Source of the DNA: Acinetobacter harbinensis
Lineage (GTDB): Bacteria > Pseudomonadota > Gammaproteobacteria > Pseudomonadales > Moraxellaceae
Direction: 5' to 3'
Assembly (NCBI RefSeq): GCF_000816495.1
Contig: NZ_JXBK01000001.1
Coordinates: 1,101,400 to 1,165,399 of the forward strand
DNA length: 64,000 bases
Numbering within the stretch: the first letter of the stretch is position 1; the number at the start of each line of letters is the position of its first letter. This document shows positions 1-64,000 of this stretch, in pieces. The translations under genes were made by a program, and so were the position numbers. The notes beneath the pieces were generated by a model that worked only from the letters and a program-made list of their open reading frames with translations, was not told the origin of the DNA and ran no database searches.

Positions 1-2294
1 ATGAAGTCATTAATATATGAACCACCCCAAGCAATACTCATGGTGCTGTTAATTTCAGCAATGCTCACGCCCATCGCCGTGGCTTTTTCATTATCAATAT
101 AAACTTTATATTGCGGTGTATCTTCTTGACCATTCGGACGAACGCCTGCAAGACGTTTATCTTGAGCAGCCAAACCTAAAATGGTATTACGTGCAGCAAT
201 CAGTTTTTCATGACCATTTCCTGCCGCATCTTTAAGCATAAAGTTAAAGCCTGCCGACACACCTAGTTCTGGCATTGCTGGAAGCTGTAAAGGCATCACA
301 TAAGAGGCATCTTTAGCAATCACATTGAGGGCCATACCACGTTGTATCACCGCACCAATTTGCGATTCAGGACTCGTACGCTCGCTCCAGTCTTTTAACT
401 GAATAAACGCCAGACCTGCATTTTGACCGACGCCTGTAAATGAGAAACCTGAAACACTGAAGATCGATTCAACGTTGGCTTTTTCATTTTCCATAAAGAA
501 ACCTGTCATTTGGTCAATGACTTTATCAGTACGGTCAAGTGTGGCATTCGGTGGAAGTTGAACCAAAGTCATCACTACACCCTGATCTTCATCAGGTAGG
601 AAAGAACTTGGTAAGTTTTTAAACAGGAATAACAAGCCCACAATCACCACGGCATAAATTGCGCCTGCGATTAATTTATGAACTAAAAGTTTACCCACCC
701 ATTTCTGATAGCCTTCAGCCATACGATCGAAACGCGTATTAAATCCACGAAAGAAACGAGCAAAGAAGCCGTTATTCTGTTCTTTGTTTTTATCATGCTG
801 TTTCAACAAGGTTGCACAAAGCGCAGGTGTAAAAGTCAAGGCCACAATCAAGGACAAAACCATGGCCGTGACAAGCGTAATGGAGAACTGGCGGTAAATT
901 ACGCCTGTGGTTCCACTAAAAAATGCCATCGGAACAAATACTGCGGTTAAGACCGTCGTGATACCGATCAACGCACCTGAAATCTGTTTCATAGATTTTT
1001 CGGTTGCTTCGACAGGTTCAAGATGTTCTTCTACCATCACCCGTTCAACGTTTTCGACCACGACAATCGCATCATCGACCAAAAGACCAATCGCAAGCAC
1101 CATGGCAAACATAGTGAGGGTATTGATTGAGAAGCCGAAAACATTAATTACCGCAAATGTACCCAACACGACAACAGGAACTGCCAATGTTGGAATAATG
1201 GTTGCACGCCAGTTCTGTAAGAATAAGAACATGACAATGAAAACCAAAATAACTGCTTCAACTAAGGTGTGAACAACGCTTTCAATTGAAAGTTTGATAA
1301 ATGGCGTAGTATCAAATGCTAATTTGTCTTTTAAACCGGCTGGATAGTTTTTACGTAATTGTTCTAAACGCTCTTCAACCGCAGTTGCTGTATCTAAAGC
1401 ATTCGCACCTGTTGCAAGTTTAATTGCTACACCACCAGCAGGCTTACCATTAAATTTAGAGGTAAACTGATAATTGTCCGAGCCTAACTCAACCTTGGCA
1501 ACATCTTTTAAGGTTACTTTTGCTCCAGAACCCATACTTTTTAGAAAAATATTTTGGAACTGCTCAGGTGTTTGTAGAAGGCTTTGTGCATTTACCGTTG
1601 CATTCAGAACTTGACCTTCAACTGATGGTGCACCACCCAATTGACCCACTGCAACTTGTGCATTTTGGGTACGTAACGCAGCGACAACATCACTTGGTGT
1701 AAGTTGGTAGCTGCTTAATTTCGCAGGGTCCAACCAAATACGCATGGCATATGAACCACCAAAGACTTGAACTTCACCTACACCTGCAACACGACTAAGC
1801 GGTTCAGAAATGTTTGAGTTTACATAATCTTTAATGTCGGCATCGGTTAACTCACCATTCGGTGAATAAAACGCCAAAACTTGCAAGAAGCTTGCACCAG
1901 ATTTAGTGACTCTTAACCCTTGACGTTGTACATCTTCAGGTAAAAGCGCCGTGGCCGATTGCAATTTGTTTTGTACTTGAACTTGGGCAATATCAGGATC
2001 AATCCCTTGTTCAAAGTTTAAAGCAATAGAAGCCTGTCCGTTACCTGCACTATTTGAAGAAATATAGCGCAAGCCATCTAGGCCATTCATTTGTTGTTCG
2101 ATAATTTGCGTGACTGTATTTTCTACAGTTTCAGCAGATGCACCAGGATAAGTCGCAGAAATGCTGACCGTGGGCGGTGCAATGGTTGGATATTGTGCAA
2201 TCGGCATTTTGCTGAGGGTTAAAATACCCGCCAGCATAATCACCAATGCAATCACCCAAGCGAAAATGGGGCGATGAATAAAAAAATGAGCCAT
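1..2294 (-). CDS. adeJ: RND multidrug efflux permease AdeJ (C-terminal part cut off by window edge)
   Basis: Inner-membrane proton/drug antiporter of the AdeIJK tripartite pump. The ATG at 2294 gives MAHFFIHRPIFAWVIAL, the typical HAE1/AcrB-family N-terminus with TM1. About 764 codons are present; the rest, roughly 290 residues by family length, lies outside the window. The periplasmic porter segment (AQYPTIAPPTVSISATYPGA) and the TM4 stretch with paired aspartates (GLLVDDAIVVVENVERV), needed for proton relay in AcrB, are both readable. The start is 12 nt after the adeI stop, so the two are cotranscribed. The outer-membrane partner adeK would be expected to follow beyond base 1. The sequence is closer to AdeJ than to AdeB, from memory of the A. 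baumannii proteins. Confidence 0.96.
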   Translation of the reverse strand, partial: MAHFFIHRPIFAWVIALVIMLAGILTLSKMPIAQYPTIAPPTVSISATYPGASAETVENTVTQIIEQQMNGLDGLRYISSNSAGNGQASIALNFEQGIDPDIAQVQVQNKLQSATALLPEDVQRQGLRVTKSGASFLQVLAFYSPNGELTDADIKDYVNSNISEPLSRVAGVGEVQVFGGSYAMRIWLDPAKLSSYQLTPSDVVAALRTQNAQVAVGQLGGAPSVEGQVLNATVNAQSLLQTPEQFQNIFLKSMGSGAKVTLKDVAKVELGSDNYQFTSKFNGKPAGGVAIKLATGANALDTATAVEERLEQLRKNYPAGLKDKLAFDTTPFIKLSIESVVHTLVEAVILVFIVMFLFLQNWRATIIPTLAVPVVVLGTFAVINVFGFSINTLTMFAMVLAIGLLVDDAIVVVENVERVMVEEHLEPVEATEKSMKQISGALIGITTVLTAVFVPMAFFSGTTGVIYRQFSITLVTAMVLSLIVALTFTPALCATLLKQHDKNKEQNNGFFARFFRGFNTRFDRMAEGYQKWVGKLLVHKLIAGAIYAVVIVGLLFLFKNLPSSFLPDEDQGVVMTLVQLPPNATLDRTDKVIDQMTGFFMENEKANVESIFSVSGFSFTGVGQNAGLAFIQLKDWSERTSPESQIGAVIQRGMALNVIAKDASYVMPLQLPAMPELGVSAGFNFMLKDAAGNGHEKLIAARNTILGLAAQDKRLAGVRPNGQEDTPQYKVYIDNEKATAMGVSIAEINSTMSIAWGGSYINDF

Positions 2295-2306
2295 TAAATC
2301 TACCCC

Positions 2307-3572
2307 TTATACACTTGAAGTAGCTTTTTGTTCGGTTTTAGCAGCTGCCGGTGCAGCAGGTTTCTCTGCTGTATTGGCATTGCTAGCGGGTGCTGCACCT
2401 TGTGGTGTTGCAGCTTGTGGCTGGTAAGGCTTGGCTTTGACAGTCGCGCCATCTTTCACTTTAGCCACACCTTCAACAATCACTTTATCGCCAGTTTTTA
2501 AACCGCTGGTGACAATCCAGTCTTTTCCTTCAACACCGGCAGTATCAACCTGACGGGTTTCTACTACACCTTTTTCGTTTACGATCATGGCCACAGCCTG
2601 ACCGGTCGGAGTGCGGGTAATGGCTGCTTGTGGAATCAAGATGGCATTTGGAATGATGGCTTGCACAATTTGCGCCGTAGCATACATGCCCGGTAACAAC
2701 AAATGATTCGGGTTAGGGAAGACTGCACGTAAAGTGACTGTGCCGGTGTCTGGATTCACGCTGGCATCCGAGAACGCCAAACGACCTTCAACCGGATAAT
2801 AACTGCCATCTTCAAGTTTGATTTTGACTTTGGTGTTGTTGCTGCTGTCTAAACTACCTTGGCTTAATTTTTGACGTAAACGTAATAATTCAGCACTAGA
2901 TTGATTCATATCTACATAAATCGGATCTAAACGTTGAACCGTCACCAATGGATCAGCTTGACTGGCCGTAACTAAAGCACCAACCGTAACCGTTGAACGG
3001 TTGGTTTGCCCAGAGATGGGTGCGCGAACGGTTGAATAGCCCAAGTTAATTTGGGTATTTTTAAGTTCAGCTTGGGTTGCCGCTAAATCAGCCTCAGCCA
3101 ATTTTACTTGTGCATTGATGTCGTCATATTCTTGCTTGGAAATGGCGTTGCTGCCGACCAGTTGACGATAACGGCCTTCTTTCACGCGTAATACATTTAA
3201 GTTGGCTTGTTGGCGTGTGAGTGCAGCACGTGCGCTATCAACGCTGGCACGATTCGTACGATCGTCAATTTCATACAACGCCTGACCTTTACGTACATAA
3301 CTGCCTTCGGTAAAGAGTCGTTTTAAAATCACACCACTGGTTTGGGGGCGGACTTCGGAAATCTCAAAGGCCGTGGCACGACCTGAAAGTTCTACCGATT
3401 GCTCAACACTTTGCGGTTGGGCAACAATAATACCTACTTCTGTCGGCGGCATTTTTTGGGCTGCTGCAGCTTGCTGCGCATCCTTTGGATCTTTGCTACA
3501 ACCAACAAGAGCAATACTTGTTGCTAATGCGCAAGCGGTTAGGGCGGGAGCCCATAGCTTTGCAGACATCAT
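2307..3572 (-). CDS. adeI: Efflux periplasmic adaptor lipoprotein AdeI
   Basis: Membrane-fusion protein joining AdeJ to the outer-membrane channel AdeK. The 421-residue product starts with a lipoprotein signal and lipobox LVGC (Cys25). A split biotinyl/lipoyl domain, a coiled-coil hairpin (about residues 100-170, rich in Ala, Leu and Gln) and a beta-barrel follow. The C-terminal tail, from about residue 385, is low-complexity Ala/Pro/Gln. The first of two adjacent ATGs is chosen because GAGG lies 7 nt upstream. The gene sits 32 nt downstream of the PAP2 gene and 12 nt before adeJ, which suggests one transcript. No local regulator gene is visible; AdeN, the known repressor of this pump, is encoded elsewhere in Acinetobacter. 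Confidence 0.96.
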   Translation of the reverse strand: MMSAKLWAPALTACALATSIALVGCSKDPKDAQQAAAAQKMPPTEVGIIVAQPQSVEQSVELSGRATAFEISEVRPQTSGVILKRLFTEGSYVRKGQALYEIDDRTNRASVDSARAALTRQQANLNVLRVKEGRYRQLVGSNAISKQEYDDINAQVKLAEADLAATQAELKNTQINLGYSTVRAPISGQTNRSTVTVGALVTASQADPLVTVQRLDPIYVDMNQSSAELLRLRQKLSQGSLDSSNNTKVKIKLEDGSYYPVEGRLAFSDASVNPDTGTVTLRAVFPNPNHLLLPGMYATAQIVQAIIPNAILIPQAAITRTPTGQAVAMIVNEKGVVETRQVDTAGVEGKDWIVTSGLKTGDKVIVEGVAKVKDGATVKAKPYQPQAATPQGAAPASNANTAEKPAAPAAAKTEQKATSSV

Positions 3573-3585
3573 TATTCCACCTCGA

Positions 3586-3601
3586 TTAGATTCTTATCTA
3601 A
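3586..3601. repeat. Small inverted repeat just upstream of adeI
   Basis: TTAGAT and ATCTAA, separated by TCTT, form a perfect 6-bp dyad between the PAP2 stop and the adeI ribosome-binding site. It could be an operator or a weak RNA hairpin, but it is short and may be chance. Confidence 0.4.
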
Positions 3602-3604
3602 AAA

Positions 3605-4210
3605 TTAATTTGTCTTCGCTCTACTGAACTTGGCATACCCTAAATACAGCAGCGAGATCCAAATAAAACTTATGCTCCAACCTGCTAATACATCAGAGGG
3701 AAAATGTACGCCAAGATAGACTCTTGACAGTCCCATGATCACTAGCCACAGCACAGCACAAAACCAGATGATGTGATGCTGGGGATGTTTTTGACTAAGA
3801 TAAATAGCAAGACAACCCAAAGTAGCTGCATACATACTGTGCGCACTAGGAAATGAAGCACCATAGCTTTCAACCAGATGATACATTTCAGGGGGACGAG
3901 GTCTTGAAACTAGATATTTAAGTAGCCAAACAATGGCAATACTCCCTACCAGCCCTAAAGCAATAAAAACCACACGCTGATATTTTTTATACCAAACTTG
4001 ATATAAACACCAGATTGTGGTTAAAAATAGCACAAATAGCATGCCACCTACAGTAGATAAGGTACTAGAAATTATATTTAAAGTGCTACTGCGTTGCTGA
4101 CTCATCCAAACCACAATCTGTAGATCGAGTTGACTTAAGGCCGGAACAAAAAGCATTAATACACTGAAAATAAATAATAAAAATCCTATACCAAGCAAGA
4201 AGTAGGGCAT
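3605..4210 (-). CDS. PAP2-family membrane phosphatase
   Basis: A 201-residue integral membrane protein of the type-2 phosphatidic acid phosphatase family, the undecaprenyl-pyrophosphate or lipid phosphatase type. All three signature motifs are visible: K-x6-RP in LKYLVSRPRP, PSAH in SFPSAHSMYAA (PSGH in many relatives) and SRVYLGVHFPSDVLAG, with the catalytic His. About five hydrophobic helices surround them. The likely reaction is dephosphorylation of a lipid phosphate on the periplasmic side; the actual substrate cannot be read from sequence. The gene lies directly upstream of adeI on the same strand, so it may share a promoter with the efflux genes. AGG 8 nt before the ATG supports the start. 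Confidence 0.87.
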   Translation of the reverse strand: MPYFLLGIGFLLFIFSVLMLFVPALSQLDLQIVVWMSQQRSSTLNIISSTLSTVGGMLFVLFLTTIWCLYQVWYKKYQRVVFIALGLVGSIAIVWLLKYLVSRPRPPEMYHLVESYGASFPSAHSMYAATLGCLAIYLSQKHPQHHIIWFCAVLWLVIMGLSRVYLGVHFPSDVLAGWSISFIWISLLYLGYAKFSRAKTN

Positions 4211-4262
4211 GTCATAGACCTGTATAATATGAGCAGATTAGAGCATATGACTCATGATTGGG

Positions 4263-4288
4263 TAAAGTGTACTCATCAGTACACTTTA
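4263..4288. repeat. Perfect 11-bp stem hairpin between recombinase-like gene and PAP2 gene
   Basis: TAAAGTGTACT and AGTACACTTTA flank a CATC loop. Read on the minus strand it follows the 5' flank of the recombinase-like gene region and precedes the PAP2 start by about 55 nt. No T-run follows on either strand, so it is not a standard intrinsic terminator. An operator or an RNA-processing hairpin is possible. Confidence 0.55.
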
Positions 4289-4370
4289 ATTCAAGTCTGT
4301 GAAATAACGCTCATTTCCTTTTGTACTGAGTTTTTAAGCACAAGTAAAACAAAATAACCCACTCTTTAGA

Positions 4371-6416
4371 TCAAGATTTTGGCGATGAAGAACCATCTTC
4401 AACTTCCAATGGGGTTTTGGGTGGCCAAAAAAAGTCGCTGGGACGGGTTAAAAAATGTGTGAGTACCAGTTTGGCCAGCGGTTTCCATTGTTCAAAGCGA
4501 ACGCGCCGTGCGCGTAAAGCCACAATAATGGTTAAAGTGAAACTTACAAATAAGTTGGTTAAACCAATTAACAACACCCCAAGAAAGGAGACAAAAATCA
4601 GACCAAGCTCAGGCGTATCATTGAGATTGATTAAACCTTGAATAAAGTTGGCCGAGGCAAAAGCAATATGGCGAATATCCAGCGGTAAACCTAAAATAAA
4701 GCCAATCGTGCCCATACTGCCCAGCATAATACCGAATAAGAAATTCCCTGCCAGTGCCCCTAAATTACCTTCAATATAAACCGCAAATCGGTTCAGTCGC
4801 TCTTGACCTAAAACCTGTTTAAGTTTGGCATGCGCTTTTAAGCGTAAGCCAACTTTGCGATAAATGGCCATATTGTCAAAATAACCAGCAATTAAGCCGG
4901 AAAAAAACAAACAGATGCCTGCAATCGCGGCATGCGGAATGGCCAATGAAGTAAAAGGATTTAGAGAGTGTAGCGTGTGACTGGCTTTGGTGTGAGTCAG
5001 TAATGGCTCGTGCAGACCGTATTCCCACAATAAAGTAATAATAGCCGCCACTGGAATGGCAATTGAGATGTTGCCTAAAATAGCAATAAATTGGGTACGA
5101 ATAATATTAATAATCAATGCCGCAAGTTCAGCAATTTGTGCCGTTTTAGAGCCTTTACGCTGCTGTACCGTGGCTGCCAATGCTGCAGCCGTCATGGCCG
5201 GTTGTTTGGTGGCTACGGTAAAATGTAGCACATGAATCAGCATAAAACCAAAAGAGTAATTCATGCTAAAGACAAATGCCTGCATCATCGGTGCCAGCAC
5301 CAACCGTGCAGATAAAATCTTTAAGGTGGCCATAATGGCAATAATCACCCCAGCACCCGCCGCCGATTTGTACATCGACCAAAAACCTTGCTTATCGGTA
5401 CTTACATAATGACCACCGGTTTTACTGGCATTTTCAGTCACTTGTAGAGCAATTAATTCACTGTTGGTAGCCAGTAGTGAACGCACGCTACGTTCGCTAT
5501 AAATGGCCGTGGTGATATCCACCATCAGTAAGCCTAACGATTCATAACGAACTTGATCTTCATCGACAATCAGGCTGAGCAATAACTCAATCCGATCAAG
5601 ACACTGTTCCAGTAAAGACAATAAATAGGTCAGACTTAAACTCACACCAATTCTTTTGGTGGCACGGCGGATTTTTAACACCACATCGCGGCACTGTTCC
5701 ATCATCACCAAAGCTTGTGCAGCATCAGGCGGGACAATCACAGCCATCGGGTCAGTATTGTGTTCGAGTTTTTTGTGCGCTTGAATAAATTCGACAATTT
5801 CGCGATTCTGCACCAAAAATGGCGATTCATATTCAGTTAAATTGGGCTGAGCATCAATAAATTCAGGATGCAGACCAATGCCACTAATGCGATAAGACAA
5901 GACCGTGATGGCTTTAATCAGCTCACTTTTGATTTTTTGTTTTTCGTTTTGATTGCTGTGACCTTGGTTGATTAAAGCAAATAATTTTTGCCAATCCGCT
6001 TCATCAATGCTGTCGAGCCAATATTTATCACTACGTTGATGAAACACGCGCCGTACTAAATCTTGCAGTTGGCTTTCATCATTAATCAGTGGCAAAAAAT
6101 GTGCGCCGAGACGCTGCGAAAGCTGATTCCAAAAACCATCGAGCGATAAAATGCCCGTATCGGCATATAAACTGGTTTGTTTGTACTGATTGATGAGCTT
6201 TAACACGAAATTTTGCAAAGTAATTGCAGCGTTTGGTGTGATCAGTAAAGATTGCACGAAAGCTTGAAATTTTTGATCAATTTCTTCGTTATTACTGGCA
6301 TCTTCAGGACGAATGCGCTGTACCAATTCAATCAGTAATGCACCTTCTAAAACAGCCTGATCTGCATCAAGCTGTTGCTGCATACGCAAAAATAGATCGT
6401 TAAAATTTATATACAT
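4371..6416 (-). CDS. Large membrane protein of the 'SpecificRecomb' (Gcr-like) family
   Basis: The 681-residue product has a soluble, largely helical N-terminal half (to about residue 350). A C-terminal half follows with about six to seven hydrophobic segments, for example AGVIIAIMATLKIL, IAIPVAAIITLLWEYG, AGICLFFSGLIAGY and LIFVSFLGVLLIGLTN. It resembles the family annotated as site-specific recombinase after a Neisseria gene. There is no serine- or tyrosine-recombinase catalytic motif, so the DNA-recombination label is doubtful; I infer an envelope protein of unknown role. The start ATG at 6416 lacks a strong Shine-Dalgarno. ispB ends 34 nt upstream on the same strand, so the two are probably cotranscribed. 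Confidence 0.8.
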   Translation of the reverse strand: MYINFNDLFLRMQQQLDADQAVLEGALLIELVQRIRPEDASNNEEIDQKFQAFVQSLLITPNAAITLQNFVLKLINQYKQTSLYADTGILSLDGFWNQLSQRLGAHFLPLINDESQLQDLVRRVFHQRSDKYWLDSIDEADWQKLFALINQGHSNQNEKQKIKSELIKAITVLSYRISGIGLHPEFIDAQPNLTEYESPFLVQNREIVEFIQAHKKLEHNTDPMAVIVPPDAAQALVMMEQCRDVVLKIRRATKRIGVSLSLTYLLSLLEQCLDRIELLLSLIVDEDQVRYESLGLLMVDITTAIYSERSVRSLLATNSELIALQVTENASKTGGHYVSTDKQGFWSMYKSAAGAGVIIAIMATLKILSARLVLAPMMQAFVFSMNYSFGFMLIHVLHFTVATKQPAMTAAALAATVQQRKGSKTAQIAELAALIINIIRTQFIAILGNISIAIPVAAIITLLWEYGLHEPLLTHTKASHTLHSLNPFTSLAIPHAAIAGICLFFSGLIAGYFDNMAIYRKVGLRLKAHAKLKQVLGQERLNRFAVYIEGNLGALAGNFLFGIMLGSMGTIGFILGLPLDIRHIAFASANFIQGLINLNDTPELGLIFVSFLGVLLIGLTNLFVSFTLTIIVALRARRVRFEQWKPLAKLVLTHFLTRPSDFFWPPKTPLEVEDGSSSPKS

Positions 6417-6450
6417 AAGAGCGTGATGAAGCTATTTGCGGAGGCTTTCA

Positions 6451-7428
6451 TTATTGAATCCGGTTTAAGGCAAGTTGGGTTAAATTAATCAAGGCTTGGC
6501 GATATTCACTCTCAGGCAGATGTGCTAAAGCCTGTAAGGCTGCTTCAGTTTCTTGCAAGGCGCGTTGGCGACAATAATCCAGTGCACCACAGTTTTGTAC
6601 AATACTGACCACACGATCCAGCTGTGCTGTACCGCCAGTGGCAATACTGGAGCGAACAATTTGATGCTCTTCACCTGAGGTTTTTTGCAAGGCTGAAATT
6701 AACGGTAAGGTCGGTTTGCCTTCCATCAGGTCATCGCCAATATTTTTGCCTAAGGTTTCAGCATCCGAGGTGTAATCTAAAATATCATCAATAATTTGAA
6801 AGGCATTCCCAAAATGACCGGCAAAGGTGCGCAGTGGTTCGCGGTACTGCGGTGTACCGGCTAAAATGGCTGCACCTTCGGTTGCCAGTTCAAACAAGCG
6901 TGAGGTTTTGCCGTGAATAATATCGAGATAGGTTTGTTCTGTAGTATCGGGTTGATGCTGTGCTTGTAATTGCAGTACTTCACCTTCAGCAATTTCACAA
7001 GTGCCGGTGGAGAAGTCTTTGAGCAAGGTCATGTTGTTTAAATCAACCAGCAAGTCGAAGGCACGAGAAATTAAAAAGTCTCCGACCAAAACAGCGGTTT
7101 GGTTATTCCATGTGGCGTTGGCCGTTGGACGACCACGGCGTAAGCCAGATTCATCCACCACATCATCATGCACCAAAGTGGCGGTATGTAGCATTTCAAT
7201 GATCGCGGCAAGCTTACGATGAGACTCTAAGTCGGTTGCACCGCAAGCCTTGGCAGCCAATAAACACATAATCGGACGCATCCGTTTGCCGCCAGCTTCA
7301 ACCACATGCTTACTAACAGCCATGACTAAGGCAATTTTTGAGGTAATGCCTTCATTAATAAATGTGTCCATCGCAGCAAAATCTGAAGCAACAGGAGCGA
7401 GAATGTCTTGCTTAAAGTCGATGGCCAT
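6451..7428 (-). CDS. ispB: Octaprenyl diphosphate synthase
   Basis: Trans-prenyltransferase that extends farnesyl diphosphate with isopentenyl units to make the ubiquinone side chain. The first aspartate-rich motif is in HDDVVDESGLRRGRPT and the second in QIIDDILDYTSD; the conserved GKRMRP and GDFLISRAFDL segments are also visible. The frame is open for 24 more codons upstream. I chose the ATG at 7428 (MAIDFKQDIL) because it matches the usual family N-terminus, with AAGGG 11 nt upstream, and gives about 325 residues. It is divergent from rplU-rpmA, the same arrangement as in E. coli. Confidence 0.95.
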   Translation of the reverse strand: MAIDFKQDILAPVASDFAAMDTFINEGITSKIALVMAVSKHVVEAGGKRMRPIMCLLAAKACGATDLESHRKLAAIIEMLHTATLVHDDVVDESGLRRGRPTANATWNNQTAVLVGDFLISRAFDLLVDLNNMTLLKDFSTGTCEIAEGEVLQLQAQHQPDTTEQTYLDIIHGKTSRLFELATEGAAILAGTPQYREPLRTFAGHFGNAFQIIDDILDYTSDAETLGKNIGDDLMEGKPTLPLISALQKTSGEEHQIVRSSIATGGTAQLDRVVSIVQNCGALDYCRQRALQETEAALQALAHLPESEYRQALINLTQLALNRIQ

Positions 7429-7859
7429 ACCCAGAGGAACCCTTATAAAATTGAATTGCTTATTATATCGTGGCGCAATTATAGCAAGTGATAAAGCCAA
7501 GATCTGAATTTGGCTGGTTAAATCTATACTCAGCAGAAATTTATCAGCAGTGTATCCATCTATAATTCGCTAAATAGCTGATTGCGCGAGCATTGCCAGT
7601 CTATACTAGCGAATTGATTTTAAAAATCTATTTCATTTTATAAAATTAAGAACTCAAGATGTATAAAATATTTATTTTTTGAACATTTAAGTGAAGATAA
7701 AATAAACAATATTGAAAAGCGAAAAAACACTAAAATGGCTTGTTGTTTGATTTATTATCACTTAATATGTTTGCCCTTATAGATACCCCAGTGGCGTCCG
7801 TCTTAAGAGCGGTATATTCCAGTACCGACACGACGACACGGGCATGTTTGGAGTACATT
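7429..7859. other. Divergent ispB/rplU intergenic region
   Basis: These 431 nt are AT-rich and hold the promoters of both flanking genes. A weak candidate rplU promoter is TTGTTG (7740-7745), a 17-nt spacer and TAATAT (7763-7768). That would give a leader of about 85 nt. The open frame running from 7740 into rplU has no ribosome-binding site and is not counted as coding. Confidence 0.5.
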
Positions 7860-8171
7860 ATGTACGCAGTAATCCAAAGCGGTGGTAAACAGCACCGTGT
7901 GATCGAGGGTGAAACCCTTAAAGTAGAATTGTTGAAAGCTGAAACTGGCGCAACCATTACGTTTGATGACGTATTGATGCTTGTAAACGGCGACAGCATT
8001 CAAATTGGTGCTCCAGTTGTTGCTGGTGCTACAGTAACTGCTGAAGTAGTTAGCCACGGTCGTCACGACAAAATTCGTATTATCAAAATGCGTCGTCGTA
8101 AACATTACCGTAAACAACAAGGTCACCGTCAATGGTTTACCGAGTTGAAAATTACTGCTATTTCAGGCTAA
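7860..8171 (+). CDS. rplU: 50S ribosomal protein bL21
   Basis: Structural protein of the large ribosomal subunit that binds 23S rRNA together with L20. The 103-residue length fits the family. The N-terminus [14 protein letters not shown] and the basic C-terminal stretch [16 protein letters not shown] are diagnostic. The reading frame is open further upstream, but GGAG seven nt before ATG 7860 and family length fix the start. rpmA follows after 18 nt in the same operon, as in most bacteria. Confidence 0.98.
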
Positions 8172-8189
8172 TTACGAGGAGTAATAAAC

Positions 8190-8447
8190 ATGGCTCACAA
8201 AAAAGCCGGTGGTTCGACACGTAACGGTCGTGATTCAAACCCTAAAATGTTAGGCGTTAAAATGTTTGGTGGTCAATCTGTGACTGCAGGTAACATCATC
8301 GTTCGTCAACGTGGTACAGAATTCCACGCGGGTACAAACGTTGGTATGGGTCGTGACCATACTTTATTTGCAACCGCTGATGGCGTGATCAAATTTGAAG
8401 TGAAAGGTCAGTTTGGCCGTCGCTACGTAAGAGTTGAAGCTGTATAA
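8190..8447 (+). CDS. rpmA: 50S ribosomal protein bL27
   Basis: An 85-residue large-subunit protein whose N-terminal tail reaches the peptidyl-transferase centre. The sequence [19 protein letters not shown] is the classic bL27 start, and [11 protein letters not shown] closes it. A strong GAGG-type site (ACGAGGAG) precedes the ATG. It is the second and last gene of the rplU-rpmA operon, and an intrinsic terminator follows within 20 nt. Confidence 0.98.
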
Positions 8448-8462
8448 GCTTTAATTTTTAAG

Positions 8463-8492
8463 AAAAAACCCACATTTAATGTGGGTTTTTTT
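8463..8492 (+). terminator. Terminator after rpmA
   Basis: CCCACAT / ATGTGGG stem (8469-8485) with a 3-nt loop. It is flanked by A6 on the left and T7 on the right, so it may work in both directions. Confidence 0.92.
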
Positions 8493-8665
8493 ATGCCAAT
8501 TGTTTGATTAACACAATGATTCAATCTTCATCATGATGAAGAAATCCCTACAATCCATATTAATAACCATACAAAACTTCTTATTTTCTCAATTATTAGC
8601 GCTAAAAATTGGTTTAAGATAAAAGCTTAAAGAAATTGCGCTCTAGCAAATAAAAAGGTGATGAT

Positions 8666-9364
8666 ATGAAAATGCTTCGTAAAACTCTATGTGCGATAAC
8701 CTTTGGGGCAGCCACACTGGCACCCGTCATCAGTACTACTGTTTTCGCTGCGCCTGTTGCAGCATCGGAGCAACAAGCCACCACGAATTTGGTTAAACAG
8801 CTGAGTGATATTCGTAGTTTGTCAGCAAATTTTGAACAAACCACCAAAGCCACTTCGGGTGCAAAAGCGCCACAGAAAAAAGGACTGACTGGACAACATA
8901 TGAATCAGACCTTTACTGGAGTGATGAAAGTTGCACGTCCGGGGAAATTCTTCTGGGAAACCAGCAGTCCATCGAAACAGACCATTGTTGCTTCAGGCAA
9001 AACCGTCTGGATTTATGATCCAGATTTACAACAAGCCGTTCGTCAAAGTTTAGATGATCAAGTTGCCAATACACCGGCACTGTTGTTGTCGGGTGACACC
9101 AGTCAGATTATGAAAGCTTATCGTGTTACGCAGCCCGATAAAGGCAAAACCTATTACACCTTGCTGCCTAAAGATCAAGATGGTGCATTTCAAAGTTTAA
9201 CCATTAGTTTTGGTGCCAATAAAGCCCCGACTTTAATGATTTTACAAGATTCCTTGGGTCAAACCACGCATGTGAAGTTTAACAATGTCAAAGTAAATCC
9301 AAGTATTCCGGCCTCAACCTTTAATTTTACCCCGCCAAAAGGCACCGATATTATTGACCAATAA
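8666..9364 (+). CDS. lolA: Outer-membrane lipoprotein carrier protein LolA
   Basis: Periplasmic chaperone that takes mature lipoproteins from LolCDE and hands them to LolB. The 232-residue product has a type I signal peptide (about residues 1-28, ending TTVFA-AP). The mature part carries LolA features: LSANFEQTT, a basic insert, MKVARPGKFFWETS, and KTVWIYDPDLQQAV. An extra Gly/Lys-rich insert near residues 65-80 is longer than in E. coli. It is a single gene between two terminators. Its partner LolB is encoded separately, about 20 kb away in this window. Confidence 0.93.
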   Translation: MKMLRKTLCAITFGAATLAPVISTTVFAAPVAASEQQATTNLVKQLSDIRSLSANFEQTTKATSGAKAPQKKGLTGQHMNQTFTGVMKVARPGKFFWETSSPSKQTIVASGKTVWIYDPDLQQAVRQSLDDQVANTPALLLSGDTSQIMKAYRVTQPDKGKTYYTLLPKDQDGAFQSLTISFGANKAPTLMILQDSLGQTTHVKFNNVKVNPSIPASTFNFTPPKGTDIIDQ

Positions 9365-9377
9365 GCTGTACCTATTC

Positions 9378-9402
9378 AAACCACCTTCGGGTGGTTTTTT
9401 TA
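9378..9402 (+). terminator. Terminator after lolA
   Basis: AAACCACC / GGTGGTTT stem around a TTCG loop, followed by a T-run. Confidence 0.92.
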
Positions 9403-9634
9403 TTGTTTTTTTACGATCACATGCATAAATCGACAAAAGATAAAATGCAGAGTCTTGGTTTAATTGATGCTTTAGGCTGATGATTGTACGGCTTTATTTT
9501 TGAATAAAGTCATCTCATTTAAAGCGCTACACAACACGACTGAATATTAGGTTGCTACATTTCTGTAATTTTATCGCGATCGCATTATTCGTATAGTGGC
9601 AGTATTCATTTTAAGTACAGGATACGGTCGCCGG

Positions 9635-10420
9635 ATGAAATCCACTGCATTAAAATCTTGGTTAATCAGCAGTTCACTGCTGCTGAGCGCCGTAGCACTC
9701 AGCGCATGTCAGCCCAAAGGTGAAGGGACTGCCGATAGCGCCAAGCCACAACAGGTTCAAGAAAATACGATAATGGCCATTCAAGCCAAAGTGGTTCCGG
9801 TAAAATTGACCAAGTCTGAAGCCTGTGATGCTGAAGGTTGTATGCAATATGATATACAGACCATTCAAAGTAACCTGAAATGGATTGATGATTATTTTAT
9901 CGACCGGATTCAAAAAGCCGATCCGATTGCTTTTTCAACCGCGCCAAACGAAAAAATAAATACTGCTGAAGGTGCGGTGCCGAATTTAAGTCAAAGTTCC
10001 ACTTATGTGCGCTTTGTGGATCAAAATTATAATCGAGCGACTTTTGCGCTGCAAAGTTACAGCTATTCAGCAGGTGCTGCGCATGGGATGCATCACCAAG
10101 AATTCGTTAATTTTGATTTAAAAAGTAAAAAACGCTTGGCTTTACAGGATGTCTTGGTTAAAGGTGCCGAGCAATCTGTATTGGATGCTGTATATGATGC
10201 CAATACAATTTGGTTAGAGGAACATAAGATTGAGCGCAGTAAGCTGAACTTAAGTGATAATTTCTATTATGGGGCCAATGGTATTGTCTTTGTTTATCCA
10301 TTGTATGAGCTAGCCTCTTATGCAGAAGGCATGAGTGAATTGACCTTGCCGTATGTGGCGGCGCAAAAATTGATTAAAGCTGAATATCTGCCCAGTTTAC
10401 CCAGCTATCCCAACTCTTAA
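9635..10420 (+). CDS. Lipoprotein with DUF3298/RsiV-like C-terminus
   Basis: Predicted lipoprotein of about 261 residues. The ATG at 9635 gives a basic N-terminus, a hydrophobic core and the lipobox LSAC (Cys25). The frame extends 13 codons upstream, but that would put charged residues before the signal, so I reject it. The middle resembles DUF4163 and the C-terminal half resembles DUF3298 (YSYSAGAAHGMHHQEFVNFD...KKRLALQDV), as in RsiV-type and peptidoglycan-binding envelope proteins. The GAAHG segment is the typical DUF3298 hallmark. Its function is unknown. It is a single gene with a terminator on each side. Confidence 0.8.
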   Translation: MKSTALKSWLISSSLLLSAVALSACQPKGEGTADSAKPQQVQENTIMAIQAKVVPVKLTKSEACDAEGCMQYDIQTIQSNLKWIDDYFIDRIQKADPIAFSTAPNEKINTAEGAVPNLSQSSTYVRFVDQNYNRATFALQSYSYSAGAAHGMHHQEFVNFDLKSKKRLALQDVLVKGAEQSVLDAVYDANTIWLEEHKIERSKLNLSDNFYYGANGIVFVYPLYELASYAEGMSELTLPYVAAQKLIKAEYLPSLPSYPNS

Positions 10421-10463
10421 GTTTAAATAAATGCGAGGAAATTTGCGCTAATAAGCCGCAGCT

Positions 10464-11811
<1,348 letters not shown>

Positions 11812-11896
11812 TGAATCGATTAAGCGTAAAACTTATGCTGTACAGCACGCTTATTTCAGCCTGAAGACCATCAGATTTAAACTATTGAGGTAGTGT

Positions 11897-13273
11897 GTGG
11901 ATATTTTTCCAATCTCTTTGAAGTTGCAACAGCAACCGTGTCTGATTGTCGGAGGCGGTGCGATTGCCTATCGTAAAGCGGTACTTTTGGCCAAAGCCGG
12001 CGCAATTATTCATGTGGTTGCACCTGCGATTGAAGCCAAGTTATTGCAGTTGGTACACAGCACGCAAGGGCAGTATCTGCAAGCGCCGTTTAGCCTAGAT
12101 ATGCCGCTGCGGCATTATCGATTGGTTATTGCGGCCACCAACGACAAAATGGTCAATATCCAAGTCTTTGAATGCTGCGAAGCGGAAAATATTTTGGTCA
12201 ATAGTGTGGATGATCTGCCGCATTGCCGTTTTATGGTGCCTGCGATTGTGGATCGTTCTCCGTTGGTGCTGTCGATTGCCAGTAATGGCACATCGCCAGT
12301 GTTATCGCGGCAAATCCGAACCCAGCTCGAATCTATTATTCCGCATGGCATGGGCAAACTGGCAGAATTTTCCGGTAAATGGCGCGCTGCGGTGAAAGTT
12401 AAAATTGTTAATCCGGATGAGCGCCGTATTTTTTGGGAAGATTTATACGCCAGTCCGTTAAAAGAGCAAGTGTTTAATGACAATATGGCAGAAGCTGATC
12501 GTCTTATTGAACAGGCTCTAATGCAGTGGCAAAAGCCCAAAGGTGAAGTGTATTTGGTGGGTGCAGGGCCGGGTGATCCGGAATTACTTACCTTAAAAGC
12601 ATTACGCTTGATGCAACAGGCCGATGTGGTGATTTATGATCGTTTGGTTTCGCCTGCAATTTTAGAGTTGTGCCGCCGTGATGCCGATAAAGTTTATGTT
12701 GGCAAAGCGCGTTCCAATCATAGTGTGCCACAAGAGGGCATTAACGCATTATTGGTTGAATATGCCGGAAAAGGTAAACGTGTTTGCCGCTTAAAAGGCG
12801 GTGATCCATTTATTTTTGGGCGGGGTGGTGAAGAAATTCAAGAACTGTTTGCTGCTGGCGTGACTTTTCAAGTGGTGCCGGGCATTACCGCAGCGTCGGG
12901 TTGTGCTGCATATGCCGGTATTCCTTTAACGCATCGTGACTATGCACAAAGTGTGCGTTTTCTAACCGGTCATTTAAAAGAAGGTTCACCCGAGTTGCCG
13001 TGGCAGGAATTGGTTTATCCCAATCAAACCTTGGTGTTGTATATGGGTCTAGTGGGTTTAGAAAAAATTTGCGCCCAGTTAATTGCCCATGGTCAACGCT
13101 CAGATATGCCCGTGGCACTGATTTCTAAAGGCACCACCCCTGAGCAAAAAGTGGTGGTTGGAACCTTGGCGGATATAGCTGACAAAGTGACTCAGCATCA
13201 TATTCAAGCGCCGACTTTAACCATTATTGGTGAAGTGGTCAGTTTGCGCGATCAATTACAATGGCAAGGCTAA
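11897..13273 (+). CDS. cysG: Siroheme synthase (precorrin-2 dehydrogenase / ferrochelatase / uroporphyrinogen-III methyltransferase)
   Basis: Trifunctional enzyme that turns uroporphyrinogen III into siroheme, the cofactor of sulfite and nitrite reductases. The N-terminal module (1 to about 210) opens with a Rossmann motif LIVGGGAIAYRK and holds the NAD-dependent dehydrogenase/chelatase. The C-terminal SAM methyltransferase starts at VYLVGAGPGDPELLTLKA and includes VCRLKGGDPFIFGRGGEE and the VVPGITAASGCAAYAGIPLTH segment. Translation starts at a GTG (11897) with GAGG seven nt upstream. The product is 458 residues, the normal CysG length. Confidence 0.96.
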   Translation: MDIFPISLKLQQQPCLIVGGGAIAYRKAVLLAKAGAIIHVVAPAIEAKLLQLVHSTQGQYLQAPFSLDMPLRHYRLVIAATNDKMVNIQVFECCEAENILVNSVDDLPHCRFMVPAIVDRSPLVLSIASNGTSPVLSRQIRTQLESIIPHGMGKLAEFSGKWRAAVKVKIVNPDERRIFWEDLYASPLKEQVFNDNMAEADRLIEQALMQWQKPKGEVYLVGAGPGDPELLTLKALRLMQQADVVIYDRLVSPAILELCRRDADKVYVGKARSNHSVPQEGINALLVEYAGKGKRVCRLKGGDPFIFGRGGEEIQELFAAGVTFQVVPGITAASGCAAYAGIPLTHRDYAQSVRFLTGHLKEGSPELPWQELVYPNQTLVLYMGLVGLEKICAQLIAHGQRSDMPVALISKGTTPEQKVVVGTLADIADKVTQHHIQAPTLTIIGEVVSLRDQLQWQG

Positions 13274-13310
13274 GACTGGCCTTGTACTATTCATCCAGTC
13301 GAGAAAATTT

Positions 13311-13790
13311 GTGATTCATGTTGTTTTGTATGAGCCTGAAATTCCAAGTAACACTGGGAATATCATTCGTTTATGTGCCAATACTGGTGCGCAATTACAT
13401 TTGGTTAAACCGCTCGGTTTTGAACTGGATGATAAAAAGCTCAGACGTGCGGGTTTAGATTATCATGAATGGGCGCATATGAAAGTGTGGGAAAACCTTG
13501 CAGAATGTCTGGCTTATTTACAAGAACAGGGCATTGACAGTGATGCGATTTATCCGCTTACCACCAAAGGTGCCCAAACACCGCATACCTCTGATTTAAA
13601 TCGTCCAGTGGCCTTGTTAATGGGGCCAGAGACGCGCGGTTTGCCTGAATCGGTACGTATGCTGTTTCCAGAACAACATTGGATTCGTTTACCGATGGCG
13701 CCGACGTCACGCAGTTTGAATCTCTCCAATGCAACGGCTGTGATTTTATATGAAGCATGGCGTCAGCAAGATTTTAAAGTCTTGCTCTAA
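13311..13790 (+). CDS. trmL: tRNA (cytidine/uridine-34 2'-O)-methyltransferase TrmL
   Basis: SPOUT-class methyltransferase that methylates the wobble ribose of tRNA-Leu. From GTG 13311 the product is MIHVVLYEPEIPSNTGNIIR, the exact family N-terminus, and about 159 residues long. The C-terminal knot signature LLMGPETRGLP and IRLPM..SRSLNLSNATAVILYE is intact. The open frame extends upstream into cysG, but those residues do not belong to the family. The start is 37 nt after the cysG stop, so the two may be cotranscribed. Confidence 0.94.
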   Translation: MIHVVLYEPEIPSNTGNIIRLCANTGAQLHLVKPLGFELDDKKLRRAGLDYHEWAHMKVWENLAECLAYLQEQGIDSDAIYPLTTKGAQTPHTSDLNRPVALLMGPETRGLPESVRMLFPEQHWIRLPMAPTSRSLNLSNATAVILYEAWRQQDFKVLL

Positions 13791-13794
13791 AATT

Positions 13795-13838
13795 TAAGCC
13801 TAAAAAAGGCTGCCTTAAAGTGGTCTTTTTTAGGCTTA
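13795..13838. terminator. Long hairpin after trmL
   Basis: A perfect 14-bp inverted repeat, TAAGCCTAAAAAAG / CTTTTTTAGGCTTA, with a 16-nt loop that itself can pair weakly. The A-run and T-run lie inside the stem rather than after it, so efficiency as a terminator is uncertain. Confidence 0.7.
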
Positions 13839-13940
13839 AAATGTTTTGGCATCATAAATATTTGGCTATTTTAACTTGTATGATTTGATACTTTAGCTTT
13901 ATGTTTGAGTTGCATGCTGAGTCAAAAATAGGCATTTAAG

Positions 13941-13976
13941 ATATAAAAAAGACGCAATTGAGCGTCTTTTTTATAT
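13941..13976. terminator. Bidirectional terminator between trmL and the permease gene
   Basis: Perfect 15-bp stem: ATATAAAAAAGACGC pairs with GCGTCTTTTTTATAT around a 6-nt loop. It suits the convergent genes on each side. Confidence 0.9.
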
Positions 13977-13991
13977 GCATGAATCGACAGA

Positions 13992-15389
13992 TTAATGAGA
14001 GTCATCAAACTCATTGTGTTGTGGTGCAGGATGTTTAAAGCCTTTGGTTTTATAACCCAAGTATAAAACACCAAACATGGCCCACCATAAACCAAATTTA
14101 AGTGAGGTTTCTTCAATTTCTAGCCACAGTGCAAATACACTAATGAAACCGAGAAGCGGTACAACCACAAAGTTTACAATGTCTTTAACGTTTTTGGTGC
14201 GTCCATCACGTAATGCATAACGTGAAATGACCGACAGGTTAACAAAGGTAAAGGCCGTGAGTGCACCAAAACTAATCAATGAAATTACCGTGTCTAAACT
14301 CATAAAGCCAGCAGTTAAAGCCACCAAGCCCACAATTAAAATATTGTAAGATGGGGTTAAACTTTTCGGACTAATATGACCAAAAATTTTCTTATTAATT
14401 ACGCCATCACGGCCCATTGCAAACATTAAGCGTGAGACACCAGCGTGTGCTGAAATTCCAGACGCCATCACTGTCACAATTGCAAAAGCCAATACATAAG
14501 ATTGGAACAGCGAACCACCAACCAACATTAAAATATCTGGTTGTGTTGCAGCGACATCGGCAAAGTAACTTTTTGGATCATTTGGAAAGTAGATTTGCAT
14601 GAAGTAGGCACTGATAATAAAGATCACACCGGCAATTAAAGCAGTCAGAAAAATTGCTTTAGGCAAGGTCTTTTCAGTGTCTTTAGTTTCTTCAGCCAAT
14701 GAGCTTAATGAATCAAAACCGGTGAAAGAGAAACACAGTAAAGTGGCACCCGTCACCAATGCACCCACTGAGGTGATCTCATTCCAAAAAGGCTCAAGAC
14801 TCCACAATTGATAACGCTGATCTGCTGAAATCGGACCATCAGCATTAAAGCCCGCTTGTAATTTGCTGTAGACCAAATAGGTGAATACTGCAATCACAAT
14901 CAATTGAATCAGTACAATTAAACTATTAAAGTTGGCAACGAAGCGCGCCCCTTTTAAGTTTACCGCGGTCATAAATGCGGTCAGAATCACCACCCACATC
15001 CAGTGATTAACCCCTGGAAATAAAGCTTCAAGGTAAATCACAGCCAAAATAATATTGACCATTGGCGACAATAAATAATCGAGCCAAGAGGACCAACCGA
15101 CCATAAAGCCGATATTGGGATGAATTGATTTTTGCGCATAAGTATAGGCCGAACCCGAAGACGGATAGCGGCGAATCATATGACCGTAACTCAAGGAGGT
15201 TAATAAAATTGCAATCAGTGCAAATATATAGGATGTCGGTACGTGAAAATGACTTTCTTCTGATACTAAACCGAAAGTATCAAACAACGTCATCGGCTGT
15301 ATATAGGCTAAACCGATAATAATAATGTGCCAGAGTCCCAGCGTTTTTTGCAGTTTAGCTGCCGATGGAGTCCCAGAGATATTTGTCAA
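13992..15389 (-). CDS. APC-family amino acid/polyamine permease (PuuP/PlaP-like)
   Basis: A 465-residue inner-membrane transporter with about 12 transmembrane segments. The N-terminal part, with LGLWHIIIIGLAYIQPMTLFDTFG and GSAYTYAQKSIHPNIGFMVGW, closely recalls E. coli PuuP and PlaP, proton-coupled putrescine importers. Putrescine is therefore a reasonable guess, but other amines or amino acids are possible. The hydrophilic C-terminus ends in HNEFDDSH. It is a single gene on the minus strand. No puu catabolic genes adjoin it. A shared bidirectional terminator lies just beyond its stop. Confidence 0.88.
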   Translation of the reverse strand: MTNISGTPSAAKLQKTLGLWHIIIIGLAYIQPMTLFDTFGLVSEESHFHVPTSYIFALIAILLTSLSYGHMIRRYPSSGSAYTYAQKSIHPNIGFMVGWSSWLDYLLSPMVNIILAVIYLEALFPGVNHWMWVVILTAFMTAVNLKGARFVANFNSLIVLIQLIVIAVFTYLVYSKLQAGFNADGPISADQRYQLWSLEPFWNEITSVGALVTGATLLCFSFTGFDSLSSLAEETKDTEKTLPKAIFLTALIAGVIFIISAYFMQIYFPNDPKSYFADVAATQPDILMLVGGSLFQSYVLAFAIVTVMASGISAHAGVSRLMFAMGRDGVINKKIFGHISPKSLTPSYNILIVGLVALTAGFMSLDTVISLISFGALTAFTFVNLSVISRYALRDGRTKNVKDIVNFVVVPLLGFISVFALWLEIEETSLKFGLWWAMFGVLYLGYKTKGFKHPAPQHNEFDDSH

Positions 15390-15584
15390 CGGCGTTATCC
15401 TCTTAATCGTTGATCAAGGATCAGTCATATTTATAAGGATCGTTTGAGACCAACGATCCTCCCGAGATGAATAAAATAAAAGTGCGCCAATCTACCCCAG
15501 TTTGAGCGCTTTTGCCAATCCCTTTCGCATTTTTATGGTGAAAAGTCACGTATCGAGTAAAAATGCTGTATTTCATGGCTGCAA

Positions 15585-15616
15585 ACAAAAGCCCGATGTT
15601 TTTAAAACATCAGGCT
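15585..15616 (-). terminator. Terminator after the alcohol dehydrogenase gene
   Basis: On the minus strand AGCCTGATGTTTT pairs with AAAACATCGGGCT, one G-T pair apart from perfect, and TTTTG follows. Confidence 0.8.
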
Positions 15617-15650
15617 AATGGGTGAGCAAGAGCAAGCTATTGATTAAGCA

Positions 15651-16835
15651 TTACCATGCTTGTTTTAAGATCGCCTTTAAATCATTTAGATTGGCTTCTT
15701 TTGGATTATAAATAATAGAGCCATCATTTAAGGCCTTTTCCGCCACTTCATCGAGTTGTGCTTCGGAGACCTTGCCCGTTTCACGCAAGGTGCGCGGCAA
15801 TTTCGTTAATACATATAAACGATCACGCATGGTTAGAATGGTCGCAATGGCTTTATCGGCACGTAAATGAGCAGGAGTCTGCGCGTAAATATCGGCACCA
15901 GCTAAAGGCAGCAACAGTTCCGCAATTTTATCGCCATTCACTTCTTTGTTGTATTCCAGCACATAAGGCAAGAACAGGTTCATGCATAAGCCATGCGGCA
16001 AGTGTGCTACTGCACCTAAAGCGTGGCCCAATGAATGTACTAAGCCGACCATTGAGTTAGAAAAGGCAATACCGGCCATGGTCGAGGCTTGCGCCAATTC
16101 CAGACGACCAAATTCTTCGCTCGGGTTATCGAGCACATTAAATAAGCTGGTGCTGACTTTTTTAATGGCCGCTGTAGCATAGGCATCACTAATCGGATTG
16201 GCCGCCATACAAGTATAGGCTTCGACTGCATGTGTCAGTGCGTCCATTGCGGTCATTGCGGTTAAGTGTGGCGGTAAGGTTTGCGTCATGCGTGGATCAA
16301 GAATGGCAGCATGCGGCATTAAATAATAAGAGGCAAAAGCCATTTTGACATTTTTTTCAAGGTCAGACACCACCGCAACCATGGTCACTTCAGAGCCGGT
16401 GCCTGATGTCGTGGGAATCACAAAAAATGGTTTGAGTGGTTTTGGCAGGTTATGCGCGCCTGAGAATTTCAGTAAGTCATCGCCGCCTTCGCTCACCAAA
16501 ATATTGGTGGCTTTGGAGGTGTCAATCACAGAACCACCACCGACAGCAATAATGGCATCACAGTTATGCTCGCGATAAGCTTTTGCCGCCAGACGAACGG
16601 TTTCGACACTGGAGTCAGGTGGAACATCATCAAAGATATAACCAATCACCGCATCGGTAGATTCAAATGCAGCTTCAATTGGATTTAATAAGTTGTTAGC
16701 GCGCACGCCTTTATCGGTAATAATCAGCGGACGTTTGGCACCTAATGTGGCAAGTTCAAACGGAATGTGTTCTAACGCGGCATGACCTGCGATGATTTTT
16801 ACTGGACAGAAAAATTCGTAATAAGGCTTAGCCAT
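15651..16835 (-). CDS. Iron-containing alcohol dehydrogenase
   Basis: NAD-dependent group III alcohol dehydrogenase. The nucleotide-binding segment IIAVGGGSVIDTSKA and the metal-ligand region are clear. DALTHAVEAY supplies Asp and His, and HSLGHALGAVAHLPHG supplies two more His, as in FucO and AdhB-type enzymes. The product is 394 residues, normal length. I start at ATG 16835 because GGAG lies eight nt upstream; a GTG nine nt earlier is also in frame. It starts one nt after the SCP2-like gene's stop, so translation is probably coupled. The substrate is unknown; a long-chain or aromatic alcohol is a guess from the lipid-binding partner. Confidence 0.9.
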   Translation of the reverse strand: MAKPYYEFFCPVKIIAGHAALEHIPFELATLGAKRPLIITDKGVRANNLLNPIEAAFESTDAVIGYIFDDVPPDSSVETVRLAAKAYREHNCDAIIAVGGGSVIDTSKATNILVSEGGDDLLKFSGAHNLPKPLKPFFVIPTTSGTGSEVTMVAVVSDLEKNVKMAFASYYLMPHAAILDPRMTQTLPPHLTAMTAMDALTHAVEAYTCMAANPISDAYATAAIKKVSTSLFNVLDNPSEEFGRLELAQASTMAGIAFSNSMVGLVHSLGHALGAVAHLPHGLCMNLFLPYVLEYNKEVNGDKIAELLLPLAGADIYAQTPAHLRADKAIATILTMRDRLYVLTKLPRTLRETGKVSEAQLDEVAEKALNDGSIIYNPKEANLNDLKAILKQAW

Positions 16836-16836
16836 G

Positions 16837-17370
16837 TTATGCACTCCGTTTAAAATATGATTGGGCGAGTTTTAAATAAATGTGGGCAGCGCCAGTAAGT
16901 TTTTCTTTTAGGCCCAATTCATGTGGATATTGTTTAACAGCCAGTTCAGCAAGCAGTTTAGGTAAAATCAGCGCTTCCATTTTATTTAAGCAACGTACCA
17001 AACGAATGGCATAGCCGACATCGCCATCTGCAATCATACGGTCATGGGCAAAAGCTTGCGCAGTACTTTCTTGAAATGAAAATACTAAAAATGCATGACT
17101 GAGATGCTTAAAGGTAATGGTCAGGTCAGGCTTATTTTCGACACTGTGCAACAGTTCTAATTGATGATCGGGCGTGACTTTGGCAATAAAAGCGGGCCCA
17201 TGTGGAAATACATTCATCGACAGAACGAATCCTACAGGAAATTTAGCCACTTCTTGTTTTACTTCTTCATCGACTTGACTCGCCATGACTAAGCCTCTGC
17301 CAATCACATCCATCATGAGTTTGACATAGACCAGTTGTAAAGCGGGCTTGACGGATTTGGTTGAAATCAC
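16837..17370 (-). CDS. SCP2-like (sterol-carrier-type) lipid-binding protein
   Basis: A 177-residue soluble protein. The central part (about residues 45-130, FVLSMNVFPHGPAFIAKVTPDHQLEL...PDLTITFKHLSHAFLVFS) looks like an SCP2 fold, which binds hydrophobic ligands. The segment MIADGDVGYAIRLVRCLNKMEALILPK resembles bacterial single-domain SCP2 proteins. The frame starts at GTG 17370 with AAGGGA seven nt upstream. It is the first gene of a two-gene operon with the alcohol dehydrogenase, so a role in presenting a lipophilic substrate is plausible. That is inference; I do not recognise a named homologue. Confidence 0.65.
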   Translation of the reverse strand: MISTKSVKPALQLVYVKLMMDVIGRGLVMASQVDEEVKQEVAKFPVGFVLSMNVFPHGPAFIAKVTPDHQLELLHSVENKPDLTITFKHLSHAFLVFSFQESTAQAFAHDRMIADGDVGYAIRLVRCLNKMEALILPKLLAELAVKQYPHELGLKEKLTGAAHIYLKLAQSYFKRSA

Positions 17371-17446
17371 TCGCGCATCCCTTATCTAAAAATATTCTAT
17401 TAATTTAGAGTAAATACTCTAATTTATTTTAATGTTAAAAGCAAAG

Positions 17447-18106
17447 TTATTGTTGCTTAACTTGAACTTCATTAAAGTAACCGCTGTGATTTAAAGTTTC
17501 AATCATATCGCAACATAAATCCTTAAACTGTGGATAGGGGTGTACCAAGTCCATCATGCGAATCATTTCCAGTCCTGCATAGCCACACGGGTTAATGGTG
17601 TGAAAGCCGGAGAGGTCACAATCAATATTCAGTGCAAAGCCGTGATAGCTGCGTCCTTTACGAATTTTAAAACCGAGTGAACCAATTTTTCGATCCGCAA
17701 CATATACCCCCGGTGCATCGGGCTTTGCATAGGCGTCAATGTCATACTTTTTTAAAAGTTCAATCATTAAATTTTCAGTATACGACACTAAGCTGCGCAC
17801 ATTCCAACCTAAGCGGTTCAAATCAAACATAAAGTAGGCCACAAGCTGTCCTGGGCCATGCCAAGTGACTTGACCGCCGCGATCGGTTTGCACCACCGGA
17901 ATATCACTGGGCAGTAAGATGTGTTCAGCTTTCCCGGCTTGTCCTTGCGTCAGTACCTCAAGATGCTGCAAAATCCACAGCTCATCAGCCGTATTTTCAT
18001 CGCGGTTTTCAGTGAAACTTTTCATGTGCTGAAAACGATCGAGATAGGGCGTAAGTTGATTAAATTGGCGAATAATTAAACTGGGTTTGAGAACAGCATC
18101 CGTCAT
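17447..18106 (-). CDS. lipB: Octanoyl-[ACP]:protein octanoyltransferase
   Basis: Moves octanoate from acyl carrier protein to the lipoyl domains of E2 subunits and GcvH, the first step of lipoate synthesis. The 219-residue protein has the signature [21 protein letters not shown]. The catalytic Lys is in [10 protein letters not shown] and the catalytic Cys in [13 protein letters not shown]. Downstream targets in this window include SucB. Gene order matches the common ybeD-lipB pairing: ybeD ends 158 nt upstream on the same strand. LipA is not in the window. Confidence 0.96.
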
Positions 18107-18230
18107 GTGCAGCGCGTCCTTAAATTTGAGTAAGATGAGTAATTATAATCAAGTCAGCACTAGATGGCAGTCAAAAGTATTATTAGAATTCATTTTTATT
18201 TTTAAAGATACAATCATGTGGTTATAAAAG

Positions 18231-18258
18231 AAAAAACACGCCAATCAGCGTGTTTTTT
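18231..18258. terminator. Bidirectional-type terminator after ybeD
   Basis: AAAAAACACGC and GCGTGTTTTTT form an 11-bp perfect stem around CAATCA, just past the ybeD stop and before lipB on the minus strand. Confidence 0.9.
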
Positions 18259-18264
18259 ATACTA

Positions 18265-18558
18265 TTAAAGTGCGGTCTTAATCAAAGGACAGGCCGCTAA
18301 ATCGGCATACAACGCATGCACTTGTTCAAGTTCAATAAACACAAGTTGCGCAGTCAAAGAGTGATATTTACCAGTGCGCGATGGCTGCACTTTCAGGCTT
18401 GAGCGATCAAATTCAGGGAAATGTTTCACTAAAATTTCGACCACTGCAACGTGTAAATCGTCGCCTGCTTCGCCAATCAGTTTAATAGGATAATCCATTG
18501 GGAAAACCCAAAGATCTTCTCGTAGTTCACGAGACGGTGTACGGTCTAACATGGTCAT
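18265..18558 (-). CDS. ybeD: DUF493 / YbeD-family protein
   Basis: A 97-residue ferredoxin-like ACT-type regulatory-fold protein. It matches YbeD in length, in the N-terminal motif LWVFPMDYPIKLIGEAGDDLH and in the KYHSLTAQLVF segment. YbeD is usually linked to lipB but has no proven biochemical role. GGGG six nt before ATG 18558 supports the first of two in-frame ATGs. It lies between rpoD and lipB on the same strand, and a terminator separates it from lipB. Confidence 0.88.
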   Translation of the reverse strand: MTMLDRTPSRELREDLWVFPMDYPIKLIGEAGDDLHVAVVEILVKHFPEFDRSSLKVQPSRTGKYHSLTAQLVFIELEQVHALYADLAACPLIKTAL

Positions 18559-18577
18559 AGTCGACCCCTTTATCTGA

Positions 18578-18599
18578 AACGCCTGCTGATGCAGGCGTT
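18578..18599. repeat. Hairpin between rpoD and ybeD
   Basis: A perfect 9-bp stem, AACGCCTGC / GCAGGCGTT, with a TGAT loop. No T-run follows on the minus strand, so it may be a processing or mRNA-stabilising hairpin between cotranscribed genes rather than a terminator. Confidence 0.6.
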
Positions 18600-18665
18600 G
18601 TGTGTCTTGAATAATAAATGGGGTTCATGAATAACTTTTCAAGTCCCCATGGCTATTCTTAAAAA

Positions 18666-20543
18666 TTAGTCATTTTCTAAGAATGAGCGTAAATGCTCCG
18701 AACGCGATGGATGACGCAATTTACGTAATGCTTTGGCTTCAATTTGACGAATACGTTCACGCGTTACATCAAATTGTTTACCGACTTCTTCCAAGGTATG
18801 ATCGGTTGGCATATCAATACCAAAACGCATTTTCAATACTTTGGCTTCACGTTCAGTTAAGTTTTCAAGCACTTCACGTGTGGCTTCTTTTAAGCCTTCT
18901 GAGGTCGCTGCATCAATTGGAGAGGTGATATTACCATCTTCAATAAAGTCACCCAAATGCGAATCTTCATCATCACCAATTGGAGTTTCCATCGAAATCG
19001 GTTCTTTGGCAATTTTAAGTACTTTACGTACTTTAACTTCATCCATTTCCAGACGTTCGCCTAATTCTTCAGGGGTTGGCTCACGGCCCATTTCTTGAAG
19101 AAGTTGACGTGACACACGGTTGATTTTGTTAATGGTCTCAATCATGTGTACTGGAATACGAATGGTGCGTGCTTGGTCGGCGATTGAACGGGTAATTGCC
19201 TGACGAATCCACCATGTCGCATAGGTTGAGAATTTATAACCACGACGGTATTCAAACTTATCCACGGCTTTCATCAAACCGATGTTGCCTTCTTGAATCA
19301 AGTCGAGGAACTGTAAACCACGGTTGGTGTATTTTTTCGCAATTGAAATGACCAAACGTAAGTTGGCTTCCACCATCTCTTTCTTCGCACGACGCGCTTT
19401 GGCTTCACCGACTGCCATACGTTTCGAGATTTCTTTAATATCTTTAACGGTTAGACCCAAGTCTTTTTCAATATCGGCAATCTTTTGTTGGAACGCCAAG
19501 ACATCAGGACGTACTTTTTCTAAATAAACTTTTTGCTCAGCAGGTGCTTTGGCAATTTGTTCGTCTAACCATGCTGGGTTGGATTCTTGATCGGGGAACG
19601 AGGTACGGAATTGGGTGCGATCCATACGACCACGACGTACAGCATAACGCATCACTTCACGTTCAGAAGTACGAATTTGTTCGTGCGTGCCGCGAATCAT
19701 TTCAGCCACAATATCAAATAAACGTGGGGTAAATTTAAACATCATAAACACAGATGCCATTGCTTCAAGTGCTTCTTCTGCTTGCTTGCTGTTGCGACCA
19801 TGTTTTTCAATCGCGGCTTTGGTGACTTTCCAGGTATCTTCTAACTGGGTAAAACGCATACGGGCAATTTCTGGATCAGGACCTGATTCGCCTTCCGTTT
19901 CATCTTCCGTTTCAGCTTCTTCTTCTTCGTCATCATCGAGTTTAACGTCTTTGGTGGCTTTTTCGTCTTTTTTGACGATTTCAACTTCTTCTTCGATAAC
20001 TTCTGGAATAACTTCATCAGATTCTGGGTCTAAATAACCCGATAAGATATCAGCAAGACGACGCTCACCTAGGCTGACATCATTATATTCTTTAAGCACC
20101 ACTTCAACCGCATTCGGCCAATAGGCAATAGAATGCAGAACGTCACGAATACCTTCTTCAATACGTTTGGCAATACTAATTTCGCCTTCACGTGTTAAAA
20201 GTTCGACCGTACCCATTTCACGCATATACATGCGCACAGGATCGGTTGTACGACCTGGCTCACTTTCAACAGAGGCAAGAACAGCAGCAGCTTCTTCTTC
20301 AGCAACTTCATCAGTGGCTTCGGTATTGTTACCGTCGAACATGGTGTCATCAGCTTCTGGTGCACGTTCGTGTACCGGAATGCCGACGTCTTGAAGCATT
20401 TGAATAATGTCTTCAATCTGTTCGCTTTCAGTGATCGAGGCTGGGAGATGATCGTTAACCTCAGCGTAAGTTAAGTAACCTTGCTCTTTGCCTCGGCTAA
20501 TCAGAGCCGCTACTTGCGAAGTAGGGGAAGTTTTATCGCTCAT
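18666..20543 (-). CDS. rpoD: RNA polymerase primary sigma factor (sigma-70)
   Basis: Housekeeping sigma factor of 625 residues. Region 1.1 is N-terminal. A long acidic non-conserved stretch follows region 1.2 (about residues 165-220, rich in Glu and Asp). Region 2 holds [59 protein letters not shown] (read in parts), region 3 [15 protein letters not shown], and region 4 [20 protein letters not shown] for -35 recognition. It stands apart from dnaG, which lies about 14 kb away here, so the rpsU-dnaG-rpoD operon of enterics is broken up. Confidence 0.98.
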
Positions 20544-20903
20544 CTTTGCTTACTCTTCGTTGAATCTGGGGCAGTGAAAAACCGTGCATGATAGCACAAT
20601 CCGCTTAAAATAGTCTTGGCCATTGCTTGCTCAAGTGTCGTATTGAAAATATGACTTTGATTTAATAGCTATTCTCGATATTGGGTTGGATTTTTCTTTT
20701 TCAAGCCCTATCCGCACAATCTCTTTAAAATACAATTAATTTAAAGCAATTTTGAACACTTATCAATACAGCATATTCCGGGCTTAAAACCGGCATAAAT
20801 TGAATTTATAGGCTAAAAAATTAAAAAAAACTTGACAAGAATTCCGAACAGAGATAAATAGCGCCTAGACCCATTTACTTTTTTTCACCATGAGGTGGTT
20901 TTA
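20544..20903. other. Divergent rpoD / small acidic gene intergenic region
   Basis: About 360 AT-rich nt. It contains one strong sigma-70 promoter pointing right (listed separately) and, by position, the rpoD promoters, which I cannot place with confidence. No open frame with coding character is seen. Confidence 0.55.
20832..20860 (+). promoter_or_regulatory. Sigma-70 promoter for the acidic small protein gene
   Basis: A consensus -35 TTGACA (20832-20837), a 17-nt spacer and -10 TAAATA (20855-20860). Transcription would start near 20867, about 37 nt before the GTG start. Confidence 0.85.
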
Positions 20904-21110
20904 GTGTCTTCTACAGATTTTGAACTAGAGGAAAGCTTCAGTGAAGATGAAGTTAGCTTTGATGAAGTTTCGAGCAAAATTACAGCCAAAGAGTCTTTAG
21001 AGAAGCGTCGACTGATTGACGATCTACTTGCACAACGTCGTTTAGAGCGCCAACTGAAAGATTTTGATTACGATTTAGATGATGACGATTTTGACGATGA
21101 AGAAGACTAA
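20904..21110 (+). CDS. Small acidic PA3496-like protein
   Basis: A 68-residue, strongly acidic protein. The N-terminus is Glu/Asp/Ser-rich, the central helix is basic (ESLEKRRLIDDLLAQRRLERQLKDF) and the tail is nearly all Asp/Glu. This arrangement matches the Pseudomonas PA3496 family, described as putative envelope-integrity proteins. The start GTG 20904 has GAGG eight nt upstream; the earlier GTG at 20895 overlaps that site and is unlikely. Its function is unknown. It lies upstream of the UPF0149 gene, and both run to one terminator. Confidence 0.72.
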   Translation: MSSTDFELEESFSEDEVSFDEVSSKITAKESLEKRRLIDDLLAQRRLERQLKDFDYDLDDDDFDDEED

Positions 21111-21179
21111 ATTGTGATTTAGCATAGCCCGTTAAAATGTTATGCTAGGCGCAGTTATTTTATTGAATTTGGATTTTAA

Positions 21180-21704
21180 ATGAGTGCTTTAAATTTAGAC
21201 CTATTGAGCGAATATCTAGATGGCGACCAAAATGAGCATGGTCTAGATTTTGCAGCCACTCATGGTTTTTTATGTGCAATTGCCGTTGGCCCAACTTTTG
21301 ATAAATGGCTCGATGAACTTTTCGATAATAATCAAAAGAAAGTTCCTGCAGAGATGTTGGCACAAGTGCACGCATGGTTAGAGGCTATTCGTCAAAATTT
21401 AGCCAATGAAGAAGGCATTGCTTTTCCTTTTGAAATTGAAGAAGCATCTGTTGAATCAAGCTTAGGTGATTGGAGTGTTGGCTTTGTTGACGCAATGTTC
21501 CTAAACGAAGATGCATGGTTCACGCCTGAATATGAAGAACAGTTGGTTGATTTAACCCTGCCAATGATGGTCTTTAGTGGTGTAGATGATGAAGATCCAC
21601 AAATGGAATCTTTCCGTCGCAATGGCGAATTGATGGATGAAATTGCTGAAGAAATTCCAGACAATTTAAATGAAATTTATTTGATGTATCACACACCTGC
21701 TTAA
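21180..21704 (+). CDS. UPF0149 (YgfB/YecA-like) family protein
   Basis: A 174-residue acidic protein. The N-terminal LSEYLDGDQNEHGLDFAATHGFLCAIAVGP, with its conserved HGFL core, and a helical body match UPF0149/YgfB. No C-terminal SEC-C zinc motif is present, unlike long YecA proteins. In Pseudomonas YgfB modulates gene expression. A role here is inference only. ATG 21180 is the only sensible start. It precedes an 18-bp bidirectional terminator. Confidence 0.82.
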   Translation: MSALNLDLLSEYLDGDQNEHGLDFAATHGFLCAIAVGPTFDKWLDELFDNNQKKVPAEMLAQVHAWLEAIRQNLANEEGIAFPFEIEEASVESSLGDWSVGFVDAMFLNEDAWFTPEYEEQLVDLTLPMMVFSGVDDEDPQMESFRRNGELMDEIAEEIPDNLNEIYLMYHTPA

Positions 21705-21710
21705 TTTATT

Positions 21711-21750
21711 GCCATAAAAAAACACCTCAATCGAGGTGTTTTTTTATGGC
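21711..21750. terminator. Bidirectional terminator
   Basis: Perfect 18-bp stem, GCCATAAAAAAACACCTC with its complement, and an AATC loop. It separates convergent genes. Confidence 0.95.
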
Positions 21751-21754
21751 TTAT

Positions 21755-22168
21755 TTATACATTTAGCTTTTGTGCACAGCGATTGGCATACCAACCAAAG
21801 CTGACAAAAAATACCGCTGCATGAACCAAAATAAGCAGCAGCATCATTATGGCAATCAAAATAATATTGGTGCTTTTAACCACATTTAGAATATTGGAGG
21901 TAGCAGGACTCAGTAAGCTGTAGAAGAACAATACCAGACTGGTAATAATCAAAGACGTGATAGTACAACTCCAAATCAGTTGAATTCTTTCATCATCACT
22001 TGGACGTCGTTGTTCGCGTTTAACAAAATGGCCGGCCGTGATAAATCCAGCAGCAATCAGCGTGGGTATACTGATTGAGGTATTTAAGTTTAATAAGCTA
22101 AATAAAATACCCAGCAGCAGCAATGCAAAACTGTAAACAGCAGCAAAATAAACCAGATAATGTTTCAT
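21755..22168 (-). CDS. Small four-helix membrane protein (ABZJ_00895-like)
   Basis: A protein of about 137 residues with four hydrophobic helices: residues about 4-25, 30-50, 65-90 and 105-130. It is conserved mainly in Acinetobacter; from memory it resembles the ABZJ_00895 family, with a conserved basic loop after TM2 (VKREQRRPSDDERIQL). ATG 22168 is chosen because the upstream seven codons are not hydrophobic. Function unknown. It is minus-strand, 35 nt after the DedA stop. Confidence 0.6.
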   Translation of the reverse strand: MKHYLVYFAAVYSFALLLLGILFSLLNLNTSISIPTLIAAGFITAGHFVKREQRRPSDDERIQLIWSCTITSLIITSLVLFFYSLLSPATSNILNVVKSTNIILIAIMMLLLILVHAAVFFVSFGWYANRCAQKLNV

Positions 22169-22203
22169 GAATCTAAAGCCCCAAACCAAATTTAATGAAA
22201 ATA

Positions 22204-22821
22204 TTAAAACGACTTTCTTTTATGACGATATCGGCGATAAGCAAGCCACAGTAGAAAAATTGCCAAAAGGCTCAAGATGATATAGCTGGCTTGACTAAAA
22301 ATTTGCTGCATCAGAATTTGGTTTTCACCAAAATAAAAACCTACGCTGGCCAAGAATGTGGTCCAAATAATGGTACCTAAACTGCTATAGAACATGAATT
22401 TCCAAAAAGGCATGTGGCTCATGCCGGCAGGAATACTAATCAAGGAGCGTACAGCAGGAATCATGCGTCCAAAAAATACAATCCGATGGCCGTACTGTTC
22501 AAACCAGTCGAGTGATTTTTTGACATCCACCGATTTTAAAAATAAGAATTTTCCATAGCGATCTACAAAACGAAAAATACGCTCATGATTGAAGGTATAA
22601 CCCACCCAATACAACAATGCAGCAGCAATAAGTGAGCCGATGCAACCGGCAATCACGACACCCACCAACAATAACTGGCCTTGTGAGGCAGTGTATCCGG
22701 CCGATGGCATAATAATTTCAGATGGAATGGGAGGGAAGATATTATCCAGAAACATCAACAGGGCAATCCCGAAGTAGCCCAATTGTTCCATAATGGATGT
22801 AATCCACTGGGTTAGATTCAT
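22204..22821 (-). CDS. DedA-family membrane protein
   Basis: A membrane protein of about 205 residues from the DedA/VTT family, a set of proton-dependent lipid (undecaprenyl phosphate-type) flippases that keep envelope homeostasis and drug tolerance. The family core FLDNIFPPIPSEIIMPSAGYTA, with the membrane-embedded Glu, and GRMIPAVRSLISIPAGMSHMPFWKF, with the conserved Arg, are both present. I chose ATG 22821; a TTG four codons earlier is in frame. A basic tail (YRRYRHKRKSF) suits a cytoplasmic C-terminus. Confidence 0.9.
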   Translation of the reverse strand: MNLTQWITSIMEQLGYFGIALLMFLDNIFPPIPSEIIMPSAGYTASQGQLLLVGVVIAGCIGSLIAAALLYWVGYTFNHERIFRFVDRYGKFLFLKSVDVKKSLDWFEQYGHRIVFFGRMIPAVRSLISIPAGMSHMPFWKFMFYSSLGTIIWTTFLASVGFYFGENQILMQQIFSQASYIILSLLAIFLLWLAYRRYRHKRKSF

Positions 22822-22903
22822 GTGGTTATACAATGATAAAGGTATCTAACCTATCCTAAAGACTATTTAGAGTGTGGTAAACGTCAATCTAAAATTAAAC
22901 CGT

Positions 22904-23191
22904 TTATTCTTGGCTATGTACCAACGTATGGATATAGACTTTTCTTAAGCTATAAGACAACGCCAAAGGAATAATGCTGAGTAAAGCATAAATTCCTAGA
23001 TTAATTTCTGTCAGATGATAGGCAATAAACAAAGAAAAAATTGTGCCAATTATTGCACCTAAAGTCACAATAAATAAATGTGATTCTTGATTTAAACTAT
23101 TTTTGAGTTGTTGTATTTTTTGATTATTTTCATCATGTACACGCGAGGACGATCTCATATTCTCAGCTGAATTAGATATTGTTTTGAGCAT
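22904..23191 (-). CDS. Hypothetical small two-helix membrane protein
   Basis: A 95-residue protein I do not recognise. It has a polar, Asn/Gln-rich N-terminus (1-35) that could form a short coiled coil, then two hydrophobic helices (about 40-60 and 65-82), and a polar tail. AAGGA eight nt before ATG 23191 supports real translation. It is a single gene between DedA and trhO. Confidence 0.5.
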   Translation of the reverse strand: MLKTISNSAENMRSSSRVHDENNQKIQQLKNSLNQESHLFIVTLGAIIGTIFSLFIAYHLTEINLGIYALLSIIPLALSYSLRKVYIHTLVHSQE

Positions 23192-23337
23192 GATTTAATT
23201 CCTTTTTCACGTTATATATTAATAAGTTAGTTTTTATTTGTGATTTAAGTCACACATTAGCAAATTATTAAGCGCTTGGTATACATTAATAGTGAGAATT
23301 GGTAATATTTTTTATCTATTGTTGTTTTTAGGTAAAC

Positions 23338-23362
23338 AAAAAAAGCCCTCTATAAGGGCTTT
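23338..23362 (-). terminator. Terminator after trhO
   Basis: On the minus strand AAAGCCCT pairs with AGGGCTTT around a 5-nt loop and a run of seven T follows. Confidence 0.9.
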
Positions 23363-23386
23363 GTTAGCAAGAGCGAATTTCGAGGC

Positions 23387-24319
23387 TTAGAGACGTTTAC
23401 GTTTAGCCGCAGTAATTTGCGACTGACGCATGCGAAAACCTTCTTTTTGTTTCTCGCTGGTTTTTTCAATACAGTGCTTGCACGAAACTCCATGCTCATA
23501 GCTGGTAAGCTGTACTTCTTCAGGCAATAAAGGCCAACCACAGGCATGACATTTAATGTTTTGACCTTCTTCAACCCCGTGAGTGACCGCAGTACGACCA
23601 TCAAACACGAAACATTCACCTTCCCACATACTCTCAGCGGCTGGTGTTTCTTCTAAGTATTTTAAAATCCCACCTTTTAAGTGATAGACCTCTTCAAAAC
23701 CTTCTTGTAACAGCAATGAGGTCGATTTTTCACAGCGGATGCCACCGGTACAAAACATGGCAATCTTTTTATCTTTATGTTGCTCAAGATTTTGTTTTAC
23801 ATATTCAGGGAATTCACGAAAGCTTTCTGTTTTAGGATCGAGCGCACCTTTAAAGGTGCCGGCTTTATATTCGTAATCGTTGCGCGTATCAATTAAAATC
23901 ACATCATCGCGGGCAATTAAATCATTCCACTCTTTGGCATCTAAATAGTGACCGACCAAATCGCGTGGTTTAACTTCAACGCCTAAAGTGACAATTTCAC
24001 TTTTAAGCTTAATTTTCATTTTACGAAAAGGCTTTTCATCACTATGAGATTCTTTGTACTCTAGGCTATTAAAGCCTTCATTGAGCAAAAATTGATGAAT
24101 TTGATCGATTGCATCGCGATCACCCGCCACAGTACCATTAATGCCTTCACCGGCTACAATCAGAGTTCCACACAAATTAATGCTGTTGACCAAGTCTAAA
24201 AGACGTTGTTGAAGATCGGTAGGATCTTGAACTTCTTTAAATTGATATAGCGCGGCAACAACCCAACTTGTGGTCGCTTGCTGTTCTACAGGTGCAAGCT
24301 GTTCTACAGTAGCGTTCAT
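23387..24319 (-). CDS. trhO: tRNA uridine-34 hydroxylase TrhO (YceA)
   Basis: Oxygen-dependent enzyme that makes 5-hydroxyuridine at tRNA wobble position 34, the first step to cmo5U/mo5U. The 310-residue protein has the N-terminal GTLIVAGEGINGTVAG domain and a rhodanese domain with catalytic Cys in IAMFCTGGIRCEKSTSLL. A C-terminal Cys cluster (CHACGWP...CKHC) may bind metal. ATG 24319 is preceded by GGAG; ten extra codons upstream lack a site. A terminator follows. Confidence 0.93.
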   Translation of the reverse strand: MNATVEQLAPVEQQATTSWVVAALYQFKEVQDPTDLQQRLLDLVNSINLCGTLIVAGEGINGTVAGDRDAIDQIHQFLLNEGFNSLEYKESHSDEKPFRKMKIKLKSEIVTLGVEVKPRDLVGHYLDAKEWNDLIARDDVILIDTRNDYEYKAGTFKGALDPKTESFREFPEYVKQNLEQHKDKKIAMFCTGGIRCEKSTSLLLQEGFEEVYHLKGGILKYLEETPAAESMWEGECFVFDGRTAVTHGVEEGQNIKCHACGWPLLPEEVQLTSYEHGVSCKHCIEKTSEKQKEGFRMRQSQITAAKRKRL

Positions 24320-24516
24320 GGAGACTCCAAATGTATTATGATAGGACAAAATTCAAGGCGCGTATTTTAACGTGAATTGTATGAATAAGCGAGAAAACCA
24401 TAACGAATATATGGTTTTTAAGTCCGACATAAACATGAGCGATTCGTGGTGAATTTTAGCTTTAATCTGATTTGATAGGATGATTTTGGTCATGGTGTAC
24501 ATAATGGGAGCGCAAG

Positions 24517-25002
24517 GTGAGTACTGAGCGTCGAATTGCCTCGTTAACCCCTTGTGTCGGACGCTGTTCGACAGTCTTTGGTGATGCTGTTTGTCGTGGC
24601 TGCCGGCGTTTTAATCATGAAGTGATTCAGTGGAATACCTATACCATAGAGCAGCACAGCGTGGTGTGGCTGCGGTTAGATGCACAGCTTGATCAAATTT
24701 TAATCCCGATGTTGCCTTTGGCTGATTTGCGTCATGTACACGGTTTTATTTTATCAAAGCGGGTTCGTTTTCGTGAGGATGCATCGAAGGGGCGTAAGCT
24801 CTATCATGCGCTTAAACTGTGTGAAAAGAATAAACATCTTGCCGAAGAAAGTGGCTTGGGTATTCATAGTCAGCAAGTAAAAGGCATTTGGCAAGAGTTC
24901 GAGCGCCGCGTACTGGCCTTGGCGACAGCAAGTTACGATTTCGCTTTTTTACGTGCAGATGGCATTCATCATAATCTACGGCATATGCTCGAAGAGGATT
25001 AA
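24517..25002 (+). CDS. DUF1289 protein with a C-terminal extension
   Basis: A 161-residue protein. The N-terminal 45 residues hold the DUF1289 Cys pattern, TPCVGRCSTVFGDAVCRGCRRFNHEV, four cysteines that could bind metal. The remaining 115 residues are helical and hydrophilic and longer than the usual short DUF1289 proteins. The start is GTG 24517 with GGGAG six nt upstream. Function is unknown. It is divergent from trhO and stands alone. Confidence 0.75.
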   Translation: MSTERRIASLTPCVGRCSTVFGDAVCRGCRRFNHEVIQWNTYTIEQHSVVWLRLDAQLDQILIPMLPLADLRHVHGFILSKRVRFREDASKGRKLYHALKLCEKNKHLAEESGLGIHSQQVKGIWQEFERRVLALATASYDFAFLRADGIHHNLRHMLEED

Positions 25003-25165
25003 AATACTTTATGCTGTTTTTGAGCTATTACGCTAAATAAAGCACTGAACTGGGTATGTGAATCGCATGAAAAGCAGATAAAGACCCAATGCTGTTAAAG
25101 CAAGAAGAATGAATTATCTTAATTTTTATGTTCTTTGCAGCATATTTTAATGATTTAACCTACAT

Positions 25166-25193
25166 AAAAAAGCCCGCCAAGTGCGAGCTTTTT
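25166..25193 (-). terminator. Terminator after panD
   Basis: AAAAAGC / GCTTTTT stem with an inner CGC/GCG pairing across one mismatch, placed just past the panD stop. Confidence 0.75.
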
Positions 25194-25209
25194 GAATCTG
25201 TTGATTGCT

Positions 25210-25590
25210 TTAAGCGACTTGAACCGGAATACAGTTTGCGGTATGGCTGACGGTATTGTTCGGGTTGGCATAGACCAAACGTGGTTTATGCGCATCTGCT
25301 TCAGCTGGGGTAAAATCACCAAAAGTCGCAATAATTAATAAGTCATTTACATCAGCTTGATGAGCTGCGCCACCATTCACTGAAATAATACCGGATTTTT
25401 CTTCACCACGAATGGCGTAGGTGGTAAAACGTTTACCATTGGTGACATTCCAAACATGAATTTCTTCGTATTCACGGATACCAGCTAAATCCAATAAAAC
25501 GCCATCAATAGCACATGAACCTTCATAATGAAGTTCTGCATGGGTCACTACTGCACGGTGAATTTTTGCTTTTAATAAACGAGATAGCAT
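25210..25590 (-). CDS. panD: Aspartate 1-decarboxylase
   Basis: Pyruvoyl enzyme making beta-alanine for pantothenate and coenzyme A. The 126-residue proenzyme has the self-cleavage site Gly24-Ser25 in [10 protein letters not shown], where Ser25 becomes the pyruvoyl group. The conserved NGAAH-type segment appears as [11 protein letters not shown], and Lys9 and Tyr are in the usual places. It is a single gene. No panB or panC lies next to it, so the pathway is split in this genome. Confidence 0.96.
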
Positions 25591-25733
25591 AGCTGGCGTC
25601 TCCTTAGTCGACCTAAGATTTTATCTTATGGTTAAATCAATTACTTATTACGGGGTAGCTAATCCACAGAAAACGCATTTTGCTCTGAAAAAAGCAGCAT
25701 GGCAAGTAGGATTATTGAATAATTGTAGAATGA

Positions 25734-26315
25734 TCAGTTTGGTTTGTAGGCGTTGATTTGATTCATAGCCTGTTGTATTTCACCGCTAACCAGTAATTTA
25801 ATGCGCGATAAAGCGTGATGAATCGCATCATCCATTAAATTTTGTTCACTGCTTGGGGCTTTGCTGAGCACATGACCGGACACGCGTTCTTTTGAACCAG
25901 GATGACCAATACCAACACGTAGGCGATGGAAGTTGGCACCCAGATGCGGCACAATATCGCGTAAACCGTTATGTCCACCGTGACCACCGCCTGTTTTTAG
26001 GCGAATGACACCTGGATCCATATCCAGTTCATCGTGTGCAATTAACATGGCTTCAGGGTTAACTTGATAGAATTTTGCGAAGGGGACAACACTTTTACCA
26101 GAGGCATTCATAAAGGTTGTAGGTAACAAAAGACGAACGTCTTGACCTTCAATATTACCTCGACCACTGATTCCGTAGAATTTAGGATCGGCTTTAAGGG
26201 CAATGCCATATTGTTCTGCTAGGCGTTCAACGAACCAAGCGCCTGCATTATGGCGGGTCTGGGCATATTCCTTACCAGGATTGCCCAAACCAACAATTAG
26301 CGAAAGTTTTGACAC
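25734..26315 (-). CDS. pth: Peptidyl-tRNA hydrolase
   Basis: Recycles peptidyl-tRNA that drops off the ribosome. The 193-residue protein has the family start LIVGLGNPGKEYAQTRHNAG with catalytic His22. It also has FMNASGKSV and AHDELDMDPGVIRLKTGGGHGGHNGLRD. It is the last gene of the prs-rplY-pth run and starts 18 nt after rplY. Confidence 0.97.
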   Translation of the reverse strand: MSKLSLIVGLGNPGKEYAQTRHNAGAWFVERLAEQYGIALKADPKFYGISGRGNIEGQDVRLLLPTTFMNASGKSVVPFAKFYQVNPEAMLIAHDELDMDPGVIRLKTGGGHGGHNGLRDIVPHLGANFHRLRVGIGHPGSKERVSGHVLSKAPSSEQNLMDDAIHHALSRIKLLVSGEIQQAMNQINAYKPN

Positions 26316-26333
26316 TAATTATACCGTCAACAC

Positions 26334-26630
26334 TTATGCGCGTTTAAAGTCAGCGTGCATAGGCGTATTTTTAGCTGGGTGACGTTGTAAAGCTTGGATT
26401 TTAACGCTTTCAACTTTGTCGCCCACTTGGATTTCGATAACTTCTTCAAAGAATTTGTTATCTTCAAGTGCTTTAACAAGTTGACGAAGTTCTAAAGTTA
26501 CAGTTACTGGAGCAGCTTCGCCGCCATAGATGATTGCTGGAACTTTAGCTTGAAGACGAAGGCGGCGGCTCGAACCTTTCCCTTGTACTGATTCGTCACG
26601 AGCTACTGCATTTAATACGAAGTTTGCCAT
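26334..26630 (-). CDS. rplY: 50S ribosomal protein bL25 (short form)
   Basis: 5S rRNA-binding protein. The 98-residue length means the short, E. coli-type form without the C-terminal CTC extension. The motif GKGSSRRLRLQAKVPAIIYGG and the C-terminal ALQRHPAKNTPMHADFKR are diagnostic. It lies between prs and pth, as in many gammaproteobacteria. Confidence 0.96.
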   Translation of the reverse strand: MANFVLNAVARDESVQGKGSSRRLRLQAKVPAIIYGGEAAPVTVTLELRQLVKALEDNKFFEEVIEIQVGDKVESVKIQALQRHPAKNTPMHADFKRA

Positions 26631-26686
26631 GATGACATTTCCTCATTGAGTTTAATTGACTGAACCTTCGACCAGTTCAGTGATAG

Positions 26687-26714
26687 AAAGCTCTGCGTTT
26701 AACGGCAGAGCTTT
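26687..26714. repeat. Hairpin between prs and rplY
   Basis: AAAGCTCTGC and GCAGAGCTTT form a perfect 10-bp stem, 13 nt past the prs stop. The 3' T-run on the minus strand is only three, so it may attenuate rather than stop transcription into rplY-pth. Confidence 0.65.
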
Positions 26715-26727
26715 AAAAATTTTGCGC

Positions 26728-27681
26728 TTATAGATAACTATCGAACATTGCGCTAATAGATTCTTCGTTGTTAATACGACGAATTGTTTCGGCAACCATA
26801 CTGGCCACTGAAACTTGGCGAATCTTGCCAATTTCTAATGCTTCTTGAGAAAGTGGAATAGTATCTGTCACGACCAATTCATCGAGTACAGAATTTTTCA
26901 AATTCTCTAGTGCTTTACCAGAAAGTACAGGGTGTGTTGCATAAGCAACGACACGGCGAGCACCGAATTGTTTCAATGCTTCAGCAGCTTTACACAAAGT
27001 ACCGGCAGTATCGACCATGTCATCCACAATCACACAATCACGATCTTTGACATCACCAATCAAATGCATCACTTGTGATTCATTCGCTTTTTGACGACGT
27101 TTATCAATGATTGCAAGATCGATATCACCCATTTGTTTAGCCACAGCGCGCGCACGTACTACACCGCCAACGTCAGGAGAAACAACCATAAGATTATGGT
27201 GTTGCTGTTGACGTAAATCAGCAAGTAACGCAGGAGTACCGTAGATATTGTCTACAGGAATATCGAAGAAACCTTGGATTTGGTCAGCATGAAGGTCGAT
27301 CATCACAACGCGGTCAATTCCTACCGTTGTAAGCATATCTGCTACAACTTTGGCAGTAATGGGCACGCGGCTTGAACGAGGACGACGATCTTGACGAGCA
27401 TATCCGAAGTAAGGGATGACAGCAGTAATACGACCTGCACTTGCACGACGTAATGCATCAGCCATAACGAGGACTTCCATAAGGTTGTCATTCGTTGGTG
27501 CACAAGTTGGCTGAACAAGAAATACGTCTTTACCACGAACATTTTCAGTAATTTCGACAGCAATTTCACCGTCAGAAAAATGACCTACAGATGCTGCACC
27601 TAAAGGAATGTGCAGGTGGCTTACAACTTTTTGAGCGAATTGTGGATGTGCGGTTCCACTAAAAACGACAAGATTGGGCAT
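26728..27681 (-). CDS. prs: Ribose-phosphate pyrophosphokinase (PRPP synthetase)
   Basis: Makes PRPP from ribose 5-phosphate and ATP for nucleotide, His and Trp synthesis. The ATG at 27681 gives [19 protein letters not shown] and 317 residues. [14 protein letters not shown] and the PRPP loop [13 protein letters not shown] are intact. The frame stays open 32 codons upstream, but that stretch overlaps a tRNA gene and is not coding. AAGGG lies six nt before the ATG. The gene starts only 35 nt after the CCA end of the last tRNA-Gln, so it depends on read-through of the tRNA array. Confidence 0.97.
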
Positions 27682-27716
27682 GAAGCACCCTTGGCGGTTG
27701 GAATGTTTGGAATAGA

Positions 27717-27791
27717 TGGTAGGGGCGGCTGGATTCGAACCAACGGATGCCGAGATCAAAACCCGGTGCCTTACCACTTGGCGACGCCCCT
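27717..27791 (-). tRNA. tRNA-Gln(TTG), copy nearest prs
   Basis: 75 nt with encoded CCA. The acceptor stem AGGGGCG / CGCCCCT is perfectly paired, the anticodon loop is TTTTGAT (anticodon TTG) and the T loop is TTCGAAT. This is variant A of the six-copy array. Confidence 0.96.
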
Positions 27792-27882
27792 AATGCGGCA
27801 GAACTTTAATATTTTTAATGCTCTATGTCAAGGTATATTAACAAATCAAGCCTTAAAATTTGTTCTATCTTTTTTGAGAAAA

Positions 27883-27957
27883 TGGCAGGGGTAGCTGGAT
27901 TCGAACCAACGGATGCCGAGATCAAAACCCGGTGCCTTACCACTTGGCGATACCCCT
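27883..27957 (-). tRNA. tRNA-Gln(TTG), variant B
   Basis: 75 nt with encoded CCA. The acceptor stem AGGGGTA / TACCCCT is perfectly paired and the discriminator is G. The anticodon arm is the same as in variant A. Confidence 0.96.
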
Positions 27958-27998
27958 AAATTTGATCACTGTAATTTTTACTTAAACACTTGTTTAAA

Positions 27999-28073
27999 TG
28001 GCAGGGGTAGCTGGATTCGAACCAACGGATGCCGAGATCAAAACCCGGTGCCTTACCACTTGGCGATACCCCT
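27999..28073 (-). tRNA. tRNA-Gln(TTG), variant B, second copy
   Basis: Same 75-nt gene as at 27883-27957, with a 41-nt spacer on either side that is also duplicated. Confidence 0.96.
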
Positions 28074-28114
28074 AAATTTGATCACTGTAATTTTTACTTA
28101 AACTCTTGTTTAAA

Positions 28115-28189
28115 TGGCAGGGGAAGCTGGATTCGAACCAACGGATGCCGGGATCAAAACCCGGTGCCTTGCCACTTGGCGACGCCCCT
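28115..28189 (-). tRNA. tRNA-Gln(TTG), chimeric copy with mispaired acceptor stem
   Basis: 75 nt. The 5' acceptor strand is AGGGGCG (variant A) but the 3' strand is TTCCCCT, closest to variant B with one change. That leaves a C-U mismatch and a G-U pair at the base of the stem. Two further changes sit in the D and anticodon arms; the anticodon stem CCGGG/CCCGG is fully paired and the anticodon is still TTG. It may be poorly functional or decaying. Confidence 0.85.
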
Positions 28190-28280
28190 AATGCGGCAGA
28201 ACTTTAATATTTTTAATGCTCTATGTCAGGGTATATTAACAAATCAAGCCTTAAAATTTGTTCTATCTTTTTTGAGAAAA

Positions 28281-28355
28281 TGGCAGGGGTAGCTGGATTC
28301 GAACCAACGGATGCCGAGATCAAAACCCGGTGCCTTACCACTTGGCGATACCCCT
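28281..28355 (-). tRNA. tRNA-Gln(TTG), variant B, third copy
   Basis: 75 nt with encoded CCA and the TACCCCT/AGGGGTA acceptor stem. It is preceded on the plus map by a 91-nt spacer almost identical to the one at 27792-27882. Confidence 0.96.
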
Positions 28356-28381
28356 AATACAGTAATCTACAGATGTAATAA

Positions 28382-28456
28382 TGGTAGGGGCGGCTGGATT
28401 CGAACCAACGGATGCCGAGATCAAAACCCGGTGCCTTACCACTTGGCGACGCCCCT
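28382..28456 (-). tRNA. tRNA-Gln(TTG), copy nearest ispE
   Basis: 75 nt with encoded CCA, variant A acceptor stem. Its 5' end lies one nt after the TGA stop of ispE, so the RNA must be cut out of the ispE mRNA. Confidence 0.96.
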
Positions 28457-28457
28457 A

Positions 28458-29288
28458 TCACATAACTTGTAAATGACGTAATGGTGATTCATCTAGACTA
28501 TTAACCAAGTAAGCTTTACAAGGTGAATGGGCTAAAATCTCATCAATTTTCATATTACGCGTTACTTCAGCAAAAACACAAGCACCTGTACCTGTAAGTT
28601 TTGCAGTCCCAAATTGATTGAGATACTGCAGAGCTTCATTTACTTCTGGATATAAACTTGCCGCCAAAGCGGTAAAATTATTTCCAAAGTTAAAAGGCTT
28701 TAACTGATAGGCGCAAAATGTAGATGGCTTCGTGTTTCTTGTCAATGTTTTTTGTGAAAAAAGCAATTGAGTGCTGATAAAACAGTCAGGTTTTAGCACA
28801 ATGTATTGTTTTTGATCTAAGTCTATGAATGTTAATTGTTCACCAATGCCTTCTGCCCATGCATTGCGGCCATATACAAAAACCGGCACATCCGCGCCAA
28901 GTTGTAGCCCTAATACTGCCAACTGTTCAGTAGTTAACCCACATTGCCACAGTTGATTGACCACAATTAAGGTACTGGCGGCATTAGATGAGCCGCCGCC
29001 GAGTCCTGCACCCATTGGAATATTCTTTTCTATAGCAATGAGCAGTCCGCTTATTTTCTGTGCGTAGGGCTTTAACAGGTTGATGGCTTTGTAGATCAGA
29101 TTGTGCTCTAAATCGACGCTGTCTAACCCCGCAATTGAAATATCTAAATCTACTGTTTGGGTGAATTGCAACCAGTCGGTTAAATCAATCAATTGAAAGA
29201 TACTTTGCAATTCATGGTAGCCGTCCTCACGACGACCAGTGATATGCAAAAACAGATTAAGCTTGGCAGGAGAGGGAACACGGATCAT
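28458..29288 (-). CDS. ispE: 4-diphosphocytidyl-2-C-methyl-D-erythritol kinase
   Basis: GHMP kinase of the MEP isoprenoid pathway. The 276-residue protein starts MIRVPSPAKLNLFLHITGRREDGYHEL, where Lys9-type and His-type residues bind substrate. The ATP loop NIPMGAGLGGGSSNAAS and the C-terminal LTGTGACVFAEV motif are clear. It lies between lolB (21 nt upstream) and the tRNA-Gln array, the order known from Pseudomonas (lolB-ispE-tRNA-Gln-prs). The other MEP enzyme genes are not in this window. Confidence 0.97.
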   Translation of the reverse strand: MIRVPSPAKLNLFLHITGRREDGYHELQSIFQLIDLTDWLQFTQTVDLDISIAGLDSVDLEHNLIYKAINLLKPYAQKISGLLIAIEKNIPMGAGLGGGSSNAASTLIVVNQLWQCGLTTEQLAVLGLQLGADVPVFVYGRNAWAEGIGEQLTFIDLDQKQYIVLKPDCFISTQLLFSQKTLTRNTKPSTFCAYQLKPFNFGNNFTALAASLYPEVNEALQYLNQFGTAKLTGTGACVFAEVTRNMKIDEILAHSPCKAYLVNSLDESPLRHLQVM

Positions 29289-29309
29289 AGGATTTTAAAC
29301 TTTTAAAAA

Positions 29310-29891
29310 TTAACGATTTTGGATCACCATGGTAATACGGTTTTCCTGACCTGATTCAAGCGCTTGCTTTAAAATTAGCTTATTGGGTAATTTCGCTTGA
29401 TCGTTATAACTTAAATCCACCGTCCAGCCTGCTTCTAAAAACTGAGTGGGACGATTATGGGTATCTTTACTAATTTTCGCCTGACTTGTCGCGGGTTTGG
29501 CCTGAATCCAGTCGACTAAATGGGTAATGGGTGCTTGCCAGCCGGTTGCACGTTCTAATAGTTCTTCTGGCGTGGTTGCTTCAATTAAGCCAGTTTTGGC
29601 ACTGTTTAAGCTGACTTCGCCGGGTTTGCCGGTAATTTGCGTTTTACCGACGCCTAAAATGCCACTTAACTCAATATCAAATTCTTGTTGTTGCTGTACC
29701 CAAGTAAAAAAAGCGCTACCAGATTGCGCCGGCGTTTTAACTCCAATTTTACCTTGAAGATTAAAACTATTCGGCGCTTCTGGAATCTGAGCGATATTTT
29801 GAGATTGTGGCTGAGTATACGGCTGACAGCCACTTAAGATCAGGGTGCTGGTTGCAATTACAGTTAAACTGATTTTTGAAAAAATACGCAT
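29310..29891 (-). CDS. lolB: Outer-membrane lipoprotein receptor LolB
   Basis: Lipoprotein that accepts lipoproteins from LolA and inserts them into the outer membrane. The 193-residue protein has a lipobox LSGC (Cys22) after a short signal. The mature part carries NSFNLQGKIGVKTPAQSGSAFFTWVQQ and IELSGILGVGKTQITG, both LolB-like; the exposed hydrophobic loop follows as GVGKTQ. It starts five nt after the TPR gene's stop. Confidence 0.93.
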   Translation of the reverse strand: MRIFSKISLTVIATSTLILSGCQPYTQPQSQNIAQIPEAPNSFNLQGKIGVKTPAQSGSAFFTWVQQQQEFDIELSGILGVGKTQITGKPGEVSLNSAKTGLIEATTPEELLERATGWQAPITHLVDWIQAKPATSQAKISKDTHNRPTQFLEAGWTVDLSYNDQAKLPNKLILKQALESGQENRITMVIQNR

Positions 29892-29896
29892 AAAGG

Positions 29897-31657
29897 TCAG
29901 GAGTTCTTTTTTAGGTGAGGGGTTAACAATAATGATTTTAATTGCTCTAATTGCGGATCATTGGGATGTTTTGTTTGCAATTGTTGTAACACCGTACTGA
30001 ATTTGGTTAAATCACCTTGCATATACAGCGCTTTGGCATAGCGCACGCCAATTTGAATACTGTGACTACTGTCATAGGCTTTTTCCAATACCCGTGCTGC
30101 GGTTTTAAAATCATTTTGTAAAAAGCTAATATAGCCCAAAGTATCTAAAATAGAAGCTTGTTCAGGTGCCAGTTCTAAAGCATGTTCCACGTATTGCCGC
30201 GCTTCATCTAAACGTCTATTTTGCAAGGCCAAGGTATAGGCATAGGCATTGAGATAAGTGGGGCTGTTCGGTTCAATCTCGAGAAGTTTTTTTAATAATT
30301 TATCCAGTTTATCTCTGTCTTGATAAGCATCCAGCAATAAAACTTCTGAGTAAATTAGCTCGGGATCATCTGAAATATTTTTAATGGCTTCATCTAATAG
30401 GCGCATAGCAGCTTTTTTATTGCCCATTCGCTTTAAAATATCGGCTTGCGCTTGATACAGAAAACTGGCCTGTTGCGGATAATTAACACGTTCTTGGGTT
30501 AAAAAACGCAGGGCATCACTGAGTTTATCTTGTTCTGCAAAAATATTAATCATATTGCGGCGCGAGACCGTATATAAGCTGCCATCCACCAAACGATAAT
30601 AGGCTTTTGCAGTTTCAAAGTGCTGCTTTCGCTCTGCATTGACTGCTAGATAATAATAAGCTTCGTTCTGATATTGATTTGAGTAACGCAGTTCAACTAA
30701 AAAGCGTTCTGCCTTTTCATATTCTTCTAAGTCAATACTGGTTAGACCGGCAATAAATAGCGCTTCATCTTCTTGTGGCCATTTTTTTAAAATATCTTCT
30801 AGTTTATCTAATGCGAGTTTGGACTGATTGATTTTAATTAAATATTTAACCTCAGCTAAACGCACCTCTAAGTTACTCTTGTGCTTATAGCTGGATCTTG
30901 CATACCATTTTAAGGTGTCTTTTTCATTGCCCATGGCGGCCAATAAGTTGGCTTTCATGAGGATGAAACCTGTAACTTTTGGCCGTTTTTTCAGTGCACG
31001 ATTGACTGTGACAAGTGCTTGCTCGAATTGTCCATTTTGCGCCTCTATCCCCGCAATAAGTAACAATACCGAAGGATTATTCCGCTGCTTGCTGGCGTGT
31101 AAGGCGGCAAGCAAAAAATCACGGTCATCCGCTTGTTCAGGGGTAATTCCTGCCAGAATTTTTTCTAAATCTGCATCAGGATCAATTTTTAAAATTTTAT
31201 CTAAAGTCTCTGAGGCCAGTTCATATTCATGGGCTTTTAAGGCAATATGCGATAGATAAAATAAAGCCGGTACATCGGTAGGTTCTTGCACCACCCAATG
31301 GGTGGCAATGTCGAGCGCCGCTTTTAAGTCATTTTGTTCTAAGGCAATATTGAGTGCGCGCTGCTTGACCATGGTGGAGTTGCTTTTAATTGCCAGCACG
31401 GTGTAGTTGTGTAATGCTGTAGCAACATCATGGTTGGTCAGGGCAAATTCTGCGACCATGCTTTGCTGTATAGCATTATAGTTTGAATTGGCATGGTAAA
31501 TATCTCCAGATGCTCTAATATGAACACTAGTAGCCATGCTCCCCACAAGTAAGAATGTGGTAGAATATTGCTTAATTGTCGCGCCGCTTATTCGGCTATT
31601 TGTTTGACGCAATTTTTCTTGATCCAAGTAATGCTTTTTATGACACCAATATTGCAC
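29897..31657 (-). CDS. TPR-repeat protein upstream of lolB (PA4667-like)
   Basis: An all-helical protein of up to 586 residues with about ten tetratricopeptide repeats (for example DVPALFYLSHIALKAHEYELASETLDKIL and QASILDTLGYISFLQNDFKTAARVLEKAY, read in parts). It occupies the same place as Pseudomonas PA4667, between hemA and lolB, and probably scaffolds an envelope protein complex. The start is uncertain: GTG 31657 is the first codon, TTG codons and an ATG near residue 41 are alternatives. A weak hydrophobic stretch near residues 33-47 may be a signal. It is divergent from hemA, 33 nt away. Confidence 0.82.
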   Translation of the reverse strand: MQYWCHKKHYLDQEKLRQTNSRISGATIKQYSTTFLLVGSMATSVHIRASGDIYHANSNYNAIQQSMVAEFALTNHDVATALHNYTVLAIKSNSTMVKQRALNIALEQNDLKAALDIATHWVVQEPTDVPALFYLSHIALKAHEYELASETLDKILKIDPDADLEKILAGITPEQADDRDFLLAALHASKQRNNPSVLLLIAGIEAQNGQFEQALVTVNRALKKRPKVTGFILMKANLLAAMGNEKDTLKWYARSSYKHKSNLEVRLAEVKYLIKINQSKLALDKLEDILKKWPQEDEALFIAGLTSIDLEEYEKAERFLVELRYSNQYQNEAYYYLAVNAERKQHFETAKAYYRLVDGSLYTVSRRNMINIFAEQDKLSDALRFLTQERVNYPQQASFLYQAQADILKRMGNKKAAMRLLDEAIKNISDDPELIYSEVLLLDAYQDRDKLDKLLKKLLEIEPNSPTYLNAYAYTLALQNRRLDEARQYVEHALELAPEQASILDTLGYISFLQNDFKTAARVLEKAYDSSHSIQIGVRYAKALYMQGDLTKFSTVLQQLQTKHPNDPQLEQLKSLLLTPHLKKNS

Positions 31658-31690
31658 AATAGCATAAATTTAGCGAAATGATGATCTGAT

Positions 31691-32986
31691 ATGTCTTTCT
31701 TTGCATTGGGTGTCAACCATCAAACCGCTTCTGTAGAACTACGTGAGCAAATTGCCTTTAACCCTGAAAAGTTAACGCAACTGCTTGCCAAGCAAAGCCA
31801 GCATCATGAATTGAATGATATGGTCGTGGTCTCTACATGTAACCGAACTGAAGTCTATGCCATATCTGATGATGCAGACATGGTAATGAATTGGCTCGCC
31901 CAAGCAAATGGTTTAGATGTTAAACAATTGTTTAATCATGTATATCGTTATGAAAATGCACAGGCCATGACGCATCTGATGCGTGTGGCCAGTGGATTGG
32001 ATTCACTGATGTTAGGTGAGCCGCAAATTTTAGGGCAAGTTAAATCTGCGTTGGTGCTGGCCAAAGAGGCACAGACGGTGTCGAGTGATTTAAACCGCAT
32101 TTTTGAATATGCTTTTTATGCCGCCAAACGGGTGCGCTCTGAAACGGCAGTGGGTAGTCATGCCGTTTCCATGGGGTATGCTGTGGCACAGCTTGCGCTA
32201 CAAGTGTTTAGTCAACCTGAAAAATTGACGGTCATGGTGGTGGCTGCAGGCGAGATGAATAGCCTCGTAGCCAAACATTTGGCTGAAATGGGTGTGGGCA
32301 AGGTGCTGATTTGTAACCGTACTTCTGCACGTGCCGAGCGTTTAGCCGCTGATATTGCCCATCAAGTGGATGTCGAAATTATTCCATTTGCAGCGTTGGC
32401 CGAAAATTTATATCGCGCCGATGTGATTTGTAGCTGTACCGGAAGTTTGCATCAAGTTATTTCGTATGTAGATGTTAAAAAGGCTTTAAAAAAACGCCGC
32501 TACCAACAAATGTTATTGGTGGATTTGGCTGTACCGCGTGATATTGAACCTAAAGTTGAATCACTCGATGGCGTCTATTTGTATGGCGTGGATGATTTAC
32601 AAAGTGTCATTAACGATAACTTGGCGCAGCGTCGTCAGGCAGCGGTTGAAGCTGAAGTCATGGTCAATCAATTGGCCACTGAATTGGTGACGCAGCAAAA
32701 AGTCAAACATGCCGGCAGCACCATCCATGCCTATCGTGAACAAGGCGAAGCCTTACGCCAAGAAGAACAGCAATTGGCTATGCAGCGAATGAGTCAGGGT
32801 GAAGATCCGCAACAAGTGCTACAAGAATTTTCCTATCGTTTAACACAAAAATTATTGCATCCCACCTCGATTTTACTGCGCCAAGCGGCTAAAGCTGAAG
32901 ACCCGAGTTATTTTGAATCGATGCGCGATGATTTGGGTGAAATATTGACTAAGCGCCGTAAAATCAAACATGGCCATAATGACTAA
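31691..32986 (+). CDS. hemA: Glutamyl-tRNA reductase
   Basis: First committed enzyme of C5-pathway tetrapyrrole synthesis, reducing glutamyl-tRNA to glutamate-1-semialdehyde. The 431-residue protein has [20 protein letters not shown], catalytic Cys50 in [13 protein letters not shown] and [12 protein letters not shown]. An NADPH-binding domain follows ([21 protein letters not shown]), then a C-terminal dimerisation helix. The gene uses ATG 31691. It is convergent with dnaG; I see no strong terminator between them. Confidence 0.97.
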
Positions 32987-33024
32987 GGTTTAAAGCAGAA
33001 GATTTTTTTCTAGCAAGCTTTTGA

Positions 33025-34938
33025 TTATTCTTCTAATAAGCTGAGTGAACGTTTACAGTCAATTTCATAAATACGTTGTTTCAGATTGCGCATTTCAGCA
33101 ATGCTGGTAAATTTCTTCGATTTAATTTTTTGCTGTAAACACTGGTATTGCAATTTAATTGAAAAATCTTCTGCCAGTTTGTCTGCTTGTTCAGGTGATG
33201 CTGTGTAATCACTGATTTGCGTATTTAATAAAATATGCTGTAAGTCATGATGATGATTGGCACAAGCGCCCAAAATATAATATTGAGAAAGCTCTGGATC
33301 ATCCGGTAAGTCATCAAAAATACAATTAAAAATATTTAGAATCTTAAACAACAATTGATCGTGAGAAATTAAGGCGCGTAGCGGTTCAAAATGAATATAT
33401 AGATACGGATGATTCATTAAAATGGCAATCACGTATTGTTCGGCATCAATTTTGGTGCTGAAACTTAAAGAGGCATCATTGTTGACTTGCGGTTGCCATT
33501 TGCGATTAAACCCTAATTTTTCCCTAAAAAATTGCTGCAATAAGTAGCGATATGAGCCGTGTTTTGGTAGCAACTCTGTCAATTGGCGTAATTCGCCCAT
33601 CACCTGACTTTTACCTTCGGGCTTGCTGACATCATGATTTTGACTGAGGTGAGCAAAAACAAAGTCGGACAACAGCGGTGCTTGTTGTAGCAGGCGATTA
33701 AAATTTTCAAGCCCTTCACGGCGGATTAAAGAGTCTGGATCTTGATCATCCGGCAGGACAAAAAACTTCAACTCACGGCCATCACTGAGTAACGGCAGTG
33801 CAATCTCTAAGGTACGTCTGGCGGCTTTTTGTCCAGCGGCATCGCCATCAAAGGCAATGGTAATTCGGCTATTTTGTTTAAATAAAATGGTTAAATGATC
33901 GGTGTTACTGGCTGTGCCCAATGTTGCGACAGCCCCATAGATGCCGGCTTGCTGTAATGCAATCACATCCATATAGCCTTCGACCATTAACCAGTCTTGT
34001 GCTTTTTGCTTGCGACCTTCATAGAGTCCATACAACAATTGATTCTTATGGAAAACTTCAGAATCGGGCGAGTTAATATATTTGGGTTTAATCTCGTCAT
34101 TGAGCGCACGTCCACCAAAACCGACTACACGACCTTTGGCATCGCGAATAGGGAAAATGACCCGATCTCGCAGCAAGTTAAAATCACGGCCATTGTCACT
34201 GGTGCGAATTAAGCCCAGTTGTCTGAGGCCTTCAATATCGTAGGGAAACGCTTTTTCTAGATGCTGCCAATCTTCCGGCGCATAGCCTAAACGCCAGTAT
34301 TGAATGGTCTCAATGCTTAAACCACGTTGTCTAAAATACTGCTGCGCCGTTTGGCTGCGTGGTAATTGCTGCTGATAATACAGTGCAATATTTTCCAGTA
34401 AGTCGTATAGATTGCCGTCTTGTGTACTGTTTTGCTCAGCTTGTTCAAAGGCAATAAATGGATCGTGAGGATTAAATTCACTGTCTAGATGACTATTGTG
34501 TTGAAGCTCTTCAAACGGATCATGTTGGGCCACTATCGGCGGCTGATCGCTGCTGTTGTTTTCAGGCGCCGTGGCTGTCTTTTTAGGCGCTATAGCCGTC
34601 GGTTTAATTTCACGCTTATAAGAGAGGCGCTTGGTGTCTTGATTGTCTTTGGGAAGTTCAATACCACTTTGACTGGACAAGTCTTTCATCACATCGACAA
34701 AATTACGCCCATCAATGTCCATTAAAAAGCGAATGGCGTTACCGTTGGCTTGGCAGCCAAAGCAATGAAAATATTGTTTATCCCGATAAACATGAAACGA
34801 AGGTGACTTTTCCTGATGAAACGGACAGCAGCCAGAATAGGTGCGACCCGTTTTCTTAAGTTTCACGCGTTGACCAATCACATCGACAATATCGGTGCGA
34901 TCTAATATTTGATCAATCGTGTGTTGAGGAATAGCCAT
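33025..34938 (-). CDS. dnaG: DNA primase
   Basis: Makes RNA primers at the replication fork. The 637-residue protein has an N-terminal CHC2 zinc finger (Cys38, His41, Cys59, Cys62). The core follows with YLRQRGL-type and GFGGRAL segments, the TOPRIM domain (MVEGYMDVIALQQAGI; acidic FDGDAAG), and a C-terminal helicase-binding part. Between zinc finger and core lies a Pro/Ala/Gln/Asp-rich linker, about residues 105-180, that the E. coli protein lacks. No rpsU or rpoD neighbours it. Confidence 0.97.
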   Translation of the reverse strand: MAIPQHTIDQILDRTDIVDVIGQRVKLKKTGRTYSGCCPFHQEKSPSFHVYRDKQYFHCFGCQANGNAIRFLMDIDGRNFVDVMKDLSSQSGIELPKDNQDTKRLSYKREIKPTAIAPKKTATAPENNSSDQPPIVAQHDPFEELQHNSHLDSEFNPHDPFIAFEQAEQNSTQDGNLYDLLENIALYYQQQLPRSQTAQQYFRQRGLSIETIQYWRLGYAPEDWQHLEKAFPYDIEGLRQLGLIRTSDNGRDFNLLRDRVIFPIRDAKGRVVGFGGRALNDEIKPKYINSPDSEVFHKNQLLYGLYEGRKQKAQDWLMVEGYMDVIALQQAGIYGAVATLGTASNTDHLTILFKQNSRITIAFDGDAAGQKAARRTLEIALPLLSDGRELKFFVLPDDQDPDSLIRREGLENFNRLLQQAPLLSDFVFAHLSQNHDVSKPEGKSQVMGELRQLTELLPKHGSYRYLLQQFFREKLGFNRKWQPQVNNDASLSFSTKIDAEQYVIAILMNHPYLYIHFEPLRALISHDQLLFKILNIFNCIFDDLPDDPELSQYYILGACANHHHDLQHILLNTQISDYTASPEQADKLAEDFSIKLQYQCLQQKIKSKKFTSIAEMRNLKQRIYEIDCKRSLSLLEE

Positions 34939-35080
34939 ACGTATGTTATCGAGTCGTGATTGATGGGATAAATAACTGACCTAAACTTAAATCAGGATTA
35001 TATTTTAGCTAAAAGCAGGAAGATGTTTAAAATGAACTTGTATACCTTTTAGACACAAGGGTCAAGTTGAGCACTTAAAA

Positions 35081-35112
35081 CAATAAAAGGGCAAGTATGA
35101 TAACTTGCCCTT
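35081..35112 (-). terminator. Terminator after bamD
   Basis: On the minus strand AAGGGCAAGT / ACTTGCCCTT, 10-bp perfect stem with a 6-nt loop, then TTATTG. Confidence 0.85.
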
Positions 35113-35138
35113 CATGAAAATGCGACTGCTAAGCGTGT

Positions 35139-36152
35139 TTATTCAGCGTTTGCTTTGGACTCATTTTCGGCTTTTGGTGCAGGAATATTGCTTTGACTTT
35201 CTGGGCGATCCAGCAATCCAAAACTTAAACGATTGGTCAGACTGCGTTTTTCAGTGGTCTGCATCTCTTGCTCTTGGTCCATGCTATTCGAGGTCTGTGC
35301 TTCGCGGCCTAAAATACCCAAGGTGGCGCGGTTAATCCAACTGCCTTCACTGCGTGCTGCACGTAGGTTGACGCTGCCATCGGCTTTCACTAAATTTGGA
35401 TAATTCAGTTTAAGCACGTCAATATACTGTTGAGCGGTTTGCGTGTCACCGAGTTTTTCATAGCCATAGGCAATGGTTGCCAGTGCTTCAGGAACTTGTG
35501 GGGTTTGTGGGAAGTGCTCAACCACCCAATGCGAACGCTCAATAGCAGCCAACCATGCTTTACGTTTAATATTAAAACGTGCCGCATTCATTTCACTTTC
35601 AGCCAATTCATTGCCAATAAACTTCATGCGCTGCGCAGCATCTACTGCATAGGTACTAGAGGGGAAACGGCGGATGAAATCGACAAAATTTTGATAGGCA
35701 ACTTTTAAATAACTAACATCACGGTGCGATTGTTTTAATGAGGTATAACGCAGTAAACCATCATAATTTTGTTCCATATTGGCCACACCACGAACATAGT
35801 AGGCGTAGTCCACATTTGGATGTTGCGGATTTAAACGGATAAAACGCTCAGCTAGGGTAATGGCTGTTTCATAATCTTTTTGTTGGAACTTCACATACAA
35901 CAACTCTAATTGCGCTTGCTGCGTATAGTCACCGGTAGGATAGTAGGTGTCTAGGGCTTCAAGCTGCTTGGCTGCTTCAGTATATTGGCCACGTTCAAGG
36001 GCTTTTTCCGCTTTTTGAATATAAACTTGCTCGCTAGATTGCGGTCCTGTATCGACCACTTCTTTCTTTGGATTACTGCTACAGCCCACGATTGCCGTTG
36101 CAACGCCTAAAGATAAAGCAAGCATTGTCATTTTATAACGTGGTAACGACAT
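35139..36152 (-). CDS. bamD: Outer-membrane assembly lipoprotein BamD
   Basis: Essential lipoprotein of the beta-barrel assembly machinery. The 337-residue product has a lipobox IVGC (Cys24) and then five TPR-like repeats: EQVYIQKAEKALERGQYTEAAKQLEALD, YYPTGDYTQQAQLELLYVKFQQKDYETA, and RFIRLNPQHPNVDYAYYVRGVA, with the invariant FxxxxP context (read in parts). It is about 90 residues longer than E. coli BamD, with a Gln/Glu/Lys-rich C-terminal tail. It is divergent from rluD, 71 nt away, the same as in many gammaproteobacteria. Confidence 0.95.
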   Translation of the reverse strand: MSLPRYKMTMLALSLGVATAIVGCSSNPKKEVVDTGPQSSEQVYIQKAEKALERGQYTEAAKQLEALDTYYPTGDYTQQAQLELLYVKFQQKDYETAITLAERFIRLNPQHPNVDYAYYVRGVANMEQNYDGLLRYTSLKQSHRDVSYLKVAYQNFVDFIRRFPSSTYAVDAAQRMKFIGNELAESEMNAARFNIKRKAWLAAIERSHWVVEHFPQTPQVPEALATIAYGYEKLGDTQTAQQYIDVLKLNYPNLVKADGSVNLRAARSEGSWINRATLGILGREAQTSNSMDQEQEMQTTEKRSLTNRLSFGLLDRPESQSNIPAPKAENESKANAE

Positions 36153-36223
36153 AAAAATTCCTCTGTTAGTACTGGCAATGAGCTACAATTGCACCATTAA
36201 ACCACTTTTGTCTGAATGAGCAA

Positions 36224-37276
36224 ATGAGTCAAGCACAATCTTCTAATCCTGATTTACCTGAAACTGATTTTAATTTACTTGATGATTCTGAGGATGCAGA
36301 TAACCATACTTCAGACTCAACTGCAACACGTTTATCGTTGCAATTTCAACTGGATGAAAGCTATTTAGGGCAACGTATTGATCAAGTCGCCGCACTGGTT
36401 TGGAATGATTTTTCACGTGAAAAACTGAAACAGTGGCTCAAAGACGGCCATTTGTTGGTAAATGGTAACGTTGTCAAGCCAAAATATAAATGTGAAGGCA
36501 ATGAGTTACTTAGCCTTGATGTTGAGCTTGAGGTGCAAACCAAAAGTCTGCCAGAAAATATTCCATTAAATATTGTCTACGAAGATGACGACATTATCGT
36601 GGTGAACAAACCCGTCGGTATGGTTGTCCATCCGGGTGCGGGCAATGGTTCGGGCACATTGGTCAATGCTTTACTGTATCACTATCCAAAATCGGCAGAG
36701 CTGACGCGTGCTGGTTTGGTGCATCGTATTGATAAAGACACCAGTGGCTTACTGGTCATCGCTAAAAATCTTGAATCGCAGTTTGCTTTAAGTAAGCAAT
36801 TGGCTAAGAAAACCGTGTACCGCGTTTATGATTTAGTGGTCTACGGTAATATTATTGCCGGCGGTACTATTGATGAGCCGATTAAACGCCATCCGGTCGA
36901 TCGTATTAAAATGAGTATTTTACCGGGTGGTAAAAATGCAGTTACGCATTACAACGTGAAAGAGCGCTTCCAGAACTTCACACGCGTACAAGCTCGTTTA
37001 GAAACAGGACGTACCCATCAAATTCGTGTGCACTTTAGTTATCTAGGTTTTGGCTTAGTGGGTGATCCGGTGTATATGAATCGCGTTCGTGTCCCTGCAG
37101 GTGCATCTGAACTATTGACCGATACCTTGCGTGGTTTTAAGCGTCAAGCCTTACATGCGGTGAAACTCGGTTTGGTTCATCCACGTTCAGGTGAAGAAAT
37201 GATGTTTGAAGCGCCATGGGCGGAAGACTTTAACCAATTGGTTGAAGTGTTGCGTAGCGAAAATAAAGCCTATTAA
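36224..37276 (+). CDS. rluD: 23S rRNA pseudouridine synthase RluD
   Basis: Makes pseudouridines in helix 69 of 23S rRNA. An acidic N-terminal extension (about residues 1-35) precedes an S4 RNA-binding domain (LGQRIDQVAALVWNDFSREKLKQWLKDG, read in parts). The catalytic domain holds HRIDKDTSGLLVIAKN with catalytic Asp170. ETGRTHQIRVHFSYLGFGLVGDPVY follows. It is 350 residues, slightly longer than usual because of the extension. pgeF follows 37 nt on. Confidence 0.96.
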   Translation: MSQAQSSNPDLPETDFNLLDDSEDADNHTSDSTATRLSLQFQLDESYLGQRIDQVAALVWNDFSREKLKQWLKDGHLLVNGNVVKPKYKCEGNELLSLDVELEVQTKSLPENIPLNIVYEDDDIIVVNKPVGMVVHPGAGNGSGTLVNALLYHYPKSAELTRAGLVHRIDKDTSGLLVIAKNLESQFALSKQLAKKTVYRVYDLVVYGNIIAGGTIDEPIKRHPVDRIKMSILPGGKNAVTHYNVKERFQNFTRVQARLETGRTHQIRVHFSYLGFGLVGDPVYMNRVRVPAGASELLTDTLRGFKRQALHAVKLGLVHPRSGEEMMFEAPWAEDFNQLVEVLRSENKAY

Positions 37277-37313
37277 GTTATTTTTGCTTACTGCTTAAAA
37301 TAAGGACACAGAC

Positions 37314-38054
37314 ATGCAATTTGTTCAAGGGCTTCCATTGGGTGTATATGTTGGGCAGACGCAAGTTGAGCATGCGCAGACTCAGCCAACTGCGCGCGTT
37401 GAACTGACTGGATTTAACTTGGCCTTGCATGTCGGCGATGATGTAAAGCGCGTGCAACAGCACCGCATGGCATTGTTGCAACAGTTCGCTGTATTTGGTG
37501 TTGATAAGCTTACATGGTTGAGTCAAACCCACAGTACGCTGTGTCACAGGATTGACGATGTGCTTTGTTTTGATGCATTAGAAGGCGATGGTTTAATTAC
37601 CCAGCGTAAAGCTCATGCCTTAATGATGATGACCGCAGATTGCTTGCCAATCGTCTTGGGCAATGCCGCAGGCACAGAAGTGGCGAATGTGCATGCGGGT
37701 TGGCGCGGGCTAGCACAAGGCATTGTTGAACAGACCATTTCGGATATGCACACTCAGCCGACGTGGGCATGGTTGGGTGCAGCCATTAGCGAAGCGCATT
37801 TTGAAGTGGGTACAGAGGTTAAACTGGCTTTTTGTACTCAATATCCTGCACTACAATCGGCTTTTAAAGCAGGTATTACAGACAGTAAATTTTATGCAGA
37901 TCTATATGCCATCGCACGCTATATCTTGCAGCAACATGGGGTTGAAACGGTGTTGGGCGGTGAGCAATGTACTTATTTACAAGTAGACGATTATTTTTCT
38001 TATCGCCGAACAGCGCAAACAGGACGTATGGCAACATTCGTGTTTATGACTTGA
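37314..38054 (+). CDS. pgeF: Multicopper-type purine nucleosidase / polyphenol-oxidase-family protein PgeF (YfiH)
   Basis: A 246-residue CNF1/YfiH-fold protein, known in homologues as a purine nucleoside phosphorylase or a peptidoglycan editing factor. The conserved His/Cys/His metal ligands are visible in SQTHST, TADCLPIVLG and VHAGWRGLAQG, and the C-terminal YSYRR appears as YFSYRR. It is almost always next to rluD, as here, and is probably in an operon with it. The physiological reaction is debated for the family. Confidence 0.9.
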   Translation: MQFVQGLPLGVYVGQTQVEHAQTQPTARVELTGFNLALHVGDDVKRVQQHRMALLQQFAVFGVDKLTWLSQTHSTLCHRIDDVLCFDALEGDGLITQRKAHALMMMTADCLPIVLGNAAGTEVANVHAGWRGLAQGIVEQTISDMHTQPTWAWLGAAISEAHFEVGTEVKLAFCTQYPALQSAFKAGITDSKFYADLYAIARYILQQHGVETVLGGEQCTYLQVDDYFSYRRTAQTGRMATFVFMT

Positions 38055-38092
38055 AACTGTTAAACTGAACGAAAATTTACTGCCCTTATTCT

Positions 38093-38644
38093 ATGTCCTT
38101 ATCTTCGAAATCTCTCGCAATCGTTTATCACAGTGCCTATGGGCATACTGCAAAGGTTGCCTCTGTTATTGCTCAGGGTGCCCAAAAAACGGGTATTCAA
38201 GTGCATCTTATGGATGTTGAACACGTAGATTGGGATGTGCTAGATCAAGCGGATGCACTTATTTTTGGCTGTCCGACCTATATGGGCAGCATAAGCTCTG
38301 CTTTAAAGCTATTTATGGAGCAATCCTCTAAGCGTTGGTTGGCGCGTACTTGGCAAGGGAAATTGGCTGCCGGCTTTACCAATGGCGGTGGGCTCAGTGG
38401 CGATAAACTTGCGGTATTACAGCAAATTAATTTATTCGCGATGCAACATGGCATGCTCTGGTCAGGCTTACCTTTTATGCCGACAGGACGCAGTTCACAA
38501 GATATTAATCGTATGTCGAGTTTTTTGGGTTTGATGACGCAGTCTGATAATGCCTCGGCTGAAATCACCCCACCGGAAGGTGATTTGGAAACAGCGGCTA
38601 AATTTGGTGCGCATGTGGCCTTGTTGGTGGCGCGTTTAAACTGA
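38093..38644 (+). CDS. WrbA-like flavodoxin / quinone reductase
   Basis: A 183-residue flavodoxin-fold protein. The FMN phosphate loop is SAYGHTAKVA and the second flavin contact is CPTYMGSISSALKLFMEQ. The segment GKLAAGFTNGGGLSGDKLAVLQQINLFAMQHGM matches WrbA-type NAD(P)H:quinone oxidoreductases, though the protein is slightly short. It probably reduces quinones or buffers redox stress. It begins 38 nt after pgeF and ends before a bidirectional terminator. Confidence 0.85.
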   Translation: MSLSSKSLAIVYHSAYGHTAKVASVIAQGAQKTGIQVHLMDVEHVDWDVLDQADALIFGCPTYMGSISSALKLFMEQSSKRWLARTWQGKLAAGFTNGGGLSGDKLAVLQQINLFAMQHGMLWSGLPFMPTGRSSQDINRMSSFLGLMTQSDNASAEITPPEGDLETAAKFGAHVALLVARLN

Positions 38645-38668
38645 TTTTAAACTATCTAGATGTATATT

Positions 38669-38694
38669 AAAAAACCTCCAAATGGAGGTTTTTT
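38669..38694. terminator. Bidirectional terminator
   Basis: AAAAAACCTCCA and TGGAGGTTTTTT form a perfect 12-bp stem around AA, between convergent flavodoxin and smpB genes. Confidence 0.93.
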
Positions 38695-38713
38695 GTTTGT
38701 TATGGCTTAAAAA

Positions 38714-39190
38714 TTATTTATGGAAAATACGCGCCTTATCACGTTGCCAATCGCGATCTTTTTCTGTGGCCCGTTTGTCATGCATTTGCTTACCTTTTAC
38801 CAAAGCAATTTCAATTTTGGCTAAGCGACCTTTCCAATAACAAGCAAGGGGTACGCAGGAATAACCTTTTTGATTGATTGCACCCATGAGCTTTTCAAGT
38901 TCACGCCGTGACAAAAGCAACTTACGTGTACGCGTCGCTTCAGCCACCACATGCGTGGATGCAGACAATAGCGGTTGAATCTGTGCGCCAAACAAAAAGG
39001 CTTCATTGTCTCTAAACAGAATATAGCTTTCTGTAATGGTCATACGACCCGCGCGTAAAGATTTGACTTCCCAGCCTTGTAATGAAAGACCCGCCTCGAA
39101 CTTCTCTTCAATAAAATAATCGTGACGTGCGCGTTTATTCTGCGCGATCGTGCCACCATTATTTTTTTTAACTACGATTGATTTCGACAT
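38714..39190 (-). CDS. smpB: SsrA-binding protein SmpB
   Basis: Trans-translation factor that delivers tmRNA to stalled ribosomes. The 158-residue length fits. [29 protein letters not shown] is the classic N-terminal OB-fold, and the basic C-terminal tail [17 protein letters not shown] mimics an mRNA/codon-anticodon helix. It is divergent from coaD. ssrA itself is not in the window. Confidence 0.97.
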
Positions 39191-39296
39191 AATACTAATA
39201 TTCCAAGATTAACCACATTTTGCCTTAAACTGGCCCTAAGGTGAAGTTTTTTCAAATTTAAGGAGATTCTTCACTAAAAAAACAAGTTTTTGTTAA

Positions 39297-39824
<528 letters not shown>

Positions 39825-39825
39825 C

Positions 39826-40089
39826 GTGTCGTTATATATCACCGATGAATGCATCAATTGCGATGTATGCGAGCCGGTCTGTCCCAATGAGGCCATTTAT
39901 ATGGGGGAATTGATTTATGAGATTCACCCCAATTTATGTACCGAATGTGTCGGACATTTTGATGAGCCGCAGTGTCAATTATTCTGTCCAGTGGATTGTA
40001 TTCCTCTTGATCCTGCGCATGCAGAATCACAAGAACAATTGCTGGAAAAATATAAAAAACTAATTGCGCAAAAAAACCTCAGCAATTAG
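39826..40089 (+). CDS. YfhL-family 2[4Fe-4S] ferredoxin
   Basis: An 87-residue ferredoxin of the Allochromatium (Alvin) type. The first Cys motif is CINCDVCEPVCP and the second is CTECVGHFDEPQCQLFCP, with the typical insert in the second cluster loop. The start is GTG 39826, two nt after the coaD stop codon's last base, with AAGG in AGCAAGGTTGG upstream. The in-frame ATG at 39769 lies inside coaD and is rejected. Electron-donor role is known for the family; the partner is unknown. Confidence 0.9.
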   Translation: MSLYITDECINCDVCEPVCPNEAIYMGELIYEIHPNLCTECVGHFDEPQCQLFCPVDCIPLDPAHAESQEQLLEKYKKLIAQKNLSN

Positions 40090-40115
40090 TGCAGAACTTT
40101 GATAAGATTCGCCCC

Positions 40116-40497
<382 letters not shown>

Positions 40498-40527
40498 TAA
40501 TTTTTTACAATTATTGTGTGATAATAC

Positions 40528-40556
40528 TTGACTTGCTACTTGTTAGTGAAGATAAT
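40528..40556 (+). promoter_or_regulatory. Strong promoter of first tRNA-Met gene
   Basis: TTGACT (40528-40533), a 17-nt spacer, GATAAT (40551-40556), then a GC-rich start region CGCGC typical of stable-RNA promoters under stringent control. Confidence 0.9.
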
Positions 40557-40570
40557 ACGCGCACAGTTTT

Positions 40571-40647
40571 GGCTATGTAGCTCAGCTGGTTAGAGCACAG
40601 CACTCATAATGCTGGGGTCACAGGTTCAAATCCCGTCATAGCCACCA
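40571..40647 (+). tRNA. tRNA-Met(CAT), first copy
   Basis: 77 nt with encoded CCA. Acceptor stem GGCTATG / CATAGCC, anticodon loop CTCATAA with CAT, T loop TTCAAAT. It is an elongator-type tRNA-Met rather than fMet because position 1-72 is paired (G-C). Confidence 0.95.
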
Positions 40648-40655
40648 TTTTCATA

Positions 40656-40688
40656 GGCCACGTTTTCTAAAAGACGTGGCCTTTTTTT
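40656..40688 (+). terminator. Terminator of first tRNA-Met unit
   Basis: GGCCACGT / ACGTGGCC stem with a 10-nt TTT/AAA loop, then T7. Confidence 0.93.
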
Positions 40689-40715
40689 ATCTTTAGAATT
40701 TGTGGTGCTGCTAAT

Positions 40716-41123
40716 TTATTCACATTGAATTGCACTGGCGGCTAATTTTACTTTGGGAAATTGCTGATCATACTGCTGTAAAATAGTGTGCTTTTTATCT
40801 GCACCAAAGATCAGCTCTTGCAATTGATTGATCTTATTTTCGCTGAGGTATTGGTGTGCGCAGTGCAGCGCAATTTGGTTTTGTGTGGCAAGCGCTAATT
40901 TTTGCTCTACTGGGATTTTGTCGATGTAATACAGTTGTTGTTGGGCTTTGCTGAGTTGCACCAAGCTTCTTTTTTGTTGCATGCTCAGCAGTTGCTGATG
41001 ATTGATCCATTTGGCCACATCACGACGTACACCATTGTAATCGACAAACAGTGGTGAGATGACTTGACAGCCTGCACTGATACTTATAATTAGTCCCAGT
41101 GTGATTAATTTAAATGAGTTCAT
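40716..41123 (-). CDS. Hypothetical small lipoprotein
   Basis: A 135-residue protein I do not recognise. It has a signal with the lipobox SAGC (Cys19). The mature part is polar and rich in Gln, Leu and Lys with a likely helical hairpin (residues 40-90). Two Cys (in ALHCAHQ and at the C-terminus, AIQCE) could form a disulfide. It lies on the opposite strand between two tRNA-Met units and has no cotranscribed neighbour. Confidence 0.6.
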   Translation of the reverse strand: MNSFKLITLGLIISISAGCQVISPLFVDYNGVRRDVAKWINHQQLLSMQQKRSLVQLSKAQQQLYYIDKIPVEQKLALATQNQIALHCAHQYLSENKINQLQELIFGADKKHTILQQYDQQFPKVKLAASAIQCE

Positions 41124-41198
41124 ATTTGCTCGATTTCTTAAGATTTTTATGACTGCGATATTTAGAAAATATCATAGAGAGTAAATGCTGCAGTTAGG

Positions 41199-41246
41199 CT
41201 TGTGTTAATGCTTGTGTTAATGCTTGTGTTAATGCTTGTGCTATGG
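41199..41246. repeat. 12-bp tandem repeat
   Basis: Three exact copies of CTTGTGTTAATG (41199-41234), then a fourth diverged copy CTTGTGCTATGG. Confidence 0.95.
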
Positions 41247-41254
41247 CGCTTGAT

Positions 41255-41294
41255 AAAAGCAAAAGCAAAAGCAAAAGCAAAAGCAAAGCAAAAG
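41255..41294. repeat. 6-bp microsatellite AAAAGC
   Basis: Five exact AAAAGC copies, then AAAGC and a partial AAAAG. Such arrays are prone to slippage. Confidence 0.95.
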
Positions 41295-41577
41295 TGGTTG
41301 TGGTGTGGTCTATTGTGGATTGTCATCAATTTTTAATTGAGTATAGCCAATGATAAAGCCATGAGCGTGAGACTCTTTATCAGCTCGTTTTTTTAAAATA
41401 AGATTAATGATCTCAATCATTTGAAATTTTGTTTTAAAAGTGGTTTATGTGAGTTTTTTATCCAGATCCTAATCAGTACCAAGACTTAATTTGCTGTGGT
41501 TGTTGCTAGATAAATCTTAAATATTCGGTAAAATCTTTATAATTGCTTAAACTCTGAACGTTCGACAGCCAAAGGGC

Positions 41578-41606
41578 TTGACGCTACGGGGTTAAATTTA
41601 GATAAT
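41578..41606 (+). promoter_or_regulatory. Strong promoter of second tRNA-Met gene
   Basis: TTGACG (41578-41583), a 17-nt spacer and GATAAT (41601-41606), then GCGC. It has the same architecture as the promoter of the first copy but a different spacer. Confidence 0.9.
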
Positions 41607-41621
41607 GCGCACACTGTTTAT

Positions 41622-41698
41622 GGCTATGTAGCTCAGCTGGTTAGAGCACAGCACTCATAATGCTGGGGTCACAGGTTCAAATCCCGTCATAGCCACCA
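41622..41698 (+). tRNA. tRNA-Met(CAT), second copy
   Basis: 77 nt, identical to the gene at 40571-40647, including the CCA. Confidence 0.95.
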
Positions 41699-41705
41699 TT
41701 TTTAT

Positions 41706-41741
41706 AGACCACGTTTTCTAAAAGACGTGGTCTTTTTTTTA
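41706..41741 (+). terminator. Terminator of second tRNA-Met unit
   Basis: AGACCACGT / ACGTGGTCT stem with the same loop as the first copy, then T8. Confidence 0.93.
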
Positions 41742-41779
41742 TGCTTTATATTTTATTAAATGAAAAACTTTAGGAATCA

Positions 41780-42817
41780 CTATTGATCTTGCATGTATTG
41801 AGCGATGAATTGGTGGGTGCTAGCGCTGTAATAAAAAGGTGCGATGAGTCGTTTGAGAATATCATCTAATACACCCTGTTTTTCTAAGCTCTGTAAGGTA
41901 TACGGTAAAAAACGCTGTGCTTCTTGTTGCAGGTCTTGTTCAGTAAGTCCGACTGATTGCAATAATTCTTGTAGTGGATAATCAGCAAAATAAGCATAAA
42001 ACTCTGCTGCTACATCTAAAATTAGTTGCTGTAAATATTCACCTTGTCTTAACTGGCGCCATGTTTCATAGACCAGTACAAAGAATTCTTCAAAATCGAT
42101 GGCTTGAAACTGAGAAAATATTTCTTGAAGTGTTTTGTGTTTAATATCGAGCCAAAGCTGCAGGATAATTTCAGTTAATTCAAGGTTGGGAAGTAAAATC
42201 AGTTGACCCAATTGTTTAATGAGGGCGTGCGCCAGTTGTTGTTCAAGTTTAAGTTCAATATTTTGCTGTTGATCTTGAATGAAGCTCAAAATTTGAGCCG
42301 CTATTCCACTGTGCGGTGTTTTTAATTTACGTAAGTGATCCAGCCAAGGCGTGTTGCTTTCTAGAATTTGATTGGCCAGTTGTAAGCTTATATAGTTAAT
42401 GTGCGGATTGTGCGCTAAATTGGTTTGAATATAATGACGTAATTGATCTAATTCAACAATCTTGGAGAGCCATAATTCAAAAGACTCATCCGAGAACACT
42501 TGATTGATTTGCGTATCACTATTCACCGTGAGCTGATGAATCTTTTGTGCGCTCACGCCGATAAACTCTAAAAGTCCTGCACCTAGGTTTAATTCAAAAG
42601 CATATTTTTGAATGACTTGTTGTAATGCTGGAAGCTGAATAAAGTCTTTAAGTAAAATTTGATCTGAATAGAGATAAAGTTGATGAATAAACTGGTGTAA
42701 ATAAGGATTGTTTGGCTCTGCCAATAATTGTTGTTTGATAAAGCGAGTTTGCTCAAGCATAAGCGCTTGAGCAAACTGTTGAGCAAGCTCGGCTTTAGAC
42801 ACCTGCAATCCAACCAT
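41780..42817 (-). CDS. Hypothetical Leu/Gln-rich helical protein overlapping nadE
   Basis: A 345-residue protein I do not recognise. It is almost wholly alpha-helical by composition, very rich in Leu, Gln, Ile and Glu, with no signal peptide, no membrane helix and no catalytic motif. It starts inside the end of nadE: the ATG at 42817 gives a 23-nt overlap, and a GTG at 42802, with GGA six nt upstream, would give an eight-nt overlap. Translation is therefore coupled to nadE. It seems confined to Acinetobacter, from memory. A role tied to NAD synthesis is only a guess from position. Confidence 0.6.
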   Translation of the reverse strand: MVGLQVSKAELAQQFAQALMLEQTRFIKQQLLAEPNNPYLHQFIHQLYLYSDQILLKDFIQLPALQQVIQKYAFELNLGAGLLEFIGVSAQKIHQLTVNSDTQINQVFSDESFELWLSKIVELDQLRHYIQTNLAHNPHINYISLQLANQILESNTPWLDHLRKLKTPHSGIAAQILSFIQDQQQNIELKLEQQLAHALIKQLGQLILLPNLELTEIILQLWLDIKHKTLQEIFSQFQAIDFEEFFVLVYETWRQLRQGEYLQQLILDVAAEFYAYFADYPLQELLQSVGLTEQDLQQEAQRFLPYTLQSLEKQGVLDDILKRLIAPFYYSASTHQFIAQYMQDQ

Positions 42818-44420
42818 TCATGATTGGGTAGCGACGTTCACGGGTAAAGGCGCGTGAACTAATACGTGGGCCAATGGCACCTTGACGACGTTTATATTCG
42901 TTGCGGTCTACCAGTTGAATCACTTTGGTTACCACATCTTTATCAAAGCCTTTGGCGATGATGTCATCTTGGCTCAGTTCTTCTTCAATATACAAATAAA
43001 GAATACCATCCAATACATCATACGCAGGTAAAGAGTCTTGGTCTTTCTGATCTGGACGCAGTTCAGCCGAAGGTGGGCGCGTAATCACACGTTCAGGAAT
43101 GACAGGTGTTTCTGAGATGCTGTTACGATATTTTGCCAATTCAAAAACAATGGTTTTATACACATCTTTTAAGACGGCATAGCCACCAACCATATCGCCA
43201 TACAGGGTGCAATAACCCACAGAAAGCTCTGATTTATTACCGGTTGAGAGAACCAAATTGCCAAATTTATTGGATAAGCCCATTAAAAGCGTACCGCGTG
43301 TGCGCGCTTGTAAGTTTTCTTCTGTGCTGTCTGCTGGACTATTGCCAAAGAAGGGATATAGGGTTTGCATGAAGCTGTTAACAATAGGATTAATTTCAGC
43401 AATACCAAAAGTGACGCCCATATTCTTGGCTTGAGCGGCAGCATCTTCAACACTGATTTGTGCAGTATAGGTATACGGCATCATGACAGCTTGAACTTTG
43501 TCTGCACCAATGGCATCTACCGCAATGGCCAGTGTTAATGCAGAGTCGATTCCACCGGATAAACCCAAAATCACGCCAGGGAAACCACAACCTTGGATGT
43601 AATCACGTGTCGCCATAACCAAAGCTTGATAAATTTCAGCCATGGTGTCTAATACTGGTGTAATTTCAGCCGTTTTATAATGCTTTTGAGTGGCATCATA
43701 ATCGACGTAGTAGCTGCCTTCTTTAAAGCTGGGTGCTTGCAGGGCAACTTGGCCATCATTATTAATAACGAAACTGGTGCCATCAAAAATCAAATCATCT
43801 TGACCGCCGACTTGATTGACATACACCAAGCTGATATTAAGTTGCTTAGCTAGCTCGCTCATGGTGGTTACGCGGTGCTGCGGTTTGCCGACTTCGTAAG
43901 GCGAAGCGTTTAATACTAAAATAGTTTCAACATTAAGTTGAGAGAGCTGCTGTGCTGTGCTTAATGACCAGACATCTTCACAGATCAGTACACCAAATTT
44001 ATGCCCTAAATATTCAAAAATCAGATGTTGATGACCTTCGCTAAAGTAGCGTTTTTCATCAAACACACTGTGATTAGGCAGGTTTTGTTTGTTATAAATA
44101 CCCAGTACTTGTCCGTCTTTCATGACTGCTGCGGAGTTGTAGCGCTGAGCATCTTCAGTTTGATGAACAAAGCCAAAAACCAAAACAATATCTTTAACCG
44201 CGCTTAGGGCTTTAAAGGCTTGTTCCATGCGTTTGTTGAGGCTTGGGCGCAACAACAAATCTTCTGCAGGGTAGCCTAAAGTTGAAAGCTCGGGGAAGAT
44301 AATTAAATCAGCTTTTTGTTGTTTAGCTTGATTGATTTGCTCAAGCATTTTTTGCACATTTACTTCGATATTGCCAATCTGCGGAGAGAGCTGCGCAAGA
44401 GCAATTTTAAAACTTTTCAT
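42795..44420 (-). CDS. nadE: Glutamine-dependent NAD+ synthetase
   Basis: Last step of NAD synthesis, amidating deaminido-NAD. The N-terminal nitrilase-type glutaminase domain has the catalytic Glu (FPELSTLGYPAEDLL), Lys and Cys (FGVLICEDVWSLS). The C-terminal synthetase domain has the pyrophosphatase loop GLSGGIDSALTLAIAVDAIG and the GNKSELSVGYCTLYGD segment. At 541 residues it is the two-domain form. It starts at ATG 44420 and is divergent from the HELTH-motif gene. Confidence 0.96.
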   Translation of the reverse strand: MKSFKIALAQLSPQIGNIEVNVQKMLEQINQAKQQKADLIIFPELSTLGYPAEDLLLRPSLNKRMEQAFKALSAVKDIVLVFGFVHQTEDAQRYNSAAVMKDGQVLGIYNKQNLPNHSVFDEKRYFSEGHQHLIFEYLGHKFGVLICEDVWSLSTAQQLSQLNVETILVLNASPYEVGKPQHRVTTMSELAKQLNISLVYVNQVGGQDDLIFDGTSFVINNDGQVALQAPSFKEGSYYVDYDATQKHYKTAEITPVLDTMAEIYQALVMATRDYIQGCGFPGVILGLSGGIDSALTLAIAVDAIGADKVQAVMMPYTYTAQISVEDAAAQAKNMGVTFGIAEINPIVNSFMQTLYPFFGNSPADSTEENLQARTRGTLLMGLSNKFGNLVLSTGNKSELSVGYCTLYGDMVGGYAVLKDVYKTIVFELAKYRNSISETPVIPERVITRPPSAELRPDQKDQDSLPAYDVLDGILYLYIEEELSQDDIIAKGFDKDVVTKVIQLVDRNEYKRRQGAIGPRISSRAFTRERRYPIMNGWIAGV

Positions 44421-44686
44421 TCCAACTTAATCCTATACCTATAGGGACATACACAGACTTCTGATTTATTATGGCTATCGGCTCAACGCTGTGTACGTAA
44501 CGACAAACAAATAGAAATATTAATAAATAATTAGCAATTCAGTACTATATACGAATTGCAGCATCTGTTGAGAGAAAAACAGAAAAAAATCCAGATTTAG
44601 GCAAGACTTAAGCAAGAGCACAATGGAAATCGAGACCAATAAATGCTAAAAATAAAGCGTGCTTGCAGCGTAACAGGACAGGGTTA

Positions 44687-45169
44687 ATGAAGTGGATTGC
44701 TCGGAGTTTAAGTCATGTATTTGAAGTACACAGTCGCCAATTAACTTTGGGCGAAAAGCAGCTGGCTGAGTCTGTTTTTGGTACCCATTTGCAACTGGAT
44801 AAGATTAAAATTATTGCGCATCGTTTGGTGCTTAAAAATTATGCCATTAGTCCAAACGGTAATATTTATTTTCATCCTGCCAGTTGGAGCAAGGATTTTT
44901 CAAAACTGTCTTTGGTTAAGCAAGCTTGGTTGATTCACGAGTTGACCCATGTCTGGCAACTTCAGCAAGGATTGGCTGTGGTGCGTAAAGCATTGTTTGA
45001 TCGTCAATATCATTACGTGATGCAGCAAGGCAAGTTATTTTTGCATTATGGCATTGAGCAGCAGGCACAAATGGTACAAGACTATTTTATTAGGAAGTCA
45101 CAGGGTCAGCAGTGTCAGGCCTATGAAGCCTGTATTCCATTTTTAGCTCAAAAACAGCAGCGAACGTAG
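44687..45169 (+). CDS. Small protein with HELTH zinc-protease-like motif
   Basis: A basic protein of 160 residues. HELTHVWQ near residue 92 is a zincin-type HExxH, so metal binding or peptidase activity is possible. I see no clear third ligand. Similar Acinetobacter proteins carry the label Vgr-related, which I treat as weak. No secretion signal is apparent. ATG 44687 with GGG upstream is preferred to eight extra codons. It precedes a terminator shared with gltA. Confidence 0.6.
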   Translation: MKWIARSLSHVFEVHSRQLTLGEKQLAESVFGTHLQLDKIKIIAHRLVLKNYAISPNGNIYFHPASWSKDFSKLSLVKQAWLIHELTHVWQLQQGLAVVRKALFDRQYHYVMQQGKLFLHYGIEQQAQMVQDYFIRKSQGQQCQAYEACIPFLAQKQQRT

Positions 45170-45207
45170 AATAATTATGCATACTAAGCCTTACTTGTTT
45201 TAAGAAT

Positions 45208-45237
45208 AAAAAACCACCTTAAAAGGTGGTTTTTTTA
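45208..45237. terminator. Bidirectional terminator
   Basis: AAAAAACCACCTT / AAGGTGGTTTTTT stem around AA, between convergent genes. Confidence 0.93.
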
Positions 45238-45258
45238 TTGACGTTATTGCGTGAGCAA

Positions 45259-46536
45259 TTAACGACCTTGGATGTCACGTTGCACTTCACCTGTGTAAAG
45301 TTGGCGTGGACGACCAATTTTGTAAGGACCGCTGTGCATTTCTAACCAATGGCTGATCCAGCCCACGGTACGTGCAAGTGCGAAAATTACAGTAAACATT
45401 TCAGTCGGAATACCAATCGCTTTAAGAATGATACCTGAGTAGAAATCTACGTTTGGATAAAGATTGCGCTTAATGAAGTATTCGTCAGACAACGCAATAC
45501 GTTCAAGTTCCATCGCCAATGCAAGTTGTGGATCGTCGATGCCAAGTGCAGCAAGAACTTCATCACAGGTTTCTTTCATGACTTTAGCGCGTGGATCGAA
45601 GTTTTTATAAACACGATGACCGAAGCCCATCAGTTTAACTTCTTTAGTTTTTACTTTTTCCATGAACTCAGCAACATTTTCTACAGAGCCGATTTCATCG
45701 AGCATCTTCAGAACAGCTTCGTTCGCGCCGCCGTGAGCAGGGCCCCAAAGTGCAGAAATACCCGCAGCAATACATGCATAAGGATTTGCACCAGTAGAAC
45801 CCGCTAAGCGTACTGTTGACGTAGACGCATTTTGTTCATGGTCAGCATGTAGCGTAAAGATACGATCCATTGCTTTAGCAAGAATTGGGTCAACTTTATA
45901 ATCTTTGTCTGCAGGAGTTGCAAACATCATATATAGGAAGTTTTCAGCGTAGCTTAAATCGTTACGTGGATAAACGAAAGGTTGACCCACGGTGTATTTA
46001 TAGCTCCACGCAGCAAGCGTAGGAACTTTAGCAATTAAGCGAATTGCTGTAATTTCACGATGATTGACATCTTCGATATCAAGATTGTTGTGATAGAACG
46101 CAGAAAGTGCGCCAACCACACCCACCATGATGGCCATTGGATGCGCATCACGACGGAAACCATTAAAGAAGCGACTGACTTGATCGTGAACCATGGTGTG
46201 GTTACGAACTTTAGCATCAAATTCTGTTTTTTGTTCAGCAGTTGGAAGTTCGCCATTTAGCAATAAATAGCAAGTTTCTAAATAATCTGCTTTGGTTGCA
46301 AGTTGGTCGATCGGATAACCGCGATGTAAAAGAACACCTTTATTACCATCGATGAATGTGATTTTTGATTCACATGCAGCCGTTGCCATAAAACCCGGAT
46401 CAAAAGTAAAGTGACCTGCGGCCAATATATCTTTAACGTCGATTACATCTGGGCCCAATGTGCCGCTGTGAATTGGTAATTCAATTTCTTTGCCATCAAG
46501 CTGTAAAACGGCTTTTTTGCCAGTTGCTTCAGACAT
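45259..46536 (-). CDS. gltA: Citrate synthase
   Basis: Condenses acetyl-CoA with oxaloacetate. The 425-residue, NADH-sensitive type II form has an N-terminal beta domain. Active-site segments [31 protein letters not shown] and [14 protein letters not shown] hold the catalytic His, His and Asp. A clear AGGAG lies nine nt before the ATG. The gene is divergent from sdhCDAB over a one-kilobase gap. A bidirectional terminator lies just past its stop. Confidence 0.97.
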
Positions 46537-47373
46537 TCAATAGATCTCCTGTCCCGGTGAATGTTTTATCCGACTCGTGGTACTCATCTTTTAAGCGCGA
46601 ATCAGACAGATCAAAAATTTGCTATAAGATTAGTAAGTACTGAAATTTTGTCAATTATACTTATGGATAAAATGACACTTGCGCAGAGCTTGGGTCAAGA
46701 ATACTCCAATATGTAAGTTAAGGATAATTGCAGCACCGACACCGTATAATAAGACATATTGTTGTGAAGTGGCAGAAAAAAATATACCTACGCTTATAAT
46801 TATAAGCAAACTTTAACGGTTAAAAGCTCTGTCACTTGCGTATTTCTTAATTGAGCGGGTGCAGTAAATTATTATAATCGCTATGGCTTGTAAGGGTTCT
46901 ATTTTTTATCTGCGACTTTGGTATTCAGGATTAAAAGCAAAAACCCGATCATAAAAGTAGTGCTGTTTGGTTAAAAATTAATTCATTCATCTGAGCTGCG
47001 GTGTTGGTTTTTTAAGCTTTTTGCCATGAGAGGGTAGTGTTTAAGGTTATTAATTTTCCTGAGTGATTTTTCTCAAAGCGTTTTTTGTTCGCTAAGTGGT
47101 TATTTCATTTCATGATATTGGTCTGATTTATCTTGAATAAATACTGTATATTTATTTAAAAAATAATGAATCATATTTTTGTTTGTACTAAATCAAGAAA
47201 ATCAATAATTAACAGTTAATAAAGCAGAATTATTTATCTTTAGTCTAAATAAATAAATTTAATTATTGCGATGGAAAAAAGCCCATCTGATTCTCTTTTT
47301 ATCAATATAAAACAAGGTGCTGTGCTGCTTTATTACAATGCCTTTTAAGTGTTAAAACCTGTGCTTTTGCTTG

Positions 47374-47386
47374 AATGATTCTCATT
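47374..47386. promoter_or_regulatory. Fur-box-like sequence upstream of sdhC
   Basis: AATGATTCTCATT matches the core AATGATAATCATT of the Fur consensus with both half-sites intact and three central positions mostly differing. It is about 175 nt from the sdhC start. Function is inference. Confidence 0.35.
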
Positions 47387-47530
47387 TGATGGTTTTTTAT
47401 TAAAAAGCTAAATGTGATTGTTTGTGTTTTAATAATTAGCGTTTTATAATTCATTGTCGTTTTAATTTTAGACAGTGCTAGATATAGCAACGGCCTAAAA
47501 ATGCTAGCTTTCCTTCGAATTAATTCCAAC

Positions 47531-47550
47531 AAACTCCGGATGGAGTTTTT
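47531..47550 (+). terminator. Terminator-like hairpin in the sdhC leader
   Basis: AAACTCC and GGAGTTT pair around GGAT, and five T residues start in the stem and run past it. It ends ten nt before the sdhC ATG, so it is in the leader, not after a gene. Confidence 0.6.
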
Positions 47551-47559
47551 ACTTACAGG

Positions 47560-47958
47560 ATGCCCGCTGTGAAAAGCAACAGACCTGTCAATTTGTCCAT
47601 GGGTCAAGTTTTAGAAGTAAACTTAAAATCCCCTGTGGCTATTGCATCAATTCTACACCGTCTATCTGGTGTCATCGTATTTTTACTCGTACCGGTACTT
47701 TTGTGGCTTTTAGACAAATCCTTGTCTTCTGCGGAAGGTTTTGCACAAGTGCAAGCCATCTTTGGTAGCTTCATCGTGCGCTTTATCGTATGGGTATTTG
47801 TAGCTGGCTTAATTTTCCACTTTATCGCAGGTGTTAGACATTTAATTGCTGACATGGGCGTGGCAGAAGAGCTACAAAGTGGTCGAATCGCAGCTACTAT
47901 TTCATTGATCTTGTCTGCAATCGGTATTATTGCAGCATTTGTATGGATTGTTCTCTAA
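47560..47958 (+). CDS. sdhC: Succinate dehydrogenase cytochrome b556 subunit
   Basis: Membrane anchor of complex II that binds heme b and quinone with SdhD. RPVNLSMGQV and SILHRLSGV open the family pattern; three transmembrane helices follow; the heme His is in HFIAGVRHLIAD. I start at ATG 47560 (MPAVKSNRPVNL), by likeness to homologues with residues before the Lys-Ser-x-Arg-Pro stretch. A GTG at 47569 has a better-spaced AGGA (eight nt) and is a real alternative. The stop overlaps sdhD by one base. Confidence 0.93.
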   Translation: MPAVKSNRPVNLSMGQVLEVNLKSPVAIASILHRLSGVIVFLLVPVLLWLLDKSLSSAEGFAQVQAIFGSFIVRFIVWVFVAGLIFHFIAGVRHLIADMGVAEELQSGRIAATISLILSAIGIIAAFVWIVL

Positions 47959-48323
47959 TGAAAAGTGCTACAGGTTTAACGGGTTCAGGTACTCGCGATT
48001 GGTTCCTCCAACGCGTGAGCGCTGTGATCCTTGCTGTTTATACTGTTGTGGTCTTTGGTTGGATTCTTCTTAATGGTGGATTTAACTATGAACAGTGGTT
48101 TGGCTTTATGATGACATTACCAATGAAGGTTTTATCTTTATTGGCGGTCTTATCTCTTGTTGCACACGCGTGGATTGGCATGTGGCAAGTATTCACAGAT
48201 TATGTGACTACACGTCAAATGGGTCCTTCGGCTTCAGGCTTACGTTTGGTGCTAACATCAGCAGTCATTATTGCTGTATTTGCATATGCAATCTGGGCAA
48301 TCCAGATTTTTTGGGCGAATTGA
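47958..48323 (+). CDS. sdhD: Succinate dehydrogenase hydrophobic membrane anchor
   Basis: Second anchor of complex II, 121 residues with three transmembrane helices. The N-terminal segment GSGTRDWFLQRVSAVILAVYT and the heme-ligand His region LVAHAWIGMWQVFTDY are typical. The ATG at 47958 overlaps the sdhC TAA (TAATG), which couples translation. Five upstream codons of the open frame lie inside sdhC and are discarded. Confidence 0.94.
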   Translation: MKSATGLTGSGTRDWFLQRVSAVILAVYTVVVFGWILLNGGFNYEQWFGFMMTLPMKVLSLLAVLSLVAHAWIGMWQVFTDYVTTRQMGPSASGLRLVLTSAVIIAVFAYAIWAIQIFWAN

Positions 48324-48335
48324 TAGGAAAATATC

Positions 48336-50234
48336 ATGGGCGCAATAACCCCTAAAGAAGATTATACAAACATTGAACACCTCACTTTTGATGCAGTTAT
48401 CGTCGGTGGTGGTGGTTCGGGTATGCGTGCTTCATATCAACTTGCTCAAGCAGGTTTGAATGTTGCAGTGCTTACCAAAGTATTTCCAACACGTTCGCAC
48501 ACTGTGGCGGCGCAAGGTGGTATCGGTGCATCGCTTGGTAATATGCAAGAAGATAACTGGCACTACCATTTTTATGACACAGTAAAAGGCGGTGACTGGT
48601 TAAGTGATCAGGACGCTTGTGAATTTATGTGTCGTGAAGCACCAAAAGTGGTGTATGAATTAGAACACATGGGTATGCCGTTTGACCGTAACGCCGATGG
48701 TACAATTTACCAACGTCCGTTTGGTGGTCACTCTGCAAACTATGGTGAAAAACCAGTTCCACGTGCATGTGCTGCAGCCGACCGTACAGGTCATGCTTTA
48801 CTGCATACGCTATATCAAAGTAACGTGAAAATGGGTACCCAGTTTTACGTAGAATGGATCGCACTTGATCTTATTCGTGACGAAAATGGTGATGTGCTGG
48901 GTGTAACCGCAATTGACCAAGAAACCGGTAAAATTGCAGTATTCCAAGCCAAAGCAACTTTGTTTGCAACTGGCGGTGCGGGTCGTGTTTACCGTGCATC
49001 AACCAATGCCTATATCAATACTGGTGACGGTTTGGGTATGGCGGCGCGTTCAGGTATTCCATTACAAGATATGGAATTCTGGCAGTTCCACCCAACAGGT
49101 GTGGCTGGCGCTGGAGTATTGTTAACCGAAGGTTGTCGTGGTGAGGGTGCAATCCTTCGCAACAAAGATGGCGAACCATTCATGGAACGCTATGCACCAA
49201 CCTTAAAAGACTTGGCGCCACGTGATTTCGTATCACGTTCAATGGACCAAGAAATTAAAGAAGGTCGTGGTTGTGGCCCTAAAGGTGATCATATCTTATT
49301 AGATATGACGCATTTGGGTGCAGATACCATTATGAAGCGTTTGCCTTCAGTGTTTGAAATTGGTAAAAAATTCGCCAACGTCGATATCACCAAAGAGCCA
49401 ATTCCAGTGGTACCAACCATTCATTATCAAATGGGTGGTATTCCGACCAATATTCATGGTCAAGTGGTTGTGCCTGCAACAGCAGAAACCATTCCTTTAC
49501 AAGCAGGTTATGATCCAGTAACGGATACGTATACCACCAACAATACCGATCGTGATTATGTAAAACCAGTTAAAGGGTTTTATGCAATTGGCGAGTGTTC
49601 TTGTGTATCTGTTCATGGTGCAAACCGTTTAGGGACCAACTCCTTGCTTGACTTGGTGGTATTTGGTAAAGCTGCCGGTGAACACATCATTGATTATGTG
49701 ACTAAACATCACGGTGATGACTATACCCCAGTTCCACATAATGCCTTGGTCAACACCATGAAGCGTATGAATCATTTAGATGATTCAACTTCGGGTGAAA
49801 ATGCACAAGATGTTGCTGATGCCATTCGTGACATCGTTCAAGACCATGCGGGTGTATTCCGTACACAAGCATTGTTGGATGAAGGTGTAAAACAAATTCT
49901 TGCCATTGAACCGCGTGTTCGTAACATTCATTTAAAAGACAAATCTAAAGTCTTTAATACCGCGCGTATTGAAGCGTTAGAAGTAGAAAATCTATATGAA
50001 GTGGCTAAAGCGACTTTGATTTCTGCTGCTGCACGTAAAGAATGTCGTGGTGCGCATACTGTAGTTGACTATGAGTTGCCTGCAGATCATCCGACATACT
50101 CGTATGGTCGTCGTGATGATGAATGGATGAAGCATACGTTGTGGTATTCATCAGACAATCGTCTTGAATATAAGCCAGTACGTTACAGACCATTGACTGT
50201 AGACGCTATTGAACCTAAACCACGCACATTCTAA
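48336..50234 (+). CDS. sdhA: Succinate dehydrogenase flavoprotein subunit
   Basis: Catalytic subunit that oxidises succinate to fumarate with covalently bound FAD. It has the dinucleotide-binding VIVGGGGSGMRAS and the FAD-attachment His55 in TRSHTVAAQGG. The active-site region includes FHPTG, and HxGGNRLGTNSLLDLVVFGKAAGEH-type sequence is seen as VHGANRLGTNSLLD. It is 632 residues, slightly long because of a 17-residue N-terminal tail. AGGA about seven nt upstream supports ATG 48336. Confidence 0.97.
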   Translation: MGAITPKEDYTNIEHLTFDAVIVGGGGSGMRASYQLAQAGLNVAVLTKVFPTRSHTVAAQGGIGASLGNMQEDNWHYHFYDTVKGGDWLSDQDACEFMCREAPKVVYELEHMGMPFDRNADGTIYQRPFGGHSANYGEKPVPRACAAADRTGHALLHTLYQSNVKMGTQFYVEWIALDLIRDENGDVLGVTAIDQETGKIAVFQAKATLFATGGAGRVYRASTNAYINTGDGLGMAARSGIPLQDMEFWQFHPTGVAGAGVLLTEGCRGEGAILRNKDGEPFMERYAPTLKDLAPRDFVSRSMDQEIKEGRGCGPKGDHILLDMTHLGADTIMKRLPSVFEIGKKFANVDITKEPIPVVPTIHYQMGGIPTNIHGQVVVPATAETIPLQAGYDPVTDTYTTNNTDRDYVKPVKGFYAIGECSCVSVHGANRLGTNSLLDLVVFGKAAGEHIIDYVTKHHGDDYTPVPHNALVNTMKRMNHLDDSTSGENAQDVADAIRDIVQDHAGVFRTQALLDEGVKQILAIEPRVRNIHLKDKSKVFNTARIEALEVENLYEVAKATLISAAARKECRGAHTVVDYELPADHPTYSYGRRDDEWMKHTLWYSSDNRLEYKPVRYRPLTVDAIEPKPRTF

Positions 50235-50248
50235 TTGGGAGACTTAAG

Positions 50249-50959
50249 ATGAGTAGAGGTATCCGTACATTTCATATCTACCGCTATGATCCTGATAAGG
50301 ATAAAGCACCGTACATGCAGACGTTTAAACTAGAGTTAAACGATAAGCATCGTATGTTGCTTGATGCGTTGTTGGCATTAAAACTTCAAGATGAAACTTT
50401 GACGTTCCGCCGTTCATGTCGTGAAGGGATTTGTGGTTCGGATGGGGTGAACATTAACGGTAAAAATGGTTTGGCATGTTTGTGGAATCTCAACGATTTA
50501 CCAAACGAGATTACCATTCGTCCGTTACCTGGTTTACCTGTGGTCAGAGACTTGGTTGTAGATATGAATCAGTTCTACGATCAATACTATAAAATTCAAC
50601 CATTCTTGATTAATAATCAGCCAGCGCCTGCTAAGGAACGTTTACAGTCTCCTGAAGAGCGTGAGCACTTAAATGGTCTGTATGAGTGTATTTTATGTGC
50701 ATGTTGTTCAACATCATGCCCATCATTTTGGTGGAATCCAGATAAATTCTTGGGTCCAGCGGCATTGTTAAACTCATATCGCTTTATTATTGACTCGCGT
50801 GACACCGCCACACAAGATCGTTTATCACGTTTAGATGATCCGTTCTCCTTATTCCGTTGTAAAGGAATTATGAACTGTGTTGCAGTATGTCCTAAAGGTC
50901 TTAATCCAACAAAAGCAATCGGTCACATCCGTAATTTGTTGTTAGATCAAGCTGGTTAA
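50249..50959 (+). CDS. sdhB: Succinate dehydrogenase iron-sulfur subunit
   Basis: Carries electrons from FAD to quinone through 2Fe-2S, 4Fe-4S and 3Fe-4S clusters. Cys motifs are visible: RRSCREGICGSDG and ACLWN for the ferredoxin cluster, CILCACCSTSCPSFWWNP and CMN/CVAVCPKGLNP for the others. It is 236 residues, the usual size. It is the last gene of sdhCDAB and is followed by a terminator. Confidence 0.97.
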   Translation: MSRGIRTFHIYRYDPDKDKAPYMQTFKLELNDKHRMLLDALLALKLQDETLTFRRSCREGICGSDGVNINGKNGLACLWNLNDLPNEITIRPLPGLPVVRDLVVDMNQFYDQYYKIQPFLINNQPAPAKERLQSPEEREHLNGLYECILCACCSTSCPSFWWNPDKFLGPAALLNSYRFIIDSRDTATQDRLSRLDDPFSLFRCKGIMNCVAVCPKGLNPTKAIGHIRNLLLDQAG

Positions 50960-50971
50960 TCTTATTTTTTC

Positions 50972-51005
50972 AAAAAAAGCCTGCCAAATGTGGTGGGCTT
51001 TTTTT
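50972..51005 (+). terminator. Terminator after sdhB
   Basis: AAAAAAAGCCTGCC / GGTGGGCTTTTTTT stem with two G-T pairs, a 6-nt loop and a T-run. Confidence 0.9.
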
Positions 51006-51610
51006 ATGCCTTAGTTTATTGGATGGTGATTTTTAACCATAAAGCCGAGTATAGCGTAACGAGATAAATTTGAATTTTTGATCAAAAGTAGAAAAAGTGT
51101 GCGAGTGCAAATTGCAGAGCGCTTTATATTGTTGTGTTGTTGTTTTATTTCTTAAATTCAGCGGTTAATCAGCGGACTGAGTCTGCAAGGCTGGCATTAA
51201 AATGTTATCATGTAACACGAATGAAGGGGGCCAGTTTAAATATTGCGCTCTCTTTTATTGTATGTGCGGTGCAGGGTGTAGGACTATGGTCTACATTGAA
51301 TCTGAATTGCAGATAAAGCACCATAGCTGAAGTGGAAATCTTATCTATGTATTTCGCTGGTTTATAGGAGGTATGTGTCAAAAAAATCAAGTGTAACAAA
51401 AGAACATGTTACGATTTAACACAGTGTTATATGTAGAAAAACTATTGGTTTGCGTACAATTTTTCAACATTTGGCTGCTGTAGAAGGTTTATAAATAGGA
51501 AAGAAGTCGTTTTAGTAAAATTAATGCATCGCGTTGTTTTTTCTAAGTCGATTTTGCAAAAAATTGCTCGATTTGGGTCGAGTATTTTAATGAATGGTGA
51601 TGCCGCTGAG

Positions 51611-51665
51611 GGGCGTTATGATTCATTGTTCACATTGGGTTCGTCCTGATGTAGTGATAACGCCC
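51611..51665 (+). promoter_or_regulatory. Structured element in the sucA leader
   Basis: GGGCGTTAT (51611-51619) and ATAACGCCC (51657-51665) pair perfectly. Nested inside are ACAT/ATGT and GGG-TTCG-TCC with a UUCG-type loop. It ends about 100 nt before the sucA start and has no U-run after it, so it is not a terminator. Confidence 0.5.
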
Positions 51666-51766
51666 GCTGGCTTATGCCTTATGGGGGATTAGTGTCATAT
51701 TACCAATTTGACATTATTAATCATGGGTTCGCTTAACAAGCATCCTGAAATGTTTTGCAATAGGAA

Positions 51767-54622
51767 ATGGGTCCACAAATGCAAGAAGTTGCTGACGCAC
51801 TGCGTCTTGACACTGAACTTTCCGCTGACAGTGCAGCGTATATTGAAGAACTTTATGAGCATTATTTGACGTCACCAGATTCTGTAGGATCAGACTGGCG
51901 CGAATATTTCGATAAATTCCCTAAAGGTGATCAACCACATAGCAATGTACGTGAGCAATTCCTTTTATTAGGTCGCAATTCAAGCCGCGTTCAATCTGTT
52001 GTTCAAAGTAGCGTAAGTTCTGAACATGGACGTCGTCAAATTGGCGTTTTACAGCTGATTGCTGCTTATCGTAATCGTGGTCATCAAAAAGCAAAATTAG
52101 ATCCATTGGGTTTGGCTAAACGTGAAGACGTGCCAGATTTAGATCTTGCTTCACACGGTTTGACCAAATCGGATTTAGACACGGTATTTAATGCCGGTAA
52201 TCTAGCGCTGGGTAAAACGGATGCGACTTTAGGCGAAATGGTTGATGCCATGGAAGCAACGTATTGTGCTTCGATTGGTGTTGAGTACATGCATATTGTT
52301 GATACCAAAGAAAAACGTTGGATTCAGCAGCGCCTAGAAGGAACGCGTGGTCAGTTTGGCTTTACCGCTGAACAAAAGAAACATGTCTTAGAGCGCTTAA
52401 CCGCAGCTGAAGGTCTAGAAAAATTCCTTGGCAATAAGTATGTAGGTGCAAAGCGTTTTGGTGTGGAAGGCGGTGAGTCTTTCATTCCAATGGTCAACGA
52501 ACTGATTCAACGTGCAGGTTCTGTGGGTTGTAAAGAAGTTGTGATTGGCATGCCACACCGTGGCCGTTTAAATTTACTTGTAAACATTATGGGCAAAAAC
52601 CCAGCTGATTTATTCGGTGAGTTTGAAGGTAAGTCAATTCATAAAAAAGGCTCTGGTGACGTTAAGTATCATCAAGGTTTTTCTTCAAACGTTATGACAC
52701 CGGGTGGCGAAGTACACTTGGCATTGGCGTTTAATCCATCACATTTAGAAATTGTTGGACCGGTTGTTGAAGGTTCGGTACGTGCACGCCAAGTTCGTCG
52801 TAAAGACATCGGTGGTGATGACGTATTGCCAATTATCGTACATGGTGATGCCGCATTTGCAGGGCAAGGCGTAAACCAAGAAACCTTCCAAATGTCACAA
52901 ACACGTGGTTATACGGTAGGTGGTACAGTTCATATTGTGGTGAATAACCAAGTTGGTTTTACCACTTCTGATCCGCGTGATGCGCGCTCTACTGAATACT
53001 GTACTGATATTGCAAAAATGATTCAGGCGCCTATCTTCCATGTCAATGGTGATGATCCTGAAGCGGTATTGTTTGTATCACAGTTGGCACATGATTTCCG
53101 CCATACCTTCCGTAAAGATGTCGTGATTGATATGTTCTGCTATCGTCGCCGTGGTCATAACGAAGCGGATGAGCCAGCAGCAACACAGCCTATGATGTAT
53201 CAAGTGATCAACAAAAAAGCCACGACTCGTACGCTTTATGCCGATCAATTGATTCAACAGAAAGTATTAGATCGTTCTTCAGCTGATGCCATGGTTGAAA
53301 ATTACCGTGCCGATCTAGAAGCCGGTAAACACGTGGCCAATGCTTTGGTGCTTGAACCAAACGAAAAAATGTTTGTCGATTGGAAGCCTTATTTAGGTCA
53401 TGACTATACCGATATTTGGGATACTACTTTCCCGATTGAGCGCTTAAAAGAACTGGGCACGAAAATGCGTCAGCTTCCTGAAGGCTTTGTGATGCAGCGT
53501 CAGGTCTCTAAAGTGATTGATGATCGCTTGAAAATGCAGACTGGTGAAATGCCACTTAACTGGGGTGCTGCAGAAGTTTTAGCCTATGCCACCATTCTGG
53601 ATGAGGGTTATTTGGTTCGCTTAACTGGTGAAGATGTCGGTCGTGGTACGTTCTCACATCGTCATGCCAAACTGCACAATCAAGTGGATGGTTCTGTTTA
53701 TATTCCACTGTGTCATATTAAAGAAAATCAACCACGTACTGCAATTTATGACTCATTGTTGTCAGAGATGGCTGTGTTGGCCTTTGAATATGGTTATGCC
53801 ACAACTTTACCAAAAAGCTTAATTATTTGGGAAGCTCAATTCGGTGATTTCGCCAACTGTGCGCAAGTGGTGATTGATCAGTTCATCGCATCAGGCGAAA
53901 CCAAATGGGAGCGCGTATGTGGTTTAACCATGTTGCTTCCACATGGTTATGAAGGTCAAGGCCCTGAACATTCATCTGCACGTTTAGAACGTTTCTTACA
54001 GCTGTGTGCTGAAGACAATATGCAAGTGATTACACCGACCACGCCAGCGCAAATTTTCCATGCGATGCGTCGTCAAGCGATTCGTCCAATTCGTAAGCCA
54101 ATGATCATCACTTCGCCGAAGTCGTTACTTCGTCACAAACTTGCAACCTCTACATTAGAAGAACTTGCAACCGGTACATTCCAGACCGTGATTGATGAAG
54201 TGGATCAAATCAACAAAGCTGACGTTACGCGTCTGGTGCTTTGTGGTGGTAAAGTTTATTACGATTTGCTTGAAAAACGTCGCGCAGAAGAACTCAATAA
54301 CACTGCTGTAGTTCGTATTGAACAGTTATATCCGTACCCAGAACAACGTATTGCTGAAGTACTTGCTTCTTATCCAAATGTAAAAGAAATTGTTTGGGCA
54401 CAAGAAGAGCCGAAAAACCAAGGGGCTTGGTTATTTATCGCACCACGTTTATATGACGATGTGATGAAAGCGGCGAAACAAGTTCGTATCAGTTACGCAG
54501 GTCGTCCAGCTTCTGCTGCACCGGCTTGTGGTTCACCTTATTTGCATGCAAAACAACAGGCTCAGCTCGTCAATGACGCATTAGCGATTGCAGCTGAACA
54601 ATCATCAGGAGATTCTCAATAA
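51767..54622 (+). CDS. sucA: 2-oxoglutarate dehydrogenase E1 component
   Basis: Thiamine-diphosphate enzyme that decarboxylates 2-oxoglutarate and reductively succinylates the E2 lipoyl group. The 951-residue protein has an N-terminal E2-binding helix ([20 protein letters not shown]), the ThDP region [17 protein letters not shown] with [11 protein letters not shown], and the second half with [16 protein letters not shown] and [25 protein letters not shown]-type sequence. ATG 51767 or the in-frame ATG at 51779 could start it; AGGA lies too close to the first, so the choice is open. The stop overlaps sucB by one base. Confidence 0.97.
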
Positions 54623-55839
54623 TGGCAACCGAAATTAAAGCACCGGTATTCCCAGAGTCAGTTGCTGACGGTACGATTGCAACTTGGCACAAACAACCGG
54701 GTGAAGCTGTATCACGCGACGAAGTGATCTGTGATATCGAAACCGACAAAGTTGTTTTAGAAGTTGTGGCTCCTGCTGACGGTACGATCGCATCAATCCT
54801 TAAAGGTGAAGGCGAAACTGTACTTTCTGATGAAGTGATTGCGCAATTTGAAGCGGGTGCTGTCTCTGGCGCCGCTCAAACGCAAGCCGTTCTGTCTGAA
54901 GAACAAGTTGAACAAGCATCCTCGCAAACTGAAGCAGGTGCTGCACCTGTGGTTGAGCGTGCACAAGCGGTATCTGATCAAGCGCCGGCAGTACGTAAAG
55001 CTTTAACTGAAACTGGCATTCCTGCTGGTGATGTTTCAGGTACTGGTCGTGGTGGTCGTATCACCAAAGAAGATGTGGTTAATCATCAAACTAAACCAGC
55101 TGCTCCTGCGGCTGCGCCATTGACTGCGACTGTGGGTGAGCGTATTGAAAAACGCGTTCCAATGACACGTCTACGTAAACGTGTTGCTGAACGTCTGCTT
55201 TCTGCGACACAAAATACAGCAATGTTGACGACGTTTAACGAAGTGAACATGAAACCTGTGATGGAGATGCGTAAGCAATTTAAAGACGCATTTGAAAAAC
55301 GTCATGGCGCACGTTTAGGCTTTATGTCTTTCTTTGTGAAAGCTGTCACTGAAGCGCTTAAACGTTATCCTGCTGTAAATGCTTCTATCGATGGCGATGA
55401 TATTGTTTATCATGGTTACTACGATATTGGTGTTGCAGTATCTTCTGAGCGTGGTTTAGTGGTGCCTGTTCTTCGTGATACAGACCGCATGAACTATGCT
55501 GAAGTTGAATCAGGTATTGGCGCATATGCTGCAAAAGCACGTGAAGGTAAATTATCGATTGAAGAGATGACTGGCGGTACGTTTACCATTACTAATGGTG
55601 GTACTTTTGGTTCATTGCTTTCAACGCCAATTTTGAACCAACCTCAAACAGCTATTTTGGGTATGCATAAAATCCAAGAACGCCCTATGGCGGTAAATGG
55701 TCAAGTTGTAATCTTGCCAATGATGTATTTAGCGCTGTCTTATGACCATCGTATGATTGATGGTAAAGAAGCGGTTGGTTTCTTGGTAACAGTGAAAGAG
55801 CTGTTAGAAGAACCAGCTAAACTCATTCTTGATCTTTAA
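54622..55839 (+). CDS. sucB: Dihydrolipoyllysine succinyltransferase (E2)
   Basis: Core of the 2-oxoglutarate dehydrogenase complex. The lipoyl domain (about 1-78) carries Lys43 in [10 protein letters not shown] Glu/Ala/Gln-rich linker leads to the peripheral subunit-binding domain ([29 protein letters not shown], read in parts). The catalytic domain ends with [14 protein letters not shown], His376 and Asp380. It is 405 residues. The start overlaps sucA (TAATG). Lipoate comes through LipB, also encoded here. Confidence 0.97.
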
Positions 55840-55898
55840 TACTTACCATTTAAATATACCAAGATAGAGCGATCCTCTATCTTGGAACTTGGAGATAA

Positions 55899-57335
<1,437 letters not shown>

Positions 57336-57338
57336 TAC

Positions 57339-57366
57339 GAAAAGAGCGACTTAGGTCGCTCTTTTT
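57339..57366 (+). terminator. Terminator after lpdA
   Basis: AAAGAGCGAC / GTCGCTCTTT perfect 10-bp stem with a TTAG loop and trailing T residues. Confidence 0.93.
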
Positions 57367-57503
57367 ACATTTGGTGGTTGTTTTTATTGGAATAATCATC
57401 TAAAAATAAAGATAACGATTTAAAAAAATATCAATACTGCTTTGACGGATGTCTGGGTATTGGGTGTTCATAACCAATTGAAGAAGTAAGAAAAGGTTAT
57501 TCA

Positions 57504-58670
57504 ATGAATTTACATGAGTATCAAGCAAAAGCGTTATTAAAAAAATATGGTATGCCGGTTCAAGAAGGTGTGCTTGCCACCAATGCTGAAGAAGCAGTAT
57601 CTGCTTTTGAGCAACTGGGCGGTAAGTTTGCGGTGATGAAAGCACAGGTTCACGCCGGCGGCCGTGGTAAAGCAGGTGGGGTAAAGGTGGCGAAGTCAGC
57701 GCAGGAAGCTGCTGATTATGCTAATCAAATTCTTGGTACACGTTTAGTGACCTATCAAACTGATGCCAATGGACAGCCTGTAAATAGTATTTTGGTGTGT
57801 GAGGATGTTTATCCCGTAGAGCGTGAGCTTTATTTGGGTGCAGTGGTTGATCGCTCAAGTCGCCGTGTGACATTCATGGCATCCACTGAAGGTGGAGTTG
57901 AAATTGAAAAAGTTGCAGAAGAAACGCCAGAAAAAATTATTAAAGTAGAAGTCGATCCTCTGGTGGGATTAATGCCGTTTCAAGCACGTGAAGTGGCCTT
58001 TGCCTTGCATTTAAAAGATGCGCAAATTAATCAATTTGTGACTATTATGACGGCTGCTTATCAAGCCTTTATTGAAAATGATTTTGCTTTGTTTGAAATT
58101 AATCCACTTTCAGTACGTGAAAATGGAGAAATTTTATGTGTCGATGCCAAAATTGGTATTGATTCCAATGCGCTGTATCGTTTACCTAACATCGCTGCAT
58201 TACGTGATAAATCTCAAGAAAACGAACGTGAATTAAAAGCGTCAGAATTTGATTTAAACTATGTTGCTCTAGAAGGCAACATTGGCTGTATGGTCAACGG
58301 TGCAGGCCTTGCCATGGCCACCATGGATATTATTAAACTGTATGGTGGTCAGCCAGCCAACTTCCTCGATGTGGGCGGCGGCGCGACCAAAGAGCGGGTG
58401 ATTGAAGCATTTAAAATTATTTTAGCGGATAGCTCTGTGCAAGGTGTATTGATTAATATTTTCGGTGGAATTGTACGCTGTGACATGATTGCCGAAGCCA
58501 TTATTGCCGCGGTTCAAGAAGTGAATGTTACTGTGCCTGTCGTGGTTCGTTTAGAAGGCAATAATGCGGAATTAGGCGCAAAATTACTGGATGAATCAGG
58601 TCTAAAATTAATTTCTGCTCAAGGCCTTGCTGATGCCGCAGAAAAAATTGTTGCTGCAGTGAAAGGGTGA
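57504..58670 (+). CDS. sucC: Succinyl-CoA synthetase beta subunit
   Basis: ADP-forming ATP-grasp subunit of succinyl-CoA synthetase. The 388-residue protein starts [19 protein letters not shown] and contains [16 protein letters not shown] and the nucleotide-binding GGGATKERV and [17 protein letters not shown] segments. AGGTT precedes the ATG. sucD follows 13 nt later. Reaction: succinyl-CoA + ADP + phosphate gives succinate + ATP + CoA. Confidence 0.98.
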
Positions 58671-58683
58671 GGGAGTATCAATC

Positions 58684-59574
58684 ATGAGCGTATTAGTTAA
58701 TAAAAACACCAAAGTATTGGTACAAGGCTTCACCGGTAAAAATGGTACTTTTCACTCAGAACAAGCCATTGCTTATGGCACAAAAGTAGTCGGTGGTGTA
58801 ACACCGGGTAAAGGTGGGCAAAGTCATTTAAACCTTCCAGTATTTAACACCATGCAAGAGGCTGTCAGAGAGACTGCTGCCGATGCCACTGTGATTTATG
58901 TGCCGGCACCGTTTGTATTGGATTCAATTGTTGAAGCTGTAGACTCTGGCATTGCGCTGATTGTGGTCATCACCGAAGGTGTACCAACCTTGGATATGCT
59001 TAAAGCCAAGCGTTATCTTGAAACTTGCGGTCAAGGTACACGTCTGATTGGTCCCAACTGTCCGGGGATTATCACACCAGGTGAATGTAAGATTGGGATT
59101 ATGCCGGGTCATATTCATCAACCGGGTAAAATTGGTATTATCTCGCGTTCAGGTACACTTACTTATGAAGCAGTGGCACAAACCACTAAATTAGGCTTGG
59201 GGCAGTCCACCTGTATTGGAATTGGCGGTGATCCAATTCCGGGCATGAATCAGATTGACTGCTTAAAATTATTCCAAGAAGATCCGCAAACTGAAGCGAT
59301 CATTATGATTGGTGAAATTGGCGGTACGGCAGAAGAAGAAGCAGCAGAGTATATCCAAGCCCATGTAACCAAACCAGTGGTGGGATATATTGCGGGCGTC
59401 ACTGCACCCAAAGGTAAGCGTATGGGGCATGCCGGTGCAATTATTTCAGGCGGTAAAGGTACGGCGGAAGAAAAATTTGCCGCTTTTGAAAAAGCGGGTA
59501 TGACTTATACCCGTAGCCCAGCAGAACTGGGATCGACCATGTTGCAGTTATTAAAAGATCAAGGTTTAATGTAA
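58684..59574 (+). CDS. sucD: Succinyl-CoA synthetase alpha subunit
   Basis: Carries the phosphohistidine and binds CoA. The 296-residue protein has a CoA-binding Rossmann start [19 protein letters not shown], the [22 protein letters not shown] region and catalytic His249 in [17 protein letters not shown]. It is the last gene of the sucAB-lpdA-sucCD run. A hairpin with a T-run follows within 65 nt. Confidence 0.98.
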
Positions 59575-60102
59575 TAATCATCTAAATACGATCGAAAAAT
59601 TTGCACTCTATAGACTTAAATTTTAAGTTTTATGAGTGCATTTTTATGCTTGAAATTTAGCGATGATGCATTAATTCATTCTAGTAAAAGAGAAATAGGT
59701 TCTCTGAATTTAAAATAAACAACTTAAAATGACTATGCATAAAATTTAATTTTGATGATTTTTCGCGCTGTGCAAAGATTATTTTTACGTGATGTACTAC
59801 TTGTTGATTGAAATAGAACAAGCTCAACAGCACATTTGAGGTAATTTACTCAAAGTGATAATCTATATTCAAGTTTCTGATAAGGAGTTGTTTATTGGAT
59901 AGACTTATTTGATTGAAAATGTAATATTAAGCTAGCTAAATTGATCAAAATATAGGCTATGATTGTATTTCGAGTTATGTATTTAAATAAAGTGATTAAT
60001 ATCACATTTAAAAATAAAAATATGAAATAAATGACAATATTTAACGAATTATGTTCATTTGTAGTACATTTTTGATTACAATAGCACCATTGATAATAAC
60101 GA
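59575..60102. other. sucD / pgaA intergenic region
   Basis: About 530 nt, very AT-rich. The sucD terminator is at 59602-59645. A candidate pgaA promoter is TTCATT (60054-60059), a 17-nt spacer and TACAAT (60077-60082), which is only a fair match. The minus-strand frame at 59892-60209 is AT-driven and overlaps pgaA; I do not count it. Confidence 0.6.
59602..59645 (+). terminator. Terminator after sucD
   Basis: TGCACTC / GAGTGCA closes a long, mostly paired stem (TTAAA / TTTAA inside), followed by T5. Confidence 0.85.
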
Positions 60103-62580
60103 ATGCAGAATATTTTAATTATGAAATTAAATTTTAATAAACTTACGTTGTCATGTGGAACACTACTATTTTCAACCTTATTACATGCAGAATTGATATT
60201 TCCAGACACCGATTCGATTGATCAACAGCGTGAAAAAACGGTTATTTTAATCAAACAAGGGCAAGTCGATGTCGGTTTAGAAAAACTTAGACAGCTTTTA
60301 AGCTTGCAACCGAATCATCAAAAACTGATTGCCGACTTTGTGGTTTTGTCATATGCCGCACATGCGTTTACTGAATCCGATATTTCCTACTTAAGCAACA
60401 TTCAGCCCACTCAATTTCCTCAATACGGTAAAGTGAGTGTGGTAAAAGCACTGCGCGACTTAAAACAATTTGCCTTGGCTGAGCAGTATGCCAAGCAATT
60501 TTACGCCATCGACCGTGATCCGAATTGGCAAGTCTTGATTGGGGTATTACAAGCAGAATCTGGTCAAAAAATCGTGGCTAAGAAAACCTTAGCTACGCTG
60601 AATCCTGAACAAATTGACGCAGATTATTTGGCGCAATTGTCATATGCCTATCGCATATTAGATATGCCCATTGAAGCCTTAACCACCGCAGAGTTGGCTG
60701 TTCAAAAAAGAGCTGATCTGAGCACGCAAGAACAGTATGTGCTGGCCTTAATGGTGAATGCAGAGCATGACAAGGCTGAACGCTATATTGAAAGCAAAGG
60801 CTTGAATAATCAGCTTAAATATTTAGTTCAAATTAATCAATTCTCGATTCGTATTCAAAACGCTATTCAGTATTATCGAATATCGACCTACAGAGACCCC
60901 TACAATTCACCCTATTTAAAATTAGATCAAGTGCTTACGGATATGGCCGCATTTGAAGCCGAATTGCCGCAGGATGCGAAGATTCGTCGTCAGTTCTATT
61001 ATGAATATATGTATGCCTTGAATGCTCGAAATCGCTCTGATCAGGTGTTGGCGCAGATTCCCAAAATAGGACTGCGTATTGCTGAGATGCCGGCATATGT
61101 GCGACACGCGATTGGCGATGCTTATCTTAAAACTCAGCAGCCTCAATTGGCTGAAGTGCAATACCTCAGTCTGTTAAGTGAAAAAAATTACGCAGACTTT
61201 AAAGTTTATTCAAGCCTGTATTACGCATTAATCGAACAAGAAAAATTTAATCAAGCCAATCAACTTATTCTGGCGATGGATAAATTACTGCCGACTTTTC
61301 GCTATAGCAGTGCAAAAGGTGTCGATCGGGCCACTCACGATGATCGCAGTGAATATTTAAGTCTAGTGGGATTGAACTATGCTTATCGCAATGAGCATGC
61401 CAAAGCCGAAAAATATTTTCAAGATTTGGTCGCTAAGGCTCCGAATAATGTCGGTTATCAGAATAATTTGGCCTTAATTCAGCGCTGGCGTGAAAAACCA
61501 CAACGTTCAGAGTGGACACTGGCGCAGTGGAATGGAATTGAACCGGTTGATCAAGCCACCAGTTTGAATCATTTGTTGAATATGCAAGCCATGACCAATA
61601 TTGCTGAATGGCGCAAAATGAATGATTTGTTGCAACCTATTATGGCGGACGATACTGGCATGATTAAAAGCCGTAAAGAGCTAGCCGATCGTAATCACGC
61701 ATCTATTCAGCATCAGAGTACTTTTTCTAGAAGTAAATCAGATAACACTGATTTGCTGAATCTTTTAAAAGGCAGTCGAGAGCAGGAAAATACGACGCGA
61801 ATCAACAGTCCATGGTTTGATGATAATTTTCGTGCCTATGCCGAGCATCACAATCGCTCAGCACGATATCAAGAGGGCAATATTGATGATCAGCGCATTG
61901 GCCTAGGACTAGAATGGCAAGCCAATCGTCAGGCTGCCAGCATCGCTGTGGCACAAAGTACGGATGGCGATCGTTTTGGTGTGCAATTAAATTGGTCGCA
62001 ATGGCTCAATGATCATTGGCAATATGTATTGGGTTTCACCAGTCAGGCCGATATTCCTTTACAGGCCTTGGCACAAGGCTATGAAGGTAAAGCCTATGCG
62101 GCTGGGCTCAATTGGCAAGCCAACGAATCGACCAAAGCCGGTGCAGCTTATCAGTTGACCGATATTGATGATGGCAATAAACGTAAAGAATATTCAGCTT
62201 ACTTCCAGCAACGCATTTATCAGTCACCGCATCATATTACCAGTGCCAGTTTAACGGGTTATTACGGTCAAAATGATGATGTGCCGGTAAGTTATTTTAA
62301 TCCAGAAAAAAGTCACAGTGTGGAGCTGACTTTAGAGCACGATTGGATGACATGGCGCAATTATGAGCGACATTTTAATCAGCATTTTGCCGCAACCATT
62401 GGTAGTTTTGGTCAAGAGGGATATTCCTCAAAACCTGTTTATAACGTGTTGTACCAACATGAGTGGCAACTTTCTCGGACTTGGAACTTAAATTATGGTC
62501 TAGGTTGGGGCACTCATCCGTATGACGGTGAAGATGAAAAGAGAACATATGCAATGGTTGGTTTTGAGGGGCGTTTCTAA
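60103..62580 (+). CDS. pgaA: PNAG export porin PgaA
   Basis: Outer-membrane protein that exports poly-beta-1,6-N-acetylglucosamine for biofilm. The 825-residue protein has a signal peptide ending near LLHA-ELIFP, a periplasmic TPR superhelix to about residue 500 and a C-terminal beta-barrel of about 16 strands, ending in an aromatic residue (MVGFEGRF). Two starts are possible, ATG 60103 and ATG 60121; neither has a good ribosome-binding site, and the second gives the cleaner signal. pgaB overlaps the stop by one base (TAATG). Confidence 0.93.
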   Translation: MQNILIMKLNFNKLTLSCGTLLFSTLLHAELIFPDTDSIDQQREKTVILIKQGQVDVGLEKLRQLLSLQPNHQKLIADFVVLSYAAHAFTESDISYLSNIQPTQFPQYGKVSVVKALRDLKQFALAEQYAKQFYAIDRDPNWQVLIGVLQAESGQKIVAKKTLATLNPEQIDADYLAQLSYAYRILDMPIEALTTAELAVQKRADLSTQEQYVLALMVNAEHDKAERYIESKGLNNQLKYLVQINQFSIRIQNAIQYYRISTYRDPYNSPYLKLDQVLTDMAAFEAELPQDAKIRRQFYYEYMYALNARNRSDQVLAQIPKIGLRIAEMPAYVRHAIGDAYLKTQQPQLAEVQYLSLLSEKNYADFKVYSSLYYALIEQEKFNQANQLILAMDKLLPTFRYSSAKGVDRATHDDRSEYLSLVGLNYAYRNEHAKAEKYFQDLVAKAPNNVGYQNNLALIQRWREKPQRSEWTLAQWNGIEPVDQATSLNHLLNMQAMTNIAEWRKMNDLLQPIMADDTGMIKSRKELADRNHASIQHQSTFSRSKSDNTDLLNLLKGSREQENTTRINSPWFDDNFRAYAEHHNRSARYQEGNIDDQRIGLGLEWQANRQAASIAVAQSTDGDRFGVQLNWSQWLNDHWQYVLGFTSQADIPLQALAQGYEGKAYAAGLNWQANESTKAGAAYQLTDIDDGNKRKEYSAYFQQRIYQSPHHITSASLTGYYGQNDDVPVSYFNPEKSHSVELTLEHDWMTWRNYERHFNQHFAATIGSFGQEGYSSKPVYNVLYQHEWQLSRTWNLNYGLGWGTHPYDGEDEKRTYAMVGFEGRF

Positions 62581-64000
62581 TGAAATTATTATTAAAAAAT
62601 CTATTAGCCGTATGTGTGACCAGCACCATGTTGCTGCCGATGAGCAGTTATGCAGGCAATACCAGTAAATTTGCAATCGAAAATCAAGAATATCAATTTG
62701 TGACTTTAACTTTTCACGATGTCAGAGATGATGTGGCTGCGGTAGGCGACCGCGATATGTATGCCATTAGTACCAAAAATCTAGCACAGTATTTTGCTTG
62801 GCTTAAACAAGAAGGTTGGAATCCGATTCGTTTGGAAGATGTGTGGCAGGCACGTGTAGCTAAAAAGCCTTTGCCGCCTAAAGCGGTATTGTTAACCTTT
62901 GATGATGGTGCGCTGAGCAGTTATAACCGTGTTTTCCCTTTACTCAAACAATATGGTTATCCAGCAGTTTTTGCCATTCCAACCAGTTGGATTAATGGCA
63001 ACACCAAAGATCCATACGAAGCTTATGGCGTGGGTAATATTATGACTTGGGATCAGATGCGTGAAATGCAAAAATCAGGTTTAGCTGAGTTTGCCTCACA
63101 CTCGGATAATATGCATCATGGTATTTTAGCCAATCCACAAAAAAATATGCAACCTGCGGCCATCACCCGTGAATATTTGCCACAAACACAAAATTATGAA
63201 AGCGAGCAAGCTTATCGACACCGTGTGGTAGATGACTTAAAAAAATCTAAAGAAGTATTAAAGCAAGAGTTGGGAATTGACACGCAAACCGTCTTTTGGC
63301 CGTATGGTGCAGTGACTAAAGAAAGTGAACTGTTGGCCAATAGAGCAGGTTTGCCGATGTCCTTTAGTTTAGGCAGCGTGTCGACCTTGGCTGATTCCGT
63401 CAAAACTTATCAACGTGCTTTGATTATGTCGAATCCGACACCAGAAATGATTCATGAGGAAATGCTGGATTTTCTGACCTATGCGCGTGCGCCTTATAAA
63501 CAAGCCAAGCGTTATGTTGCTTATGATTTATCTGAAATGGTGAGTCCAGACAACCCCAGCTTCGATGTAAAGTTAGGACAATTGCTGAATCAAGTGAATG
63601 CATTAAAAACCAATGTCATGCTGTTGAAAGTGGTGGGTGATGAAAATCACGATGGTAAAATTGATGTGGCATATTTCCCGAATCAGCAATTGCCAATGCG
63701 TCAAGACCTATTAAATCGTACAGTTTGGCAAGCGCGCACGCGTATTAGTAATCGTGTTTATGCAGAACTACCGTTAAGTTTAGAAACCAAACAGCATATC
63801 GATTTGGCAAAGCTTACCGCTGATTTGGTGAAAAATAATAGCTCGATTGAAGGTTTAATGCTAGAAACTGGCGATGAGCTTTCCTGTGCGATTGAAAATC
63901 GACAATGGGATGCCAATTGTACTGCAAAAATTGCACAGGTTTTAGACGTTAAAGAGCGCACCAAGGCACAGGCCAAGTATTACTCCAATATCAGTAATAA
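62580..64000 (+). CDS. pgaB: PNAG N-deacetylase PgaB (cut off by window edge)
   Basis: Partly deacetylates PNAG before export. The 473 visible codons run off the window. The carbohydrate-esterase family 4 metal site is intact: Asp108-Asp109 in LTFDDG and His174 and His179 in ASHSDNMHHG. The second, hydrolase-like domain starts near residue 310 (RYVAYDLSEM). The N-terminus (MKLLLKNLLAVCVTSTMLLP then SSYA-GN) is a type I signal and has no lipobox Cys at its end, unlike E. coli PgaB. Codons overlap pgaA as TAATG, so translation is coupled. pgaC and pgaD would be expected next. Confidence 0.94.
   Translation, partial: MKLLLKNLLAVCVTSTMLLPMSSYAGNTSKFAIENQEYQFVTLTFHDVRDDVAAVGDRDMYAISTKNLAQYFAWLKQEGWNPIRLEDVWQARVAKKPLPPKAVLLTFDDGALSSYNRVFPLLKQYGYPAVFAIPTSWINGNTKDPYEAYGVGNIMTWDQMREMQKSGLAEFASHSDNMHHGILANPQKNMQPAAITREYLPQTQNYESEQAYRHRVVDDLKKSKEVLKQELGIDTQTVFWPYGAVTKESELLANRAGLPMSFSLGSVSTLADSVKTYQRALIMSNPTPEMIHEEMLDFLTYARAPYKQAKRYVAYDLSEMVSPDNPSFDVKLGQLLNQVNALKTNVMLLKVVGDENHDGKIDVAYFPNQQLPMRQDLLNRTVWQARTRISNRVYAELPLSLETKQHIDLAKLTADLVKNNSSIEGLMLETGDELSCAIENRQWDANCTAKIAQVLDVKERTKAQAKYYSNISN

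Follow-up and report, generated by a model that had tools for sequence, protein, structure and literature searches.

The six tandem tRNA-Gln(TTG) genes that lie between ispE and prs in Acinetobacter harbinensis are best read as a four-gene array, of the plan usual in the genus, that was enlarged by unequal exchange between mispaired tRNA genes. According to this reading, the array is the sole tRNA-Gln source of the genome, its long spacer is a promoter, exchanges between tRNA genes would have turned the spacer order a-b-c into a-c-b-b-c, and the block inserted along the way is redundant. Taken as a whole, we consider this explanation quite probable, and its individual parts are held with the differing strengths given below.

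Array layout. Within the window, by which we mean the whole 64,000-nt stretch of DNA that was analysed, ARAGORN identified six minus-strand tRNA-Gln(TTG) genes spanning positions 27717 to 28456, which is exactly the interval to which a previous reading of the same DNA, made from the letters alone (the sequence-only reading), had assigned them. These same-direction genes, separated by spacers of 26 to 91 nt, form a tandem tRNA array and are referred to here in transcription order as T1 (28382–28456), T2 (28281–28355), T3 (28115–28189), T4 (27999–28073), T5 (27883–27957) and T6 (27717–27791). The intervening spacers are 26 (28356–28381), 91 (28190–28280), 41 (28074–28114), 41 (27958–27998) and 91 (27792–27882) nt long, respectively. 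The upstream neighbour of T1 is ispE (28458–29288, minus strand), recognised from its open reading frame and its IspE relatives, and the TGA stop codon of this gene ends 1 nt ahead of T1. Downstream, on the same strand, lies a ribose-phosphate pyrophosphokinase gene (26728–27681) which, from its sequence and the gene order, we take to be prs. The listed open reading frame of prs begins earlier, within T6; we took the ATG at 27681, 35 nt past T6, as the start codon, and the same ATG context recurs in relatives. The proposal that the tRNA genes sit inside a protein operon fits this arrangement, which suggests that one transcript probably covers ispE, the array and prs and would then be processed to release the tRNAs.

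Two gene types and a chimera. Comparison of the six genes bore out the plus-strand order A-B-B-chimera-B-A that had been described for them; in transcription order, T1 is of type A, T2 of type B, T3 a chimera, T4 and T5 of type B, and T6 of type A. T1 and T6 are the same in sequence, as are T2, T4 and T5. The two types differ at five of 75 letters, four of which (6, 7, 65 and 66) lie at the inner end of the acceptor stem, while the fifth (72) is the discriminator, which is A73 in the type A genes of the window and G73 in those of type B. T3 has an A-type 5' end (A letters at 6 and 7) and B letters at 65 and 72 (hence G73), along with three further changes that are absent from its five sister genes. 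Two of these are unique among the 417 genes of the 107 gap-free arrays surveyed below, while the third (C39) occurs in 16 of the 417, T3 included. T3 is also the only one of the 417 with an unpaired acceptor position, a C-U mismatch at pair 6-67 next to a G-U pair, when G-U pairs are allowed in the stem. It is still called by ARAGORN and folds into a cloverleaf-like form, and energies of single-tRNA folds do not discriminate between the genes, since type A does not adopt a cloverleaf as its minimum-energy fold and the energy of T3 falls between those of A and B. We also considered the A73 discriminator as a sign of decay and rejected this idea, as both copies carry A73 in other Moraxellaceae genera (L185, L193–L195, L211 and L212).

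Repeated spacers and proposed block duplication. A single position distinguishes the two 91-nt spacers, and the same holds for the two 41-nt spacers, in agreement with the sequence-only reading. The duplication extends beyond the spacers: the 247-nt block at 27713–27959 is 97% identical to that at 28111–28357, far beyond chance. The sole difference between the 91-nt copies falls on the first base of a -35-like box, which reads CTGACA in the internal copy between T2 and T3 (28224–28229, followed by a -10-like TAAAGT at 28201–28206) and TTGACA in the copy at the usual place, just ahead of T6 and prs (27826–27831, with TAAAGT at 27803–27808 and then the conserved TCTGCCGCATT up to T6). The 26-nt spacer has related sequence in the first position of the arrays of the closest relatives. 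The 41-nt spacer opens with an inverted repeat (TTTAAAC, 4 nt, GTTTAA), the arms of which are the same in nine of ten close relatives compared, with a loop of about 5 nt; this element perhaps has a role in processing.

The array as tRNA-Gln source. A search of the whole genome (2.90 Mb in 6 contigs) with one copy returned six full matches, which are the array, plus three short weak matches. A CUG-type tRNA-Gln pattern, with at most two mismatches allowed, matched the six genes and ten other two-mismatch sites; taken together rather than site by site, none of the ten was read as a tRNA, and no CUG-anticodon tRNA-Gln was recognised. While a one-gene search and a CUG-type pattern could miss a very dissimilar tRNA-Gln, the array appears to be the sole tRNA-Gln source of this genome. 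For scale, glutamine accounts for 5.67% of the 13,781 codons in 33 long open reading frames of the window, with 573 CAA and 209 CAG. Elsewhere in the window, ARAGORN called two plus-strand tRNA-Met (CAT) genes (40571–40647 and 41622–41698), about 1 kb apart.

The long spacer as a putative promoter. A consensus scan of the window region alone found 5 promoter-like sites against a shuffle mean of 5.9, which is no excess, and the evidence for a promoter is therefore comparative. Long spacers in the genus typically end in TTGACA, 17 nt, TAAAGT and TCTGCCGCATT, directly followed by the tRNA. Of the 106 long spacers in the genus, 104 carry the pattern TTGACA-N16-18-TA.A.T, the exceptions being the internal copy of the window and one spacer of locus L181, while TTGACA was found in none of 204 short spacers. 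Resampled sequences match the promoter pattern at a rate of 0.0013. Across 86 distinct spacers, picked by their common 11-nt end, the frequency of the top base was 0.998 (-35 box) and 0.98 (-10 box), compared to 0.71 between the boxes and 0.60 upstream of them. The feature extends to other Moraxellaceae genera, where TTGACA-N16-18-TA...T occurs in the spacer before the last tRNA at 16 of 20 two-gene loci; the loci that lack it (L196–L198 and L201) all belong to one genus. With conserved -35 and -10 boxes 16 to 18 nt apart, the 91-nt spacer very probably serves the last tRNA and prs as a sigma-70-type promoter, and the G+C-rich letters after its -10 box recall those of stringently controlled tRNA promoters. 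The single -35 base change in the internal copy could be chance. On this reading of the spacer, the expansion very probably duplicated the putative promoter of the last tRNA and prs as well. The location of this element inside the tRNA array means that exchange between tRNA genes would reshuffle promoters as well as tRNA copies, and we raise as a speculative suggestion that such exchange tunes tRNA-Gln supply and PRPP synthase expression jointly, as a dosage module.

Array size and order across the genus. Among the matches listed there were 195 Acinetobacter ispE loci (some genomes being represented twice), 192 of them with tRNA-Gln. These came from stretches of 110 of the 149 matched genomes among those listed, from 7 more, and from 63 named loci and others; four genomes in which the match ran to a contig end (G001, G016, G040 and G124) were left out. 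Merging loci by identical 150-nt upstream flanks gave 127, with the longest array per flank kept, a choice that leans to higher counts. Setting aside 14 arrays that contain N gaps and 6 truncated by a contig end left 107 gap-free arrays. The sequence-only reading had suggested that copy number may differ between strains; at the level of the genus, the counts are mostly four with a range of one to seven: one gene in 2 arrays, two in 2, three in 10, four in 88, five in 2, six in 2 and seven in 1. The spacers run short-short-long in 87 of the 107 arrays, and the last spacer is the long one in 102. All copies within an array are identical at nt 8–64 in 97 of 105 multi-gene arrays, while A and B ends are mixed in 23 of the 107.

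Assembly quality bears on these counts. Four genes were present in 42 of 50 gap-free arrays from genomes of at most 10 contigs, a hand-made list of 58 loci of which 8 have N gaps, and in 12 of 12 from single-contig genomes; that list leaves out L230 of G112 (4 genes) and G127 (array split over two contigs), and the single-contig genomes G076, G082 and G093 are absent from it. Several low gene counts coincide with N gaps or contig ends, so that part of the apparent copy-number variation is an assembly effect. Four gap-free arrays have no long spacer (L055 with 2 genes, L059 and L178 with 1 each, and L245 with 3), which may reflect either loss or assembly collapse.

Overall, the Acinetobacter array is old and fairly stable, with the usual plan T1-short-T2-short-T3-long-T4-prs. 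The arrays were not found to be the same in every strain and devoid of spacer homology, the pattern that the sequence-only reading had named as contrary to its account. Several departures from the plan were seen. L101 has a duplicated promoter spacer (spacers of 29, 85 and 85 nt), both copies of which are identical with TTGACA intact; in L013, which has seven genes, the promoter spacer is the third and is followed by four genes; and L149, with six genes, contains three identical spacers of 28 nt. That the window genome, L101 and L013 represent different settings of a dosage module of the kind suggested above is likewise a tentative idea, which we think doubtful. In 51 of the 107 gap-free arrays, the two opening bases of the first tRNA gene also belong to the ispE stop codon, and excision of the tRNA would therefore remove the stop codon of the ispE mRNA.

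Origin of the array and the probable route from four to six genes. Outside the Moraxellaceae, 17 ispE loci comprised 10 with exactly one tRNA-Gln and 7 with none, while 27 loci of other Moraxellaceae genera comprised 7 with one tRNA-Gln (L183, L184, L186, L188 and L203–L205, from four genera) and 20 with two. A progression from a single older gene to two, and then to four in Acinetobacter, is plausible from these counts. The earlier suggestion that an ancestral single gene was amplified therefore holds in part: an older single gene is plausible (10 of 17 and 7 of 27 loci), but the recent step was from four to six rather than from one to six, because arrays of the genus usually hold four (88 of 107 arrays, and 12 of 12 in single-contig genomes). 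In other families of the order, G259, G297, G328, G293 and G333 show regularly spaced tRNA-Gln-like starts in runs of three to five, which suggests further tandem arrays there.

If the genus spacers are denoted a-b-c, those of the window read a-c-b-b-c. We modelled each event as a crossover within tRNA genes that fuses the left-hand portion of one array to the right-hand portion of another. The shortest path within a lineage then takes three exchanges (abc, abbc, abbcbbc, acbbc), and two rounds are enough when different alleles come together. By either route T3 is a junction gene, a match with its chimeric sequence that was noted after the fact. Thus two or three exchanges between mispaired tRNA genes would yield the a-c-b-b-c order, six genes and the second promoter copy, and one exchange inside a tRNA gene would yield the A/B chimera. 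The repeated spacers, the derivable order and the chimera at a junction gene make block duplication by unequal exchange, as first proposed from the sequence, the best reading of the array, with gene conversion a possible source of the chimera.

Other possible histories of the array. We think it unlikely that the present order arose by gene conversion, or through natural transformation that replaced the array with that of another Acinetobacter, instead of by unequal exchange within the lineage. The likeness of copies within arrays (97 of 105), the mixing of A and B ends (23 of 107) and the need of the two-round route for two different alleles to meet are all consistent with such events, and conversion could have produced the chimera. 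On the other hand, conversion alone does not explain the gain of two genes and two spacers, the spacers of the window resemble those that its closest relatives have at the corresponding positions, and neither 91-nt sequence of the window was found in any other array compared. That an assembler expanded a four-gene array to six is improbable. Arrays of this type do break assemblies, as the 14 arrays with N gaps and the 6 that end at a contig end among the 127 flanks attest, together with the four further matches that ran to a contig end, and the window genome is itself in 6 contigs. However, there are no Ns in the array, and false expansion normally leaves identical copies, whereas here the repeated spacers differ and T3 has changes of its own; a derivable order with a chimera at the junction would be an odd product of an artefact. 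Moreover, the clearest artefact-like case in the survey is one of loss, in which L050 has 1 gene while L042, with the same upstream flank, has 4. Finally, T3 could have been kept as a working variant, for example as a regulatory tRNA that is charged poorly or matures slowly, and it does retain its anticodon loop and CCA end, with an anticodon stem that pairs throughout, but this we regard as highly improbable, given an acceptor-stem mismatch unique among 417 genes, the altered -35 box of the promoter copy ahead of it and the absence of the gene from every other array compared.

Returning to expansion by unequal exchange, the mispaired acceptor stem of T3 and the loss of the first -35 base from the promoter copy indicate that the inserted block comprising the two is probably redundant and under relaxed selection, although the changes are few. 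Five intact-looking tRNA-Gln genes would then be left. In this respect the array appears to display both the birth and a likely decay step of a tRNA gene, with the scar of the exchange still readable.

Acceptor-pair identity. The genes of the array do not carry the full identity set of E. coli-type GlnRS (U1-A72, G2-C71, G3-C70 and G73): all six have A1-U72, and four of the six have G73. This is general in the genus, where 699 of 699 genes of 75 nt (repeated genomes included) have A at position 1 and the facing T, and A1-U72 was also present in every other Moraxellaceae locus examined. We rejected the notion that A1-U72 is specific to the Moraxellaceae, as A1 is shared by several other families of the order, in which only position 1 was seen. 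GlnRS is present in the genome and scored above the cut-off in 56 of 61 Moraxellaceae genomes. The parts of PMC3927822 consulted state that the U1-A72 pair is absolutely conserved, and the Moraxellaceae genes do not fit this statement, because A1-U72 genes coexist here with GlnRS. GatB is present as well, and no match to AsnRS reached the cut-off in our search, so that GatCAB probably serves tRNA-Asn. Amidotransferases rely on U1-A72, according to the part of PMC9976931 consulted, and a tRNA-Gln lacking this pair may accordingly be outside the reach of GatCAB.

Implications and comparison with known systems. These observations suggest that the spacer of a tRNA array can double as a conserved promoter, and that changes in copy number can thereby bring regulatory changes for prs. 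They also indicate that draft Acinetobacter assemblies can understate the number of tRNA-Gln genes. At the level of titles and the beginnings of abstracts, we found no literature on the layout or promoter of this array.

Mixed tRNA-protein operons with stringently controlled tRNA promoters are exemplified by tyrT and thrU-tufB of E. coli. The array appears to resemble these in that tRNA genes lie beside a protein gene of the same direction and a G+C-rich stretch follows the -10 box. It differs in that the promoter-like spacer lies within the tRNA array and was itself duplicated.

Tandem duplication has been described as a source of new bacterial tRNA genes for serTGA of Pseudomonas fluorescens (PMC7661048), and, as far as the sections consulted go, the likeness to the present array is that existing tRNA genes gain copies in this way. 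The serTGA duplications, however, span 45 to 290 kb and, by the same sections, compensated for gene deletion in laboratory evolution, whereas the exchanges proposed here would have taken place between neighbouring tRNA genes within 740 bp and with no known selection. A close precedent is the report by Vallenet and others (2008; PMC2265553), which gives 2 tRNA-Gln copies in A. baumannii SDF, 4 in AYE and 5 in A. baylyi; this concerns the same tRNA and the same genus, and the portions consulted provide counts only, without layout, spacers, promoter or mechanism. The reshaping of a tandem tRNA array by unequal exchange and differences in copy number (2008) are thus known phenomena, to which this array adds a promoter-like spacer and a junction gene that looks damaged.
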